Positions 1 to 64,000 of a stretch of DNA of 64,000 nt are shown here, one piece after another. The stretch lies in assembly GCF_030499535.1 (NCBI RefSeq), contig NZ_JASTLB010000001.1, positions 3,162,001 to 3,226,000 of the forward strand. Reading direction: 5' to 3'. Position 1 is the first letter of the stretch, and the number at the start of each line of letters is the position of its first letter. A model generated the notes under the pieces. The model saw only the letters and a list, made by a program, of their open reading frames with translations. It did not search any database and was not told the origin of the DNA. A program made the position numbers and the translations under genes. Origin of the DNA: Streptomyces sp. TG1A-8. GTDB lineage: Bacteria > Actinomycetota > Actinomycetes > Streptomycetales > Streptomycetaceae.

Positions 1-99
1 CGCCACTAATCCCCTCCCGAAAGAGGTTCATCGTTCGACTTGCATGTGTTAAGCACGCCGCCAGCGTTCGTCCTGAGCCAGGATCAAACTCTCCGTGAA
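1..99 (-). rRNA. 16S ribosomal RNA, 5' end (partial)
   Basis: The minus strand here reads as the conserved start of bacterial 16S rRNA, including the universal AGAGTTTGATCCTGGCTCAG primer region followed by the actinobacterial helix-6 region. Aligning with the E. coli 5' end puts the mature end near position 99. The rest of the gene and presumably 23S and 5S lie beyond the left edge. The operon is read leftward, away from proC. Confidence 0.97.
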
Positions 100-249
100 T
101 GCTCACCCCGGACCATGCAACCAGCACATCCGGTGCACACATCACGAGAGCGGAACAGCCGGGCGGAATAAGCCCAGCCGTTCACAGCGTCCTCGCTGTG
201 TCTACTTCAAAGGAACCTCGACCATCGGAAAACAACCTCCGACGGACGG

Positions 250-310
250 GGTATCAACATATCTGGCGTTGACTTTTGGCACGCTGTTGAGTTCTCAAGG
301 AACGGACGCT
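250..310 (-). promoter_or_regulatory. rRNA leader, conserved antitermination/processing segment
   Basis: The minus strand contains a block beginning CCTTGAGAACTCAACAG between the promoters and the 16S 5' end. I recall this block as strongly conserved in actinobacterial rRNA leaders, where boxA-like antitermination and RNase III processing signals lie. The exact function is inferred. Confidence 0.45.
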
Positions 311-371
311 TCCTTCGTACTCACCCTCACGGGCTTTCCTCCGGGCGCTTCCCTTCGGTCCTGCGTCTCCG

Positions 372-400
372 ACTCTACCAGATCCTTTTCCGATCCGATT
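372..400 (-). promoter_or_regulatory. rRNA promoter, promoter-proximal copy
   Basis: On the minus strand the segment AAAGGATCTGGTAGAGTCGGA gives a -10 hexamer TAGAGT at 372-377. It is a near copy of the segment 80 bases upstream, as expected for tandem rRNA promoters. No good -35 hexamer is visible, so this rests mainly on the repeat and its location. Confidence 0.5.
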
Positions 401-453
401 TCCTCGGTGCTTTCCAGGTTCCCGCTCCCGCGTTTCCCTTTCCGGCGGTTCCG

Positions 454-482
454 ACTCTATCAGATCCTTTCGGACCTGACTC
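454..482 (-). promoter_or_regulatory. rRNA promoter, second copy
   Basis: The minus strand has GAAAGGATCTGATAGAGTCGG with -10 TAGAGT at 454-459, the sister copy of the motif at 372-377. The -35 region is weak. Stacked promoters of this kind are typical of Streptomyces rRNA operons. Confidence 0.5.
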
Positions 483-533
483 CCAGTCAGCGGGCGTTGT
501 CCTTGCGGCCGTTGGGCCGTTCCGACGAGTGAG

Positions 534-563
534 ACTTTAGCGGATTCCCGGCTCCCGAGCTAA
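534..563 (-). promoter_or_regulatory. rRNA promoter, third candidate
   Basis: The minus strand reads TTAGCT (558-563), an 18-base spacer and TAAAGT (534-539). It matches the principal sigma factor pattern only moderately. Confidence 0.4.
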
Positions 564-713
564 TCGGGGCCGTGTCCTTTCGAACGCGGATTCCTCATTT
601 CGCGAATACGCACGCCAAAGCATTCGGCGCCGAGGCGTCGACTCTGGGTGGACTTGCGGAATGGCTGTCCGGGGACCGACCGAAGTCGGTGCTCACGTCG
701 GACAACTCGGAGT

Positions 714-742
714 ACCTTACGAACCCGGTCGGTGCGTGTCAA
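714..742 (-). promoter_or_regulatory. Strong upstream rRNA promoter
   Basis: The minus strand has a perfect -35 TTGACA (737-742), exactly 17 bases of spacer and -10 TAAGGT (714-719). This is the best principal-sigma (HrdB-type) match I noticed in the window. It points toward the 16S gene and is the most distal of the stacked promoters. Confidence 0.8.
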
Positions 743-750
743 CTTCGTCC

Positions 751-789
751 CCGGCGCGCCCCCGCGGGTGCGGTGCGGGGGCGCGCCGG
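751..789 (-). terminator. Terminator downstream of proC
   Basis: Perfect 15-base inverted repeat (751-765 with 775-789, 9-base loop), GC-rich, ten bases past the proC stop codon. It separates proC from the rRNA promoter region. It has no U-tract, as is common in Streptomyces. Confidence 0.7.
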
Positions 790-798
790 GGTGGGGTT

Positions 799-1611
799 TC
801 AGCCCTTGTTGCCCGAGGCGAGGGCGCGGCTGCGGTCGCGCGCGGCCTCCAGTGCCGCGATGAGGGCGGCCCGGACGCCGTGGTTCTCCAGCTCGCGGAT
901 GGCGCTGATCGTGGTGCCCGCCGGGGAGGTGACGTTCTCGCGGAGCTTGACGGGGTGCTCGCCGCTGTCCCGGAGCATCACGGCGGCGCCGATGGCGGAC
1001 TGGACGATGAGGTCGTGGGCCTTGTCACGGGGCAGGCCGAGCAGGATGCCGGCGTCGGTCATGGCCTCGACCAGGTAGAAGAAGTAGGCCGGGCCGGACC
1101 CGGACAGGGCGGTGCAGGCGTCCTGCTGGCTCTCGGGGACGCGGAGGGTCTTGCCGACGGCTCCGAAGATCTCCTCGGCGACGGCCAGGTGGTCGGTGGT
1201 GGCGTGGCTGCCGGCGGAGATGACCGACATGGCCTCGTCCACGAGGGCCGGGGTGTTGGTCATGACGCGGACGACGGGGGTGCCCGCGGCGAGGCGTTCC
1301 TCGAAGAAGGCCGTGGGCACGCCGGCGGCGCCGCTGATGACGAGGCGGCCGGCGGGGACCTGCGGGGCGAGTTCGTCCAGGAGGGCGCTCATGTCCTGCG
1401 GCTTGACGGTGAGGATCAGGGTGTCCGCGGTCCTGGCGGCCTCGGTGTTGGTGACCGGGGCGACTCCGTAGCGGGTGCGGAGTTCTTCGGCGCGTTCGGG
1501 ACGGCGGGCGGTCACCAGGAGGTCGGCGGGGGCCCAGCCGGCCCGGATCATTCCGCTGAGCAGGGCTTCGCCGATCTTGCCGGTGCCGAGGACTGCGACT
1601 TTCTGGCTCAT
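799..1611 (-). CDS. proC: Pyrroline-5-carboxylate reductase
   Basis: Last step of proline synthesis: reduces pyrroline-5-carboxylate to proline with NAD(P)H in the cytosol. The product (270 residues, usual family length) opens with a Rossmann fold, AVLGTGKIGEALLSG. It carries the family signature near the C-terminus (SPAGTTISAIRELENHGVRAA), preceded by LSGSGPAYFF. I chose the ATG at 1611 because GAGG lies nine bases before it; another ATG three codons earlier directly abuts that site. It is transcribed toward the rRNA operon and appears monocistronic. Confidence 0.95.
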   Translation of the reverse strand: MSQKVAVLGTGKIGEALLSGMIRAGWAPADLLVTARRPERAEELRTRYGVAPVTNTEAARTADTLILTVKPQDMSALLDELAPQVPAGRLVISGAAGVPTAFFEERLAAGTPVVRVMTNTPALVDEAMSVISAGSHATTDHLAVAEEIFGAVGKTLRVPESQQDACTALSGSGPAYFFYLVEAMTDAGILLGLPRDKAHDLIVQSAIGAAVMLRDSGEHPVKLRENVTSPAGTTISAIRELENHGVRAALIAALEAARDRSRALASGNKG

Positions 1612-1717
1612 GCGGGCCATCCTCGCACCGGGGGTGAGGGACCGGGGGTGGTTGTCCGGTGGGCGGAACGGACCTCGGCACCGGGGTGCCCGGGACCGTC
1701 GTGGGTCGCCCGGGGCG

Positions 1718-2233
1718 TCAGCGGCGGCGCTTCTTCCCCGGGTTGCCCGGACGCCGGGCGGCGCGCCGGGCGTGGGCCTCGCGGGCCCTGGCGTACTCCT
1801 CGCGGTGGAGTCCCTCGCCCGGGGCCTCGGTCAGGGAGCGGAGGAAGTAGGCGAGGAGGGAGCCGACGAAGCCGATGGCGAGCAGGCCGCGCAGGGAGGC
1901 CTGGCGTGCCGGGTCGTGGCGCCTGGTGAAGCCCTCCCAGGTGTTGCGGAAGGCGAGCGCGCTGCAGACCGCGAACATGACGATGACCAGGACGGTCACG
2001 AAGGAGCCGGTGCCGGCGAGCCGGATGCCCTGGTAGGCGAGGCGCAGGACCAGGCAGGAGACGACCGCGGCGGCGAGGGAGCCGGCGGCGACGCCGGTCC
2101 GGCGGGCCGCGTATCCGTGGTCGTGGTGCACCCAGGACGTGCCGAAGAAGCGCAGGGGCTCGGGGCTCGGCCCGCCCCGGGCCGGGCCCGTGGAGCCCGC
2201 GGGGGTGCCCGGAGTGCCGGTTTCGTCGCTCAC
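1718..2233 (-). CDS. Three-TM membrane protein of unknown function
   Basis: 171 residues. I do not recognise a named family. A Gly/Pro-rich N-terminus is followed by hydrophobic segments near residues 47-68, 77-96 and 114-133, then a strongly basic tail ending PGKKRRR, which probably lies in the cytoplasm. The GTG start at 2233 has no clear ribosome site. A CATAAT hexamer ends six bases before it, suggesting a leaderless message. It lies alone between proC and the SH3-like gene, on the same strand. Confidence 0.75.
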   Translation of the reverse strand: MSDETGTPGTPAGSTGPARGGPSPEPLRFFGTSWVHHDHGYAARRTGVAAGSLAAAVVSCLVLRLAYQGIRLAGTGSFVTVLVIVMFAVCSALAFRNTWEGFTRRHDPARQASLRGLLAIGFVGSLLAYFLRSLTEAPGEGLHREEYARAREAHARRAARRPGNPGKKRRR

Positions 2234-2275
2234 CGGACGATTATGGCGCCGGGGTGCCGCGGGCTCCGGGCGGGG

Positions 2276-2602
2276 TCAGCCGCAGCGCGGGGCGACGTAG
2301 CCGTCGCTGCCCGTTCGGACGTAGGTGTCGGAGACGTACTCGCCGTTGCCGATGTTGTCCCAGATGGCCGAGGTGCCGTAGGGGCCCGCGACGGAGGTGC
2401 CCGGTGTCTGGCAGTGGACGGGGACGCTCGCGCCCTCGGGCAGGACGCGGACGAGGCCGTAGCCGGTGCCGGGACCGCTGCGGACGTTCAGGCGGACGCC
2501 CGGGGCGACCGCGTAGTAGCGCAGGGACTCCGCCGTGACCGTCACGGTCGCGGCCCGCCCCGCACCGGTGCTGCCGATGTCTTCCACGTGCTCGACTGAC
2601 AT
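2276..2602 (-). CDS. Small SH3-like domain protein
   Basis: 108 residues. The central part (about 25-65) matches the bacterial SH3 signature: YYAVAPGVRLNVRSGPGTGYGLV followed by a GASVPVHCQ strand. Bacterial SH3 domains usually bind peptidoglycan or act as structural modules. No signal peptide is seen, so its location is uncertain. The ATG at 2602 is supported by GGGGGGA six bases upstream. The frame is open further upstream, but no ribosome site supports longer forms. The C-terminus (VAPRCG) has a cysteine that may pair with the one in VPVHCQ. Confidence 0.75.
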   Translation of the reverse strand: MSVEHVEDIGSTGAGRAATVTVTAESLRYYAVAPGVRLNVRSGPGTGYGLVRVLPEGASVPVHCQTPGTSVAGPYGTSAIWDNIGNGEYVSDTYVRTGSDGYVAPRCG

Positions 2603-2781
2603 GAAGAGTCCCCCCGTCGGCCCCATGGCTGTCATGGGAGCCCGTCGACGTGCCGGAAAAGCGGTCGCGGAACAGCTGTGCGCGACGCGCAGGCAGACGC
2701 TAGCAAGCCGCCTCCGTCTCGAACGAGTCATCGACTAGGCTCCGTGCGTCGCGCGCGCGGTCGAACAGCACGGGGGAATCC

Positions 2782-4881
2782 ATGGCGCCACAGCGCAACG
2801 TCGGAGCGGGCGCGGAAGCGGAACGCCCCGAGTGCGCCGGTCAGTACCGGCTGGAGGCGCGCCTGGGCTCGGGCGGCATGGGGGTCGTGCACCTGGCCCG
2901 CAGCACCTCCGGGCTGAGGCTCGCGGTGAAGGTCGTGCACGCGGAGTTCGCCCGGGACCCGGAGTTCCGGGGCCGCTTCCGGCAGGAGGTGGCGGCCGCC
3001 CGGAGGGTGAGCGGGGCCTTCACCGCGCCCGTCGTGGACGCCGATCCGGAGGCCGAACGGCCGTGGATGGCCACGCTGTTCATCCCGGGGCCGACCCTTT
3101 CCGAACACGTGAGGGACGACGGGCCGATGCCGTCGGCCCGGTTGCGGCGGCTCATGGCCGGGCTCGCCGAGGCGTTGCGGGACATCCACCGGGTGGGGGT
3201 CGTGCACCGGGACCTCAAGCCGAGCAACGTGCTGCTCGCCGAGGACGGGCCGAAGGTCATCGACTTCGGCATCTCCCGGCCCAAGGACAGCGAACTGCGC
3301 ACCGAGACCGGGAAGCTGATCGGTACGCCGCCGTTCATGGCGCCGGAGCAGTTCCGCCGGCCGCGGGAGGTGGGGCCGGCGGCGGACGTCTTCGCCCTCG
3401 GGTCGGTGATGGTGCACGCGGCGACCGGGCGCGGGCCGTTCGACTCCGACAGTCCGTACGTGGTGGCGTACCAGGTGGTGCACGACGAGCCGGACCTGAC
3501 CGGTGTGCCGCAGGACCTGGCGCCGCTGGTGCAGCGCTGCCTCGCCAAGGAACCGGCGGACCGGCCGACCCCGGACGAGCTGATGCGGGAGCTGCGGTCG
3601 GTCGCGGCGTCCTACGACACGCAGGCGTTCGTACCCGCGCAGCGGACCCGGGAGGACGGTCCGGGGCCGCGGACCGGTGCCGGGGGGACCACGGGCCGGA
3701 CCGGAAGGCGGCGGGGCAGGCGGATGGCCGCCGCGGGCGCCGCCGCGCTCGGTCTGGCCGTGCTCGCCGCCCTGGCCCCGGTCCAGTGGTCCGGCGGCTC
3801 CGGGAGCACGGCCGGGGACGGGAGCGCGCGGACGGTGCCGACCGCGTTCGGCGGCTGGTCGGCCGGACCGGTGGTGAAGGGCGGGGGCGTGCCCCAGTGC
3901 TCCTACGCGGCGGACAGGCTGCTGTGCGCCCAGCCCGGCGTGGTGTTCGCGCTGTCCCCCACCGACGGCGCCCTGGTGTGGCGGCACCCGGTACCCACGC
4001 GGGTCACGAGCGGTCCGCCGGCGGTGGCGGCCGGTCTCGTGCAGCCCGACCCGGACGGAGGCACGCGGCTGGCGGCGCTCGCCCCCGCCTCGGGCCGGGA
4101 GGTCTGGCAGCGGCGGCTGCCCCCGGGCACGACGGTGCGCCACGCGGGTGACACGGCCCTGCTCACGCACGCCGACGGCTCGGTGGACGGGGTGGACGCG
4201 GCGACCGGTGCGCCGAAGTGGCGGCGGACGTTCCCCGGCGGGGGTCCGCCGGTCCTCACGTCCTTCCCCGGCGACCCGCTGGCCTACGCGGCCCGGACGT
4301 CCGCCGACGGGTCGGGCACCCGGGTGACCGCCGTGGACCCGCGCACGGGACGGGTGCGGTGGGACGCCCGGCTGGACGGGGCGCTGCGGCCGTTCGGCGC
4401 CCACGGCGGTTCGGTGTTCCTGCTCTCCGTCGGCCGTGTCCGCGGGGACGCCCGGGAGGTCGTCCGCTACACCCCGGCCGGCGGGGGGACCCGCCGGGTG
4501 ACGCTGCCCGTCGCCCTCGACGACGCGCAGGCCACCGTGCGCGGGAACGTCGCGTACCTCCTGGCGTCCGGGGGAGCCCTGGTCGCCGTCGACCTGGACG
4601 CGCGCAAGCAGCTGTGGCGCCTGGAGACGTCGGTGAGCCGCGGGTCGGCGCCCGCCGCCGACGGCGCGCGGGTGTACTTCAGCTCGGCGGACGGGCGGCT
4701 CCTGGCCGTGGACGCCGACGGGGGCGGGCTCGTCGGGCAGACCGGAGCCCGCCTCGGCGAGGACCCGTCCCGGGTCGTCGCGGCCCTGCCCGCGCCGGTC
4801 GTCGTCGGTGGCCGGATCTACGCCGCCGCTCCGGACGGCACCGTCTTCGCCCTCGACGCGCGCGACCCGTCGGCCTGGTAG
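2782..4881 (+). CDS. Membrane Ser/Thr protein kinase with beta-propeller sensor
   Basis: 699 residues. Residues 22-280 are a Hanks-type kinase: glycine loop GSGGMG (30-34), Lys50, catalytic HRDLKPSN (142-149), DFG (161-163) and a GTPPFMAPEQF activation segment. A short linker leads to one membrane segment around 317-335. The outside part (about 350-699) has repeated PQQ-type blades, such as DGALVWRHPVP, TGAPKWRRTFP and TGRVRWDARL, each with a W near the blade end, so it likely folds as a beta-propeller. The ligand is unknown. The start follows GGGGGAA. A TAGGCT hexamer lies 45 bases upstream. It is monocistronic, with a strong terminator directly behind it. Confidence 0.93.
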   Translation: MAPQRNVGAGAEAERPECAGQYRLEARLGSGGMGVVHLARSTSGLRLAVKVVHAEFARDPEFRGRFRQEVAAARRVSGAFTAPVVDADPEAERPWMATLFIPGPTLSEHVRDDGPMPSARLRRLMAGLAEALRDIHRVGVVHRDLKPSNVLLAEDGPKVIDFGISRPKDSELRTETGKLIGTPPFMAPEQFRRPREVGPAADVFALGSVMVHAATGRGPFDSDSPYVVAYQVVHDEPDLTGVPQDLAPLVQRCLAKEPADRPTPDELMRELRSVAASYDTQAFVPAQRTREDGPGPRTGAGGTTGRTGRRRGRRMAAAGAAALGLAVLAALAPVQWSGGSGSTAGDGSARTVPTAFGGWSAGPVVKGGGVPQCSYAADRLLCAQPGVVFALSPTDGALVWRHPVPTRVTSGPPAVAAGLVQPDPDGGTRLAALAPASGREVWQRRLPPGTTVRHAGDTALLTHADGSVDGVDAATGAPKWRRTFPGGGPPVLTSFPGDPLAYAARTSADGSGTRVTAVDPRTGRVRWDARLDGALRPFGAHGGSVFLLSVGRVRGDAREVVRYTPAGGGTRRVTLPVALDDAQATVRGNVAYLLASGGALVAVDLDARKQLWRLETSVSRGSAPAADGARVYFSSADGRLLAVDADGGGLVGQTGARLGEDPSRVVAALPAPVVVGGRIYAAAPDGTVFALDARDPSAW

Positions 4882-4921
4882 GCGCGGAAGGGGCCGCCCC
4901 CGGGGGCGGCCCCTTCCGCGC
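4882..4921. terminator. Bidirectional terminator between the kinase gene and ilvD
   Basis: A perfect 40-base palindrome (20-base arms, no loop) starts one base after the kinase stop codon and ends 15 bases from the ilvD stop. Because the two genes converge, it can serve both. Confidence 0.85.
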
Positions 4922-4936
4922 CGTGGACCGGGCCGG

Positions 4937-6790
4937 TCAGCCGAGCTTGGTCACGTCGCGCACCGCGCCCTTGTCCGCACTGGTCGCCATCGCCGCGTAG
5001 GCCCGCAGGGCCGCGGAGACCTTGCGCTCGCGGTTCCTCGGGGCGTGGACGCCGTTCAGGGCCTGCTCGCGGCGGGCCAGTTCCGCCTCGTCGACCAGCA
5101 GCTCGATCGTGCGGCCGGGGATGTCGATGCGGATGCGGTCGCCGTCCTGGACCAGGGCGATCGTGCCGCCGGAGGCCGCCTCCGGGGAGGCGTGGCCGAT
5201 GGACAGGCCCGAGGTGCCGCCGGAGAAGCGGCCGTCGGTGATCAGGGCGCAGCTCTTGCCCAGGCCGCGGCCCTTCAGGTAGGAGGTCGGGTAGAGCATC
5301 TCCTGCATGCCGGGGCCGCCCTTGGGCCCCTCGTAGCGGATCACCACGACGTCGCCGTCCTTGACCTCCTGGGTGAGGATCCGCTGGACGGCCTCCTCCT
5401 GGGACTCGCAGACCACGGCCGGGCCCTCGAAGGTCCAGATCGACTCGTCCACGCCGGCCGTCTTCACCACGCAGCCGTCGACCGCCAGGTTGCCCTTGAG
5501 GACCGCCAGGCCGCCGTCCTTCGAGTACGCGTGCTCGACCGAGCGGATGCAGCCGTTCTCGGCGTCGTCGTCCAGGGAGTCCCAGCGCTCGGACTGGGAG
5601 AAGGCCTCGGCGGAGCGGACGCAGCCCGGGGCCGCGTGCCACAGCTCCACCGCCTCGGGGGACGGGGAGCCGCCGCGCACGTCCCAGGTCTTGAGCCAGT
5701 CGGCCAGGGAGGGGCTGTGGACGGAGTGGACGTCCTCGTTCAGCAGGCCCCCGCGGTGCAGCTCGCCGAGCAGGGCGGGGATGCCGCCGGCGCGGTGCAC
5801 GTCCTCCATGTAGTAGGTGCGGTTCTTGCCGACGTTCGGGGCGACCTTGGCGAGGCAGGGCACGCGGCGGGAGACCGCGTCGATCTCCTCCAGGCCGAAG
5901 GGGACGCCCGCCTCCTGGGCCGCGGCCAGCAGGTGCAGGATCGTGTTGGTCGAGCCGCCCATCGCGATGTCCAGGGCCATGGCGTTCTCGAAGGCCTGGA
6001 AGGTGGCGACGGAGCGGGGCAGGACCGTGTCGTCGTCCTGCTCGTAGTGGCGGCGGGTGAGGTCCATGACCGTGCGGGCCGCGTCCTCGTAGAGCCGGCG
6101 GCGGGCGGTGTGGGTGGCGAGGACCGAGCCGTTGCCGGGCAGGGAGAGGCCGATGGCCTCGGTGAGGCAGTTCATCGAGTTGGCGGTGAACATGCCGGAA
6201 CAGCTGCCGCAGGTCGGGCAGGCGTTCTCCTCGATCCGCGCGATGTCCTCGTCGGAGATCTTGTCGTTCACGGCGTCGGAGATCGCGTCGACCAGGTCGA
6301 GGGTGCGCACCGTGCCGTCGACCAGCGTGGCGCGGCCGGACTCCATCGGGCCGCCGGAGACGAAGACCGTCGGGATGTTCAGGCGCAGGGCCGCCATCAG
6401 CATGCCCGGGGTGATCTTGTCGCAGTTGGAGATGCAGACCAGGGCGTCGGCGCAGTGGGCCTCCACCATGTACTCCACCGAGTCCGCGATCAGCTCGCGG
6501 GAGGGCAGGGAGTACAGCATGCCGCCGTGGCCCATCGCGATGCCGTCGTCCACGGCGATCGTGTTGAACTCGCGCGGGATGCCGCCCGCCTCCCGGATCG
6601 CCTCGCTGACGATCCGGCCGACCGGCTGCAGGTGGGTGTGGCCGGGGACGAACTCCGTGAAGGAGTTGGCGACGGCGACGACCGGCTTCCGGCCGATGTC
6701 CGCACCGGGTACACCGGAGGCGCGCATAAGGGCGCGGGCGCCCGCCATGTTGCGGCCGTGGGTGACTGTGCGGGACCTCAGCTCGGGCAT
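4937..6790 (-). CDS. ilvD: Dihydroxy-acid dehydratase
   Basis: Third common step of branched-chain amino acid synthesis: dehydrates 2,3-dihydroxy-isovalerate and the methylvalerate analogue. It needs an iron-sulfur cluster and Mg2+. 617 residues, the usual length for this class. Cluster cysteines are visible in [11 protein letters not shown] and in [19 protein letters not shown]. The C-terminal domain has [14 protein letters not shown]. The ATG at 6790 has GGAG ten bases upstream. It is convergent with the kinase gene. The other ilv genes are not in this window. Confidence 0.97.
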
Positions 6791-6933
6791 CGTCGCTCGC
6801 TCCTTCGAAACCGTCTGTCGGTCAGTGCGTTCTAACTCTTTCCGAGCGTACGCCGCCGCTCCAAGGACTGGACACACTCGTCCGGAATGCGGGACGCGCG
6901 GTCCACGGCGCCGTGGGCCGGGCGCGGTCCCCG

Positions 6934-7767
6934 TCACCGCCGGGGCACCCTCGCCGCGGCGGCCAGGTGGAGGCGGGTGAAGGCCAGGGCCTCGGCGAGG
7001 TCGGCCTCGCGTTCGGCGCTGGACATCGCCCGCCGGGTGTTGACCTCGAGGACGACGTGGCCGTCGAAGCCGTTGAGCGCGAGGCGTTCCAGCGTCTCGG
7101 CGCAGGGCTGGGTGCCGCGGCCGGGCACCAGGTGCTCGTCCTTGGCCGAGCCCCGGCCGTCGGCCAGGTGGACGTGGCCGAGCCGGTCGCCCATGCGGTC
7201 GATCATCTCCAGCGCGTCCGTGCGGGCCGTCGCCGTGTGGCTCAGGTCGATCGTGAAGTGCCGGTAGTCGTCCTTGGTGACGTCCCAGTCGGGCGCGTAG
7301 GCGAGCATCTCGCGGTCGCGGTAGCGCCAGGGGTACATGTTCTCGACGGCGAACCGCACGTCCGTCTCGTCCGCCATCCGCCAGATCCCGGAGACGAAGT
7401 CCCGGGCGTACTGCCGCTGCCAGCGGAAGGGCGGGTGGACGACGACGGTGGTGGCGCCGAGCTTCTCGGCGGCGGCGCGGGCCCGCTGGAGCTTGGTCCA
7501 TGGGTCGGTGGACCAGACCCGCTGGGTGATCAGCAGGCAGGGGGCGTGGACGGCCAGGACCGGGACGCCGTGGTAGTCGGACAGCCGGCGCAGGGCCTCG
7601 ATGTCCTGGCTGACCGGGTCGGTCCACACCATGACCTCGACGCCGTCGTAACCGAGGCGCGCGGCGATTTCGAAGGCGGTTGCCGTCGGCTCCGGGTACA
7701 CGGAGGCCGTCGACAAGGCGACCTTCGCATCCGGAATCCGCACGGACACGTCCCTTGGTTCAGCCAC
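6934..7767 (-). CDS. Sugar phosphate isomerase/epimerase-like TIM-barrel protein
   Basis: 277 residues with the xylose-isomerase-like (AP endonuclease 2 superfamily) fold. Metal-site landmarks are visible: [10 protein letters not shown] near 40, HAPCL near 74, VVHPPF near 108, FAVENMYP near 138, [17 protein letters not shown] and VVLEVNTR near the end. The substrate cannot be told. The GTG start at 7767 lacks a ribosome site, but TAAGGT ends six bases upstream, so a leaderless message is likely. The gene stands 143 bases upstream of ilvD on the same strand; it could share its transcript, but I see no functional link. Confidence 0.88.
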
Positions 7768-8033
7768 GCAGACACCTTACGGGCTGCGGTGGCCCGGATG
7801 CCGGGTACCGGATGGCGGTTGTGAGGTTTGCCATGCGGGCGGGCGCCGGGGCGGTCACAGCACCAGGGTCCGTCGTTCGGATCGGATCGGACCGGGTCGG
7901 GGAGCGGGATCCGGTGCCGTGCACCGCACGGCGGAGGAGGGCGTCACGGCGGAGCCACGGCAGCCGACGACAAGCCGCGGGGTGCGGTGCCGGGCCCCGC
8001 GAGCCCGGCGTGGTCCGATCCGAACGACGGGCC

Positions 8034-8966
8034 CTAGTCGCCGCCCATGTGGTCGAGGCGCCGCAGGATCACGCCCTCCCGCAGCGCCCAGGGGCATATC
8101 TCCAGGCTCTCCACGCCGAACAGGTCCATCGCGCCCTCCGCCACCAGGGCGCCGGCGAGTATCTGGGCCGCCCGGCCCTCGGAGACGCCGGGCAGTTCGC
8201 AGCGCTGGGCCGTGGTCATGCCGGACAGCCGGGGGACCCAGGCCTCCAGGGACTCCCGCTTCAGTTCGCGCTGGACGTACAGGCCCTCGGCGCTGCGGGC
8301 GGCGCCGGCGATGCGGGCCAGCTGCTTGAAGGTCTTGGAGGTGGCGACCACGTGGTCGGGCGCGCCGAGGCGGCTGAACTCGCCGACCGTGCGGGCGATC
8401 TCGGTGCGGACGTGGCGGCGCAGGGCCCGCACGTCCTCGGGGTCGGGCGGGTCGCCGGGCAGCCGGGCCGCGGTGAGCCGGCCGGCGCCGAGCGGGAGGG
8501 AGACGGCCGCGTCCGGCTCCTCGTCCATGCCGTAGGCGATCTCCAGGGAGCCGCCGCCGATGTCCAGGACCAGCAGCTTGCCGGCGGACCAGCCGAACCA
8601 GCGGCGGACGGCCAGGAAGGTGAGCCGGGCCTCCTCCGCGCCGCTGAGGACCTGGAGCCGTACGCCGGTCGCGTCCCGGACGCGGGCGAGGACGTCGTCG
8701 GCGTTGGTGGCCTCGCGGACGGCGGAGGTCGCGAAGGGCACCAGGTCCTCGACGCCCTTGTCCTCGGCGGCCCGCAGGGCGTCCTCCACGACCGCGATCA
8801 GCTTGTCGACGCCCTCGGTGCCGATGGCGCCGTCGTCGTCGAGGAGCTGGGCGAGCCGCAGGTCGGCCTTGTGCGAGTGCGCGGGCAGCGGGCACGCGCC
8901 GGGATGGGCGTCCACCACCAGCAGGTGCACCGTGTTCGAACCCACGTCCAGGACCCCGAGTCTCAT
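8034..8966 (-). CDS. Ppx/GppA-family exopolyphosphatase or pppGpp phosphatase
   Basis: 310 residues, the short actinobacterial form. The actin-like ATPase fold is recognisable from [19 protein letters not shown] at the start and [15 protein letters not shown] around residue 130. Family members hydrolyse polyphosphate or pppGpp, and the sequence alone does not separate the two. I chose ATG 8966 because the conserved fold starts there. The frame is open 24 codons upstream, but that stretch has no similarity. TAGCGT ends eight bases before the ATG. It is divergent from the next gene with 72 bases between the starts. Confidence 0.9.
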
Positions 8967-9038
8967 GGACGCAAACGCTACTGCCACACCCCCCGTCCTC
9001 GGTGCTCCGAGCGGATCCCGGCGACTTACCCTGGACAC

Positions 9039-9893
9039 GTGCCAAAGACGAAAAAGGCGAAGGACGACAAATTCGCCAAGGGTCCGAAGGATCCTTCACG
9101 GGTGGGGACGTCCGGCTCCGACACGGTCCCGCAGGTGAGCGACGAGAAGGGACTCGACTTCGCGCGCGCATGGGTGGAGTTCCCCGATCCGGCGGACGGC
9201 GAACAGGTCTTCCGGTGCGACCTGACCTGGCTAACCTCTCGCTGGAACTGCGTCTTCGGCAGCGGCTGCCAGGGCATCCAGGCGGGCCGCGCCGACGACG
9301 GCTGCTGCACGCTGGGCGCCCACTTCTCCGACGAGGACGACGAGAGGCGGGTGGCCGGGCACGTGGCGCGGCTCACCCCCGACATCTGGCAGCACCACGA
9401 CGAGGGCGTGCGGGGCGGCTGGGTCTCGGAGGACGAGGAGGGCTCCCGGCAGACCCGGCCCTTCCAGGGATCGTGCATCTTCCAGAACCGGCCCGGTTTC
9501 GCGGGCGGGATGGGCTGCTCGCTGCACATCCTCGCCCTGCGGGAGGGCCGGGAGCCGCTGGAGACCAAGCCGGACGTGTGCTGGCAGCTGCCGGTCCGGC
9601 GGACCTACGACTGGATCGACCGGCCGGACGACACACGGGTGCTGCAGGTGTCGATCGGTGAGTACGACCGCAGGGGCTGGGGCCCGGGCGGCCACGACCT
9701 GCACTGGTGGTGCACGTCGGCGACCTCGGCGCACGGCGCGGGCGAGCCGGTGTACCTCTCCTACCGGGCCGAGCTGACGGAACTGATGGGCAAGGCCGGC
9801 TACGACCGTCTGGCCGAGCTGTGCGAGCGGCGGCTGGCTTCGCAGCTCCCGCTGGTCGCCCCGCACCCGGCGGACCCGGGGCGGACCCCCTAG
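9039..9893 (+). CDS. Cysteine-rich conserved protein, function unknown
   Basis: 284 residues with about ten cysteines clustered in [42 protein letters not shown] and WWCTS. The pattern suggests a bound metal or iron-sulfur cluster and is reminiscent of DUF3109/YkgJ-type proteins, though I cannot confirm that. The N-terminus is lysine-rich ([17 protein letters not shown]). The GTG at 9039 lies six bases after a TACCCT hexamer and lacks a ribosome site, so the message is probably leaderless. Its stop codon overlaps the stop of the convergent gene within the four bases CTAG. Confidence 0.85.
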
Positions 9894-11587
9894 TCGCCCG
9901 GCGGGTGCGGGGTGCCGTCGTCGGGCGGGGACGGTGACGAGGCCGGCGGGTCCGTCGGGGCGGGCTGCGTGGGGGCGGGGGGCCGGGTCGGCGAGGGCCG
10001 GCCGGACGGGGGGTCGGCCGGGGTCGTGGCCGAGGGGGCCGGGGCCGGGCCGGGTTCCGGGGGCGGTGCCGGGGAGGTGGCGGGGGCGGTGCCGTAGCCG
10101 TCGACGGTGACCACGGCGCCGGCCGGTGCGATCGCCACCCGGGCGTGCCAGTGGCCGGACGGTTCGCGCAGCTGGTCGACGTACACCTTGATCGTGAACG
10201 TCTCGCCGGGCATCAGGGTGCCCGTGGAGCGGCTGAGGTAGAGCCAGGTCGCCGGGGTGGACGCGGACCAGCGCACCGGTGCGGAACCGGAGGCGGTGAG
10301 CGTGACGAGCGTGGTGTCCCCCCGGGTGCCGGCGCCGACCGCGAGCCGCCCGGCGCCCCCGTGGCCGGCTCCGGTGACGCTGACGACCTCCACCGAGACG
10401 TCCGGCGTGCCGTCCCCGGTGTCGTGGGGGCCGGGTGTGACACGGGCGTTGCCGGTGTCCTCGTAGCCGCCCGCCGAGGAGCCGCCGAGGGCGTCGGGGC
10501 CCTGTGCCTCGCGCGCGGTGGCGGAGCGGGCGTCGTCGTCGGCGGTCGGCGCGCCCCGGTAGGCGGCCCACAGGGCGAGCACGGGCGCGGCGACGACGGT
10601 GGCGACGACGGTCGTGGTGACGGCACGCGCGCGCAGGCGCTCGCGGCGGGCCGCGCAGTCCTTGGGGTCCATCGGGAAGCCGCGCCGGTCGAAGCGCGGC
10701 AGGGCCGCCCCCCGCGCACGCGGGTGGTGCGCCAGCGCGACGTGCAGGGCCGCGCGGGGTGCCTCCAGGACGGGCAGCTCGGCGGGGGTGACCGTGGCGC
10801 CGGGCCAGGGGCCGGTGACCGCGCGCTCGGCGGTGCGGCGGCAGCGCGGGCAGTCGTCGACGTGCCGGACCAGCTCGCGGCGCAGGGCGGGGCTGAGGAC
10901 CGGCTGCCCGCCCGCGGTGAAGCGGGCCACGCCCGGGCAGCCGCCGGTCCCGGCCACGGCGAGCGCGGCGCGGGTGCGCTCCACCTCGCAGGCGGCGGAG
11001 GCCAGCAGTTCGCGGGTGGCGGCGGGCTCCATGCCGAGGACCGCGGCGACCTCGTGGGCGGCCAGGTGGTGGCGCACGGCCAGTTCCAGGGCCTCGCGCT
11101 GCTCGGGGGTGGTGCCGGCCGCCTCGGGCCAGGCGAGCACGGCCAGTTCCCGGCACCGCTGCTCCTGCGTCCCCGGGGCGGGGGACGGTGCGGTGTGCCG
11201 GCGGGCGCCCCTGGAGCGCTGCCCGGCGTCCGCGGGGCGCCCCGCCGCGCGGCCGGCCCGGCGGTCCGGTCCGGCCTCGGCGAGCCCGTGCAGGCACGCC
11301 CAGCGGGCCAGTGCGTACAGCCAGGCCCTGCGGTCGCCGGCGGCCTCCGGGACGCGCTGCCCGCGCCGCTCGGCGAGCGCGAGGACCTCCCCGAGGGCGG
11401 CGGTGGCCGCGTCGTGGTCGTACAGCACCGACAGGCAGTAGGTGAACAGGCCGTCCAGATACGGTTCGTAGCGGGCCGGGGGGCGCGGGGAGGCGAGGGT
11501 GCGCGCGGCGGCTCGATCGCGCGCCTCGCGGTGCGCCCGGTGCGCGCTGGTGGTGCGGGCCGTGGTCTCCGGACTGCTGCTCATCAC
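9890..11587 (-). CDS. Membrane protein joining sigma-like, zinc-finger and BACON-like domains
   Basis: 565 residues in an unusual order. Residues 40-105 resemble a degenerate ECF sigma region 2. Residues 158-208 form a region-4-like helix-turn-helix ([26 protein letters not shown]). Residues 240-250 (RHVDDCPRC) look like the anti-sigma zinc finger (H-x3-C-x2-C). One membrane segment lies at about 322-343. Outside there is a BACON-like beta domain (412-495, [18 protein letters not shown]) and a Pro-rich tail (500-565). Family members are usually named only BACON-domain proteins. The GTG start follows TACGGT by seven bases. Whether it binds DNA or RNA polymerase is unknown. Confidence 0.85.
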
Positions 11588-11784
11588 CCGTGCGACCGTA
11601 GGCGGCGCTGGAGCGCCTGTTCGCGCACCTTGAGCAGTTTTAATTCGTACGGGTGAAACGATCCCTCATAAGGGGACACGACCGCCTGGTTCCGTGGCGT
11701 GAACCAGGCGGTCGGTGGCCGGTTGCGGACCGCCCGCAGGTGCCCCCCGGCGGCATTGTCAGTGCCGCGGGCTACGGTTTCCGC

Positions 11785-13194
11785 ATGGCTGCCCGCACCA
11801 AGACCACCAAGGACCGTCCGTCCTACCGCTGCACCGAGTGCGGCTGGCAGACGGCCAAGTGGCTCGGCCGCTGCCCCGAGTGCCAGGCCTGGGGCACGGT
11901 CGAGGAGTACGGCGCGCCCGCGGTCCGTACGACGGCGCCGGGCCGGGTCAGCACCTCCGCGCTGCCCATCGGCCAGGTCGACGGCCGGCAGGCCACCGCC
12001 CGCACCACCGGCGTGCCCGAGCTGGACCGGGTGCTCGGCGGCGGGCTGGTCCCCGGCGCGGTCGTACTGCTGGCCGGCGAGCCGGGCGTCGGGAAGTCCA
12101 CGCTGCTGCTGGACGTGGCCGCCAAGTCGGCGAGCCCCGAGCACCGCACCCTCTACGTGACCGGTGAGGAGTCGGCGAGCCAGGTCCGGCTGCGCGCCGA
12201 CCGCATCGGCGCCCTGGACGACGACCTGTACCTGGCCGCCGAGACCGATCTGGCCGCCGTCCTCGGGCACTTGGACGAGGTGAAGCCGTCCCTGCTGATC
12301 CTCGACTCGGTGCAGACGGTGGCCTCCCCGGAGATCGACGGCGCACCCGGCGGCATGGCCCAGGTCCGCGAGGTGGCCGGCGCCCTGATCCGCGCCTCCA
12401 AACAGCGCGGCATGTCCACGCTGCTGGTGGGCCACGTCACGAAGGACGGCGCCATCGCGGGCCCCCGGCTGCTGGAGCACCTGGTGGACGTCGTCCTGCA
12501 CTTCGAGGGCGACCGGCACGCGCGCCTGCGTCTGGTGCGGGGCGTGAAGAACCGCTACGGCGCCACGGACGAGGTCGGCTGCTTCGAACTGCACGACGAG
12601 GGCATCACCGGCCTCGCCGACCCCAGCGGGCTCTTCCTGACCCGCCGCGCCGAGCCGGTTCCCGGCACCTGCCTGACGGTGACCCTGGAGGGCCGCCGCC
12701 CGCTGGTGGCCGAGGTGCAGGCGCTCACCGTGGACTCGCAGATCCCCTCTCCGCGCCGCACCACCTCCGGCCTGGAGACCTCCCGGGTGTCGATGATGCT
12801 CGCGGTGCTGGAGCAGCGCGGCCGGATCAGCGCGCTCGGCAAGCGGGACATCTACTCCGCGACCGTCGGCGGGGTGAAGCTGTCCGAGCCGGCCGCCGAC
12901 CTCGCCATCGCCCTCGCGCTCGCCTCGGCCGCCAGTGACACCCCGCTGCCGAAGAACCTGGTCGCGATCGGCGAGGTGGGCCTGGCGGGCGAGGTGAGAC
13001 GGGTCACGGGCGTGCAGCGCAGGCTCAGCGAGGCGCACCGGCTGGGTTTCACGCACGCGCTCGTGCCGGGCGATCCGGGCAGGGTTCCGGCCGGAATGAA
13101 GGTGCTGGAAGTCGCCGACATGGGGGAGGCCCTCAGGGTGCTGCCGCGCTCCCGTCGCCGAGAGGCCCCACGGGAGGCGGAGGACCGCCGGTAG
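11785..13194 (+). CDS. radA: DNA repair protein RadA/Sms
   Basis: 469 residues. A branch-migrating ATPase that helps process recombination intermediates. Domains in order: zinc finger C-TEC/CPEC (YRCTECGW and [10 protein letters not shown], residues 13-35), RecA-like ATPase with Walker A GEPGVGKS near 99, the RadA-specific KNRYG motif, and a Lon-protease-like C-terminal domain (from about 310). ATG 11785 is taken because the zinc finger begins just after it. TACGGT ends six bases upstream, which suggests a leaderless message. disA follows 80 bases downstream on the same strand, a pairing widespread in Gram-positive bacteria. Confidence 0.96.
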
Positions 13195-13274
13195 ACTTTG
13201 CCCAGGTCTCGCCCGTCCGTACGAACCGAGTGCGCACGACGGCAGCGCCCAGAACCTGCGACCGGAGGAGTGCA

Positions 13275-14399
13275 GTGGCAGCCAACGACCGGGCAGCAGC
13301 TCCCGGAAAGTCCGGTGGGAGTGCCGGTACCGATGGCCTGATGCGTGCCTCCCTGAGCGCCGTGGCGCCCGGTACGGCCCTGCGTGACGGCCTCGAGCGC
13401 GTGCTGCGCGGCAACACCGGCGGACTCATCGTGCTCGGCTCCGACAAGACGGTCGAGGCCATGTGCACGGGCGGGTTCGTCCTGGACGTCGAGTTCACCG
13501 CCACCCGCCTGCGCGAGCTGTGCAAGCTGGACGGCGGCATCGTGCTCTCCTCGGACCTGTCGAAGATCCTGCGGGCCGGCGTGCAGCTCGTGCCGGACCC
13601 GACGATCCCCACGGAGGAGACGGGCACGCGGCACCGCACGGCGGACCGGGTGAGCAAGCAGGTCGGCTTCCCGGTGGTGTCGGTCTCCCAGTCGATGCGG
13701 CTGATCGCCCTGTACGTGGACGGCCAGCGGCGCGTCCTGGAGGACTCCGCGGCGATCCTGTCCCGCGCGAACCAGGCACTGGCCACGCTGGAGCGGTACA
13801 AACTGCGGCTGGACGAGGTCGCGGGCACCCTGTCGGCGCTGGAGATCGAGGACCTGGTCACCGTCCGGGACGTGTCGGCGGTCGCGCAGCGGCTCGAAAT
13901 GGTCCGGCGCATCGCCACCGAGATCGCCGAGTACGTGGTCGAACTGGGCACCGACGGGCGTCTGCTCGCGCTCCAGCTGGAGGAGCTGATCGCCGGCGTG
14001 GAGCCCGACCGCGAGCTGGTGGTGCGGGACTACGTCCCCGAGCCCACCGCCAAACGCTCCCGCACGGTCGCGGAGGCGCTGCTCGAACTGGACGCGCTGA
14101 GCCACGCGGAACTGCTCGAACTGGGCACGGTGGCGCGGGCGCTGGGCTACACCGCCTCGCCGGAGAGCCTGGACTCCGCGGTGTCCCCGCGCGGCTTCCG
14201 GCTCCTGGCCAAGGTGCCCCGGCTCCCGGGCGCCATCATCGACCGCCTGGTCGAGCACTTCGGCAGCCTGCAGAAGCTGCTCGCCGCGAGCGTGGACGAC
14301 CTGCAGGCCGTGGACGGTGTCGGGGAGGCCCGGGCGAGGAGCGTGCGGGAGGGGCTGTCGCGGCTGGCCGAGTCCTCGATCCTGGAGCGGTACGTCTAG
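13275..14399 (+). CDS. disA: DNA integrity scanning diadenylate cyclase
   Basis: 374 residues. Makes the second messenger c-di-AMP from two ATP while scanning DNA for branched structures. The N-terminal DAC domain has the catalytic pair DGG (86-88) and RHR (119-121). A helical linker precedes a C-terminal helix-hairpin-helix DNA-binding domain ([21 protein letters not shown]). The GTG at 13275 has GGAGGAG upstream. The final codon and stop are intact, but the stop codon TAG now consists of the target TA plus the first G of an inserted IS element. Confidence 0.96.
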
Positions 14400-14434
14400 T
14401 GCTCTGACCGCATACCTTCGCCGGGTTGAGCGGG
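14399..14434 (+). repeat. Left terminal inverted repeat of the IS element
   Basis: Starts GTGCTCTGACC and matches the reverse complement of the right end over roughly 36 bases, with shared blocks GTGCTCTGACC, CAT, TTC and CCGGGTTG. Confidence 0.88.
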
Positions 14435-14445
14435 TGTGGGGCCAT

Positions 14446-15132
14446 ATGGATGCCATCTGCCTGGCCGAGGCATCCGCCTATGCTCGGCTCGTGCAGCCGC
14501 TTTCCGACAGCAGCAATCCGTTGATCACGGCGTTCCCAGCTGAGCTTGCAGGCGATGCCGAGGCAGTTCTGGCGTTGGTGCCTGCTTCTCGGCTCCAGCC
14601 GCATGCCTCGTTCTCGGTTGTTGTAGAGGGCCAGCAGGTTTTGATCCCTGGGCGCCTCTACAACGACGAGCCGCCGACCGACGCGGTGGCACCGCTTTCG
14701 TCGCGCCAACGGCAACTTCTGCACTGCCTGTACTCACGGCACTGCGACGGGGTGGTCAGACAGCGTCACCTGGAAAAGATCGTTGGTTCCACGGACCCAT
14801 GGGTCGTCCCCTTCGTCGTGCAGCTGGTTGGCGAGTACGTCTTGGAGATCCTGGTCGTTATCTGCGATGAGCTCCGTGATCTCGCCATGCCCGGCACCGG
14901 CGGCCACCTCGCTTACGGGCAGTTCATCGTGGACAACCCTGCCTTCTTCGCGCGCACTCAACGGCGGGTCGTGAGCTACTGGAGCTGCTACTACCGGGGC
15001 ACCTACACGAGTTTTCGGGGCTACCCGGGGTGCACTCTTCTTGACCTCCTACGGTCCGCTGCCTCCGACACAGCAGGGCATCCCTGGCCCAACCTCGCTC
15101 CCGCCGGCGCCAGGGCGGACGGCTGCTGCTAA
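14446..15132 (+). CDS. Passenger protein of the IS element, function unknown
   Basis: 228 residues from ATG 14446, which lies just inside the left inverted repeat. I do not recognise a family. Visible features: a Leu/Ala-rich first half, LSSRQRQLLHCLYSRHCDG (about 85-105), a hydrophobic helix VVPFVVQLVGEYVLEILVVI (about 123-142), and an aromatic stretch FFARTQRRVVSYWSCYYRGTY. Base composition is visibly less GC-rich than the neighbours. Its TAA stop overlaps the transposase stop, so both genes appear to belong to one unit. I recall similar proteins as common hypotheticals in Streptomyces, but cannot verify this. Confidence 0.7.
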   Translation: MDAICLAEASAYARLVQPLSDSSNPLITAFPAELAGDAEAVLALVPASRLQPHASFSVVVEGQQVLIPGRLYNDEPPTDAVAPLSSRQRQLLHCLYSRHCDGVVRQRHLEKIVGSTDPWVVPFVVQLVGEYVLEILVVICDELRDLAMPGTGGHLAYGQFIVDNPAFFARTQRRVVSYWSCYYRGTYTSFRGYPGCTLLDLLRSAASDTAGHPWPNLAPAGARADGCC

Positions 15133-16279
15133 ACCTGGCCGGGCAAGGTCGCAGGACGGTCAAGCGGCTCGGCGAGGGGACGTCTGCCCCAACGGATGCC
15201 CTTCTCGCTGCGGATGCGAGCGCGCTCGCGGCGCTGGGCTGCCAGCACGTCGGGTGACGGGCATTCGCGTTGCGCCAGCGCAGATAGGCGTGCAGGGTCC
15301 GGGTCTGCACGGTGTGGTTGCGGTGGTTGGAGTTGGCGATGGTGAACTGCCGCAACGGCCCGAAGTGCGCCTCGATTGGGTTGGCCCAGGACGCGTATGT
15401 CGGGGTGAAGCACAGCTCGACGCGGTTCTTCTTCGCCCAGCAGCGGATCGCCTCGCCCTTGTGGGCGGAGAGGTTGTCCAGGATGACGTGGATGGGGGCG
15501 CCGTCCGGCCGGGCGGCCCGGATCGACCTGAGCGCGGCCAGTGTGTTCGTGGCGCCCTTCTTGCGGCGGTTGATGCCCCAAAGCGTGTCGTCGCCGACCG
15601 AATAGCAGCCGTGGAAGTATCTGACGCCGTGGGTGCGGTGGTAGGTCGCCGGGTGCCGCTCGGGGTGACCGGCGGGGGCCCAGCCCGCACCGCCGGTGGG
15701 GCGGATGCCGAGCGGGCCGAACTCGTCGAACGCGAAGACCCGGTCCGGGAAGCGGTCCAGGACCTCCTCGATCCGGTCCAGCTTTGCCTCGCGGTCGGGG
15801 TCTGGGGACTCCTTCCACGTCTTGGTGCGCTGGAAGGTGATGCCGCGGCGGGCGAGCAGACGGCGTAACGCCTCGCGGCCGATGCGGATGACCCGCCCAT
15901 GGACTTTCCGCAGGTAGGCCAGCAGTTTGCGGATGGACCAGCGGGTGAAGGGCTGGCCGAGCTTGGTCGGGCGGGTGGTGGCAGTCTGGACGACGAAGTC
16001 CTCGTCGTCAGGACTGAGCAGGCGGGGACGGCCTCCCGCCCACCGAGGGTCCAGACAGGCCATGCCGATCTCGTTGAACTGGTGGATCACATCCCGGACG
16101 GTGTCCTCGTCGGCCTGCACCAGTTGGGCGATCACCGGGACCCGGTTCCCGCCGGCTGACGCCAGCAGCATCATCGCCCGTCGGAAGCGCACCGAACTGG
16201 TGCTGCCCCGGCGCACGATCTGCTGCAGCTTCTGCCCCTCCTGGTCGGTCAACCTGCGCACGCGGACAGGCTCAGCCAC
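15129..16279 (-). pseudogene. IS630-family transposase, frameshifted near the C-terminus
   Basis: A DDE transposase of the IS630 type. N-terminal helix-turn-helix region (residues about 10-130, starting MAEPVRVRRLTDQEGQ from GTG 16279 with a GGGGG site). The catalytic triad is visible in FAFDEFGPLG, VILDNLSAHK and YASWANPIEAHFGPL. At about 15250 the frame breaks: reading continues sensibly (PDVLAAQRRERARIRSEKGI) only in another frame, and the total length is one base short of whole codons (1,151). The break falls after the catalytic residues, so only the last 40 or so residues are lost. Unrepaired, translation runs into the passenger antisense. Confidence 0.85.
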
Positions 16280-16327
16280 CGCACCCCCAGCACTCGGATC
16301 GGACGTCACCACACATCCAACCGTCCC

Positions 16328-16363
16328 GACCACCAACCCGGTGAACCAATGTGGTCAGAGCAC
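16328..16363 (-). repeat. Right terminal inverted repeat of the IS element
   Basis: Read on the minus strand it begins GTGCTCTGACC at 16363, matching the left end. It is followed outward by the TA duplication at 16364-16365. Confidence 0.88.
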
Positions 16364-16374
16364 TAGCTCCACGC

Positions 16375-16399
16375 CGTGCGCCCGCTGCGCGGGCGCACG
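16375..16399. terminator. Hairpin between disA (displaced) and the next minus-strand gene
   Basis: Ten-base arms (16375-16384 with 16390-16399), five-base loop. It would have lain about 10 bases after disA before the IS inserted, and it also lies downstream of the gene ending at 16480, so it could serve both. Confidence 0.6.
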
Positions 16400-16479
16400 T
16401 GCGCGGACCCTGGCCCCGCGCGGCCGGCCGCGCGGTTCCCCGCGTCCCCGGACGCCTGCCGCCCGGCCGGTCCGCCGGA

Positions 16480-17319
16480 CTAGTCGGCCGACAGCACGAA
16501 CGAGGCCTGTGCCTTCGCGAATCCCGGCGCCTTGGCCTCCAGCAGGTACGTCCCCGCCTTGGCCGAGCCCGCCGCGGGGGTCGCGCAGTGCGCGGCGCTC
16601 GGCCTGCGGTCCCACTTCACCGTGTAGGTGATGCTCTGCCCCGCCGGTACCCGGAACACCAGGCTCGCCGCGCCCTTGGGGCAGTCGGCGGACGACCAGT
16701 AGTCGTCGCTGCTGTCGGCCGGCGTGATCGTCAACACCGCGTGCTTCGGCCCGAGATCGACCTTGCAGTCGGTGGACGCCGTGTTCCTCGCGGTGAGTTC
16801 GAAGGTCGGCGTCTGGTCCGGCGAGTACGAGTTGTGCAGGCTGCGCAGGCCCAGCGAGACCGCCCCGGAGGTGCAGGCGGGCAGCGAGGAGGACGCCGGC
16901 AGCGCGTCGCCCGCACCGACGCCGCCGGAACCCGGGCCCGAGCCCGTCCCCGCGCCCGAGGAGCCGTCGCCCGAACCGCCGCCGGCCCCCGACCCGGACG
17001 CGCCGGAGCCGCCCGTGCCGTTCGAACCGGAACCGCCCCCCGGCCCGGAGGCACCGCCCCCGGAGCCCGAGCCCGACTCGTCGCGCCCGCCCGGGTGCTG
17101 GCTGATCGCCGGCCCGGACGAGGACGGCCCGGGGGTGATCGTGGACGCGGGATTCTTGCCGTTGGACCCGTCGGCCCCGTTCTTGCCGCCCCCGCCGCCC
17201 GACACCGTGATCCAGGCGATCAGTAGCGCCAGCAGGGCGACCACGGACAGCAGTACGCCCCTCCGTCGCCAGTAAATGGAGGAGGGAAGCGGCCCGACCG
17301 GATTGCGCAGAGATCCCAC
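16480..17319 (-). CDS. Membrane-anchored or secreted protein with Gly/Ser-rich linker
   Basis: 279 residues, no family recognised. A short basic N-terminus leads to one hydrophobic segment (RRRGVLLSVVALLALLIAWI, about 18-38). Then comes a low-complexity Gly/Ser/Pro linker (about 40-150) and a compact C-terminal domain (about 160-279) with four cysteines likely to form disulfides outside the cell. That domain (VSLGLRSLHNSYSPDQTPTFELTARNTASTDC) looks like an immunoglobulin-like beta fold. GTG 17319 is preferred because TACAGT ends seven bases upstream. An earlier in-frame ATG at 17379 lacks support. It is divergent from mutY. Confidence 0.8.
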   Translation of the reverse strand: MGSLRNPVGPLPSSIYWRRRGVLLSVVALLALLIAWITVSGGGGGKNGADGSNGKNPASTITPGPSSSGPAISQHPGGRDESGSGSGGGASGPGGGSGSNGTGGSGASGSGAGGGSGDGSSGAGTGSGPGSGGVGAGDALPASSSLPACTSGAVSLGLRSLHNSYSPDQTPTFELTARNTASTDCKVDLGPKHAVLTITPADSSDDYWSSADCPKGAASLVFRVPAGQSITYTVKWDRRPSAAHCATPAAGSAKAGTYLLEAKAPGFAKAQASFVLSAD

Positions 17320-17501
17320 GGCGCAAACTGTACGAGAGATCGCCCCGCATGCTCGCGTCACCCGCCGCCGCGACATCAACTTTTCCGGATCATCATCCCG
17401 GCAACTGCCCCGGGAAACAGGGGCCTTTCACCTCTCGACACACTCCGTCACCGGGCCGTCACCCTCCATGTCCGTTCCGGTCGTGGGAGGATCGGAAGGC
17501 C

Positions 17502-18377
17502 ATGACTGAGAAGCTCCACGCCCCCGTGATCTCCTGGTTCGACACCCACGCCCGCGACCTGCCCTGGCGCCGCCCGGAGGCGGGTGCGTGGGGCGTGATG
17601 GTCAGCGAGTTCATGCTCCAGCAGACGCCGGTGAACCGGGTGCTGCCCGTGTACGAGCAGTGGCTGGCCCGCTGGCCGCGCCCCGCCGACCTCGCGAAGG
17701 AGGCGCCGGGCGAGGCGGTGCGCGCCTGGGGCCGGCTCGGTTACCCGCGCCGCGCCCTGCGGCTGCACGGCGCCGCCGTCGCCATAACGGAACGGCACGG
17801 CGGAGACGTGCCGACGGACCACGCCCAGTTGCTGGCGCTGCCCGGGATCGGCGAGTACACGGCCGCCGCGGTGGCGTCCTTCGCGTACGGGCAGCGCCAC
17901 CCGGTGCTGGACACCAACGTGCGCCGGGTCATCGCGCGGGCGGTGACCGGGGTGCAGTACCCGCCGAACGCGACGACGGCGGCCGAACGGCGGCTGGCCC
18001 GCGAGCTGCTGCCCGAGGACGAGCGGACCGCCGCCCGCTGGGCCGCCGCCTCCATGGAGCTGGGCGCGCTGGTGTGCACGGCGAAGAACGAGGGGTGCCC
18101 GCGCTGTCCGATCGCCGCGCAGTGCGCCTGGCGGCTGGCGGGCAAGCCGGAGCACGCGGGACCGCCGCGGCGCGGGCAGACGTACGCCGGCACCGACCGC
18201 CAGGTCCGCGGCAAACTGCTCGCGGTGCTGCGGGAGGCGCACGCGCCGGTGCCGCAGGCGGTGCTGGACCGGGTGTGGCACGAGCCGGTGCAACGCGCCC
18301 GCGCGCTCGACGGACTCGTCGCGGACGGTCTGGTGGAACCGCTGCCGGGCGGCCTGTACCGGCTGCCGCTGACCTGA
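17502..18377 (+). CDS. mutY: A/G-specific adenine glycosylase
   Basis: 291 residues. Removes adenine mispaired with 8-oxoguanine during base-excision repair. Shows the catalytic glutamate region SEFMLQQTPVNRV (about 32-44), the helix-hairpin-helix LPGIGEYTAAAVASFA with the active-site aspartate in VLDTNVRRV, and the iron-sulfur ligands C-x6-C-x2-C-x5-C (CTAKNEGCPRCPIAAQC). It is shorter than E. coli MutY (about 350) and lacks most of the C-terminal 8-oxoG-recognition domain. ATG 17502 follows GGAAGG. Confidence 0.94.
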   Translation: MTEKLHAPVISWFDTHARDLPWRRPEAGAWGVMVSEFMLQQTPVNRVLPVYEQWLARWPRPADLAKEAPGEAVRAWGRLGYPRRALRLHGAAVAITERHGGDVPTDHAQLLALPGIGEYTAAAVASFAYGQRHPVLDTNVRRVIARAVTGVQYPPNATTAAERRLARELLPEDERTAARWAAASMELGALVCTAKNEGCPRCPIAAQCAWRLAGKPEHAGPPRRGQTYAGTDRQVRGKLLAVLREAHAPVPQAVLDRVWHEPVQRARALDGLVADGLVEPLPGGLYRLPLT

Positions 18378-18651
18378 CGTCCGGTGGGCGCGGGGCACCG
18401 GGGACTTCCGTCACGGCCCCCGCCGCCGGTCACATCACCACATGACGGGACATGGAACCCGACCGCCCTACCCCGTTCCTCCTTCCGTTACACAACCGAC
18501 GGACAGCCGATTGCCGGCCGCGGGCTGCTCCGCACACCCCCGTGACAACCGTTCCGTAGCTTCTTCCACGTGCCCGGCGGATCACGGGCCGGCGGACAGC
18601 GGGACTTCGGGCGCGAGCCGGAGCGAAACGGGGAAACGGAGGCGGTCGATC

Positions 18652-19191
18652 ATGGCGCAGGGCGAGGTGCTCGAATTCGAGGAGTACGTGCGCACCCGGC
18701 GGGAGGCGCTGCTGCGCAGCGCCCGCCGGTTGGTCCCGGACCCGGTCGACGCCCAGGACCTGCTGCAGACCGCGCTGGCCCGGACGTACGGCCGCTGGGA
18801 CGGCATCGCCGACAAGCGGCTCGCGGACGCCTACCTGCGCCGGGTGATGATCAACACCCGCACCGAGTGGTGGCGGGCGCGCAAGCTGGAGGAGGTCCCG
18901 ACCGAGCAGCTGCCCGACGCGTCCGTGGCGGACGTCACCGAGCAGCACGCCGACCGCGCCCTGCTGATGGACGTCCTGAAGGTGCTCGCGCCCAAGCAGC
19001 GCAGTGTCGTCGTGCTGCGACACTGGGAGCAGATGTCCACGGAGGAGACCGCCGCGGCCCTCGGCATGTCGGCCGGAACGGTCAAGAGCACGCTGCACCG
19101 GGCGCTCGCCCGGCTCCGCGAGGAGCTGGAGGCCCGCGATCGGGACGCGCGCGTACTGGAGCGGGAGGAGCGGAAGCGTTGCGCGGCCTGA
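18652..19191 (+). CDS. sigE: ECF sigma factor SigE, cell-envelope stress
   Basis: 179 residues, close to the S. coelicolor SigE I remember. Region 2 (VLEFEEYVRTRREALLRSARRLVPDPVDAQDLLQ, about 5-70) and region 4 with helix-turn-helix (STEETAAALGMSAGTVKSTLHRAL, about 130-153). In S. coelicolor its transcription is switched on by the CseC-CseB pair when the wall is damaged, and there is no protein anti-sigma factor. GGAGG lies nine bases before ATG 18652. The 270-base upstream region has ACAACCG twice, 53 bases apart, and no good -35, fitting activator dependence. cseA overlaps its end. Confidence 0.95.
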   Translation: MAQGEVLEFEEYVRTRREALLRSARRLVPDPVDAQDLLQTALARTYGRWDGIADKRLADAYLRRVMINTRTEWWRARKLEEVPTEQLPDASVADVTEQHADRALLMDVLKVLAPKQRSVVVLRHWEQMSTEETAAALGMSAGTVKSTLHRALARLREELEARDRDARVLEREERKRCAA

Positions 19192-19825
19192 CCGGGGCCG
19201 GGCCCGGCCGGGCCCGGAGCAGGGCACAGGTGGTGATCGCGGCGGCGGCCGCGCTCGCCGCCCCCGCCCTCTTCACCGCCGCGTGCGGCACCGGCGGCAC
19301 GGGCGCCCGGGACGAGGGCCCGGCGCACGCCTCCGCGGTGGCCGGCGCCGCCTCCCCCCGCCCAGCCCGTCCGGCACCCACCGGCGGGTGGACGCCGTGA
19401 CGCTGATCAGGAAGGACCCGGCGGTCTCGGGGACCGTCAAGCGGGAGCTGCGGCCGTGCAACGGCGACGAGTACCCGGTGGACGTCTCCTACGGCGACCT
19501 CACCGGCGGCTCCGTGGACGATGTCGTCGTCAACGTGCTCACCTGCGGTGACGCGGTCGGCATCGGCTCGTACGTGTACCGTGACGAGGGGGGCACGTAC
19601 CGGGACGTCTTCCGGAGCGAGGAGTCCCCGGTCTACGCGGAGATCGACCAGGGCGTCCTGACGGTGACCAAGCAGGTGTACCGCAGGGGCGACCCGATCT
19701 CCAGCCCCTCCGGTGAGGACGTGATCCCCTACCGGTGGAGGGCGGGACGCTTCGCCCAGGGGCACGTCACGCACACCGACTACAGCAACGTCGGCAGCAG
19801 CCCGACCCCCGTACCGGACGGCTGA
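19179..19825 (+). pseudogene. cseA: Lipoprotein CseA, interrupted by a frameshift
   Basis: CseA is a lipoprotein that dampens sigE expression in S. coelicolor. Here the N-terminus (TTG 19179, overlapping sigE) gives a basic start, a hydrophobic core and a lipobox LFTAAC near residue 34. The frame then reaches TGA at 19400. The conserved C-terminal part (VDAVTLIRKDPAVSG... to 19825, with CNGDEYPVDVSYGDLTGG) is in another frame. One additional C in the six-C run at 19354-19359 would join both halves and read ASPPPSPSGTHRRVD. Either the lesion is real and the brake on SigE is lost, or the run was under-called. Confidence 0.85.
19198..19217 (+). terminator. GC-rich palindrome just after sigE, possible attenuator
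   Basis: A perfect 20-base palindrome made of CCGGGCCC units begins seven bases after the sigE stop, inside the start of cseA. In S. coelicolor most sigE transcripts are reported to end just after sigE, and this is a reasonable candidate for that site. It has no U-tract. Confidence 0.4.
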
Positions 19826-19906
19826 GCGGCCCTCGGGGAACCCCCGGCCGCCCCCGCCCACGACCGCACCCCCTCACCACACCACCTGAGGACTGAGAGC
19901 ACCGGG

Positions 19907-20599
19907 ATGGCAGACCAGACCCACGTCCTGTTCGTCGAGGACGACGACGTCATCCGCGAGGCCACCCAGCTCGCCCTGGAGCGGGACGGCTTCGCGGTCA
20001 CCGCCATGCCCGACGGGCTGTCGGGGCTGGAGGCGTTCCGGGCCGACCGCCCCGACATCGCGCTGCTGGACGTCATGGTCCCCGGCCTGGACGGGGTCAG
20101 CCTGTGCCGACGGATCCGGGACGAGTCGACCGTGCCCGTGATCATGCTGTCGGCGCGCGCCGATTCCATCGACGTCGTCCTCGGCCTGGAGGCGGGCGCC
20201 GACGACTACGTGACCAAGCCGTTCGACGGTGCCGTCCTGGTCGCCCGGATCCGCGCGGTGCTGCGCCGGTTCGGACACGCGGGCGGCGTCCGCGGCGAGG
20301 CCGGGGCGGACGGGGGCGTGCTGACCTTCGGCGAGCTGGAGGTCGACACCGGGGGCATGGAGGTGCGCCGGGCCGGGCAGCCGGTGGCGCTCACCCCGAC
20401 CGAGATGCGGCTGCTGCTGGAGTTCTCCCACGCGCCGGGCACCGTGCTGTCCCGGGACAAGCTGCTGGAGCGGGTGTGGGAGTACGGCTGGGGCGGCGAC
20501 ACCCGGGTCGTGGACGTCCACGTGCAGCGGCTGCGGCAGAAGATCGGCCAGGACCGCATCGAGACGGTCCGTGGCTTCGGCTACAAGCTGAAGGCCTGA
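19907..20599 (+). CDS. cseB: Response regulator CseB
   Basis: 230 residues, OmpR/PhoB type. The receiver domain (1-120) has acidic residues EDDD (11-14), phospho-acceptor Asp55 in IALLDVMVPG, and KPFD near 105. The winged-helix DNA-binding domain (about 140-229) ends in RVVDVHVQRLRQKIG and TVRGFGYKLK. In S. coelicolor CseB~P activates the sigE promoter. It lies 81 bases after cseA and 11 bases before cseC. Confidence 0.94.
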   Translation: MADQTHVLFVEDDDVIREATQLALERDGFAVTAMPDGLSGLEAFRADRPDIALLDVMVPGLDGVSLCRRIRDESTVPVIMLSARADSIDVVLGLEAGADDYVTKPFDGAVLVARIRAVLRRFGHAGGVRGEAGADGGVLTFGELEVDTGGMEVRRAGQPVALTPTEMRLLLEFSHAPGTVLSRDKLLERVWEYGWGGDTRVVDVHVQRLRQKIGQDRIETVRGFGYKLKA

Positions 20600-20610
20600 G
20601 CGGGGCGGGC

Positions 20611-21969
20611 GTGCGGGCGGTGATCGGGCGCCGGGTGCGGCGCGTGGAGCGGGCGGGTCTGCGGACCGGACTGCGCTGGAAGCTGAGCGCGGCGATCGCG
20701 CTGGTGGCCGGGCTGGTGGCGGTCGCGCTGAGCCTGGTCGTGCACAACGCGGCCCGGGTCTCCATGCTGGACAACGCCCGGGACCTCGCCAACGAGCGCG
20801 TCCAGATCGCCGAGCGCAACTACGAGCTGTCCGGGCGGCCGAACTTCCCCAGCATCAGGATCGACGACCCCGAACTGCCGGCGGCGCTGCGGGAGAAGGT
20901 CCAGCGGGGCCGGCGGGCCAGCGACGTCTCGGACCCGGGGGGCGGCTCACCGGACATCTGGGCGGCCGTGCCGGTCAAGAGCGGGCACGTGCTGTCGCTG
21001 CACAGCCACGTCCCGGACCGCAGCACGGACATCATGAAGGACCTCGACCAGGCCCTGGTCATCGGCTCCATCGCGGTCGTGCTCGGCGGCAGCGCGCTCG
21101 GTGTGCTGATCGGCGGGCAGCTCTCGCGGCGGCTGCGGAAGGCGGCGGCCGCGGCGGGCCGGGTCGCCAAGGGCGAGACGGACGTCCGGGTGCGGGAGGC
21201 CATCGGCGGGGTCGTGCGGGACGAGACCGACGACCTCGCGCGCGCGGTGGACGCCATGGCGGACGCGCTGCAGCAGCGGCTGGAGGCCGAGCGGCGGGTC
21301 ACCGCGGACATCGCGCACGAGCTGCGCACCCCGGTGACCGGCCTGCTCACGGCCGCCGAACTGCTGCCCCCCGGCCGCCCCACGGAACTGGTCCTGGACC
21401 GCGCCAAAGCCATGCGCACCCTCGTCGAGGACGTCCTGGAGGTCGCCCGCCTCGACGGCGCCTCCGAACGGGCCGAGCTGCAGGACATCATGCTGGGCGG
21501 GTTCGTGGCGCGGCGCGTGGCGGCCAGGGACCCGGACGCCACCGTACGGGTGGTGCACGAGTCGGAGGTCACCACCGACCCGCGCCGCCTGGAACGGGTG
21601 CTGTTCAACCTGCTCACCAACGCCGCCCGGCACGGCAGGCCGCCCATCGAGGTCACCGTCGAGGGCCGGGTGGTCCGGGTCCGCGACCACGGCCCCGGTT
21701 TCCCCGAGGAGCTGCTGGCCGAGGGGCCGAGCCGGTTCCGCACCGGCAGCCGGGACCGCGCCGGCCAGGGCCACGGCCTCGGTCTGACCATCGCGGCCGG
21801 CCAGGCCCGTGTGCTGGGCGCCCGCCTGACCTTCCGCAACGTGCGCCCGGGGGGCGCGCCCGCGCACGTCCCGTCGGAGGGCGCGGTCGCCGTCCTCTGG
21901 CTCCCGGAGCACGCCCCCACCGACACGGGCAGCCACCCGATGCTGCCGCTGCCGGGCACCGCCGGCTGA
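20611..21969 (+). CDS. cseC: Sensor histidine kinase CseC
   Basis: 452 residues. Two membrane segments (about 24-45 and 150-175) flank an outside loop of roughly 100 residues that should sense the envelope signal (response to wall-acting antibiotics is known in S. coelicolor). A HAMP linker follows (about 175-230). The dimerisation/phospho-accepting helix has His in TADIAHELRTPV. The ATP domain shows NLLTNAARHG (N box), DHGPGF (G1) and GQGHGLGL (G2). The GTG at 20611 is chosen by spacing; a second GTG nine bases on is possible. Confidence 0.93.
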   Translation: MRAVIGRRVRRVERAGLRTGLRWKLSAAIALVAGLVAVALSLVVHNAARVSMLDNARDLANERVQIAERNYELSGRPNFPSIRIDDPELPAALREKVQRGRRASDVSDPGGGSPDIWAAVPVKSGHVLSLHSHVPDRSTDIMKDLDQALVIGSIAVVLGGSALGVLIGGQLSRRLRKAAAAAGRVAKGETDVRVREAIGGVVRDETDDLARAVDAMADALQQRLEAERRVTADIAHELRTPVTGLLTAAELLPPGRPTELVLDRAKAMRTLVEDVLEVARLDGASERAELQDIMLGGFVARRVAARDPDATVRVVHESEVTTDPRRLERVLFNLLTNAARHGRPPIEVTVEGRVVRVRDHGPGFPEELLAEGPSRFRTGSRDRAGQGHGLGLTIAAGQARVLGARLTFRNVRPGGAPAHVPSEGAVAVLWLPEHAPTDTGSHPMLPLPGTAG

Positions 21970-22043
21970 GCCGCCGTCCGCCCCGATTCCAGGCCGGGCG
22001 GGCCGGTCCTGCCGGGCGGGCCGGGCGATCCGGTCCGGACACG

Positions 22044-22081
22044 GCGAAGGCCCCCGGGGCGGACACCACCGGGGGCCTTCG
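22044..22081. terminator. Terminator between cseC and the MFS gene
   Basis: Perfect 13-base arms (22044-22056 with 22069-22081) and a 12-base loop, placed between two convergent genes. Confidence 0.8.
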
Positions 22082-22119
22082 GTCTCGCGGGGCGGGCCGG
22101 ACCGCCTCGGCCCGAGTGG

Positions 22120-24437
<2,318 letters not shown>

Positions 24438-24491
24438 GGACGCCGGCCGTTCCCGCCGCCCCGCAGCGCCCCGGTGCCCCGGGAACACCCG

Positions 24492-24525
24492 CAGGCCCCC
24501 CGGAACCCAAAGGTTCGGGGGGCCT
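24492..24525. terminator. Terminator between tetR and the M23 peptidase gene
   Basis: Stem CAGGCCCCCCGGAACC with GGTTCGGGGGGCCTG (one bulged base) between convergent genes. Confidence 0.75.
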
Positions 24526-24562
24526 GGACGCGACGGGCCCGCGGGCCCGGGAGCGCCGGGCG

Positions 24563-25114
24563 TCAGACCGTGACGCCGTGGGAGCGCAGGAAGGCGACCG
24601 GGTTGATCGCGGAGCCGTAGTTCGGGGTCGTGCGGATCTCGAAGTGCAGGTGCGGGCCGGTGGAGTTGCCGGTGCTGCCCGACAGGGCGATGTGCTGGCC
24701 GGTCCGGACGACCTGGCCGATCCTGACGTCGATCCGGGACAGGTGCGCGTACTGCGAGTAGGTGGTGTTGCCGTGCTTGATGACGACGGCGTTGCCGTAC
24801 GCGGGGCCGTCACCGGCGCCGTTGGAGCCGGCCTTGACGACGGTGCCGCCGTGCGCCGCGACGACCTCGGTGCCGGTCGGCACCGCGAAGTCCTGGCCGC
24901 TGTGCTTCGCGACCCAGTGGCTGCCGGCCTGGTTGAAGCCGGCGGAGAGCGTGTACCTCTTCACCGGGTCGACCCAGGAGGTGGCGGAGGGCGCGGCGGC
25001 GCTCGCGACCCCGGCCCCCAGCACGGCCGTGGCGCCGACTCCGGCGGCCAGGGCGGCCACGCGGGCACGGGGCGAGGACGTACGGGAAGAACGGGACGTG
25101 ACGCGCTGGAACAT
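24563..25114 (-). CDS. Secreted M23 peptidoglycan endopeptidase
   Basis: 183 residues. The signal peptide has a basic start and hydrophobic core, cleaved near VASAA (about 40). The LytM/lysostaphin domain carries all zinc and catalytic residues: His71 and Asp75 (HSGQDF), His124 (YAHL) and H155-x-H157 (PHLHFE). It cuts peptide cross-links of the wall. It lacks LysM or SH3 wall-binding modules and is therefore minimal. A 456-base, relatively AT-rich upstream region separates it from the divergent phosphatase remnant and probably contains its regulation. Confidence 0.93.
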   Translation of the reverse strand: MFQRVTSRSSRTSSPRARVAALAAGVGATAVLGAGVASAAAPSATSWVDPVKRYTLSAGFNQAGSHWVAKHSGQDFAVPTGTEVVAAHGGTVVKAGSNGAGDGPAYGNAVVIKHGNTTYSQYAHLSRIDVRIGQVVRTGQHIALSGSTGNSTGPHLHFEIRTTPNYGSAINPVAFLRSHGVTV

Positions 25115-25570
25115 CGAGACCTCGTGAACTCGGGGACAGACGATTCACCCGCCGTACGGACGTTCGCCGGACGGGACTCGTCATTGGTAACCCCTCATCC
25201 CATCCACCTACAAAACGCAGATCTACGGCGATGCGTAGTAGACGGGTGCAAAAACGCCCACTTCTTGACAGAGGCCCCACCTTTGGGTGCCAACCCCGCC
25301 GACATGGCGTTTTGGCCGAGCACTCGCGGAACTAAATCCCATTTTGTCCATATTTAAGATCCCACTATCCCGGTTAGTAACGGACATATCGCCTGTGCGG
25401 CTTGTCACCGGCCGCATAACCCGCGGGATCCATACATGTGACGCAGGCCTCTATGCACCTACCGCCCGGTAACCCTACGGTTCCTCTCGCACCACCCCCA
25501 CCAAAGATCATGCCCCTGCCAGTCCACCGTTCAGGCCGCGCAGCGTACGGACGTGAGAGGACCCCCACCG
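25115..25570. other. AT-richer intergenic region upstream of the M23 gene
   Basis: This 456-base gap has clearly lower GC than the rest of the window. On the minus strand TTACTA, 17 bases and TTAAAT form a possible promoter near 25350-25380. A minus-strand ORF of 54 codons (25223-25387, MSVTNRDSGILNMDKMG...) is open but has only a weak ribosome site. I looked for the c-di-AMP (ydaO) riboswitch that controls other Streptomyces wall hydrolases and did not find its conserved blocks. Confidence 0.5.
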
Positions 25571-26194
25571 ATGACCAGACGCCCCTGGACGCACCGGATA
25601 TCCGTCACCGCCGTCTGTGGGGCCGCGCCGGCCGCGCCGGCCGTCCCGGCCCAGGCCGCCCGGAAGCCCGGGCGCGGCCCCGAGCGGCACGGCCGCCACC
25701 ACCGCCGTGGTCGACCACGCCACCCGGCAGCGGGACTGCCGGGCGGTCATCGACCAGGCCCTGCCCCGTCTGCGGGACCGCATCGCCGCCGCCGGGCCGG
25801 GCGAGAAGCAGGCGGTCGTGTTCGACGTCGACGACACCGTGCTGGAGACCGGCTTCAGCTTCCCGCAGCCGGCCAACCAGCCCGTGCTCGACGTCGCACG
25901 GTACGCCCAGCAGCACGGCGTCGCGCTGTTCTTCGTCACCGCCCGCCCGGGCATCATCGGGGCGCCCACCGGGTGGAACCTCGAGCACGACGGCTACCGG
26001 TCTCCGGGCTCTCCGGCCGTGGCCTCCTCGACCTCTTCAAGGACGTCGCCGCCTACAAGACCGCCCAGCGCGCCGGCATCGAGGACAAGGGCTACACGAT
26101 CATCGCGAACATCGGCAACAGCGCCACCGACCTCTCGGGCGGCCACGCCGAGCGGACGTTCAAACTGCCCGACCACGACGGTCGGTTGCCGTAG
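25571..26194 (+). pseudogene. HAD-family acid phosphatase, broken by two frameshifts
   Basis: The intact form would be a secreted class-B-like acid phosphatase of about 207 residues. The signal peptide part (MTRRPWTHRISVTAVCGAA...) is in one frame. The core with catalytic VVFDVDDTVLETGFSF and FFVTARPGIIG is in another from about 25680. The end (SGRGLLDLFKDVAAYKTAQ ... TIIANIGNSATDLSGGH) is back in the first frame from about 26000. Restoring one G at 25999-26000 gives the expected YRVSGL. A second shift of the opposite sign lies at about 25655-25690. As sequenced, no single frame makes a working enzyme. Confidence 0.85.
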
Positions 26195-26209
26195 GCCTTC
26201 GTGGGCACG

Positions 26210-26245
26210 CGAAAGGGGCCGGTGCCTCGGCACCGGCCCCTTTCG
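26210..26245. terminator. Bidirectional terminator between the phosphatase remnant and clpC
   Basis: Perfect 17-base arms (26210-26226 with 26229-26245) and a two-base loop, placed between convergent genes. Confidence 0.85.
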
Positions 26246-26260
26246 GCGTCGCCGTGACGC

Positions 26261-28786
<2,526 letters not shown>

Positions 28787-28987
28787 CGTTAATCGCTCCT
28801 CAGAGCGGTCAGGCAGTGGGGGGAACTTCCCCTCCCTGTCCTTCCGCAGCTTAGTCCCGCAAGCGGGGACCGCTCATTCCAACTGCCGACACCGTCGATG
28901 GCCTCCTGACCCCGAACGCCGACATCTGCTCCAACCCGATGGTGCGAGACGATGTTCCCGCAGGCCAGACAGTTACCCCAGTCGCCA

Positions 28988-29004
28988 GTACGCCGATGGC
29001 GAAC
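28988..29004 (-). promoter_or_regulatory. ClgR-like operator upstream of clpC
   Basis: Minus-strand GTTCGCCATCGGCGTAC is a near-perfect inverted repeat of the CGC-N5-GCG type, one mismatch in the outer arms. It matches the ClgR consensus I recall from corynebacteria and Streptomyces except at one central base. It lies about 200 bases before the clpC start within a 431-base gap. Otherwise I see no gene in that gap. Confidence 0.5.
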
Positions 29005-29217
29005 GTGAGACGGCCTTCCCCGCATGTCGCCCCCCTCCCACTAGGCATGTCTTACCCGCGGTGACGGACGGTCCATGCCACGTAGCCCGGTTCCCTCCGC
29101 TACGGGCGAACAAGCCGACGCCTCCCCCGCCCCTCACGTCCCGCCCGGACCGCCACTTTCCGTGGCATATGGGGCGCTCAACGTAACCTGCGGGTCCTCG
29201 CGGCGGTTGCACGGGGC

Positions 29218-29928
29218 ATGGCCGGCCCGGTCCCCACGACCTCCGCGGTACCCCTCCCCCAGCGCCCCTCGGGCCCGGGGCCGTCCGGACGCCCTGACGG
29301 CCCGGACGGCGGGCGGCCCGGCCCGGACGCCCCGGCCCGGCACTGGTACGAGAACGTCCTGGGGTGGCCGACGGTGCCCGGGCGGCCGCTGCGGCTGGCC
29401 ACGGGGGTGCGGTTCGACGTGCTGGACGTGCCGGCCGAGGCGGGCGCCGCGGCGCTCGGGCACCTCGCGCCGGGGTCTCCGGTGGCCCTGTGCGGAAACC
29501 GGATGCGGCTGCTGGTGGCCGCGGGCAGCGCGGAGGAGCTGCCGGGGATGCTGGACTGGCTGGAGTGGGGCGCGCTGGCGCTCGACCTGCGGGCCGTGGG
29601 CGCCGGCGGTGCGACGCGGGCGCCGGTTCCGCCCGGGTGGGGCCCGGCCGGACCCTCACCGCTTCCCGGCCGCCGCCACGAGGAGGGCGCGGGGAACGGC
29701 CGCGCGGGGTCCGTACAGGGGGCCGCCGTGTGGCTGCGGCCCCCCGCGCCGGGGTGCGGGGCCGGGGCCCCGCTGCCGGCGCTGCCGGCCGTGGGGTGCC
29801 CGGGAGGCGCCCCCGATCTGGTACGCGTGGTGGACACGGTGGCCGCGCGGTGCCACCGGATCCGGCTGCGGCGCGCGAACACCCGTCCGCCCGCCGGCCG
29901 ACGGGATCAGCCGTTGGCCTTCTCGTAG
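29218..29928 (+). CDS. Hypothetical protein next to lsr2
   Basis: 236 residues, no confident family. After a Pro/Gly-rich start (1-40), a segment HWYENVLGWPTVPG (about 42-55) resembles the opening of proteins annotated as primase/polymerase-like, but the catalytic acidic residues of that family are not evident. The middle (55-130) is Leu/Ala-rich and probably globular; the second half is low complexity. Its 3' end overlaps the convergent lsr2 gene by 22 bases. ATG 29218 has only a weak ribosome site. Confidence 0.65.
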   Translation: MAGPVPTTSAVPLPQRPSGPGPSGRPDGPDGGRPGPDAPARHWYENVLGWPTVPGRPLRLATGVRFDVLDVPAEAGAAALGHLAPGSPVALCGNRMRLLVAAGSAEELPGMLDWLEWGALALDLRAVGAGGATRAPVPPGWGPAGPSPLPGRRHEEGAGNGRAGSVQGAAVWLRPPAPGCGAGAPLPALPAVGCPGGAPDLVRVVDTVAARCHRIRLRRANTRPPAGRRDQPLAFS

Positions 29929-30242
29929 GCCTCGCGGATCGACGCGGGAACGCGGCCCCGGTCGTTGACCTCGTAGCCGTTCTCCTTCGCCCAGGCGCGG
30001 ATCGCCGCGGTGTCCTGGTTGCCGCCGGAAGCGGCGCGCGCCTTTCCACGCCCGCCCGAAGCACGGCCCCCGGTACGGCGACCGCCCTTCACATAGGGGT
30101 CGAGAAGGTCGCGCAGCTTGTCCGCATTCGCAGTCGTGAGATCGATCTCGTACGTCTTGCCGTCCAGCGCGAACGTCACGGTCTCGTCCGCCTCGCCGCC
30201 GTCGAGGTCGTCGACAAGAAGGACCTGAACCTTCTGTGCCAC
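29907..30242 (-). CDS. lsr2: Nucleoid-associated silencer Lsr2
   Basis: 111 residues. H-NS-like protein that coats AT-rich DNA and silences specialised metabolism and foreign genes in Streptomyces. N-terminal dimerisation domain (AQKVQVLLVDDLDGGEADETV, 1-60), flexible Gly/Arg linker (GGRRTGGRASGGRGKARA), and DNA-binding C-terminus with the RGR minor-groove hook in NDRGRVPASIREAY. GTG 30242 follows AAGGA. Its promoter contains a perfect 12-base palindrome between -35 and -10. Confidence 0.97.
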   Translation of the reverse strand: MAQKVQVLLVDDLDGGEADETVTFALDGKTYEIDLTTANADKLRDLLDPYVKGGRRTGGRASGGRGKARAASGGNQDTAAIRAWAKENGYEVNDRGRVPASIREAYEKANG

Positions 30243-30308
30243 CGGTTTTCCTTTCATCGATAACGTGAGGACCCAGGGGGTGCGGTGCCCACCCGTTTCA
30301 CCGCCCCT

Positions 30309-30338
30309 GTTATATGCGGTACTGCAGTACGTTGGAAA
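30309..30338 (-). promoter_or_regulatory. lsr2 promoter with a palindrome in the spacer
   Basis: Minus strand TTTCCA (30333-30338), 18-base spacer, TATAAC (30309-30314), about 70 bases before the lsr2 start. The spacer holds the perfect palindrome GTACTGCAGTAC (30319-30330), a good place for a repressor or an activator that remodels the spacer. Confidence 0.6.
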
Positions 30339-30385
30339 GCAAACCGCTTTTGCCGGAAAAACACAAACCCCCGGGAGTGGTTCAG

Positions 30386-30418
30386 GGGACCGTCCGGTCC
30401 CGGAAACGTACGCGTTTC
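30386..30418 (-). terminator. Twin hairpins between argA and lsr2
   Basis: GGGACCG/CGGTCCC (30386-30401) and GAAACG/CGTTTC (30403-30418) stand side by side, 28 bases after argA. They are small stems, so termination is likely but not certain. Confidence 0.45.
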
Positions 30419-30445
30419 GGACATAGGGCACCGGGGCAATGACGA

Positions 30446-30979
30446 TCACAGATGCAGAAGCATCCGACTGTTGCCCAGGGTGTTCGGTTTCACTCGTTCG
30501 AGACCGAGGAACTCCGCGACCCCCTCGTCATAGGAACGCATCAGCTCCGCGTAGACATCGGTGTCGACGGGCGTCTCGCCGATCTCCACGAAGCCGTGCT
30601 TCCCGAAGAAGTCCACTTCGAAGGTGAGGCAGAAAACCCGGCGAACGCCGAGCCAGCGGGCGGTCTCCAGCAACTTCTCCAGCAACTGGTGACCGACGCC
30701 GGCGCCCTTGAGGCCTGGCTTCACCGCGAGAGTGCGGACTTCCGCGAGGTCTTCCCACATGACGTGCAGCGCGCCGCAGCCGACCACCTCGGCGTTGTCG
30801 TCGCGTTCGGCGACCCAGAACTCCTGGATGTCCTCGTAAAGGGTGACCGTGGCTTTGTCGAGCAGGATGCGGTCACGGACGTAGGCGTCGAGGAGGCGGC
30901 GGACGGCCGGAACATCGCCGGTCCGGGCCCGCCGGACGGTGATGGCTTTTGCGGAGACTTCGGGACGCTCTGCTGACAT
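30446..30979 (-). CDS. argA: Short-form amino-acid N-acetyltransferase (ArgA-like)
   Basis: 177 residues, a GNAT enzyme. It resembles the short N-acetylglutamate synthase I remember from Mycobacterium tuberculosis (Rv2747), which starts arginine synthesis. Shared segments include LYEDIQEFWVAE, EVVGCGALHVMWEDLAEVRTLAV, acetyl-CoA loop GLKGAGVGHQLL, VFCLTFEVDFFGKHGF and the C-terminal NSRMLL. The ATG at 30979 is nine bases after the BlaI-type gene, so the two probably form one transcript. Confidence 0.82.
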   Translation of the reverse strand: MSAERPEVSAKAITVRRARTGDVPAVRRLLDAYVRDRILLDKATVTLYEDIQEFWVAERDDNAEVVGCGALHVMWEDLAEVRTLAVKPGLKGAGVGHQLLEKLLETARWLGVRRVFCLTFEVDFFGKHGFVEIGETPVDTDVYAELMRSYDEGVAEFLGLERVKPNTLGNSRMLLHL

Positions 30980-30988
30980 GAGCGGACG

Positions 30989-31438
30989 CTATCGCCCGCC
31001 GGCGCCCCCCGCCGAGCCGGGGTTCTCCTCTTCCCGGCCTTCCCAGCCTTCCCGGTACCCGGGGGCTTCCCGGGTTTCCGGCAGCCGGACGATGCGTACG
31101 GCGTCGCGCAGGGCCTGGCGCTGTTCCTCGCTCATCATCCCGAAGAAGGCGACGAGAGCGGCTGCCTGGTTGTCGCTCTGGGACCACGCGTCGTTCATCA
31201 GGGCGGCGGCGTAGGCGGCCCGTGTGGAGACGGCCTCATATCGATAGGCGCGCCCTTCCGCCTCGCGGCGCACCCAGCCCTTCTGATGGAGGTTGTCCAA
31301 AACGGTCATCACGGTGGTGTACGCGATGGACCGTTCCCGCTGCAGGTCTTCCAGGACTTCTCGAACGGTCACCGGGCGGTTCCACTTCCACACCCGCGTC
31401 ATGACCGCGTCTTCGAGTTCTCCCAGGGGGCGGGGCAC
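30989..31438 (-). CDS. BlaI/MecI/CopY-family repressor
   Basis: 149 residues. Winged helix in the first 80 residues: LGELEDAVMTRVWKWNRPVTVREVLEDL and TTVMTVLDNLHQKGWVRREAEGRAYRYEAV. A dimerisation helix follows, then a Gly/Glu-rich tail. Relatives respond to beta-lactams, copper or redox; no partner sensor (BlaR) is nearby. It is cotranscribed with argA. The GTG at 31438 lies seven bases after TATTGT, so the mRNA is likely leaderless. Confidence 0.88.
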   Translation of the reverse strand: MPRPLGELEDAVMTRVWKWNRPVTVREVLEDLQRERSIAYTTVMTVLDNLHQKGWVRREAEGRAYRYEAVSTRAAYAAALMNDAWSQSDNQAAALVAFFGMMSEEQRQALRDAVRIVRLPETREAPGYREGWEGREEENPGSAGGAGGR

Positions 31439-31564
31439 AGCTCAGACAATAGTGGGAGATCCGCCGCACGGCGTGCCGAACGGGCACCACGGGCGCGGAT
31501 GCCCACGAAAAGGACGCACGACCCGTGCGGCCCCCGGTCGCGGGACCGGGGCGCGGGGAGGCGT

Positions 31565-31588
31565 GCGCCCCGCACCGGTGCGGGGCGC
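31565..31588 (-). terminator. Terminator after the 59-residue membrane protein gene
   Basis: Perfect 24-base palindrome (12-base arms) 17 bases past the stop codon at 31606. Confidence 0.7.
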
Positions 31589-31605
31589 GCCCGCCGCCGG
31601 CGGCC

Positions 31606-31785
31606 TCAGGCGTCGCCGGCGGCGGAGGCCCGGCGCGCGCTCTCCGCGCGCGCGAGGGCCGCGTCGACGGCGGCGTCCTCCTTGGCCTTGGCGGCCCCGC
31701 CCTGGGTCTTGATGATCACCCTGACCACACCGATGAAGAGCGCGGCCATGACGACCGGGGGCACGAGCGCGGAGACGTAGTCCAT
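31606..31785 (-). CDS. Small single-pass membrane protein (59 residues)
   Basis: Not recognised as a named family. The sequence begins MDYVSALVPPVVMAALFIGVV and continues RVIIKTQGG, so residues 5-25 form one membrane helix. The remaining half is a charged Ala/Glu/Arg-rich helix (AKAKEDAAVDAALARAESARRAS), probably cytoplasmic. GGAG sits immediately upstream of ATG 31785, and TACCCT lies six bases before the ATG, so initiation could be leadered or leaderless. A terminator follows. The codon bias is typical, supporting a real gene. Confidence 0.75.
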   Translation of the reverse strand: MDYVSALVPPVVMAALFIGVVRVIIKTQGGAAKAKEDAAVDAALARAESARRASAAGDA

Positions 31786-31843
31786 GGCTCCAGGGTAGCC
31801 AGGCGGGAACGGGCGAAAGGGGCGGGGTGGGCGAACCGCCGCG

Positions 31844-32536
31844 TCAGCCCGCGGCGAGCTGCCGGGCCCCGGCCGGGCCGGCGGGCGGCCGCGGCGGCAG
31901 GCGGCGGGGGAAGACCTCGCCCGGGGTGGGGACGGGGCGCCTGGGGGCCGCCGGGGCGGCGGCGGGACGCGCGGGAGGAGTCCGGCCGGGCTCGTCGGCG
32001 GGCTCGGCAGGGGGCTTCCGGGCGGACTTCCCGCCCTCCCGGGCCCCGGCGGCCGGGGCGGCGCCCGAGCCGCCGGGCAGGCCCGCCAGGCGCGCCCTGG
32101 ACGCCGGTACGGCGGGGGCGGGGACCGTGCGGGCCCCTTGCGCGAAGCGCGCCCGCAGGTCCTGCTCGGCCAGCGTCCGGCAGCGTTCCAGCAGGGCCGC
32201 CGCCGCGGGGTTGCCGCGCAGCGCCCGCAGCGCGGCGAGGTCGTCGGGGGTGGGCCGGTGCCCCGCGCCGAGCGCCTCCTCCAGGAGCGTGAGGTAGCCG
32301 GCGACGGTGCCCGGCAGGGCGGCGCGGTACCGGCCCAGGTCGGCCACCAGGAAGGCCCGCAGCCGGGCTCCGTCGTCGATCGCCTCGTCCAGCGAGGCGG
32401 CTAGCCGGAAGCAGTCCTGGACGTCCTCGGCGGACGCTCGGCCGGGGTGGAGGGCGAGGGCGAGGGCGCGGCGGAGCACACGCAGCTCCTGGACGCCGAA
32501 CGCCATGCCGCCGCGGGATCCGTAGGGCGTGGGCAT
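31844..32536 (-). CDS. Hypothetical protein, helical N-terminus and Pro-rich tail
   Basis: 230 residues. The first 130 residues look like a helical bundle (FGVQELRVLRRALALALHPG, CFRLAASLDEAIDDGARLRAFLVADLGRYR). The remainder is Pro/Ala/Arg-rich and probably disordered. No family is recognised. ATG 32536 is chosen because TACCGT lies six bases upstream and coding similarity to a real protein begins there. It lies downstream of the NAD/CoA operon but is separated from it by two terminators. Confidence 0.7.
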   Translation of the reverse strand: MPTPYGSRGGMAFGVQELRVLRRALALALHPGRASAEDVQDCFRLAASLDEAIDDGARLRAFLVADLGRYRAALPGTVAGYLTLLEEALGAGHRPTPDDLAALRALRGNPAAAALLERCRTLAEQDLRARFAQGARTVPAPAVPASRARLAGLPGGSGAAPAAGAREGGKSARKPPAEPADEPGRTPPARPAAAPAAPRRPVPTPGEVFPRRLPPRPPAGPAGARQLAAG

Positions 32537-32618
32537 GCGGCGACGGTATCGCCGATCGGACAAAAGGGACGGACCGTGATGCCGTGGGCCCGCGTGTCGC
32601 ACGCGGTTTCCCCGGCCG

Positions 32619-32672
32619 GTCCCGGACCCTCGCGGCGCGCCGGACGTCCGGCGCGCCGCGAGGGTCCGGGAC
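32619..32672. terminator. 54-base perfect palindrome after the coaX operon
   Basis: 27-base arms (32619-32645 with 32646-32672) with no mismatch and no loop. It stands after the operon ending at 32708 and is the second of two tandem hairpins. Confidence 0.8.
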
Positions 32673-32678
32673 CGCGGA

Positions 32679-32705
32679 GGACCGGCGCCGCGGGGGCGCC
32701 GGTCC
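32679..32705 (-). terminator. First terminator after coaX
   Basis: 11-base perfect arms (32679-32689 with 32695-32705), five-base loop, two bases past the coaX stop codon. Confidence 0.75.
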
Positions 32706-32707
32706 CG

Positions 32708-33505
32708 TCACGGACGCGACGCGTTCCGCTCGTACACCAGGCGCAGTCCGATCAGCGTCAGCCACGGCTGGTGCTCGTCGATCACCGAGGACTCCCCCAG
32801 CACCATGGGCGCGAGGCCGCCCGTGGCGATCACCGTCACCTCGTCGGGGTCGGTGGCCAGTTCCCGCGCCATCCGGCTGACGACCCCGTCGACCTGGCCC
32901 GCGAAGCCGTACACGATGCCCGCCTGCATGGCCTCGACCGTGTTCTTGCCGATCACGCTGCGCGGCCTGGCCACCTCGATCTTCCGCAGCTGTGCGGCCT
33001 TGACGCCCAGCGCCTCCACGGAGATCTCGATGCCGGGTGCGATGACCCCGCCGACGTACTCCCCGCGCGCGCTGACCGCGTCGAACGTGGTCGCCGTGCC
33101 GAAGTCGACGACGATCGCCGGGCCGCCGTACAGCTCGTTGGCCGCGACCGCGTTGATGATGCGGTCGGCGCCGACCTCCTTGGGGTTGTCGAAGAGGATC
33201 GGCACGCCGGTCTTCACGCCCGGCTCGACCAGCACCGCGGGCACGTCGCCGTAGTAGCGCCGCGTCACCTCGCGCAGCTCGTGCAGCACGGAGGGCACGG
33301 TCGCGCAGATCGCGATGCCGTCGATTCCGTCGCCCAGTTCGTCGCCGAGCAGCGGGTGCCGGCCCATCAGGCCCTGCAGCAGCACCGCCAGCTCGTCCGC
33401 CGTGCGGCGCGGGTCCGTGGAGATGCGCCAGTGCTCGACGATGTCCTCGCCGTCGAACAGACCGAGCACGGTGTGCGTGTTGCCGACGTCGATCGTGAGC
33501 AGCAT
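32708..33505 (-). CDS. coaX: Type III pantothenate kinase
   Basis: 265 residues, standard length. Phosphorylates pantothenate, the first step of CoA synthesis; the type III enzyme needs a monovalent cation and is insensitive to CoA. The ASKHA fold is seen in LLTIDVGNTHTVLGLFDG, GADRIINAVAA and IVVDFGTATTFDAV. It starts five bases after the nadC stop with GGAG overlapping that region. Its partner panC lies two genes upstream in the same operon. Confidence 0.95.
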   Translation of the reverse strand: MLLTIDVGNTHTVLGLFDGEDIVEHWRISTDPRRTADELAVLLQGLMGRHPLLGDELGDGIDGIAICATVPSVLHELREVTRRYYGDVPAVLVEPGVKTGVPILFDNPKEVGADRIINAVAANELYGGPAIVVDFGTATTFDAVSARGEYVGGVIAPGIEISVEALGVKAAQLRKIEVARPRSVIGKNTVEAMQAGIVYGFAGQVDGVVSRMARELATDPDEVTVIATGGLAPMVLGESSVIDEHQPWLTLIGLRLVYERNASRP

Positions 33506-33510
33506 GGCCG

Positions 33511-34497
33511 TTACTCCGCCTCGCGCAGGTCCAGGCCGATGTCGAGGATCGGCGCGGAGTGGGTGAGGGCGCCGACGGCCAGGAAGTCCACGCCGGTGTC
33601 GGCGTACGCGCGCGCGTTGTCGAGCGTGAGCCGGCCGGAGGCCTCCAGCAGGGCCCGGCCGCCCACGACCGCGACGGCCTCCTCGCACTCCCCGGGCGTG
33701 AAGTTGTCCAGCAGGATCAGGTCGGCGCCCGCGTCGACGACCTCGCGCAGCTGGTGCAGGGTGTCGACCTCGACCTCGATCGGCACGTCCGGGAAGGCCT
33801 CCCGCACGGCCTCGAAGGCCTGGGCGACGCCGCCGGCGGCCACCACGTGGTTGTCCTTCACCAGGGCCGCGTCGGACAGTGACATGCGGTGGTTGACGCC
33901 GCCGCCGCAGCGCACCGCGAACTTCTCCAGCGACCTGAGGCCCGGGGTGGTCTTGCGGGTGTCGCGGACCCTGGTCCGGCTGCCCTCCAGCAGGTCCGCC
34001 CACGCGCGCGTGGCGGTCGCGATGCCGGACAGGCGGCACAGGATGTTGAGCGCGCTGCGCTCGGCGGTGAGCAGGTCGCGCGTGCGCGTGGTGACCGACA
34101 GCAGCTTCTGCCCGGCCTCGACCCGGTCGCCGTCCTCGACGTGCCGCTCGACCTCGAACTCGTCCGTGCACACCACGGAGACCACGGCCTCGGCGACCCT
34201 GAGGCCGGCGACCACACCGGCCTCGCGCGCGGTGAAGTCGGCGGTGGCCACCGCGTCCTCGGGGATGGTCGCGACGGTGGTCACGTCCACACCGCCGTCC
34301 AGGTCCTCCTGGATGGCGACGTTGGCGATGTCCTCGACCTCGACGGGGTCGAGCCCGGCCGCGGTCAGCAGTTCGGCGAGCGCGGGGTCGAGCCCGCTCT
34401 CCAGGTACTCCTCGTCGCCGTCCGCGCCGCAGGCGCAGCCGTCGCCGCAGCCGCCGGTCGGGGCGAGGGGAAGGTCGTCGGTGCTCACGTCTGTCAC
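33511..34497 (-). CDS. nadC: Nicotinate-nucleotide pyrophosphorylase
   Basis: 328 residues. Converts quinolinate and PRPP to nicotinate mononucleotide, releasing CO2. Recognisable motifs: EDLDGGVDVTT, ERSALNILCRLSGIAT, DTRKTTPGLRSLEKFAVRCGG, NHRMSLSDAALVKDNH and LDNFTP. The first 45 residues include a Cys/Gly-rich stretch (GGCGDGCACG) not found in most relatives. The GTG start overlaps the intended nadB stop (GTGA), so the genes would be translationally coupled. Confidence 0.95.
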   Translation of the reverse strand: MTDVSTDDLPLAPTGGCGDGCACGADGDEEYLESGLDPALAELLTAAGLDPVEVEDIANVAIQEDLDGGVDVTTVATIPEDAVATADFTAREAGVVAGLRVAEAVVSVVCTDEFEVERHVEDGDRVEAGQKLLSVTTRTRDLLTAERSALNILCRLSGIATATRAWADLLEGSRTRVRDTRKTTPGLRSLEKFAVRCGGGVNHRMSLSDAALVKDNHVVAAGGVAQAFEAVREAFPDVPIEVEVDTLHQLREVVDAGADLILLDNFTPGECEEAVAVVGGRALLEASGRLTLDNARAYADTGVDFLAVGALTHSAPILDIGLDLREAE

Positions 34498-36214
34498 TGC
34501 TCCTGGGAACGCGGGGTGGGCCGGGTGGGGGGAAGTCTGCGGTGTCGGTGGTGCGGACGGCCAGCGACCGGTCGGGGTCGAGCCGCAGGACGATGTGGCG
34601 CCGCCAGCGGGCGTCGTCGCGGTCGGCGCGGTCCTCGCGCCAGTGGCAGCCGCGGGTCTCCTCGCGCGTCAGGGCGGCGGCCACCAGGACGCGGGCCACG
34701 CACAGGAGGTTGGTGGCCTCCCAGGTGTCCACGCCGGGCTCGGCGGTCTTGCCGTTCTCGGCGAGGGCGTCGCGGGCCTCGGTGTGCAGCCGACGGAGCT
34801 GCTCGGCGGCCGTCTCCAGCGACCGTTCCGAGCGCAGCACGCCCGCGCCCGCGGTCATGATCCGCTGGATGGCGAAGCGGGCCTCGGGGGCGAGCAGCGG
34901 GTGCTCGGGCCTGTCGGTCGGCGCGACCGGCGCGGGCACGCGCGCGGGGAGGTCTCCCGCGGCGCGGGCGGCGGCGATGTCGGCGGCGATCCGCTCCGCG
35001 TAGACGAGGCCTTCGAGGAGGGAGTTGGAGGCGAGCCGGTTGGCGCCGTGCACGCCGGTGCAGGCGACCTCGCCGCACGCGTACAGCCCGGGCACGGTCG
35101 TACGGCCCCGGGCGTCCGTGCGGACGCCCCCGGAGGCGTAGTGGGCGGCCGGGGCGACCGGGACGGGTTCGGTGACCGGGTCGATGCCGTGGGCGCGGCA
35201 GGCGGCCAGGATGGTCGGGAAGCGGTGCTCCCACATCTCGGCGCCGAAGTGCCGGGCGTCGAGGTACATGTGCTCGGCTCCCTGCTCCTGCATGCGCCGC
35301 ATGATGCCCTTGGCGACGATGTCCCTCGGCGCCAGCTCGGCCAGTTCGTGCTGCCCGGTCATGAAGCGCACACCGTCGCCGTCGACCAGGTGGGCGCCCT
35401 CGCCGCGCACCGCCTCGGAGACGAGCGGCTGCTGGCCCTCGGCGTCCGCGCCGAGGAACAGCACGGTGGGGTGGAACTGCACGAACTCCAGGTCGCTGAC
35501 CTCCGCGCCGGCGCGCAGGGCCAGCGCCACGCCGTCGCCGGTCGACACGGACGGGTTGGTGGTCGCGGAGAACACCTGGCCCATGCCGCCGGTGGCGAGG
35601 ACGACCGCGGGGGCGTGCACGGCGCCCACGCCGTCGTGCTGGCCCTCGCCCATCACGTGCAGGGTGACGCCGGCGGTGCGGCCGTCGGCGTCGGTCAGCA
35701 GGTCCAGGACGAGCGCGTTCTCGATCGTGCGCACCCCGCGCGCGCGGACGGCCTCGACGAGCGCGCGGGAGATCTCCGCGCCGGTCGCGTCACCGCCGGC
35801 GTGCGCGATGCGGCGCCGGTGGTGGCCGCCCTCGCGGGTGAGCTGGATGCCGCCCTCGTCGTCGGTGTCGAAGTGGGCGCCGGTGGAGATCAGCCGCCGC
35901 ACGGCGTCCGGGCCCTCGGTGACGAGGATGCGCACGGCCTCCTCGTCGCACAGGTCCGCGCCCGCGACCAGGGTGTCCGCCAGGTGCTGCTCGGGGGTGT
36001 CGCCCTCGCCGAGGGCCGCCGCGATGCCGCCCTGCGCCCAGCGCGTGGAACCGTCGTCGAGGCGCGCCTTGGTGACGACGACCGTCGTCAGGCCCGCCGC
36101 CTCGCAGCGCAGGGCCGCGGTCAGACCGGCCACGCCGGAACCGACGACGACCGCGTCCGCGGAGATCGACCAGCCGGGGGCGGGGGCGTGCAGACGTATG
36201 CCTGTGCTGTTCAC
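34494..36214 (-). CDS. nadB: L-aspartate oxidase, frameshifted at the C-terminus
   Basis: Flavoenzyme that makes iminoaspartate for NAD synthesis. FAD-binding [48 protein letters not shown] and [22 protein letters not shown] are all present. The run of six G (34527-34532, six C on the coding strand) breaks the frame 10 codons before the expected stop. One more C would give [14 protein letters not shown] and a TGA overlapping nadC (573 residues). As sequenced, the frame stays open through nadC and into coaX (to 32708). The GTG start overlaps the panC stop. Confidence 0.9.
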
Positions 36215-37212
36215 GAGGCGGCTCCGAGGGTTCCGAAGGTGAGGGGGAGGTTGTCGATCAACCGGGTCGAACCGACCCGGGCGGCGACGGCGAGCACGGC
36301 TTCGCCGGTGAAGTCGTCGCCGACCTCGGTGAAGTCGGACGGGTCGACCAGGGCGAGGTAGTCCAGTTCCAGCGGCGGGTCGAGGCGGGCGGCCTCCTCC
36401 AGGACCTGGAGGGCGGCGGCGCGGACGGTCGCGGGGCCGCCGGGCGCGGCCGTGGCCACGGCGTGCGCGTCGGCCGCCGCGCGGGACTCCCCCAGGGCGC
36501 TGAGCGCTTCGGCGCGCGCGTGCGTGGAGGGCACTTCGCGGGCGCGGGCGCGCAGCGCCTCCTGGGCCGCGAGCCGGTCGGCGCCCGCGAACAGGGCGCG
36601 GGACAGGGCCAGGGCGGTACGCCGCTCGGCGGGCGAGAGGTAGCGGTTGCGGCTGGACAGGGCGAGCCCGTCCTCCTCGCGCACCGTGGGCACGGCGACG
36701 ATCTCGACGCCGAAGTTCAGGTCCCGCACCATGCGCCGGATCAGCGCCAGCTGCTGGGCGTCCTTCTGGCCGTAGAGGGCCGCGTCGGGGCGGGTGAGGT
36801 GCAGCAGCTTGGCGACGACGGTGAGCATGCCGTCGAAGTGCCCGGGCCGCGAGGCGCCCTCCAGGCGTCCGCCCATGGGGCCCGCGGAGAGGCGTACCTG
36901 GGGTTCGCCGCCGGGGTAGACCTCGTCCACGGACGGCGCGAACACCGCGTCGGCGCCCGCCCGGGCGGCGATCTCCAGGTCGGCCTCGAGGGTGCGCGGG
37001 TAGCGGTCCAGGTCCTCGCCGGCACCGAACTGGAGCGGGTTGACGAACACGGTGACGACGACCTCGCCGTCCACCCCGGCGATCTCGCGCGCGGCGCGGA
37101 TCAGCGTGGCGTGGCCCTCGTGCAGGGCGCCCATGGTCATCACGACGGCCCGGCGGCCGCGGCGCACGCGCGCGCGCAGTTCGGCGGCGGTGCTCAGCAG
37201 GTCGGTGGTCAT
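36211..37212 (-). CDS. panC: Pantothenate synthetase
   Basis: 333 residues. Joins pantoate and beta-alanine using ATP. Motifs: [20 protein letters not shown] (ATP-binding HIGH-like), [40 protein letters not shown] and [12 protein letters not shown]. It is somewhat longer than usual (about 280-310) through an Ala-rich stretch in the middle of the C-terminal domain. Its ATG overlaps the upstream gene's stop (ATGA). It is part of a five-gene coupled operon with nadB, nadC and coaX. Confidence 0.95.
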
Positions 37213-38156
37213 CGGACGTCCCCCTCGGTGCCGTTCGGGCCGCCGGTCGTGCCGCGTCCGTCGGCGAGCACCCCCAGCAGGTCTTCGGCCAGCTCCGGCT
37301 TCAGCAGGCCGTGGGCCAGGGCGCGGTCGGCGGTGGCGCGGGCCATCGCCAGGTAGCCGGCGCGGGTCTGCGGGGCGTGCCGGCGCAGCTCGGCCAGGTG
37401 CGCGGCGACCGTGCCGGCGTCGCCGCGCGCGACGGGGCCGGTGAGGGCGGCGTCGCCGGAGCGCAGCGCGTTGTCCAGGGCGGCGCCCAGGAGGGGGCCG
37501 AGCATCCGGTCGGGGGCCTCCACGCCGGCGGTGCGCAGCAGTTCCATGGCCTGGGCGACCAGGGTGACCAGGTGGTTGGCGCCGAGGGCGAGGGCCGCGT
37601 GGTAGAGCGGGCGGCTGTCCTCACCGATCCACTCGGGCTCACCGCCCATCTCGATCACCAGGGCCTCGGCCGCCAGCCGCAGTTCCTCGGGCGCGGTGAC
37701 GCCGAAGGAGCAGCCCGCCAGGCGCTGGACGTCCACGGGGGTGCCGGTGAAGGTCATCGCCGGGTGCAGGGCCAGCGGCAGCGCGCCCGCGCGCAGGGCG
37801 GGGTCGAGCACCCGGGCCCCGTACCGGCCGGAGGTGTGCACGAGCAGTTGTCCCGGCCGGACCGCGCCCGTCCCGGCGAGCCCGGCGACCAGGCCGGGCA
37901 GGGCGTCGTCGGGGACGGTGAGCAGCACCAGGTCGGCACGCTGGAGCACCTCGGCGGGCGGCACCAGCGGCACGCCGGGGAGCAGCGTCCCGGCGCGCCT
38001 GCGGGAGGCGTCGGAGACTCCGGAGACGGCCACCGGGCGGTGTCCGGCGAGCCGGAGGGACGCGGCCAGGGCGGGGCCCACGCGTCCGGCACCCACGACG
38101 CCGACGGTGAGCCGCGCGGGGCGGTCCTGGGGATCTGGCTGGTGGACTGTACTCAC
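37209..38156 (-). CDS. Rossmann-fold and DUF2520 reductase-like protein
   Basis: 315 residues. An NAD(P)-binding fold ([23 protein letters not shown], about 16-40; [15 protein letters not shown]) is followed by a helical DUF2520 domain ([41 protein letters not shown]). The fold is that of ketopantoate or pyrroline-type reductases. Since it opens the operon with panC and no panE is nearby, a role as ketopantoate reductase or chaperone of this pathway is a fair guess only. The GTG start has a distant GGGAGGG. Confidence 0.85.
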
Positions 38157-38340
38157 GCGACGGCGGCCCTCCCGTTCCAGCCCGCTCTGGGTACCGGACG
38201 ATTTCTCGTCATGTTAACGCTATCGGGTCGGCCCGTGTCCGGTCATCCACGGGCCGTGGTCGTCCCGCGGCCGTGCGCCGGGTGTCCCCGCGCGGGAACC
38301 GGGGTGTTCCGCGGGGACGCGGTGAGGCATGATTCCACGC

Positions 38341-39501
38341 ATGAGCGACACGCCTGAGCAGGACGAGAACCGGTCGGTGCGCGAACGGCGGGCCGCCGCC
38401 GGCCGGGAGGCCCGGCGCACCCTGTCGCGCGCGGGCCACCAGGGCACGCTGCGCGACCGGCTGTCCTGGCTGGCGGAGACGGCGCCCGAGGTGTACGACC
38501 TGGACGAGCCGACGGACCTCTACGGCGACCGGATCGTGGCCGCCCTGGAGGAGCGCGTCGCCGCCCTGCTCGGCACCGAGGCCGCCGCCTTCTTCCCGAC
38601 CGGCACGATGGCCCAGCAGGTCGCCCTGCGCTGCTGGGCGGCCCGCACCGGCGACCGCACGGTCGCCCTGCACCCGCTCTCGCATCCCGAGATGCACGAG
38701 CGGGACGCGTTCAGCCAGGTCAGCGGTCTGCGCCCGGTGCACGTGACCCGGGCGCCCCGGCTGCCCACGGCCGGGGAGGTGCGCGACTTCGAGGAGCCCT
38801 TCGGCACGCTGGTGCTGGAGCTGCCCCTCCGGGACGCCGGTTTCGTCCTGCCCACCTGGGAGGAGCTGACCGGGGTGGTCGCCGCGGCGCGGGAGCGCGA
38901 CGCGGTGGTGCACTTCGACGGCGCGCGCCTGTGGGAGTCCACCGTCCACTTCGGCCGCTCCCTGGAGGAGATCGCCGGCCTCGCCGACACGGTCTACGTG
39001 TCGTTCTACAAGTCGCTCGGCGGCTTCGGCGGCGCCGTGCTCGCCGGCCCGGACGGTCTCGTCGCGGAGGCGAAGACCTGGCGGCACCGGTACGGCGGGG
39101 CGGTCTTCCAGCAGTTCCCGACCGTGCTGTCGGCGCTCGCCGGACTGGACCGGGAGCTGCCCCGGCTGCCCGGTTACGTGCACCACGCGCGCATGGTGGC
39201 CGCCGCGCTGCGCGAGGGGTTCGCGGCGGCCGGACCGCCCTGGGCACGCGTGCACCCGCAGGAGCCGCACACCCACCAGTTCCAGGTCTGGCTGCCGTAC
39301 CGCCCCGAGGTGGTGGAGGAGGCCTCGGTGCGCCAGGCCGAGGAGACCTCGGTGCTGCTGTTCGCGGACGCCTGGGAGCAGGCCGGGCCGGACCTGGCGC
39401 GCACCGAGGTCACGGTCACCGCGGAGGGCCTGGAGTGGACGGCCGACGACGTCCGGGCGGCCGTGGCGGACTTCGTGCGCCGGCTGCCCGGCCTGGCGTA
39501 G
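38341..39501 (+). CDS. Threonine aldolase / beta-eliminating lyase family protein
   Basis: 386 residues, PLP-dependent fold type I. The PLP-lysine lies in TVYVSFYKSLGGFGGAVLAG, the aspartate contact in VVHFDGARLWES, and the phosphate-binding turn in FFPTGTMAQQVALR. Relatives cleave L-threonine or L-allo-threonine to glycine and acetaldehyde. No ribosome site precedes ATG 38341; a CATGAT hexamer lies seven bases upstream. Divergent from the panC operon. Confidence 0.88.
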   Translation: MSDTPEQDENRSVRERRAAAGREARRTLSRAGHQGTLRDRLSWLAETAPEVYDLDEPTDLYGDRIVAALEERVAALLGTEAAAFFPTGTMAQQVALRCWAARTGDRTVALHPLSHPEMHERDAFSQVSGLRPVHVTRAPRLPTAGEVRDFEEPFGTLVLELPLRDAGFVLPTWEELTGVVAAARERDAVVHFDGARLWESTVHFGRSLEEIAGLADTVYVSFYKSLGGFGGAVLAGPDGLVAEAKTWRHRYGGAVFQQFPTVLSALAGLDRELPRLPGYVHHARMVAAALREGFAAAGPPWARVHPQEPHTHQFQVWLPYRPEVVEEASVRQAEETSVLLFADAWEQAGPDLARTEVTVTAEGLEWTADDVRAAVADFVRRLPGLA

Positions 39502-39524
39502 CCGGCGCGCGGGGTGCGGCCGGG

Positions 39525-40196
39525 TCAGCCGTGGCCGCCCGCGCGCACCAGTCCGGTCTCGTAGGCGAGCACCACCACCTGCACCCGGTCGCGCAGGCCG
39601 AGCTTGGTCAGGATGCGGCCCACGTGGGTCTTCACCGTCGCCTCGGACAGCACCAGCCGGGCCGCGATCTCACCGTTGGACAGGCCCTGCGCGACCAGCA
39701 CCATGACCTCGCGCTCCCGCTCGGTGAGCCGTTCCAGTTCCGTGTGCCGGGGCCGGGCGCCGGCGGAGGGCAGCATGGGCGCGAACCGGTCCAGCAGCCG
39801 CCGGGTGGTGGAGGGCGCCACGACGGCGTCGCCGCTGTGCACGGCGCGGATGGCCGCCAGCAGGTCGCCGGGCGGCACGTCCTTGAGCATGAAGCCGGAG
39901 GCGCCCGCCTTCAGCCCGGAGAAGGCGTACTCGTCCAGGTCGAAGGTCGTCAGGATCAGCACCTTCGGCGCGTCGGGCTCGGAGCAGATCCGCCGGGTGG
40001 CCTCCACCCCGTCCAGCTTCGGCATGCGGACGTCCATCAGGACGACGTCGACGGCGGTGGAGCGCAGCACCTGCAGGGCCTCCACGCCGTCGCCGGCCTC
40101 CGCGACGACCTCCATGTCCGGCTGGGCCGCGAGCACCATCCGGAAGCCGGTGCGCAGCAGCACCTGGTCGTCGACGAGCATCACGCGGATCGTCAT
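39525..40196 (-). CDS. NarL/LuxR-type response regulator
   Basis: 223 residues. Receiver domain with Asp9-Asp10, phospho-acceptor Asp55 in VVLMDVRMP and KD pair in FMLKDVPPG. The C-terminal LuxR helix-turn-helix is LTEREREVMVLVAQGLSNGEIAARLVLSEATVKTHVGRILTKLGLRDRVQ. It is paired with the histidine kinase gene 69 bases upstream. Targets unknown. Confidence 0.94.
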   Translation of the reverse strand: MTIRVMLVDDQVLLRTGFRMVLAAQPDMEVVAEAGDGVEALQVLRSTAVDVVLMDVRMPKLDGVEATRRICSEPDAPKVLILTTFDLDEYAFSGLKAGASGFMLKDVPPGDLLAAIRAVHSGDAVVAPSTTRRLLDRFAPMLPSAGARPRHTELERLTEREREVMVLVAQGLSNGEIAARLVLSEATVKTHVGRILTKLGLRDRVQVVVLAYETGLVRAGGHG

Positions 40197-40265
40197 GGGT
40201 CCTCTTCCGTGGTTCGTGGCCGGGCTGGGGGCGTGACAGGTGTCAACGAGGGGCGTGCGGCGGTG

Positions 40266-41471
40266 TCAGTGCGCTGGTTTGAGGGGGAGCAGCGCGCTGA
40301 TGCGGAAGCCTCCGCCCGGACGCGGGCCGGCGTCCAGGGTGCCGCCGACCATGCCGACCCGCTCGCGCATGCCGATCAGGCCGTGCCCCCGGCCGTCGGC
40401 GCCGCCCTCCTCGTACAGCTCGTGCGGGGCGCCCTCGCCGTCGTCCTCGACGAGCAGCCCGAGACCGTCGTCGAAGTACACCAGTCGCACGCTGGCGCCC
40501 GCGTTCGGGCCGCCGTGCTTGCGGGTGTTGGTGAGCGCCTCCTGCACGATGCGGTAGGCGGTCAGCTCCACGCCGCTGGGCAGCGGGCGCGGGGTGCCCT
40601 CGACCTTGAAGTCGACGGGCAGGCCCGAGCTGCGGCACTGCTCGACGAGGTCGTCGATCTGCTCGACGTCGGGCTGGGGCACGTACTCGCCGCCCTCCTG
40701 GTGCTCACCGGTGCGCAGCACGCCCAGCAGGCGGCGCATCTCGGCGAGGGCCTGGCGGCCGGTGGAGGAGATCGTCTCCAGGGCCTTCCTGGCCTGGTCG
40801 GGCGCGGCGTCGAGGACGTAGGCGGCGCCGTCGGCCTGCACCACCATCACCGACACGTTGTGCGCGACGACGTCGTGCAGCTCGCGCGCGATCCGGGCGC
40901 GCTCGGCGGCGACGGCGACCTTGGACTGCGCCTCGCGCTCCTTCTCCAGCCGGGCGGCGCGCTCCTCCAGCTGGGCGAAGTAGGCGCGCCGGGTGCGCAT
41001 GGAGTCGCCGAGCACCCAGGCCAGCGCGAACGGCACGGTCTGGAACACCGCTATCGCGACCTGCCCCAGGAAGCCGGTGTCCTCCACCGGCCAGCGCACC
41101 TGCGCCAGGGGCGCCGCGCACAGGCCGGCGCCGAGCGCGAGCCGGGAGGCCCAGCGTGCGCCGACCGTGGCGACCGTGTAAGTGATCACCAGCATGGCGA
41201 AGTCGGCCACGGTCATCTCGACGTCCAGGACCAGCTGGGCCAGTCCGCTCGCGAGGGCCAGCAGCAGCATCGGTTCCGGGAAGAGGCGGCGCAGCGCGAC
41301 GACGACGCACAGGACGGCCGACACCGACAGTCCCGCGGCGACCGGCATGTGGTGCTCGGGCCCCCGGCTGGCACCGATCACGCTCGCGCCGGAGATCCCG
41401 CACAGGACGACGGCCCAGAAGCTGTCGACCCAGGCCGGGTGGCGGCGGAGGAAGTCGTAGAGGCGCTGCAC
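40266..41471 (-). CDS. Membrane histidine kinase of the NarX/DesK type
   Basis: 401 residues. About five or six membrane segments in the first 150 residues, with no large outside domain, then a coiled coil (about 165-185). The HisKA_3 phospho-site is ARELHDVVAHNVSVMVVQADGA and the ATPase domain has EALTNTRKHGG, VEDDGEG and GHGLIGMRERV. The signal is probably intramembrane. GTG 41471 lies seven bases after TACTCT, so it is likely leaderless. Confidence 0.93.
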   Translation of the reverse strand: MQRLYDFLRRHPAWVDSFWAVVLCGISGASVIGASRGPEHHMPVAAGLSVSAVLCVVVALRRLFPEPMLLLALASGLAQLVLDVEMTVADFAMLVITYTVATVGARWASRLALGAGLCAAPLAQVRWPVEDTGFLGQVAIAVFQTVPFALAWVLGDSMRTRRAYFAQLEERAARLEKEREAQSKVAVAAERARIARELHDVVAHNVSVMVVQADGAAYVLDAAPDQARKALETISSTGRQALAEMRRLLGVLRTGEHQEGGEYVPQPDVEQIDDLVEQCRSSGLPVDFKVEGTPRPLPSGVELTAYRIVQEALTNTRKHGGPNAGASVRLVYFDDGLGLLVEDDGEGAPHELYEEGGADGRGHGLIGMRERVGMVGGTLDAGPRPGGGFRISALLPLKPAH

Positions 41472-41589
41472 GTAACCCAGAGTAGGGAAGCGGGATGCGT
41501 GCAGGGGTCAACCGGTGGGCCGATCCGTACCGGGCGCGCGTACTCCGCAAGGTGGAGACCGTGATCACCCGGGTGCCTAGTCTGGTGCG

Positions 41590-42672
41590 GTGACGGACGG
41601 GGCGGCGCGGGAAGCGCGGGAAGCGGAAGCGGTGGAAGCGGTGGAAGCGGTGGGCCGGGCGGCCGGGGGGGCGCGCGGCTGGCGCGCGGCGGCCGAGGAG
41701 GCGCTGTACGGGCCCGGCGGCTTCTACCGGCGGCCCGAGGGGCCGGCCGGGCACTTCCGCACGTCCGTGCACGCCTCGGGGCTGTTCGCCGGGGCGGTGG
41801 CCCGGCTGCTGTGCCGGGTCGACGAGGCCCTGGGCCGGCCACGGGCGCTGGACTTCGTGGACCTGGGGGCGGGACGCGGCGAACTGGTCACCGGGGTGCT
41901 CGCCGCCCTGCCGGCCGACGTGGCCGCCCGCACGCGCGGGCACGCCGTGGAGATCGCCGCCCGCCCGGCCGGCCTGGACGGGCGGATCACCTGGCGCGGC
42001 GACCTCCCGGAGGCGGTCACGGGGCTGCTGTTCGCCAACGAGTGGCTGGACAACGTGCCCGTGGACGTCGCCGAGGTGGACGCCGCGGGCGTGCCCCGGC
42101 GGGTGCTGGTCGCGGCGGACGGCTCCGAGCGGCTCGGGGAGCCGGTGTCGGGTGCGGAGGCGGACTGGCTGGCGCGCTGGTGGCCGCTGCCCGCCGAGGA
42201 GGGCCTGCGGGCGGAGATCGGCCTGCCCAGGGACCTGGCCTGGGCATCCGCGGTGGGCCGGGTGGTGCGGGGACTGGCGGTGGCCGTGGACTACGCGCAC
42301 ACCGCGGACGCGCGCCCCCCGTTCGGGACGCTCACCGGCTTCCGGGAGGGGCGCGAGACGGCACCCGTGCCGGACGGGTCGTGCGACATCACCGCGCACG
42401 TCGCGCTGGACGCGTGCGCGGCGGCGTGCACGACGTCCGAAGCGGGCGAACGGCTCCCCACCGCGCGTCTGCTCACACAGCGCACCGCCCTGCACGCCCT
42501 TGGTCTCACCGGCGCACGCCCCCCGCTCGCGCTGGCGGCCGCGGACCCGGCGGCCTACGTGCGTGCCCTCGCGGGCGCCGGCGAGGCCGCCGAGCTGACC
42601 GCCCCGGGCGGCCTCGGGGACTTCGGCTGGCTGCTCCGGCCGGTCGGCGTCCCGGACCCGCTGCTCCCCTGA
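41590..42672 (+). CDS. MidA/NDUFAF7-type SAM-dependent methyltransferase
   Basis: 360 residues. The SAM-binding motif [15 protein letters not shown] lies at about 90-104, the catalytic [15 protein letters not shown] at about 145-160, and AVDYAHT later. The mitochondrial relative NDUFAF7 methylates an arginine of the complex I 49-kDa subunit (NuoD homologue). Strikingly, a nuoD gene lies directly convergent 36 bases away. The N-terminus ([14 protein letters not shown]) is encoded by short tandem DNA repeats and may vary between strains. The GTG start lies six bases after TAGTCT, with no ribosome site. Confidence 0.88.
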
Positions 42673-42708
42673 GGACGCCCGGCCGCCCGCCGCCGGCGGA
42701 CCCGCCGC

Positions 42709-43857
42709 CTACTTGTCGATGTCCCCGACCACGAAGAACATCGACCCCAGGATGGCCACCATGTCCGCCACCAGCGTCCCCGGCAGCAGCTCGGTGAGCA
42801 CCTGGACGTTGTTGTACGACGCCGAGCGCAGCTTCAGCCGGTACGGGGTCTTCTCGCCCTTGCTGACCAGGTAGTAGCCGTTGATGCCGAGCGGGTTCTC
42901 GGTCCACGCGTACGTGTGCCCCTCGGGCGCCTTCAGCACCTTGGGCAGCCGCTGGTTGATCGGGCCGGGCGGCAGCTCGGCCAGCCGGTCCAGGCAGGCC
43001 CCGGCGAGGTCCAGCGCGTTGTGGGTCTGCTCCAGGAGGCACTCGAAGCGGGCGAGGCAGTCGCCCTCGTCCCGGGTGACCACCTTCAGGGTGTCCCCCA
43101 GGTCGCCGTACGCCAGGTACGGCTCGTCGCGGCGCAGGTCGAAGTCGACCCCGGAGGCGCGCGCGATGGGTCCGCTCACGCCGTAGGCGTGCACGGCCTC
43201 GGGCGACAGCGCGCCCACGCCCCGCGTGCGCCCCCGGAAGATCTCGTTGCCGAGCACCAGGTCGTCGAAGACGTCCATGCGGGAGCGGACCGCGGCGACG
43301 GCGGCGCGCGCGCGTGCGGCCCACCCGGCCGGCAGGTCCTCCTTGAGGCCGCCGACGCGGTTGAACATGTAGTGCATGCGTCCGCCGGAGACCTCCTCCA
43401 TGACGTTCTGGAGCACCTCGCGCTCCCGGAACGCGTAGAACACCGGCGTGATCCCGCCCAGCTCCAGCGGGTACGAGCCGAGGAACATCAGGTGGTTGAG
43501 CACCCGGTTCAGCTCGGCGAGCAGCGTGCGCGTCCACACCGCCCGCTGCGGGACCTCCATGCCGAGCATCCGCTCCACGGCGAGGACCACGCCCAGCTCG
43601 TTGGAGAACGCCGACAGCCAGTCGTGGCGGTTGGCGAGCATGATGATCTGCCGGTAGTCGCGCGCCTCGAAGAGCTTCTCCGCCCCCCGGTGCATGTAGC
43701 CGATCACCGGTTCCGCACGCAGGATGCGCTCCCCGTCCAGGACGAGCCTGAGCCGCAGCACGCCGTGCGTGGACGGGTGCTGGGGGCCGATGTTGAGCAC
43801 CATGTCGGTGCTCTCGGCGGCGCCACCGATGCCGACCGTGGTCTCCGTCGCAGTCAT
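42709..43857 (-). CDS. nuoD: NADH-quinone oxidoreductase subunit D (lone copy)
   Basis: 382 residues. The 49-kDa quinone-site subunit of complex I. Typical features: [16 protein letters not shown] (21-36), [10 protein letters not shown] (53-62), [25 protein letters not shown] and the C-terminal [12 protein letters not shown]. The only nuo gene in this window. Streptomyces carry a full nuo operon elsewhere, so this is likely a second copy. Arg57 in HRGAEKL aligns with the arginine methylated by NDUFAF7 in mammals. Confidence 0.93.
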
Positions 43858-43888
43858 GGACCCAGTTTCCCCTACGTACGCTGGCCCC

Positions 43889-44392
43889 ATGGAGACGGGG
43901 AGCCCGGAAACGACCGGGGCGGCGGGGGACGAGCCGGTGTGGCGGGGGCTGCCGCCGGGGCTGCTGCGCATGCGCAGGCTGCTGCTGGTGCTGTGGGCGG
44001 GGCTGCTCGCCCTCGCGGTGGGGCTGCCGCTCGGCCTGTTCGCGGGACCGCCGTGGGCCGCCTGCGCGCTGCTCCCGCTCACCGCGGCGGCGTGGTGCTG
44101 GCCGCTGCTGGGCCGCAACTGGCGCTCCTGGCGGTACGCCGAACGCGCCGACGACCTGCTGATCAGCCGCGGGGTGCTGTGGTGCGAGGAGACCGTGGTG
44201 CCGTACGGGCGGATGCAGCTGGTGGAGGTGACCTCCGGGCCCGTCGAGCGGTACTTCGGGCTGGCCCGCATACAGCTGCACACCGCGGCCGCGGCGACCG
44301 ACGCGGCCATCCCGGGCCTGGCCCCGGCCGAGGCGGAGCGGTTGCGCGACCGGCTCACCGAGCTGGGCGAGGCCCGATCGGCCGGCCTGTGA
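43889..44392 (+). CDS. PH-domain membrane protein (YdbS-like)
   Basis: 167 residues. Two membrane segments (about 30-70, [23 protein letters not shown] and [17 protein letters not shown]), followed by a bacterial PH domain ([46 protein letters not shown]). Its GTGA stop-start overlap with the next PH-domain gene shows they are coupled. In Bacillus the YdbS-YdbT pair helps resist membrane-acting peptides; the role here is inferred. Confidence 0.87.
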
Positions 44393-45714
44393 CCGCCCCG
44401 GGGCCCGACGGCCCGAGGGCGCGCCCGCCCGCCGGCGAGCGGCGGCTGCACCCCGTCACGCCCTTCCGGCGGGCGTGGGCGCCGGTCGCCGTCCTCGCGG
44501 GATGGGCGGTGCACGACCCGAACGCCGCGCAGGAGCAGCTGGCGCGGCTGACCGGCACCATGCTCCTCGTCGGGCTCAGCGCGCTGGTCCCGGCGGCCGG
44601 TCTCTACGGCTTCCTGTCCTGGTGGTTCACGCACTTCGCGGTGACCGACACCGAACTGCGCATCCGTACCGGGCTGCTGTTCCGGCGCACCGCGCACATC
44701 CGCCTGGAGCGCGTCCAGGCGGTCGACGTCACGCGTCCGCTCCTCGCGCGCGTGGCGGGCGTGGCCAAGCTGCGGATCGACGTCGTCGGGACCGAGAAGA
44801 AGGACGAGCTCGCCTTCCTCGGCGAGCGCGAGGCGCGCGCCCTGCGCGCGGAACTACTCGCGCGCGCCGCGGGGTTCGCGCCCGACACGGCGCGTGAGGT
44901 CGGGGAGGCGCCGGCGCGCGAGCTGCTGCGCGTGCCCCCGCGCGAGCTGGCGCTGTCGCTGGCGCTGACGGGTGCCACGTGGGGCTCGCTGGCCGCCGCC
45001 CTCGTCGTGCCGGCCGTGCTGTGGCTCGTCACCCACAGCGTGTGGACGGTCCTCGCCACCGCCCTGCCGCTGCTCGGCGCGGCGGTGGCGAGGAGCGCGG
45101 GGCGGTTCGTCAACGAGTACGACTGGACCGTGGGCGAGTCACCGGACGGGCTGCGCATCGACCACGGGCTGCTCGACCGCGCCCACGAGACGGTGCCGCC
45201 GGGGCGCGTGCAGACCGTGCACCTCGTGGAGCCGCTGCTGTGGCGGCGGCTCGGCTGGGTGCGGGTGGAGCTGGACGTGGCCGGCTCCGACAACTCCGTC
45301 CTGGTGCCGGTCGCCCCGCGCGCGGTGGCTGGGTCGGTCGTCGCGCGGGTGCTGCCCGGCGTGACCGTACCGGCCTCGCCGGTCCGCCCGCCGCGGCGGG
45401 CGCGGTGGTGCGTGCCGGTGTGGTGGCGCGGGCTCGGCCTCGCGGTCACCGGCACGGTGTTCGCCGCCCGGCACGGCCTGCTGCGCCGCCGCCTGTCCCT
45501 GGTCCCGCATGCGAAGGTGCAGAGCGTACGGCTCACCCAGGGCCCCTGGCAGCGCCGGTGGCGGCTCGCCGACGTCCACGTGGACACCGGGGCCGGCAAG
45601 ACCGTGACGGCCCGTCAGCGGGACGCGGGGCGGGCGGCCCTCCTGCTGCACGCCCAGGCCGACCGCTCCCGCACCGGCCGCAGGGACGCCCGCCCGGACC
45701 GCTGGATGGCCTGA
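44389..45714 (+). CDS. Tandem PH-domain membrane protein (YdbT-like)
   Basis: 441 residues. Repeated units of membrane segments and PH domain: first unit [36 protein letters not shown] (about 83-118), second [38 protein letters not shown] (about 243-283), and a third partial repeat [33 protein letters not shown]. Hydrophobic pairs lie at about 30-80, 190-235 and 345-370. GTG start overlaps the preceding stop. Probably forms a membrane complex with the YdbS-like partner. Confidence 0.87.
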
Positions 45715-45738
45715 GCGGGTGCGCCGGCGGATGCGCCG

Positions 45739-45822
45739 GACGTGACGGCGTCGAGCCGGACACGCGGAGCGGGTGAGCCGGACGTGTGGGCGTCGAGCCG
45801 CGGGCGCGGGGTGGGTGAGCCG
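45739..45822. repeat. Tandem imperfect 42-base repeat
   Basis: Two head-to-tail copies (45739-45780 and 45781-45822), each beginning GACGTG and ending GGGTGAGCCG, with roughly four in five bases shared. Lies in the 348-base gap after the YdbT-like gene, where otherwise only a terminator is seen. Confidence 0.7.
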
Positions 45823-46002
45823 GGTGAGCCCGCCCGGACCGCTGGCCGGCCCGGGCCGTCCGGGGGAGGGACCGGACGCGCCGGGGGCACGGGGGCGCCG
45901 GCGGCCCCGGTCCGGGGCGGTGAACGGCGGGGCCCGGTGGCCGGGGCGCCGGACCGACCGCGGCCGCGGCACCGGGCTCCGGGCCCGGCCGGCGCGACGC
46001 CG

Positions 46003-46035
46003 GAGCCCGGCTCCTCCGCACGGGGAGCCGGGCTC
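46003..46035 (-). terminator. Terminator after the coiled-coil protein gene
   Basis: Perfect 12-base arms GAGCCCGGCTCC/GGAGCCGGGCTC, about 28 bases past the stop at 46063. Confidence 0.75.
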
Positions 46036-46062
46036 GTGGGACGGTGGGGCCGGGCCGGTGGT

Positions 46063-47289
46063 TCAGGAGGCCGCGCTGCGCAGTCTGTGGACGTCGATGT
46101 GCTCGGTCTCGTCGTGCGCGGTCAGGTCGATGACCTGCCCGATGCCCCGCGCCTCCTCGTCGGCGGGCTTGAACTCCGCCTCGGCCTCGGCCTTGTGCAG
46201 CGCGAGGGCCTCCTGGCCGACGACGTCCGCGAGGTCCTCGTTCTGCACGGAGTCCAGCGCGGCGGACGACGTGTGCTTCTGGGTGCCGAAGAAGTCGAAC
46301 CCGCCCTCGACCGACGTGCGCCGCGCGGGCGCGGCCGGTACGACGGCCACCGCGGTCGGCACCGCGAAGTGCCCGGCGGGCTGCTGTCCCTGGGTCGGGG
46401 CGGACTCGGCCGGGACCGTCGGGGCGGCGGACGCGCGCGCGTGCGCGCCGGCCGCCCCGGACTTCCCCTGCGCCTCGTCCTCCTGGGCGGCGCCCGCGCT
46501 CCGGGAGGCCTCGCCCGCACCCGTCACGTCCGCCCCGGCACCTGCTCCTTTGGCGGGCCCGCCCGCCTCGCTCCCGGCTCTGGACGGGCCGCCCGGCCGC
46601 ACCGGCCCCGGTCCGGGGCCGGCCGCCGGAGGCCGGACGGCGGACGCCTCCGGGTCGAGCCGGGCCAGCGCCGCGCCCGCGCGACGGAACAGCCGGGAAC
46701 CCTCGGACGAGAACACCGCGGCCCTCCCGGGCACGTCCCCGGCGTCCGCCCGGGCGGCCCCGGGGGCCGGGGCGCCGGGGGGCCCGGGTTCGGCGCTCCG
46801 CGCGGCCGGCAGCGCCAGGGAGCCCGACGGGACGGCCGACTCGATCTCCAGCAGGCGGCGTCCCTCCAGGGCGCTCGCGCGCTCGGTCTCCGCGGTGGCG
46901 TAGCGGCGCAGCAGGGCCGCGTGCTCGTTGCGCAGCCCGGCCAGCTCGGCGCGCTTGGCGCGCAGCCGCTGCTCCAGCTTGGCGCGCAGCTCGCGCGACT
47001 CCTCCAGGTCGGTCTCCAGCTCGGCGATCCGCTCCTCGAAACGCCACTCGTCGCCGGCCCGCGCGCGCGTGAGGTCGGCGACCCGCTTGCCCGCCTGCGC
47101 GTCCCAGCGGCGCATCACGACGGCGCCCACGACCGTCGTCGCCGCGGCGGCCGCGGCCAGTGCGCGCAACACCGTGGCCTCGGAGGACGCCCAGGGACCC
47201 AGCGCGCAGACGACGGAGACTCCGGCTATCGCCGACGGGGGCAACAGCCGGTGCAAAGGCGGGGAATGGCGGTGGCGTCCACGTGGCAT
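46063..47289 (-). CDS. Membrane-anchored coiled-coil protein
   Basis: 408 residues. A His/Arg/Pro-rich start, two hydrophobic stretches (about 18-32 and 38-60), then a long coiled coil (about 62-145: FEERIAELETDLEESRELRAKLEQRLRAKRAELAGLR) on the inner or outer face. A Pro/Ala/Gly-rich linker (150-310) leads to a conserved-looking end (TQKHTSSAALDSVQNEDLADVVGQEALALHKAEAEAEFKPADEEARGIGQVIDLTAHDETE). Architecture suggests a scaffold; no function is known to me. ATG 47289 follows TAAGTT by seven bases. Confidence 0.8.
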   Translation of the reverse strand: MPRGRHRHSPPLHRLLPPSAIAGVSVVCALGPWASSEATVLRALAAAAAATTVVGAVVMRRWDAQAGKRVADLTRARAGDEWRFEERIAELETDLEESRELRAKLEQRLRAKRAELAGLRNEHAALLRRYATAETERASALEGRRLLEIESAVPSGSLALPAARSAEPGPPGAPAPGAARADAGDVPGRAAVFSSEGSRLFRRAGAALARLDPEASAVRPPAAGPGPGPVRPGGPSRAGSEAGGPAKGAGAGADVTGAGEASRSAGAAQEDEAQGKSGAAGAHARASAAPTVPAESAPTQGQQPAGHFAVPTAVAVVPAAPARRTSVEGGFDFFGTQKHTSSAALDSVQNEDLADVVGQEALALHKAEAEAEFKPADEEARGIGQVIDLTAHDETEHIDVHRLRSAAS

Positions 47290-47386
47290 GGCCAGAAACT
47301 TACCGCGCGTAGGCGAATCATGGGCGCCGCCACCGTAAAAACACGGCCACGACACGGGCTTCACCGGCACCGGGCGCCGCGGCGGC

Positions 47387-48514
47387 TCAGCGGTCGGTGA
47401 GCCGTCCGCTGAGCCACTGCAGGGTCGCCGGGATCTCCCGCCGCCAGGTGTTGAAGTTGTGCCCGCCGCTGTCCAGGATGATCGACGAGATCCGGGTCCG
47501 GCGGGTCGCCCGCACCTGCCCGATGAACCTGAGCGTGTCCCTGTAGTTGTGTTCGCCGATCCTGCTGCTGGTGACGAGCAGCGAGGTGTCCGGCGCCGGC
47601 TCGTGCCGCAGCAGCCACGGCAGGTCGGCCCGGTCGCGCAGGCGGCCGTCGCCGTGGAAGAGGTCGCCGGTGGTGGGGTCGACCGGCGCCTTGTAGTAGG
47701 CCGACAGGCCCGCGCCGGCCGCGTAGACGCCCGGGTGGTGCAGGGCGAGCTTCAGCGCGCAGTAACCGCCGGTGGAGTCGCCGACGATCCCCCAGCTGCC
47801 GGGCCGTTCGCCCACCCGGTAGTGGGCGGCCACGGCCGCGGGCAGGTCCTCGGCGAAGAAGGTCTCCGTCCGCGGCCCGCCCGGGACGTCCACGCACTCG
47901 GTGTCCCGCGGCGGCGCCACCGTCGGCCGCAGCATCACCAGGATCATCGGCTGCATCCGCCCGTCGGCGGCCAGCTCCCGCGCCGTACGCGGGTAGTGCA
48001 GCTTGTCCACCAGGGCCCGTGCCGTGCCGGGGTAGCCGGTCAGCACGACGGCCGCCGGGAACGTCCGCGTGCGGTACCGCGGCTGGAAGTACTCCGGCGG
48101 CAGGTAGACGAACGCCTGCGTGGCGATGCGGGATTCGCGGCCCACGATGTCGACCTCCTGCACCTGTCCCGCCCTCCGCGCCGGCGCACCGTGCCCGCCC
48201 CGCGCCCCGCCGGTGGAGAGCACCTGCAGCGGTCCCCCGGTGCCGGCCCGCCCCGAGTGGTCGACGACGACGCCCTGGTCCGTCTCCGTGCCGAACAGGT
48301 CCGCCCAGCTCGCGTAGAAGCCGTAGGCCTGGTTGGCGGCGACGCCCAGGAAGGCGAAGAGCGCCAGCTGGGTGGTGAGGAGCAGCCCGACGCGTCCGGT
48401 GACGGCCCGCCAGGTGCGCCGGGAGAGCAGTGGCCACAGCCACACCGTGGCGACGAACAGCAGGACGGCGGCCGCCATCGCCAGTACCAGCATCGTATTG
48501 CTCGTGAGACCCAT
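47387..48514 (-). CDS. Membrane-anchored alpha/beta-hydrolase esterase
   Basis: 375 residues. Two membrane segments in the first 65 residues, then an esterase-D/mycolyltransferase-like hydrolase outside the cell. Nucleophile Ser lies in GDSTGGYCALKLAL; His is likely in GGHNFNTW. The fold recalls antigen 85 proteins, which act on cell-envelope glycolipids, but its substrate here is unknown. It is divergent from the MprF-like gene, hinting at a shared role in membrane lipid modification. Confidence 0.87.
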   Translation of the reverse strand: MGLTSNTMLVLAMAAAVLLFVATVWLWPLLSRRTWRAVTGRVGLLLTTQLALFAFLGVAANQAYGFYASWADLFGTETDQGVVVDHSGRAGTGGPLQVLSTGGARGGHGAPARRAGQVQEVDIVGRESRIATQAFVYLPPEYFQPRYRTRTFPAAVVLTGYPGTARALVDKLHYPRTARELAADGRMQPMILVMLRPTVAPPRDTECVDVPGGPRTETFFAEDLPAAVAAHYRVGERPGSWGIVGDSTGGYCALKLALHHPGVYAAGAGLSAYYKAPVDPTTGDLFHGDGRLRDRADLPWLLRHEPAPDTSLLVTSSRIGEHNYRDTLRFIGQVRATRRTRISSIILDSGGHNFNTWRREIPATLQWLSGRLTDR

Positions 48515-48619
48515 GGTCCGTTACCTGCCCGTGCTTTCCGCCCGTGGGCCGCCCCCGCTCCGTCGCGAGGGCTTGCCCGGGGCTTTCCTTGGCCTTTGAC
48601 CCGGCTTTCCAGTGGGGAG

Positions 48620-48647
48620 TGAACCTCTCTCCCCGAGACACCGTCCT
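48620..48647 (+). promoter_or_regulatory. SigE-type promoter upstream of the MprF-like gene
   Basis: Plus strand TGAACC (48620-48625), 16-base spacer, CGTCCT (48642-48647). This matches the ECF sigma pattern (AAC ... CGTC/GTCT) known for SigE targets in Streptomyces. The predicted transcript start lies only a few bases before ATG 48658. Confidence 0.7.
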
Positions 48648-48657
48648 AGAGGGCGCA

Positions 48658-50556
48658 ATGTCGCCGGATGCCCGATCGGCACCGGATTCAAGGTCTCTCG
48701 CAGAACTACGGGATGCGATGTCTGTCAGGATAGATGGGGAAATGCCGGGTGGAGTTCCGCGCCGGCCGAACCGGGTGCGGCGCTTGGCCCGCGGTCCGCG
48801 CCCCGAGGCCGTCCCCGCCCTGGTGGGCAGGGCGTGCGCCCTCGTGGGGCTGGTGGACATCGCCGCGGGCGTCTTCCCGCGCTTCCGTCACAGCCGTATG
48901 CACGCCATGGCCGAAGTCCTCCCCGGTTCCTTCGGGCCCTTCGCCGCGGCGCTCTCGCTCAGCGCCGGCGTGCTGCTGCTGCTGCTCGCGCACGGGCTCA
49001 GGCGCCGCAAGCGGCGGGCCTGGCGCGCCGCGGTCGCGCTGCTGCCGGCGGGCGCGGTCGCCGAGTTCGTGTACCGGCACTCGCTCGTCGGCGTGCTCGT
49101 CGCGGTGGCGCTCCTCGTGCCGCTGCTGCGCCACCGCGACGAGTTCGCGGCCCTGCCCGACCCGCGCAGCCGGTGGCGCGCGCTCGCCAACTTCGTCCTC
49201 ATGGGCGCAGGTTCCCTCGTCCTCGGACTGGTCATCGTCAGCGTCCACCCGGACCGGACGATCGGCGACCCGAGCCTGGCCGATCGGCTGACGCACGTCC
49301 TGTACGGCCTGGTCGGCTTCCAGGGCCCGGTCGACTACCGGGGCACCACCTCCTGGACGGTCGCCTTCTCCCTCGGCGCCCTCGGCTGGCTGACCGCGGT
49401 CACCACCGTCTACCTGGCCTTCCGCCCCGAGCACCCGGCCGCCCGGCTCACCGACGAGGACGAGGCGCGCCTGCGCGCCCTGCTGGACAGGCACGGCCGC
49501 CGCGACTCCCTCGGCCACTTCGCGCTGCGCCGCGACAAGGCGGTGGTCTTCTCGCCCAGCGGCAAGGCGGCGGTGACCTACCGCGTCGTCTCCGGCGTGA
49601 TGCTCGCCAGCGGCGACCCGATCGGCGACGTCGAGGCCTGGCCGGGCGCCATCGAGCGCTTCATGGACGAGGCCAGGGCCCATTCCTGGACGCCGGCCGT
49701 CATGGGCTGCTCGGAGACGGGCGGCGAGGTCTGGACCCGCGAGACCGGCCTCGACGCGCTGGAACTGGGCGACGAGGCGGTGGTGGACGTGGCGGATTTC
49801 TCGCTCGCCGGACGCGCGATGCGCAACGTGCGCCAGATGGTCAAGCGCATCGAGCGGGCCGGCTACGAGACCCGGGTACGGCGCGTCCGTGACCTCGGCG
49901 AGGCCGAACTGGAGCGCGTCCGGCGGGCGGCTGCGGACTGGCGCGGCACCGACACCGAGCGCGGCTTCTCCATGGCCCTGGGCCGCATCGGCGACCCGGC
50001 CGACGGCGACTGCCTGATCGCCACCGCCCACAGGGCGGACGGGCGGCCCGGCGCGTACGGCGACCTCCGGGCGGTCCTGCACTTCGTGCCGTGGGGCCCG
50101 GACGGCGTCTCCCTGGACCTCATGCGCCGCGACCGCGCCGCCGACCCCGGCATGAACGAACTGTTGATCGTCGCCGCCCTGCAGGCCGCCCCGAGGTTCG
50201 GCATCACCCGGGTCTCCCTCAACTTCGCGATGTTCCGCTCCGCCCTCGCGCGCGGGGAGAAGATCGGCGCGGGACCCGTGCTGCGCGCCTGGCGCGGGCT
50301 GCTGGTCTTCCTCTCCCGCTGGTTCCAGATCGAGTCGCTGTACCGGTTCAACGCCAAGTTCCAGCCGCGCTGGGAGCCGCGTTTCGTGGTCTACCGGGCC
50401 TCCGGCGACCTGCCCCGCATCGGTTTCGCCGCCCTGCAGGCCGAGGGGTTCGTCGACCTCGCCCTGCCGCTGCCGCGCGTCCTGCGCCGGCGCAGGGCCG
50501 CCGCCGCGCGCCCCTGCGTCCACACGGTGGCGGAACGGGACGCGCGGGCCGCCTGA
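48658..50556 (+). CDS. MprF-like phosphatidylglycerol lysyltransferase-type protein
   Basis: 632 residues. Roughly six membrane segments (about 60-250), then the DUF2156 aminoacyl-transfer domain (about 280-600). Landmarks: DSLGHFALRRDKAVVFSP, YRVVSGVMLASGDPIG, ADWRGTDTERGFSMALGR, SLDLMRRD and GITRVSLNFAMF. MprF proteins add lysine or alanine to phosphatidylglycerol, lowering the surface charge and protecting from cationic peptides. I recall the S. coelicolor orthologue being reported as a SigE target. Start is uncertain: ATG 48658 (almost leaderless) or ATG 48718. Confidence 0.87.
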   Translation: MSPDARSAPDSRSLAELRDAMSVRIDGEMPGGVPRRPNRVRRLARGPRPEAVPALVGRACALVGLVDIAAGVFPRFRHSRMHAMAEVLPGSFGPFAAALSLSAGVLLLLLAHGLRRRKRRAWRAAVALLPAGAVAEFVYRHSLVGVLVAVALLVPLLRHRDEFAALPDPRSRWRALANFVLMGAGSLVLGLVIVSVHPDRTIGDPSLADRLTHVLYGLVGFQGPVDYRGTTSWTVAFSLGALGWLTAVTTVYLAFRPEHPAARLTDEDEARLRALLDRHGRRDSLGHFALRRDKAVVFSPSGKAAVTYRVVSGVMLASGDPIGDVEAWPGAIERFMDEARAHSWTPAVMGCSETGGEVWTRETGLDALELGDEAVVDVADFSLAGRAMRNVRQMVKRIERAGYETRVRRVRDLGEAELERVRRAAADWRGTDTERGFSMALGRIGDPADGDCLIATAHRADGRPGAYGDLRAVLHFVPWGPDGVSLDLMRRDRAADPGMNELLIVAALQAAPRFGITRVSLNFAMFRSALARGEKIGAGPVLRAWRGLLVFLSRWFQIESLYRFNAKFQPRWEPRFVVYRASGDLPRIGFAALQAEGFVDLALPLPRVLRRRRAAAARPCVHTVAERDARAA

Positions 50557-50677
50557 GCCCTCCTCCCCGGACCCGCCACGGCCCGCGTCCCGGACCGGGC
50601 GCGGGCAGGGACCGGACCGACCCGGCCGGACCGAACGGACCCGAACGGCCCCGGGCCGGTCCGGACGGCCCCGGACC

Positions 50678-50726
50678 GGCCCGGGCGGAAGCCCCCTCCT
50701 CCCCCTCGGGGGGCTCCGCCCGGGCC
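50678..50726 (+). terminator. Terminator after the MprF-like gene
   Basis: GGCCCGGGCGGA/TCCGCCCGGGCC arms extended by inner CCCCC/GGGGG pairs. It lies in the 309-base gap before folP. A second GC-rich stem (about 50652-50681) precedes it. I see no gene in this gap. Confidence 0.7.
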
Positions 50727-50865
50727 ACCGCGTGTGTCGACCACCGGCCGTGCGCCGCGCCGTCGTGCCCGTCGTGCCAGGTCACCGCGCCCTTCGTGCC
50801 GGGCCGTCGCGCGGCGGCCGGGCCGCCGCGCGTGTCGGGCGGTCCCCTGGGCCTACGCTGAACGT

Positions 50866-51831
50866 ATGAACAACCTCAGCGGGCGCGGCCGAGTGGCGGG
50901 CCTTCCGGCATGGGACCGGTGCGCGGTCATGGGAGTCGTGAACGTCACTCCCGACTCCTTCTCCGACGGCGGCCGCTGGTTCGACACGACCGCCGCCGTC
51001 AAGCACGGCCTGGACCTGGTCGCCGGGGGCGCGGACCTGGTCGACGTCGGCGGCGAATCCACGCGCCCGGGCGCCACCCGCGTCGACGAGGCGGAGGAAC
51101 TGCGGCGCGTCGTCCCCGTCGTGCGCGGCCTCGCCGCCGAGGGCGTGCTCGTCTCCGTCGACACCATGCGCGCGTCCGTCGCCGAACGGTCCCTCGGGGC
51201 CGGCGCCGTCCTCGTCAACGACGTCAGCGGCGGCCTCGCCGACCCCGCGATGATCCCGGTGGTCGCCGCGGCCGGCGCCCCCTTCGTCGTCATGCACTGG
51301 CGCGGCTTCCTCGAAGGCGGCAACGCCAAGGGCGTCTACGCGGACGTCGTCGCCGAGGTGGTGGCCGAGCTGCGCGCCCGTGTGGAGGCGGTCCTAGCGG
51401 GCGGCGTCGCCCCCGACCGGGTCGTGGTCGACCCCGGCCTCGGCTTCTCCAAGGAGGCCGGGCACGACCTCACCCTCCTCGCACACCTCGACCGCCTCCG
51501 CGCCCTCGGGCACCCCCTGCTCGTCGCCGCCTCCCGCAAGCGGTTCCTCGGCCGCGTCCTCGCCGGTCCCGGGGGCGCGCCACCGCCGGCCCGCGAGCGC
51601 GACGCCGCCACGGCCGCCGTCTCCGCGCTCGCCGCGCAGGCCGGCGCCTGGGCGGTGCGGGTGCACGAGGTACGGGCCACGGCGGACGCCGTGCGGGTCG
51701 CACGGGCCGTGGAGGAGGCGCGCACGGCCGAGCCCGCGCCGAGCGTGCGCGAGCACGCGTCCGGCGTGAGCGGTGCGTCCGAGCCCGGACCGGGCGCACG
51801 TGGTACGGCCGGCGCGGAAGGAGACCGGTGA
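50866..51831 (+). CDS. folP: Dihydropteroate synthase
   Basis: 321 residues. Condenses para-aminobenzoate with dihydropterin pyrophosphate; target of sulfonamides. Motifs: MGVVNVTPDSFSDGGRW (near 22), GGADLVDVGGESTRPGA, VSVDTMRASVAERSL, VNDVSGG, DPGLGFSKEAGHD and ASRKRFLG. The last 40 residues are an extra Glu/Pro/Gly-rich tail. ATG 50866 lies six bases after TACGCT, suggesting leaderless mRNA. It is coupled with the next gene by GTGA. Confidence 0.95.
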   Translation: MNNLSGRGRVAGLPAWDRCAVMGVVNVTPDSFSDGGRWFDTTAAVKHGLDLVAGGADLVDVGGESTRPGATRVDEAEELRRVVPVVRGLAAEGVLVSVDTMRASVAERSLGAGAVLVNDVSGGLADPAMIPVVAAAGAPFVVMHWRGFLEGGNAKGVYADVVAEVVAELRARVEAVLAGGVAPDRVVVDPGLGFSKEAGHDLTLLAHLDRLRALGHPLLVAASRKRFLGRVLAGPGGAPPPARERDAATAAVSALAAQAGAWAVRVHEVRATADAVRVARAVEEARTAEPAPSVREHASGVSGASEPGPGARGTAGAEGDR

Positions 51832-52379
51832 GCGCCCCCCACACCGACGTCGAACAGGTGGAAGCCGCCAACACCGCCTACTACGAGGCGATGGAGCGCG
51901 GCGACTTCGAGGAACTGTCCTCCTTCTGGCTCACGCCCTCCGACCTCGGCGTCGACGAGGAGTACCACGACCCGGCCGACGCCGGCGTGGTCTCCTGCAT
52001 CCATCCGGGCTGGCCGGTGCTCACCGGCCGCGGCGAGGTCCTGCGGTCGTACGCGCTGATCATGGCGAACACCGACTACATCCAGTTCTTCCTCACCGAC
52101 GTGCACGTCTCCGTCACCGGTGACACCGCCCTGGTGACCTGCACGGAGAACATCCTCAGCGGCGGCCCCGCGCCCGAGGGGGACGAGGAGCTCGGGCCCC
52201 TGGTCGGCCAGCTCGTCGTCGCCACGAACGTGTTCCGGCGCACCCCTTCGGGATGGAAGCTCTGGGCACACCACGCCTCCCCCGTACTGGCCGAGGCGGA
52301 CGACGACGAGGACGAGGACGACGAGAACGGGGGGAGCGGGGTGAACGGCTCGGCACCGGACGACGACCCCCTCGTTTGA
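51828..52379 (+). CDS. NTF2-like (SnoaL/DUF4440-type) protein
   Basis: 183 residues. A cone-shaped alpha+beta fold is predicted from VEQVEAANTAYYEAMERGDFEELSSFW, HPGWPVLTGRGEVLRSYALIM, VSVTGDTALVTCTENI and VATNVFRRTPSGWKLWAHHAS. The acidic tail (ADDDEDEDDENG) is disordered. The function is unknown. It lies between folP and folB and overlaps the folP stop, so it is cotranscribed; a link to folate is possible but unproved. Confidence 0.88.
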   Translation: MSAPHTDVEQVEAANTAYYEAMERGDFEELSSFWLTPSDLGVDEEYHDPADAGVVSCIHPGWPVLTGRGEVLRSYALIMANTDYIQFFLTDVHVSVTGDTALVTCTENILSGGPAPEGDEELGPLVGQLVVATNVFRRTPSGWKLWAHHASPVLAEADDDEDEDDENGGSGVNGSAPDDDPLV

Positions 52380-52627
52380 GCCGCCGGGCATCGGGGCGCC
52401 CGGAAAAGGTGGTTGGAATCACGCACGCCGGGGTAGATGCGGCTACCAGTCCCTGACACGGCCGGGTTTCCCCGGGGGAACGCACGGTGAACTTCCGTGG
52501 TCCCGGTCCGGGCCACGGCCCCGTGGCCCGGTCTTGTCAGTGTCCGCAGGTAGATTCGTCCGAGACCGGCGTGCCGCCCGCGCGCGGCGCCGACCGGCCG
52601 TCCCCGACGATTGCAGGAGTGATTCGC

Positions 52628-52987
52628 GTGGATCGTGTCGCGCTGCGCGGCCTCAAGGCCCGAGGGCACCACGGTGTGTTCCCCAGGGAGCGCCAGGAGG
52701 GCCAGACCTTCATCGTCGACCTCGTGCTCGGGCTGGACACCCGGCCGGCCGCGGCCGACGACGACCTGGCGAAGACCGTGCACTACGGCATCGTGGCCGA
52801 GGAGGTCGTGGCCGTGGTGGAGGGCGAGCCGGTGAACCTCATCGAGACCCTCGCCGAGCGGATCGCCGGGACCTGCCTGAAGCACGAGGGGGTGCAGGAG
52901 GTCGAGGTCCGCGTCCACAAGCCGGACGCCCCGATCACGGTCCCCTTCGACGACGTGACCGTCACGATCACCCGGAGCCGAGTATGA
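52628..52987 (+). CDS. folB: Dihydroneopterin aldolase
   Basis: 119 residues, the family's normal size. Converts dihydroneopterin to hydroxymethyl-dihydropterin plus glycolaldehyde. Key residues: RVALRGLKARGHHGVFPRERQEGQ (Glu and Tyr/His contacts), VHYGIVAEEVVAVVEGEPVNLIETLAERIA and VRVHKPDAPI. GTG 52628 has GGAG nine bases upstream; the longer open frame has no support. Its stop overlaps the start of folK. Confidence 0.95.
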   Translation: MDRVALRGLKARGHHGVFPRERQEGQTFIVDLVLGLDTRPAAADDDLAKTVHYGIVAEEVVAVVEGEPVNLIETLAERIAGTCLKHEGVQEVEVRVHKPDAPITVPFDDVTVTITRSRV

Positions 52988-53595
52988 CCCGCCCGTTCAC
53001 CCGGGGTCACAGCGACCCGACCGTACAGCCGGTGCCCGCCTCCGTGGTCGAGCAGGTCGACGCCGCGGACATCACGCTGAGCAACCCCAAGCGCGCCGTC
53101 GTCTCCATCGGCGCCAACCTCGGCAACCGCCTGGAGACCCTGCAGGGCGCCGTCGACGCCCTGGAGGACACCCCCGGCGTCCGGGTGAAGGCCGTCTCAC
53201 CGGTGTACGAGACCGAGCCGTGGGGCGTGGCACCCGGCAGCCAGCCGTCCTACTTCAACGCCGTCGTCGTGCTGAAGACCACCCTGCCCCCCTCCTCCCT
53301 GCTGGAGCGCGCCCACGCCGTCGAGGAGGCCTTCCACCGCGTCCGGGACGAACGCTGGGGACCGCGCACCCTGGACGTCGACATCGTCGCCTACGCCGAC
53401 GTCGTCTCCGACGACCCGCGCCTGACGCTCCCTCACCCCCGGGCCCACGAGCGGGCCTTCGTGCTCGCGCCCTGGTACGACGTGGATCCGCAGGCGCAGT
53501 TGCCCGGCCGCGGTACGGTGGCCGATCTGCTGTCGGCGGTCACCCGCGGCGGCGTCGCGCCCCGCCGGGACCTGGAACTCCGACTGCCCGAGTAG
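52984..53595 (+). CDS. folK: HPPK, hydroxymethyl-dihydropterin pyrophosphokinase
   Basis: 203 residues; makes the substrate of FolP using ATP. Core motifs: AVVSIGANLGNRLETLQGAVDAL, SPVYETEPWG, FNAVVVLKTTL, RWGPRTLDVDIVAYADVV and LPHPRAHERAFVLAPW. The first 35 residues are an extra tail. ATGA overlap with folB shows translational coupling. Confidence 0.95.
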   Translation: MTRPFTRGHSDPTVQPVPASVVEQVDAADITLSNPKRAVVSIGANLGNRLETLQGAVDALEDTPGVRVKAVSPVYETEPWGVAPGSQPSYFNAVVVLKTTLPPSSLLERAHAVEEAFHRVRDERWGPRTLDVDIVAYADVVSDDPRLTLPHPRAHERAFVLAPWYDVDPQAQLPGRGTVADLLSAVTRGGVAPRRDLELRLPE

Positions 53596-53654
53596 TCGTT
53601 AAGGTCAGGACGACCACAGTCCGGGAACCGGTCCGGGGGAACTGAAGGGACACC

Positions 53655-54143
53655 GTGAGTAAGCTGCGCATCAGGGTGCTGGCCGGCGTGTTCGTCGTGG
53701 CCGCCGTCCTGTCCTGGGCGGGCGCCCGCCTCTGGAACTCGGTCGGGACCCTGCCCAGCGTCCCCTTGGCCGCCCCCGTCGTCCTCGCCCTGATCGCCGC
53801 GGTGCTCCTGGCCACGGCGTTCTCCCTGCGCGCCCGCCTCCGGGCCCAGCGCGAGCGCCGCCCCGGCGCCAAGGGCGTCGACCCCCTGATGGCCGCCCGC
53901 GCGGTCGTCTTCGGCCAGGCCAGCGCCCTGGTGGCCGCCCTCGTCGCCGGCATGTACGGCGGCACGGGCGTCTTCCTCCTGGAACTCCTCGACTTCCCCG
54001 CCCGCCGCGACCAGGCCTTCTACGCGGGTTTCTCGGTCCTGGCGGGCATCGCCGTGATAGCGGCGGCCCTGTTCCTGGAACGCGTCTGCAAACTCCCCGA
54101 CGACGACGACCAGAACCCCCCGGGCCCGGAACCGGCGGCCTGA
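53655..54143 (+). CDS. DUF3180 membrane protein
   Basis: 162 residues with four membrane helices (about 7-25, 38-56, 87-107, 122-142) and a short acidic/Pro-rich tail. This is the actinobacterial DUF3180 family, which usually follows folK; no function is known. The GTG at 53655 has AAGGGA eight bases upstream. It is 59 bases after folK and 10 bases from the end of the convergent folE. Confidence 0.85.
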   Translation: MSKLRIRVLAGVFVVAAVLSWAGARLWNSVGTLPSVPLAAPVVLALIAAVLLATAFSLRARLRAQRERRPGAKGVDPLMAARAVVFGQASALVAALVAGMYGGTGVFLLELLDFPARRDQAFYAGFSVLAGIAVIAAALFLERVCKLPDDDDQNPPGPEPAA

Positions 54144-54152
54144 CCGGCGGGT

Positions 54153-54758
54153 CTAGCGCGCCAGTATCAGGCTCATCGCCTCGGCGCGGGTGGTGGCGTT
54201 CCGGAGCTGGCCGCGCACCGCCGAGGTGGTGGTCTTGGCGCCGGGCTTGCGGATGCCCCGCACCGACATGCACATGTGCTCGGCCTCGATCACGACGATC
54301 GCGCCGCGCGCATCCAGGATGCGCATCAGGGAGTCCGCGATCTGGGTGGTGAGTCGTTCCTGCACCTGCGGGCGGCGGGCGAACACCTCCACCAGGCGGG
54401 CCAGTTTCGACAGGCCCGTGATCTTGCCGGTCTCGGCGGGGATGTACCCGATGTGCGCCACGCCGTGGAACGGCAGCAGGTGGTGCTCGCACAGGGACAC
54501 GATCTCGATGTCCTTCACCAGGACCATCTCGTCGTGACCCAGGTCGAACGTCGTCGTCAGGACGTCCTCCGGCTTCTGCCACAACCCCGCCAGGAGCTCC
54601 CGGTACGCCCGTGCCACCCGTCCCGGCGTGTCCTTCAGGCCCTCGCGGTCGGGGTCCTCGCCGACCGCGATCAGCAGTTCGCGCACGGCGTTCTCGGCAC
54701 GCTTCTCATCGAACTCGCCGATGAAGCCGTCGCCGGCCAGCGTCACGGGGTCGGTCAT
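54153..54758 (-). CDS. folE: GTP cyclohydrolase I
   Basis: 201 residues. First step of folate synthesis from GTP. Zinc ligands Cys and His in [20 protein letters not shown] and [15 protein letters not shown], plus [16 protein letters not shown] and AHI motifs. ATG 54758 (MTDPVT) fits the usual N-terminus, although the frame is open 15 codons further. It is convergent with the fol genes and downstream of ftsH, separated from it by a terminator. Confidence 0.95.
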
Positions 54759-54802
54759 CTGAAGCCTCGTTCCTGTACGTCTCGGCCGCGGGCATGCGGA
54801 CA

Positions 54803-54840
54803 TGCCGCGCCCCCCAGGCTAGAACCTGGGGGGCGCGGCA
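54803..54840 (-). terminator. Terminator between ftsH and folE
   Basis: Perfect 16-base arms (54803-54818 with 54825-54840), six-base loop, 28 bases after the ftsH stop codon. Confidence 0.85.
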
Positions 54841-54868
54841 TTCATTCCGGGCCGGTCGGCCGGAAGGA

Positions 54869-56908
54869 TCAGCTCTCGGAGCGGTCCTCCGGGACCTGCT
54901 CCGTGGCCGGGGCGGGCTCCGTCGCCGTGGACTTCACCGTGTTGATCGACGCCGTCGTGCCGTTCGCGCCGTTGGTCAGTGCCAGCTCCTTCGGGGAGAG
55001 CACCGGCGGGCGGGTGGAGGGGGTGCGGCGCGAGGAGCCGGTCCACGCGGGCCGCGGCGGGCGCTTGACGATCGGGGCGAAGATCTCGGCGATCTCCTCC
55101 TTGCCCAGGGTCTCCTTCTCCAGCAGCTGCAGGACGAGGTTGTCGAGCACGTCGCGGTTCTCGACCAGGATCTCCCAGGCCTCGTTGTGCGCGGTCTCGA
55201 TGAGCTTCTTGACCTCCTCGTCCACCAGCGCGGCGACCTCTTCCGAGTAGTCGCGCTGGTGGGCCATCTCACGGCCGAGGAAGGGCTCGCTGTTGTCGCC
55301 GCCGAACTTGATGGCGCCGAGCCGCTCGGTCATGCCGTACTGCGTGACCATCGCGCGGGCCAGGTTGGTGGCCTTCTCGATGTCGTTGGCGGCACCCGTG
55401 GTCGGGTCGTGGAAGACCAGTTCCTCGGCCGCCCGGCCGCCCAGCATGTAGGCGAGCTGGTCGAGCATCTCGTTGCGCGTGGTGGAGTACCTGTCCTCGT
55501 CGGGCAGGACCATGGTGTAGCCGAGGGCCCGGCCGCGGGACAGGATCGTGATCTTGTGGACCGGGTCGGAGTTCGGCGAGGCCGCCGCGACCAGGGCGTG
55601 GCCGCCCTCGTGGTACGCGGTGATCTTCTTCTCCTTGTCCGACATGATCCGGGTCCGCTTCTGCGGGCCCGCGACCACGCGGTCGATCGCCTCGTCCAAC
55701 GCCTTGTTGTCGATCAGCTTCTGGTCCCCGCGGGCGGTGAGCAGCGCGGCCTCGTTGAGCACGTTGGCGAGGTCGGCGCCGGTCATGCCGGGGGTGCGGC
55801 GGGCGACGGCGGACAGGTCGACGTCGGGCGTGACCGGCTTGCCCTTCTGGTGGACCTTGAGGATCTCCAGACGGCCCTGCAGGTCCGGCGGGTCGACCGC
55901 GATCTGCCGGTCGAAGCGGCCGGGGCGCAGGAGGGCCGGGTCGAGGATGTCCGGCCGGTTGGTGGCGGCGATCAGGATGACGCCGCCCTTGACGTCGAAG
56001 CCGTCCATCTCGACCAGCAGCTGGTTCAGGGTCTGCTCGCGCTCGTCGTGACCGCCGCCGAGGCCGGCGCCGCGGTGGCGGCCGACCGCGTCGATCTCGT
56101 CCACGAAGACGATCGCCGGGGCGTTCGCCTTGGCCTGCTCGAACAGGTCACGGACCCGGGAGGCACCGACACCGACGAACATCTCCACGAAGTCGGAGCC
56201 GGAGATCGAGTAGAACGGCACGCCCGCCTCGCCGGCGACCGCGCGGGCGAGCAGGGTCTTGCCCGTGCCCGGGCGGCCGTAGAGGAGCACGCCCTTGGGG
56301 ATCTTGGCGCCGACGGCCTGGAACTTGGCCGGTTCCTGCAGGAACTCCTTGATCTCCTGGAGTTCCTCGACGGCCTCGTCGCAGCCGGCGACGTCCGAGA
56401 AGGTCGTCTTCGGCGTGTCCTTGGTGATGAGCTTGGCCTTGGACTTGCCGAAGTTCATGACCCGGGAGCCGCCGCCCTGCATCTGGTTCATCAGGAACAG
56501 GAATACGACGACGATGAGGACGAAGGGCAGCAGGGACAGCAGGACGCCGAGGAACGGGTTCTGCTTGGACGGCGAGACGGTGTAGCCGTCCGGAATCTGC
56601 TCGTCCTGGTACTTGGTCTGCAGCGTGTTGGCGATGGTCACGCCCTGGTCGCCGATGTAGCTCGCCTGGATCTTCGAGCTGCCGTCGACCTTCACGCCGT
56701 CCTTGAGCGTGGCCTTGACGGTCTGCTCGTCACCGGTGGTGAGTTTGGCCGACTCGACCTTGTTGTCGTTGATCGCCGCCACGACCTGGCCGGTATCCAC
56801 CGTCTTGTAGCCGCCGGACGAGCCGACGACCTGCATCAACACGACCACGGCAAGGACGGCCAGCACGATCCACATGACCGGCCCACGGAAGTATCGCTTC
56901 ACGTCCAT
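54869..56908 (-). CDS. ftsH: ATP-dependent zinc metalloprotease FtsH
   Basis: 679 residues from ATG 56908. Membrane AAA protease: segments at about 11-30 and 121-142, AAA module with Walker A GRPGTGKT (Arg in place of the common second Pro), [31 protein letters not shown] and zinc HEGGH (HEXXH) with the third ligand later. The C-terminal tail is Ser/Thr/Pro-rich. An ATG 12 codons earlier (56944) is an alternative: it lies close after TATCAA and may be leaderless. hpt is upstream. Confidence 0.95.
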
Positions 56909-57103
56909 CCATACGGAGCGGTGCCGCCCCGTCCCTCCTGCCATAGTGAGTTTGATAAGACAGTTCTTCTGACGGTACCCCAGCATCGTTGTCCGAAGCC
57001 GCACGGAGCGGCTGGGACGGCCGGTAATCCCGTTTCTGCTTGCTCCAACGGCGCGGGACCCCCCGGGGTTCCCGATCGCGCCAAAAGCGCTCGCCGCGCC
57101 GGC

Positions 57104-57664
57104 TCAGCCGCCGTAGACGTGGGGCGCGAGCGTACCGACGAACGGGAGGTTGCGGTACTTCTCGGCGTAGTCGAGGCCGTAACCGACGACGAACTCGTTC
57201 GGAATGTCGAAGCCCACCCATTCGACGTCGATGGCGACCTTCGCGGCGTCCGGCTTGCGCAGCAGCGTGCACACCTTCAGGGAGGCGGGCTCGCGGGAGC
57301 CGAGGTTGTTGATCAGCCAGGACAGGGTGAGCCCGGAGTCGATGATGTCCTCGACGATCAGGACGTGCCGGCCCTTGATGTCGGTGTCGAGGTCCTTCAG
57401 GATCCGGACCACACCGGAGGACTGGGTGCCCGCGCCGTAGGAGGACACGGCCATCCAGTCCATGGTGACGGGGGTGGACAGCGCCCGGGCGAGGTCCGCC
57501 ATGACCATCACGGCGCCCTTGAGGACGCCGACGATCAGCAGGTCCTTGCCCGCGTACTCCGCGTCGATCTTCGCGGCGAGCTCGATGAGCTTCGCGTCGA
57601 TCTCTTCCTTGGTGATGAGCACCTGCTGGAGGTCGGCACCCATGTCGTTCGCGTCCACCCGCAT
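57104..57664 (-). CDS. hpt: Hypoxanthine phosphoribosyltransferase
   Basis: 186 residues, normal size. Salvages hypoxanthine or guanine with PRPP. PRPP loop [17 protein letters not shown], pyrophosphate loop [16 protein letters not shown] and C-terminal [29 protein letters not shown]. The start is ATG 57664, with only a weak ribosome site; GTG one codon earlier is possible. tilS lies 86 bases upstream on the same strand and ftsH downstream, the conserved order tilS-hpt-ftsH. Confidence 0.95.
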
Positions 57665-57750
57665 CACTTTCGGTCGTCCCGCACTTACGGCCGCTGTCAC
57701 GGCCCCCGGCTGCCCGGCCCGCCGGAGGTCCCCTCCGGGAAGGTCGGGAT

Positions 57751-58821
57751 TCAGCCTTGCCGAATCACCAGTCTGCCACCCTGGCGCTGGGCGACGACTT
57801 TGCCCGGAAGATTGATGGCCCCCTGGCCGCGCCAGCCGGTGATCAGCCGATCGACTTCCTCGATGTGGCGGGCGAACAGCGAGCCGGCCGGGGCCCCGGC
57901 CTCGATGGCGGCACGGCGCAGGATGCGGCGGCGTACGGCGGGCGGCAGGGCGTACAGCTTGGCGCACTCCAGGCGGCCGGCCGCGTCCCGCACGGAGGCC
58001 GCGGCCTGGCCGGCCCAGGCGTCGAGGGCGTCGGCGTCGTCGCGGGAGAGCCGGGCGGTGCGGGCGAGTGCCTCCACGACGCCTTTGCCGAGGGCCTTCT
58101 CCAGGGCGGGCAGGCCCTCGTGCCGGAGCCGGGAGCGGGTGTAGGCGGGGTCGGCGTTGTGGGGGTCGTCCCAGACGGGCAGGGACTGGACCATGCAGGC
58201 CTTGCGGGCGGTCTGCCGGTCGAGGTGCAGGAAGGGGCGCCGGTAGCGGCCGTCGGCCCCCGAGACCGCGGCCATACCGGACAGGGAGCGGATGCCCGAG
58301 CCGCGGGCGAGGCCGAGCAGGACGGTTTCGGCCTGGTCGTCGCGGGTGTGACCGAGCAGGACCGCGGTGGCGCCGTGGCGCCGGGCGGCGGCGTCGAGGG
58401 CGGCGTAGCGGGCGTCGCGGGCGGCGGCCTCGGGCCCGCCCTCGCGGCCGACGGTCACGGCGACGGACTCCGCGGGGTCGAGGCCGAGTTCGCGCAGCCT
58501 GAGGACGACCTCGTCGGCGCGGAGGTCGGAGCCGGGCTGGAGGCCGTGGTCGACGGTGACGCCGCCGGCACGCACACCGAGCCTGGGTGCTTCGAAGGCC
58601 AGGGCGGAGGCGAGCGCCATGGAGTCGGCGCCGCCGGAGCAGGCGACGAGCACCAGCGGGGACGGGAGGCGCTCGCCCCGGCCGTGTTCGCGGGCCTCGC
58701 GGGGGGCCGCCGCGGCGGCCGCCACCGCTGCCCCGGCGGCGCGGTCGTGGTCGGTGAGGATGTCGTGGAGTACGCGGCGGACCGCCAGGCGTATCGCCGC
58801 GACCGCAGGATGGGGACCCAT
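57751..58821 (-). CDS. tilS: tRNA(Ile)-lysidine synthase
   Basis: 356 residues. Modifies C34 of tRNA-Ile(CAU) so it reads AUA. PP-loop ATPase signature [19 protein letters not shown] at about 57-75 and the [16 protein letters not shown] and [20 protein letters not shown] motifs. The C-terminal domain is shortened as usual in actinobacteria. GAAGGGAA precedes ATG 58821. The 203 bases upstream (58822-59024) show no other feature. Confidence 0.94.
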
Positions 58822-59024
58822 GTCCGGTTCCCTTCATGAAGTTTTCGGGGGGTGAGCCCGAGGCCGGTCACTCAGAGTGTGTCGATGGTGACAGAACCGG
58901 GGCGTTCCCCGAGCATTGCACGCCTACGCATGGCCCACGGTCCCTCGGACGGGTGATTGGAGGGGCGTTCGTCTGCCGTCGGCCGGATCCGTTCACGACT
59001 TCCCCCGGGCGTGCGCGGTGCGGG

Positions 59025-60137
59025 CTAGCGGTGCACCCGTGCGACCCAGTCCGCCGGTTTGGCGATCTCCGCCTTGGTGGGCAGGGTGTTGGGCGAGGTC
59101 CACACGCGGTTGAAGCCGTCTATGCCGACCTCCTCGACGACCCCGCGGACGAAACGCTCGCCGTCCCGGTACTGCCGGAGCTTGGCGTCCAGGCCCAACA
59201 GCTTGCGCAGGGCGAGGTCCAGGCGGGAGGCGCCCTTGGCGCGCCGCTGCTGGAACTTCTCGCGGATCTCCGAAACGCTCGGGACGACGTCCGGCCCGAC
59301 GCCGTCCATGACGAAGTCGGCGTGGCCCTCCAGCAGGGACATGACGGCGGTGAGGCGGCCGAGGATCTCGCGCTGGGCGGGGGTCTGCACCAGTTCCACG
59401 AAGGAGCGGCCGCCGTCGTCCTCCTCGCCCTCGGGGCGCCCGCCGGCGAGGGACTGGGCGGCTTCCCGGAGGCGGTCCAGGACGGTCATCGGGTCCACGT
59501 CGGTCTCCGCCAAGAACGACTGGATTTCACCCTCCAGGTGGTCGCGGAGCCAGGGCACGGCGGTGAACTGCGTGCGGTGGGTCTCCTCGTGGAGGCACAC
59601 CCACAGCCGGAAGTCGTGCGGCTCGACGTCCAGTTCGCGTTCCACGTGGACGATGTTGGGCGCGACGAGCAGGAGCCGGCCGCCGCCGTTGCGGCCGGCC
59701 GGCAGGTCGCGGGTGGCGGGGGCGAAGGTCTCGTACTGGCCCAGGACGCGGGAGGACAGGAAGGACAGGAGCATGCCGACCTCGACGCCGGTCACCTTGC
59801 CGCCGACGGCGCCGAGGACGGCGCTGCCGGGGTTGCCGCCGCGCCGTTCCTGCATCTTCTCCAGCAGCGGCCTGAGGAGCTCGCGGAAACCGGCGACGTT
59901 GGCCCGGACCCAGCCGGGGCGGTCCACGACGAGGACGGGGGTGTCGTGGGTCTCCTCGGTGCCCAGACGAGTGAAGCCCCGGACGTGTTCCTCCGAGGCC
60001 TTCGCGTGCCGGCGCAGTTCCGCGACGACGGCCCTGGCCTCGTCGCGGCTGACTTCGGGGCCCGGCCGTACGAGCCGTGTCGCGGTCGCCACCGCGAGGT
60101 TCCAGTCGACCATCCCGGGAGATGCAGCGCTCGTCAT
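59025..60137 (-). CDS. Zinc-dependent metalloprotease-like protein (zincin, DUF2342)
   Basis: 370 residues of the actinobacterial zincin_2 (DUF2342) family. Metal site HEETH with glutamate further on (LWVCLHEETHRTQFTAVPWLRDHLEGEIQ), and GHADFVMDGVGPDVVPSV. Proteolytic activity has not been shown to my knowledge. No signal peptide is visible, so it is likely cytosolic. Gene order tilS next to this zincin and a PBP4-like gene is conserved in actinobacteria. Confidence 0.9.
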   Translation of the reverse strand: MTSAASPGMVDWNLAVATATRLVRPGPEVSRDEARAVVAELRRHAKASEEHVRGFTRLGTEETHDTPVLVVDRPGWVRANVAGFRELLRPLLEKMQERRGGNPGSAVLGAVGGKVTGVEVGMLLSFLSSRVLGQYETFAPATRDLPAGRNGGGRLLLVAPNIVHVERELDVEPHDFRLWVCLHEETHRTQFTAVPWLRDHLEGEIQSFLAETDVDPMTVLDRLREAAQSLAGGRPEGEEDDGGRSFVELVQTPAQREILGRLTAVMSLLEGHADFVMDGVGPDVVPSVSEIREKFQQRRAKGASRLDLALRKLLGLDAKLRQYRDGERFVRGVVEEVGIDGFNRVWTSPNTLPTKAEIAKPADWVARVHR

Positions 60138-60249
60138 GCGTCAACCGTACGTGAGCGTTCCGGCTTGGGGCAGACCGTACGGGTCCGCCGGGGTCCGGGT
60201 TCCGCCTGCCGGCGGCGGGCGGCGGGCGGCCGCGGTCCCGCCCGCGCGG

Positions 60250-61854
60250 CTACCGGCAGCCGCAGGCCGCCAGTGCCGTGGCCGTCCGGTCCAGGGCCGC
60301 CTGGGCGTCCGGGGGGCTGGTGGTGCCGGAGGCCAGGAAGGCGAAGGCCAGGAGGTGGCCGTCCGCGTCGACGACCGTGCCCGCCAGGGTGTTGACGCCC
60401 GTCAGGGTGCCGGTCTTGGCGCGGACGAGGCCGGCCGCGCCGTCGGTGTAGCGGCCGGCGAGGGTGCCGGTGAAGCCCGCGACGGGCAGACCGGTGAGGA
60501 CCGGGCGCAGGCCGGGGCGGGCCGGGGCGCCGGCCTTGGCCAGCAGGGCGGTGAGGAGGCCGGCCGTGAGCCGGTCGTCGCGGTCGAGGCCGCTGCCGTC
60601 GTGGAAGGAGGCGCCGGACAGGGGCAGGCCGAGCTTGCGCAACTGGGTGGCGATGGCCCTGGCGCCGCCGTCGAAGCTCGCGGGCTGTCCGCTCGCGAGG
60701 GCGGTCTGGCGGGCCAGCGCCTCGGCGATGTCGTTGTCGCTGTTGGTCAGCATGCGTTCGACCAGCTCGGACAGCGGGGGCGAGGAGACGGTGGCGAGGG
60801 TCCTGGCACGGCTGGTGGCCTTGGACGGGCCCGGGGCGGTGGTGCGGATGCCGGCCTTGTTCAGGAAGTCCGCGAACGCGTGCGCCGCGTCCGCCGCGGG
60901 GTCGCCCGCGCGGGGCGCGGGGCCGCTGGCGGAGCCGTCGGTGCGGCCCTCGTCGGCGGTCAGGGCGGTGACGGGGGCGAGGTTGTCGTTGACGCCGATG
61001 GGGTGCAGGGCCGGGCCGGAGTACAGGGTGGTGTCGTAGGAGAGCGTGACGGTGCCGATGCCGTGCCTCGCCAGGGCGGCGGCGGTGTCCGCGGCGAGCG
61101 TGCGCAGGCTCGCCCAGCCGCCGGGCTTCGCGCGGGCGGTGAGGGTCGGGTCGCCGCCGCCGACGAGGACCAGCTCGCCGGTGTCGGGTTCGAGCGCGGC
61201 GCGGGTGGTGAGGCGGTGGTCGGAACCGAGGGCGGACAGGGCGGCGACGGCGGTGGCGATCTTCGTGGTGGACGCGGGGGTGAGGGGCCGGCCGGCGCCC
61301 GCGGCGTAGAGGCGCCGGCCGGTGGCCACGTCCACGACGGCCGCCGTGTGGTTGCCGCCGAGCTGGGGGGCGTGCAGCAGGGGTCCGAGGACGTCCGCGA
61401 GGGCCTTCGCGGACGGCGGGGCCTTCCTGGTGCTGACGGTGGTCGTGGCGGCGCCCAGGCCGGTCAGGACGGACGCGGCGCTCGGCGCGGGCAGGGGAGC
61501 CCCCGCCGCCGTGCCGGAGCCACCGTGATCTGCGCCACCTGATCGCTCCAGGGCAGCGGCCCGGTCCCGCTCGGCCGTACGCTGACCGTCGGCGTCCCAG
61601 GGACCGGCGACGGTCACCACGCCGGCGGCCAGTGCCAGCCCGGCGGTGGCGGCACCTGCGGTGTACCGCCAGGTCCTGAGCGTTCGCGGACGAGGGGGTG
61701 GGAGCAGCGTCGCGAGCCGTGGTCCCACGGCCCGCGTCAGCCGCGCGACCCGCGGTTTCGCGGCCGTGGCGGCGCGCGCCAGAGTCGGTCGCACGGCGTT
61801 CGCGGCCCGCACCACGTGCGGCCTCGCGGCCCGCCAAGGCCTCAGCTCAGGCAC
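60250..61854 (-). CDS. D-Ala-D-Ala carboxypeptidase/endopeptidase, PBP4 type
   Basis: 534 residues, class-C low-mass penicillin-binding protein (DacB-like). Motifs: SxxK in PASTTKIATAVAA, SDN in LTNSDNDIAEALARQ and KTG in LVRAKTGTLTGVNTLAG. A long basic cytosolic N-terminus (1-65) and one membrane anchor (about 66-85, TAGAATAGLALAAGVVTVAG) put the enzyme outside. GTG 61854 is favoured: GGGG lies nine bases upstream. It trims or cuts peptidoglycan side chains. Confidence 0.93.
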   Translation of the reverse strand: MPELRPWRAARPHVVRAANAVRPTLARAATAAKPRVARLTRAVGPRLATLLPPPRPRTLRTWRYTAGAATAGLALAAGVVTVAGPWDADGQRTAERDRAAALERSGGADHGGSGTAAGAPLPAPSAASVLTGLGAATTTVSTRKAPPSAKALADVLGPLLHAPQLGGNHTAAVVDVATGRRLYAAGAGRPLTPASTTKIATAVAALSALGSDHRLTTRAALEPDTGELVLVGGGDPTLTARAKPGGWASLRTLAADTAAALARHGIGTVTLSYDTTLYSGPALHPIGVNDNLAPVTALTADEGRTDGSASGPAPRAGDPAADAAHAFADFLNKAGIRTTAPGPSKATSRARTLATVSSPPLSELVERMLTNSDNDIAEALARQTALASGQPASFDGGARAIATQLRKLGLPLSGASFHDGSGLDRDDRLTAGLLTALLAKAGAPARPGLRPVLTGLPVAGFTGTLAGRYTDGAAGLVRAKTGTLTGVNTLAGTVVDADGHLLAFAFLASGTTSPPDAQAALDRTATALAACGCR

Positions 61855-61939
61855 GACCACCAGCCCCTTTCGCGATCACACACCTGCGTGAGGGACACTT
61901 AACCACCAGAACTATGCGTTGATCATGGAGGAGCCACCG

Positions 61940-62431
61940 GTGGAGTTCGACGTCACGATCGAGATTCCGAAGGGTTCGCGGAACAAGTACGAGGTGGACC
62001 ACGAGACCGGCCGGATCCGCCTGGACCGTCGTCTCTTCACCTCGACCGCCTACCCGACCGACTACGGCTTCGTCGAGAACACCCTCGGCGAGGACGGCGA
62101 CCCGCTGGACGCGCTGGTCATCCTGGACGAGCCGACGTTCCCGGGCTGCCTGATCCGCTGCCGTGCCATCGGTATGTTCCGCATGACGGACGAGGCCGGC
62201 GGCGACGACAAGCTGCTGTGCGTCCCGGCCACCGACCCGCGCGTGGAGCACCTGCGCGACATCCACCACGTGTCGGAGTTCGACCGCCTGGAGATCCAGC
62301 ACTTCTTCGAGGTGTACAAGGACCTGGAGCCCGGCAAGTCGGTCGAGGGGGCCAACTGGGTGGGCCGCACGGACGCCGAGACGGAGATCGAGCGGTCTTA
62401 CAAGCGCTTCGAGGAGCAGGGCGGCCACTGA
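61940..62431 (+). CDS. ppa: Inorganic pyrophosphatase, soluble family I
   Basis: 163 residues. Hydrolyses pyrophosphate to drive biosynthesis. Metal-site signature [11 protein letters not shown] with nearby Asp/Glu, and [42 protein letters not shown] 61940 has GGAGGAG six bases upstream; a longer reading frame through an upstream ATG would put that site inside the gene. Divergent from the PBP4-like gene. Confidence 0.97.
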
Positions 62432-62450
62432 CCGGCCGGTTTGCCCTCCG

Positions 62451-62485
62451 CGGGCCGCGGCACCCTGCTGGGGTGGCGCGGCCCG
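62451..62485 (+). terminator. Terminator after ppa
   Basis: CGGGCCGCG with CGCGGCCCG stem, plus inner pairing CACCC/GGGTG, followed by TTTGC. It lies 20 bases past the ppa stop. Confidence 0.7.
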
Positions 62486-62545
62486 TTTGCGTACGCGTGC
62501 GCATACTGAGGCCTACGGAAGGTGTCGTTCAGGAAGCGGTGCGAG

Positions 62546-64000
62546 GTGACGGAGACGGAGGACCGCAAGCCCCGGTCGGACGAGGCGCGGACCACGTACG
62601 ACCCGGAGATCACGTCCGAGTTCGCCGTCCCCGAGGGGCTCGCGGTGCCCCGGTCCGACGGCGAGCCGGAGACGACGTCGGAGTTCGCCGTCCCCAGGGG
62701 CCTGGGGGTGCCGCAGCCGCCCAGCGCGGAGCCGGAGGGGTCGGCGTTCAGTCCGCCGCGCACCTACAGCGCCATGGAGGCCCCGGCCGCGTTCACGCCG
62801 GCCGCCGGGATGCCGCCGGTCAGCCTGGTCAAGGACGCGCCGTGGCAGGACCGGATGCGCACGATGCTGCGCATGCCGGTGACCGAGCGCCCCGCGCCGG
62901 AACCGGTGCAGCGGGTGGAGGAGGGCCCGGCCGTCCCGCGCGTGCTCGACCTGACCCTGCGCATCGGGGAGCTGCTGCTGGCCGGCGGTGAGGGCGCCGA
63001 GGACGTGGAGGCCGCGATGTTCGCGGTGTGCCGCTCCTACGGCCTGGACCGCTGCGAGCCGACCGTCACCTTCACGCTGCTGTCGATCTCCCACCAGCCG
63101 TCCCTGGTGGAGGACCCGGTGACGGCCTCGCGGACGGTACGGCGGCGGGGCACCGACTACACGCGGCTCGCGGCCGTCTTCCGGCTGGTGGACGACCTCA
63201 CGGACCCGGAGGCCCACGTCTCGCTGGAGGAGGCCTACCGGCGCCTGGCGGAGATCCGCCGCAACCGGCACCCCTACCCCGGCTGGGCGCTGAGCCTGGC
63301 GAGCGGGCTGCTCGCCGGTGCCGCCTCCGTGCTGGTCGGCGGTGACCTGGTGGTGTTCGTCGCCGCCGCGCTGGGCGCGATGCTCGGCGACCGGCTCGCC
63401 TGGCTGTGCGCCGGGCGCGGGTTGCCGGAGTTCTACCAGTTCACGGTGGCCGCGATGCCGCCCGCGGCGATCGGCGTGGCGCTGACGCTGGCCCACGTGG
63501 ACGTGAAGGCCTCCGCCGTGATCACCGGTGGGCTGTTCGCGCTGCTGCCCGGACGGGCGCTGGTGGCGGGCGTGCAGGACGGCCTGACGGGCTTCTACAT
63601 CACCGCGTCCGCGCGGCTGCTGGAGGTCATGTACTTCTTCGTCGGCATCGTGGTCGGGGTGCTGGTCGTCCTGTACTTCGGGGTGCAGGTGGGCGCCAAG
63701 CTGAACCCGGACGCGGCGCTGAACCTGTCGGAACGGCCGCTGGTGCAGATCGCGGCCGCCATGCTGCTGTCCCTGACCTTCGCGGTGCTGCTCCAGCAGG
63801 AGCGCTCCACCGTGCTCGCGGTGACCCTCAACGGGGGCGTGGCCTGGTCGGTGTACGGGGCGATGCACTACGCGGGCGGCATATCGCCGGTGGCGTCCAC
63901 GGCCGTGGCGGCGGGACTGGTGGGGCTGTTCGGGCAGCTGCTGTCGCGGTACCGGTTCGTCTCGGCACTGCCGTACACGACGGCGGCGATCGGGCCGCTG
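62546..64000 (+). CDS. Threonine/serine exporter (ThrE family), 3' end beyond window
   Basis: At least 485 codons, open to the window edge. An N-terminal soluble region has a direct repeat: TSEFAVPEGLAVP and TSEFAVPRGLGVP. It is followed by the cytosolic ThrE domain (VLDLTLRIGELLLAGGEGAEDVEAAMFAVCRSYGLDRCEPTVTFTLLSI, about 135-185) and membrane helices from about 255 on. Relatives export threonine and serine. GTG 62546 has AGGAAG nine bases before it; GTG 62522 in the same frame is also possible. Confidence 0.85.
   Translation, partial: MTETEDRKPRSDEARTTYDPEITSEFAVPEGLAVPRSDGEPETTSEFAVPRGLGVPQPPSAEPEGSAFSPPRTYSAMEAPAAFTPAAGMPPVSLVKDAPWQDRMRTMLRMPVTERPAPEPVQRVEEGPAVPRVLDLTLRIGELLLAGGEGAEDVEAAMFAVCRSYGLDRCEPTVTFTLLSISHQPSLVEDPVTASRTVRRRGTDYTRLAAVFRLVDDLTDPEAHVSLEEAYRRLAEIRRNRHPYPGWALSLASGLLAGAASVLVGGDLVVFVAAALGAMLGDRLAWLCAGRGLPEFYQFTVAAMPPAAIGVALTLAHVDVKASAVITGGLFALLPGRALVAGVQDGLTGFYITASARLLEVMYFFVGIVVGVLVVLYFGVQVGAKLNPDAALNLSERPLVQIAAAMLLSLTFAVLLQQERSTVLAVTLNGGVAWSVYGAMHYAGGISPVASTAVAAGLVGLFGQLLSRYRFVSALPYTTAAIGPL

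Follow-up and report, generated by a model that had tools for sequence, protein, structure and literature searches.

A conserved membrane protein of ECF sigma descent that carries its own anti-sigma domain, encoded beside radA in Streptomyces

The open reading frame at positions 9890 to 11587 of the window (the whole 64,000-nucleotide stretch of Streptomyces sp. TG1A-8 DNA that was analysed) specifies a real, conserved variant of the ECF-derived membrane proteins that have a built-in anti-sigma domain. The analysis established its domain composition, its homology, the loss of its signatures, the selection acting on it and its gene neighbourhood. The combination is one of note: the protein retains its sigma fold, its zinc site and a near-invariant membrane segment, while the sigma surfaces appear to be gone. 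On balance, we favour with moderate confidence the reading that this membrane signalling protein descends from an ECF factor and that its sigma part now serves as a non-transcriptional sigma mimic or switch, not as a promoter-recognition factor.

Domain layout of the protein

The domain order read from this frame in the initial annotation, i.e. regions resembling sigma-2 and sigma-4, an H-x3-C-x2-C motif, a membrane helix and a BACON-like outside domain, was borne out by profile comparison, the predicted model, the motif itself and the Pfam family PF19190. A single chain presents the order of the fused ECF proteins (sigma-2, sigma-4, zinc anti-sigma domain, transmembrane (TM) segment, outside region), the sigma parts being recognised through homology. 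The features are as follows:

9890..11587, minus strand: whole open reading frame, 565 aa, GTG start; 80 orthologous loci aligned
11258..11467, minus strand: sigma-2-like domain, residues 41-110, with Gly in place of the region-2.2 Gln (homology and signature loss)
10952..11161, minus strand: sigma-4-like domain, residues 143-212, whose recognition helix is rich in Ala and has no net charge (homology, model)
10841..10939, minus strand: core of the ZAS (class I anti-sigma domain (ASD)-like), C217...H242-x3-C246-x2-C249 (zf-HC2 below cut-off; ligands in 81/81)
10727..10756, minus strand: predicted helix, residues ~278-287, at the position of ASD helix 4 (predicted secondary structure; putative role)
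10658..10699, minus strand: juxtamembrane motif of 14 residues (GFP kept in 81/81)
10559..10627, minus strand: membrane helix, residues 321-343 (pN/pS 0.065, hydrophobicity)
10088..10402, minus strand: extracytoplasmic BACON_2/Ig-like domain, residues 396-500 (PF19190 at 421-485)
9893..10087, minus strand: variable Pro/Ser/Thr-rich C-terminal tail (pN/pS 0.585)
11588..11784, no strand: spacer between this gene and the divergent radA, containing an element at ~11646-11663 that is deeply conserved (upstream alignment)

BACON_2 (PF19190; 29.9 bits against a gathering cut-off of 25, residues 421-485) was the sole Pfam model above its cut-off in the protein, the zf-HC2 match falling under its own. 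The fold of the BACON domain is like that of the MSP/ASH/PapD-like Ig domains. The zinc motif reads H242-V-D-D-C246-P-R-C249, with C217 upstream, and every ligand is present in all 81 orthologs (the window sequence and 80 further loci, 79 of them titled Streptomyces and one 'Actinobacteria bacterium OV320'). The protein has in this motif the Hx3Cx2C signature of class I anti-sigma domains (ZAS), to which the passages of PMC7406223 that deal with them ascribe that signature together with contacts through helix 1 and helix 4. A single clear hydrophobic peak (~321-343) marks the TM segment, which carries an invariant Pro; in the juxtamembrane stretch, Gly303 is invariant and Phe304 and Pro305 nearly so in a 54-row family alignment. 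In the AF2 model the sigma domains are predicted to lie in a closed arrangement.

Gene neighbourhood, distribution and upstream region

Seven of eight Streptomyces regions, and all three further ones inspected, retain the gene order ppx, orf9000, this gene, radA, disA. In the eighth (L029), radA and disA are present, and neither ppx nor orf9000 was found within ~5.8 kb on the other side. The gene at 9000-9893 (plus strand, start uncertain), which lies between ppx and the open reading frame, contains a Cys-rich stretch; it matched no Pfam or NCBIfam family above cut-off, and is ~55-70% identical in the other-order regions where it was found. Directly downstream of disA is a transposase with DDE_3 and HTH_29/HTH_32 domains (14924-16336, minus strand), and ~7 kb off lies an ECF sigma factor of canonical type, matched by Pfam in both sigma regions (18442-19191, plus strand).

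The gene was present in 14 of 16 same-genus genomes, its own included; the two in which it was not found are fragmented, one assembly having 630 contigs at 79% completeness and the other 740 contigs at 98%. Beyond the host's order, 26 disA-flanking regions, drawn from the 47 genomes of other orders in which DisA was matched, were searched in the radA/disA neighbourhood, and none held a member, radA being present in 25 of them and ppx or orf9000 in 17. In the sister families, all seven regions (L031-L037; one of family f2, six of family f3) carry a tandem pair of members in the interval from radA to ppx, here called copies A and B; the names of relatives suggest that f2 and f3 are Carbonactinospora and Actinospica or similar. 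Copy B matches BACON_2 in all seven regions, while Pfam returned no BACON match for copy A in any of the six, out of seven, that were tested. Copy A mostly terminates in a Ser/Thr-rich tail, and that of L031 ends without a strong hydrophobic peak. In a tree that is uncertain at its root and along some long branches, the Streptomyces-type proteins group with copy B (support 100/97), and copy A falls beside them.

The intergenic region to radA contains an element around GATCGTTTCACCCGTACG (core 11646-11663) that is almost invariant 5′ of the gene in the 77 upstream regions aligned, the other 4 of the 81 being unusable for alignment. Its core pattern occurs in seven of eight Streptomyces regions and in none of the seven sister-family regions; to our knowledge it resembles no known ECF promoter. 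Just before the radA start, TTGTCAGTG-N8-TACGGT (11756-11778) resembles the mycobacterial RecA-independent DNA-damage promoter, and a pattern of this kind was found in 45 of the 77 upstream regions. In this genome the intergenic region also holds a perfect 13-bp inverted repeat at 11680-11713 (arms 11680-11692 and 11701-11713).

Sigma homology and contact signatures

Searches with curated models (Pfam, NCBIfam) returned none of Sigma70_r2, Sigma70_r4_2 or TIGR02937 at its cut-off in the window protein; the only NCBIfam hit was a weak sigma-factor match over residues 45-187 (E 1.6e-4), far below cut-off, and TIGR02937 did not match even with E relaxed to 1. When the profile of the Streptomyces orthologs was compared by hhalign with 16 sigma proteins that this genome encodes, both regions were matched with a probability of 97 and a score of 69.5, the highest score of 30 column-shuffled control profiles being 19.6 (9 of the 120 Streptomyces-type proteins, which lack the cutting motifs, were omitted from the profile). 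The comparison of the predicted structure with ECF sigma domains that the initial annotation had proposed came out in its favour, sigma folds being found and ECF sigma factors ranking first in a PDB search with the AF2 model, at a Foldseek E of only 0.01. The sigma-2 and sigma-4 folds are thus supported by the profile with its controls and by the predicted model. In addition, five of nine sister-family relatives tested passed the Pfam Sigma70_r2 cut-off. Judged from sequence and predicted fold, the sigma likeness of regions 2 (~41-110) and 4 (~143-212) is true homology, because the profile match stands well clear of the shuffled controls, ECF sigma factors head the PDB matches and curated models accept some of the relatives.

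Scores with TIGR02937 (ECF superfamily, cut-off 42.9) point to a graded loss through the family: relatives P0144 and P0140 reached 79.5 and 73.7, the Carbonactinospora copy 42.9 and copy A of L032 30.7. A protein search retrieved 2,836 relatives at E ≤0.001 among 7,987 scored. For the 120 of these that were listed, PF19190 was the sole precomputed Pfam domain, and names, where given, were BACON domain-containing or hypothetical protein, some sources giving sigma24 or sigma-70 family protein; a 'sigma24 family' annotation alone is poor ground for counting a protein as a sigma factor. Searching with the Carbonactinospora copy gave 86 relatives; precomputed matches to Sigma70_r2 together with Sigma70_r4_2 were present in 17, a single one of which had BACON_2 as well.

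The Gln of region 2.2 and a basic -35 recognition helix make up the sigma contact signature for core RNA polymerase and -35 DNA, respectively. The initial annotation had looked to conservation of the DNA-contacting residues for a working sigma, and here the expectation failed: the signatures by which sigma factors usually contact core and DNA have not been conserved. The Gln occurs in none of the 81 orthologs (Gly in 73, Ala in 7, Arg in 1), and the recognition helix has a net charge of 0 in 79 of them. These positions were followed in a 126-row alignment, from which 1 of 127 sequences was omitted for want of a match to the seed profile. Its canonical rows are 16 of 28 extracted sigma ORFs (the genome has 43 sigma places) and include two fusion proteins of the same genome, L140 and L141. 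The Gln was kept in 12 of the 16 canonical rows, in none of the 18 Streptomyces-type rows (a group assigned by hand, with P0126, P0134, P0191 and P0193 included), in none of the seven B or seven A copies, and in 28 of 78 other relatives, which contain near-copies of the B copies. The mean net charge of the recognition helix was +2.3 in the canonical rows (the sole value below +2 being that of L137, whose region 4 seems truncated or misaligned), -0.1 in the Streptomyces-type rows, -1.6 in the B copies and -0.7 in the A copies.

Over the 110 family rows, loss of the Gln and loss of helix charge largely travel together, although the rows are related and do not represent independent events. All 28 Gln-bearing family rows had a helix charge of +1 to +3; the remaining 82, one of which has a gap at that position, averaged -0.4, with 13 at +1 or more. 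The zinc ligands were retained in 105 to 109 of the 110 rows, strict Hx3Cx2C spacing being altered in four of the seven A copies (L032, L034, L036 and L037). Loss of the Gln has to be read with caution, since 4 of the 16 canonical rows are also without it, the ECF52-like L141 among them. In the tree, none of the 45 rows inside the joint clade of Streptomyces-type proteins and copies A and B (support 91/80) has the Gln, as against 13 of 17 family rows outside. Loss of the sigma surfaces seems to date from early in the history of this clade, with the fold remaining under selection.

Selection, competing readings and known systems

Uncorrected pN/pS was computed for 500 random pairs from the 81 sequences. 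The sigma-like parts gave 0.24 (sigma-2) and 0.15 (sigma-4), the zinc part 0.30, residues 257-296 0.47, the N-terminus 0.33, the BACON domain 0.47, the tail 0.585 and two linkers 0.85 and 0.73; the membrane end was the most constrained, with 0.077 for the juxtamembrane stretch and, lowest of all segments, 0.065 for the TM. Since values for the domains are low against those of the linkers, the frame is truly coding, and this codon-level result rules out a high-G+C artefact. The peak of constraint at the membrane segment, judged against the other segments of this protein and not against other single-pass proteins, suggests that a specific sequence is recognised within or next to the membrane.

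The sigma-like part is under strong purifying selection and is therefore not decaying. A former sigma factor drifting towards loss might be expected to score below threshold with sigma models and to go unmatched in 2 of 16 same-genus genomes, as is the case here, but the pN/pS of 0.15-0.24 across the sigma-like parts of 81 orthologs contradicts gene decay, and the gene is found in 14 of 16 genomes with its zinc ligands intact in 81/81; decay is hardly to be entertained. It is also improbable, if less so, that the protein is a structural or adhesive envelope component in which the sigma/ZAS part is an inert cytoplasmic anchor and BACON works outside. BACON alone exceeds a curated cut-off, and its fold is similar to MSP/ASH/PapD-like Ig domains; however, an inert anchor would predict the reverse of the selection pattern, in which BACON (0.47) is less constrained than the sigma-like and TM segments (0.065-0.24), and copy A of the sister families retains the cytoplasmic part without a BACON match (in the six copies tested).

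A working ECF sigma factor, tethered to the membrane with its own anti-sigma domain and freed by regulated intramembrane proteolysis as proposed for ECF52/SCO4117, would have to make unusual contacts with core and DNA, and we regard it as less likely than a mimic or switch. The domain order is identical to that of ECF52, sigma-2 and sigma-4 are strongly conserved, the extreme juxtamembrane/TM conservation with its invariant Pro would fit a site-specific membrane protease, and the ECF52-like L141 itself lacks the region-2.2 Gln. Yet both contact signatures are gone, and the neutrality of the recognition helix is itself conserved; the window protein falls under every curated sigma cut-off while P0140 and P0144 pass TIGR02937; and the 120 relatives listed have no precomputed Pfam domain other than PF19190. 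Of the two readings offered by the initial annotation, release of a tethered sigma by cleavage is weakened and a degenerate relative is favoured because the contact signatures are not conserved: the former keeps the predicted sigma folds in its support, and the latter has to accommodate the strong constraint on the sigma-like domain. Were the protein still a sigma factor, the usual contact signatures would be dispensable.

For the sigma mimic or switch that we prefer, the following course can be envisaged. The ancestor would have been an ECF sigma factor already fused to a zinc anti-sigma domain, a membrane helix and an outside Ig/BACON domain. Its sigma part would have kept the predicted fold, held closed as if anti-sigma-bound (an arrangement also taken from the model), without the signatures for binding core RNA polymerase and -35 DNA. 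An event at the cell surface would be sensed via the BACON domain, through a putative ligand, and relayed by the juxtamembrane/TM segment by a conformational change or by intramembrane cleavage with presumed release. The sigma-shaped module, once exposed or freed, might then bind another protein, e.g. a separate anti-sigma factor as candidate partner, by PhyR-like mimicry. More tentatively, Streptomyces and the sister families may possess a conserved class of receptors in which a dead sigma, joined to its own anti-sigma domain, serves as the switch, a membrane-bound decoy or mimic titrating other anti-sigmas and signalling without a promoter set of its own; we hold this wider proposal to be possible, short of likely.

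The view that sigma and anti-sigma parts are normally separate proteins holds as a rule, but one-chain fusions of sigma, zinc anti-sigma domain and membrane segment are established for ECF52 (SCO4117), ECF48 and ECF53 in the pertinent passages of PMC5826349 and PMC8999054, and two more, L140 and L141, are encoded in the same genome as the window protein. Those passages expect or propose proteolytic activation for proteins of this kind, as predicted for ECF48 and ECF53 in PMC8999054, and the account in PMC5826349 ascribes developmental effects to SCO4117, the Streptomyces coelicolor protein of group ECF52. The window protein resembles ECF52/SCO4117, as there described, in having sigma-2, sigma-4, a zinc finger, a membrane helix, a Pro-rich stretch and an outside domain, and in belonging to Actinobacteria; by domain order it can be likened to ECF48 and ECF53, whose sigma carries a zinc anti-sigma domain at its C-terminal end, along with one membrane helix or two (PMC8999054). 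Such fusions are known and little studied, and this widespread Streptomyces neighbour of radA-disA provides a testable case.

L140 and L141 each have Sigma70_r2, the Hx3Cx2C motif and a hydrophobic peak. L141, taken as the SCO4117 counterpart by its domain content, differs from the window protein in its Sigma70_r2 score (48.8 bits against a sub-threshold sigma-2), in its basic recognition helix (+3 against neutral) and in its C-terminus, which is an NPCBM domain where the window protein has BACON_2 followed by a Pro-rich tail; Pfam found no ECF52-type NPCBM domain in the latter. L140 (C1:3529600-3532200), a sigma/zinc/TM fusion with a glycosyl-hydrolase-like domain at its end (Glyco_hydro_cc, 162 bits), was the best scorer with the family profile (zinc region included) among the 28 sigma ORFs tested and, unlike the window protein, retains the region-2.2 Gln and a basic recognition helix.

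Outside this group, IutY of Pseudomonas putida (ECF243) is a sigma fused to its own membrane anti-sigma and activated by Prc and RseP; it differs in being a working sigma of iron-starvation cell-surface signalling, and its description in the relevant part of PMC8999054 mentions no BACON domain. A search among openly licensed PMC papers found no description of a BACON/sigma fusion. The sigma-like domain of PhyR acts as an anti-anti-sigma through sigma mimicry; PhyR itself is a response regulator of the cytoplasm that carries a receiver domain and targets NepR. No receiver domain of that type was found in the window protein by Pfam at E up to 1. If the window protein is a sigma mimic, the PhyR principle would extend to membrane proteins of Actinobacteria.
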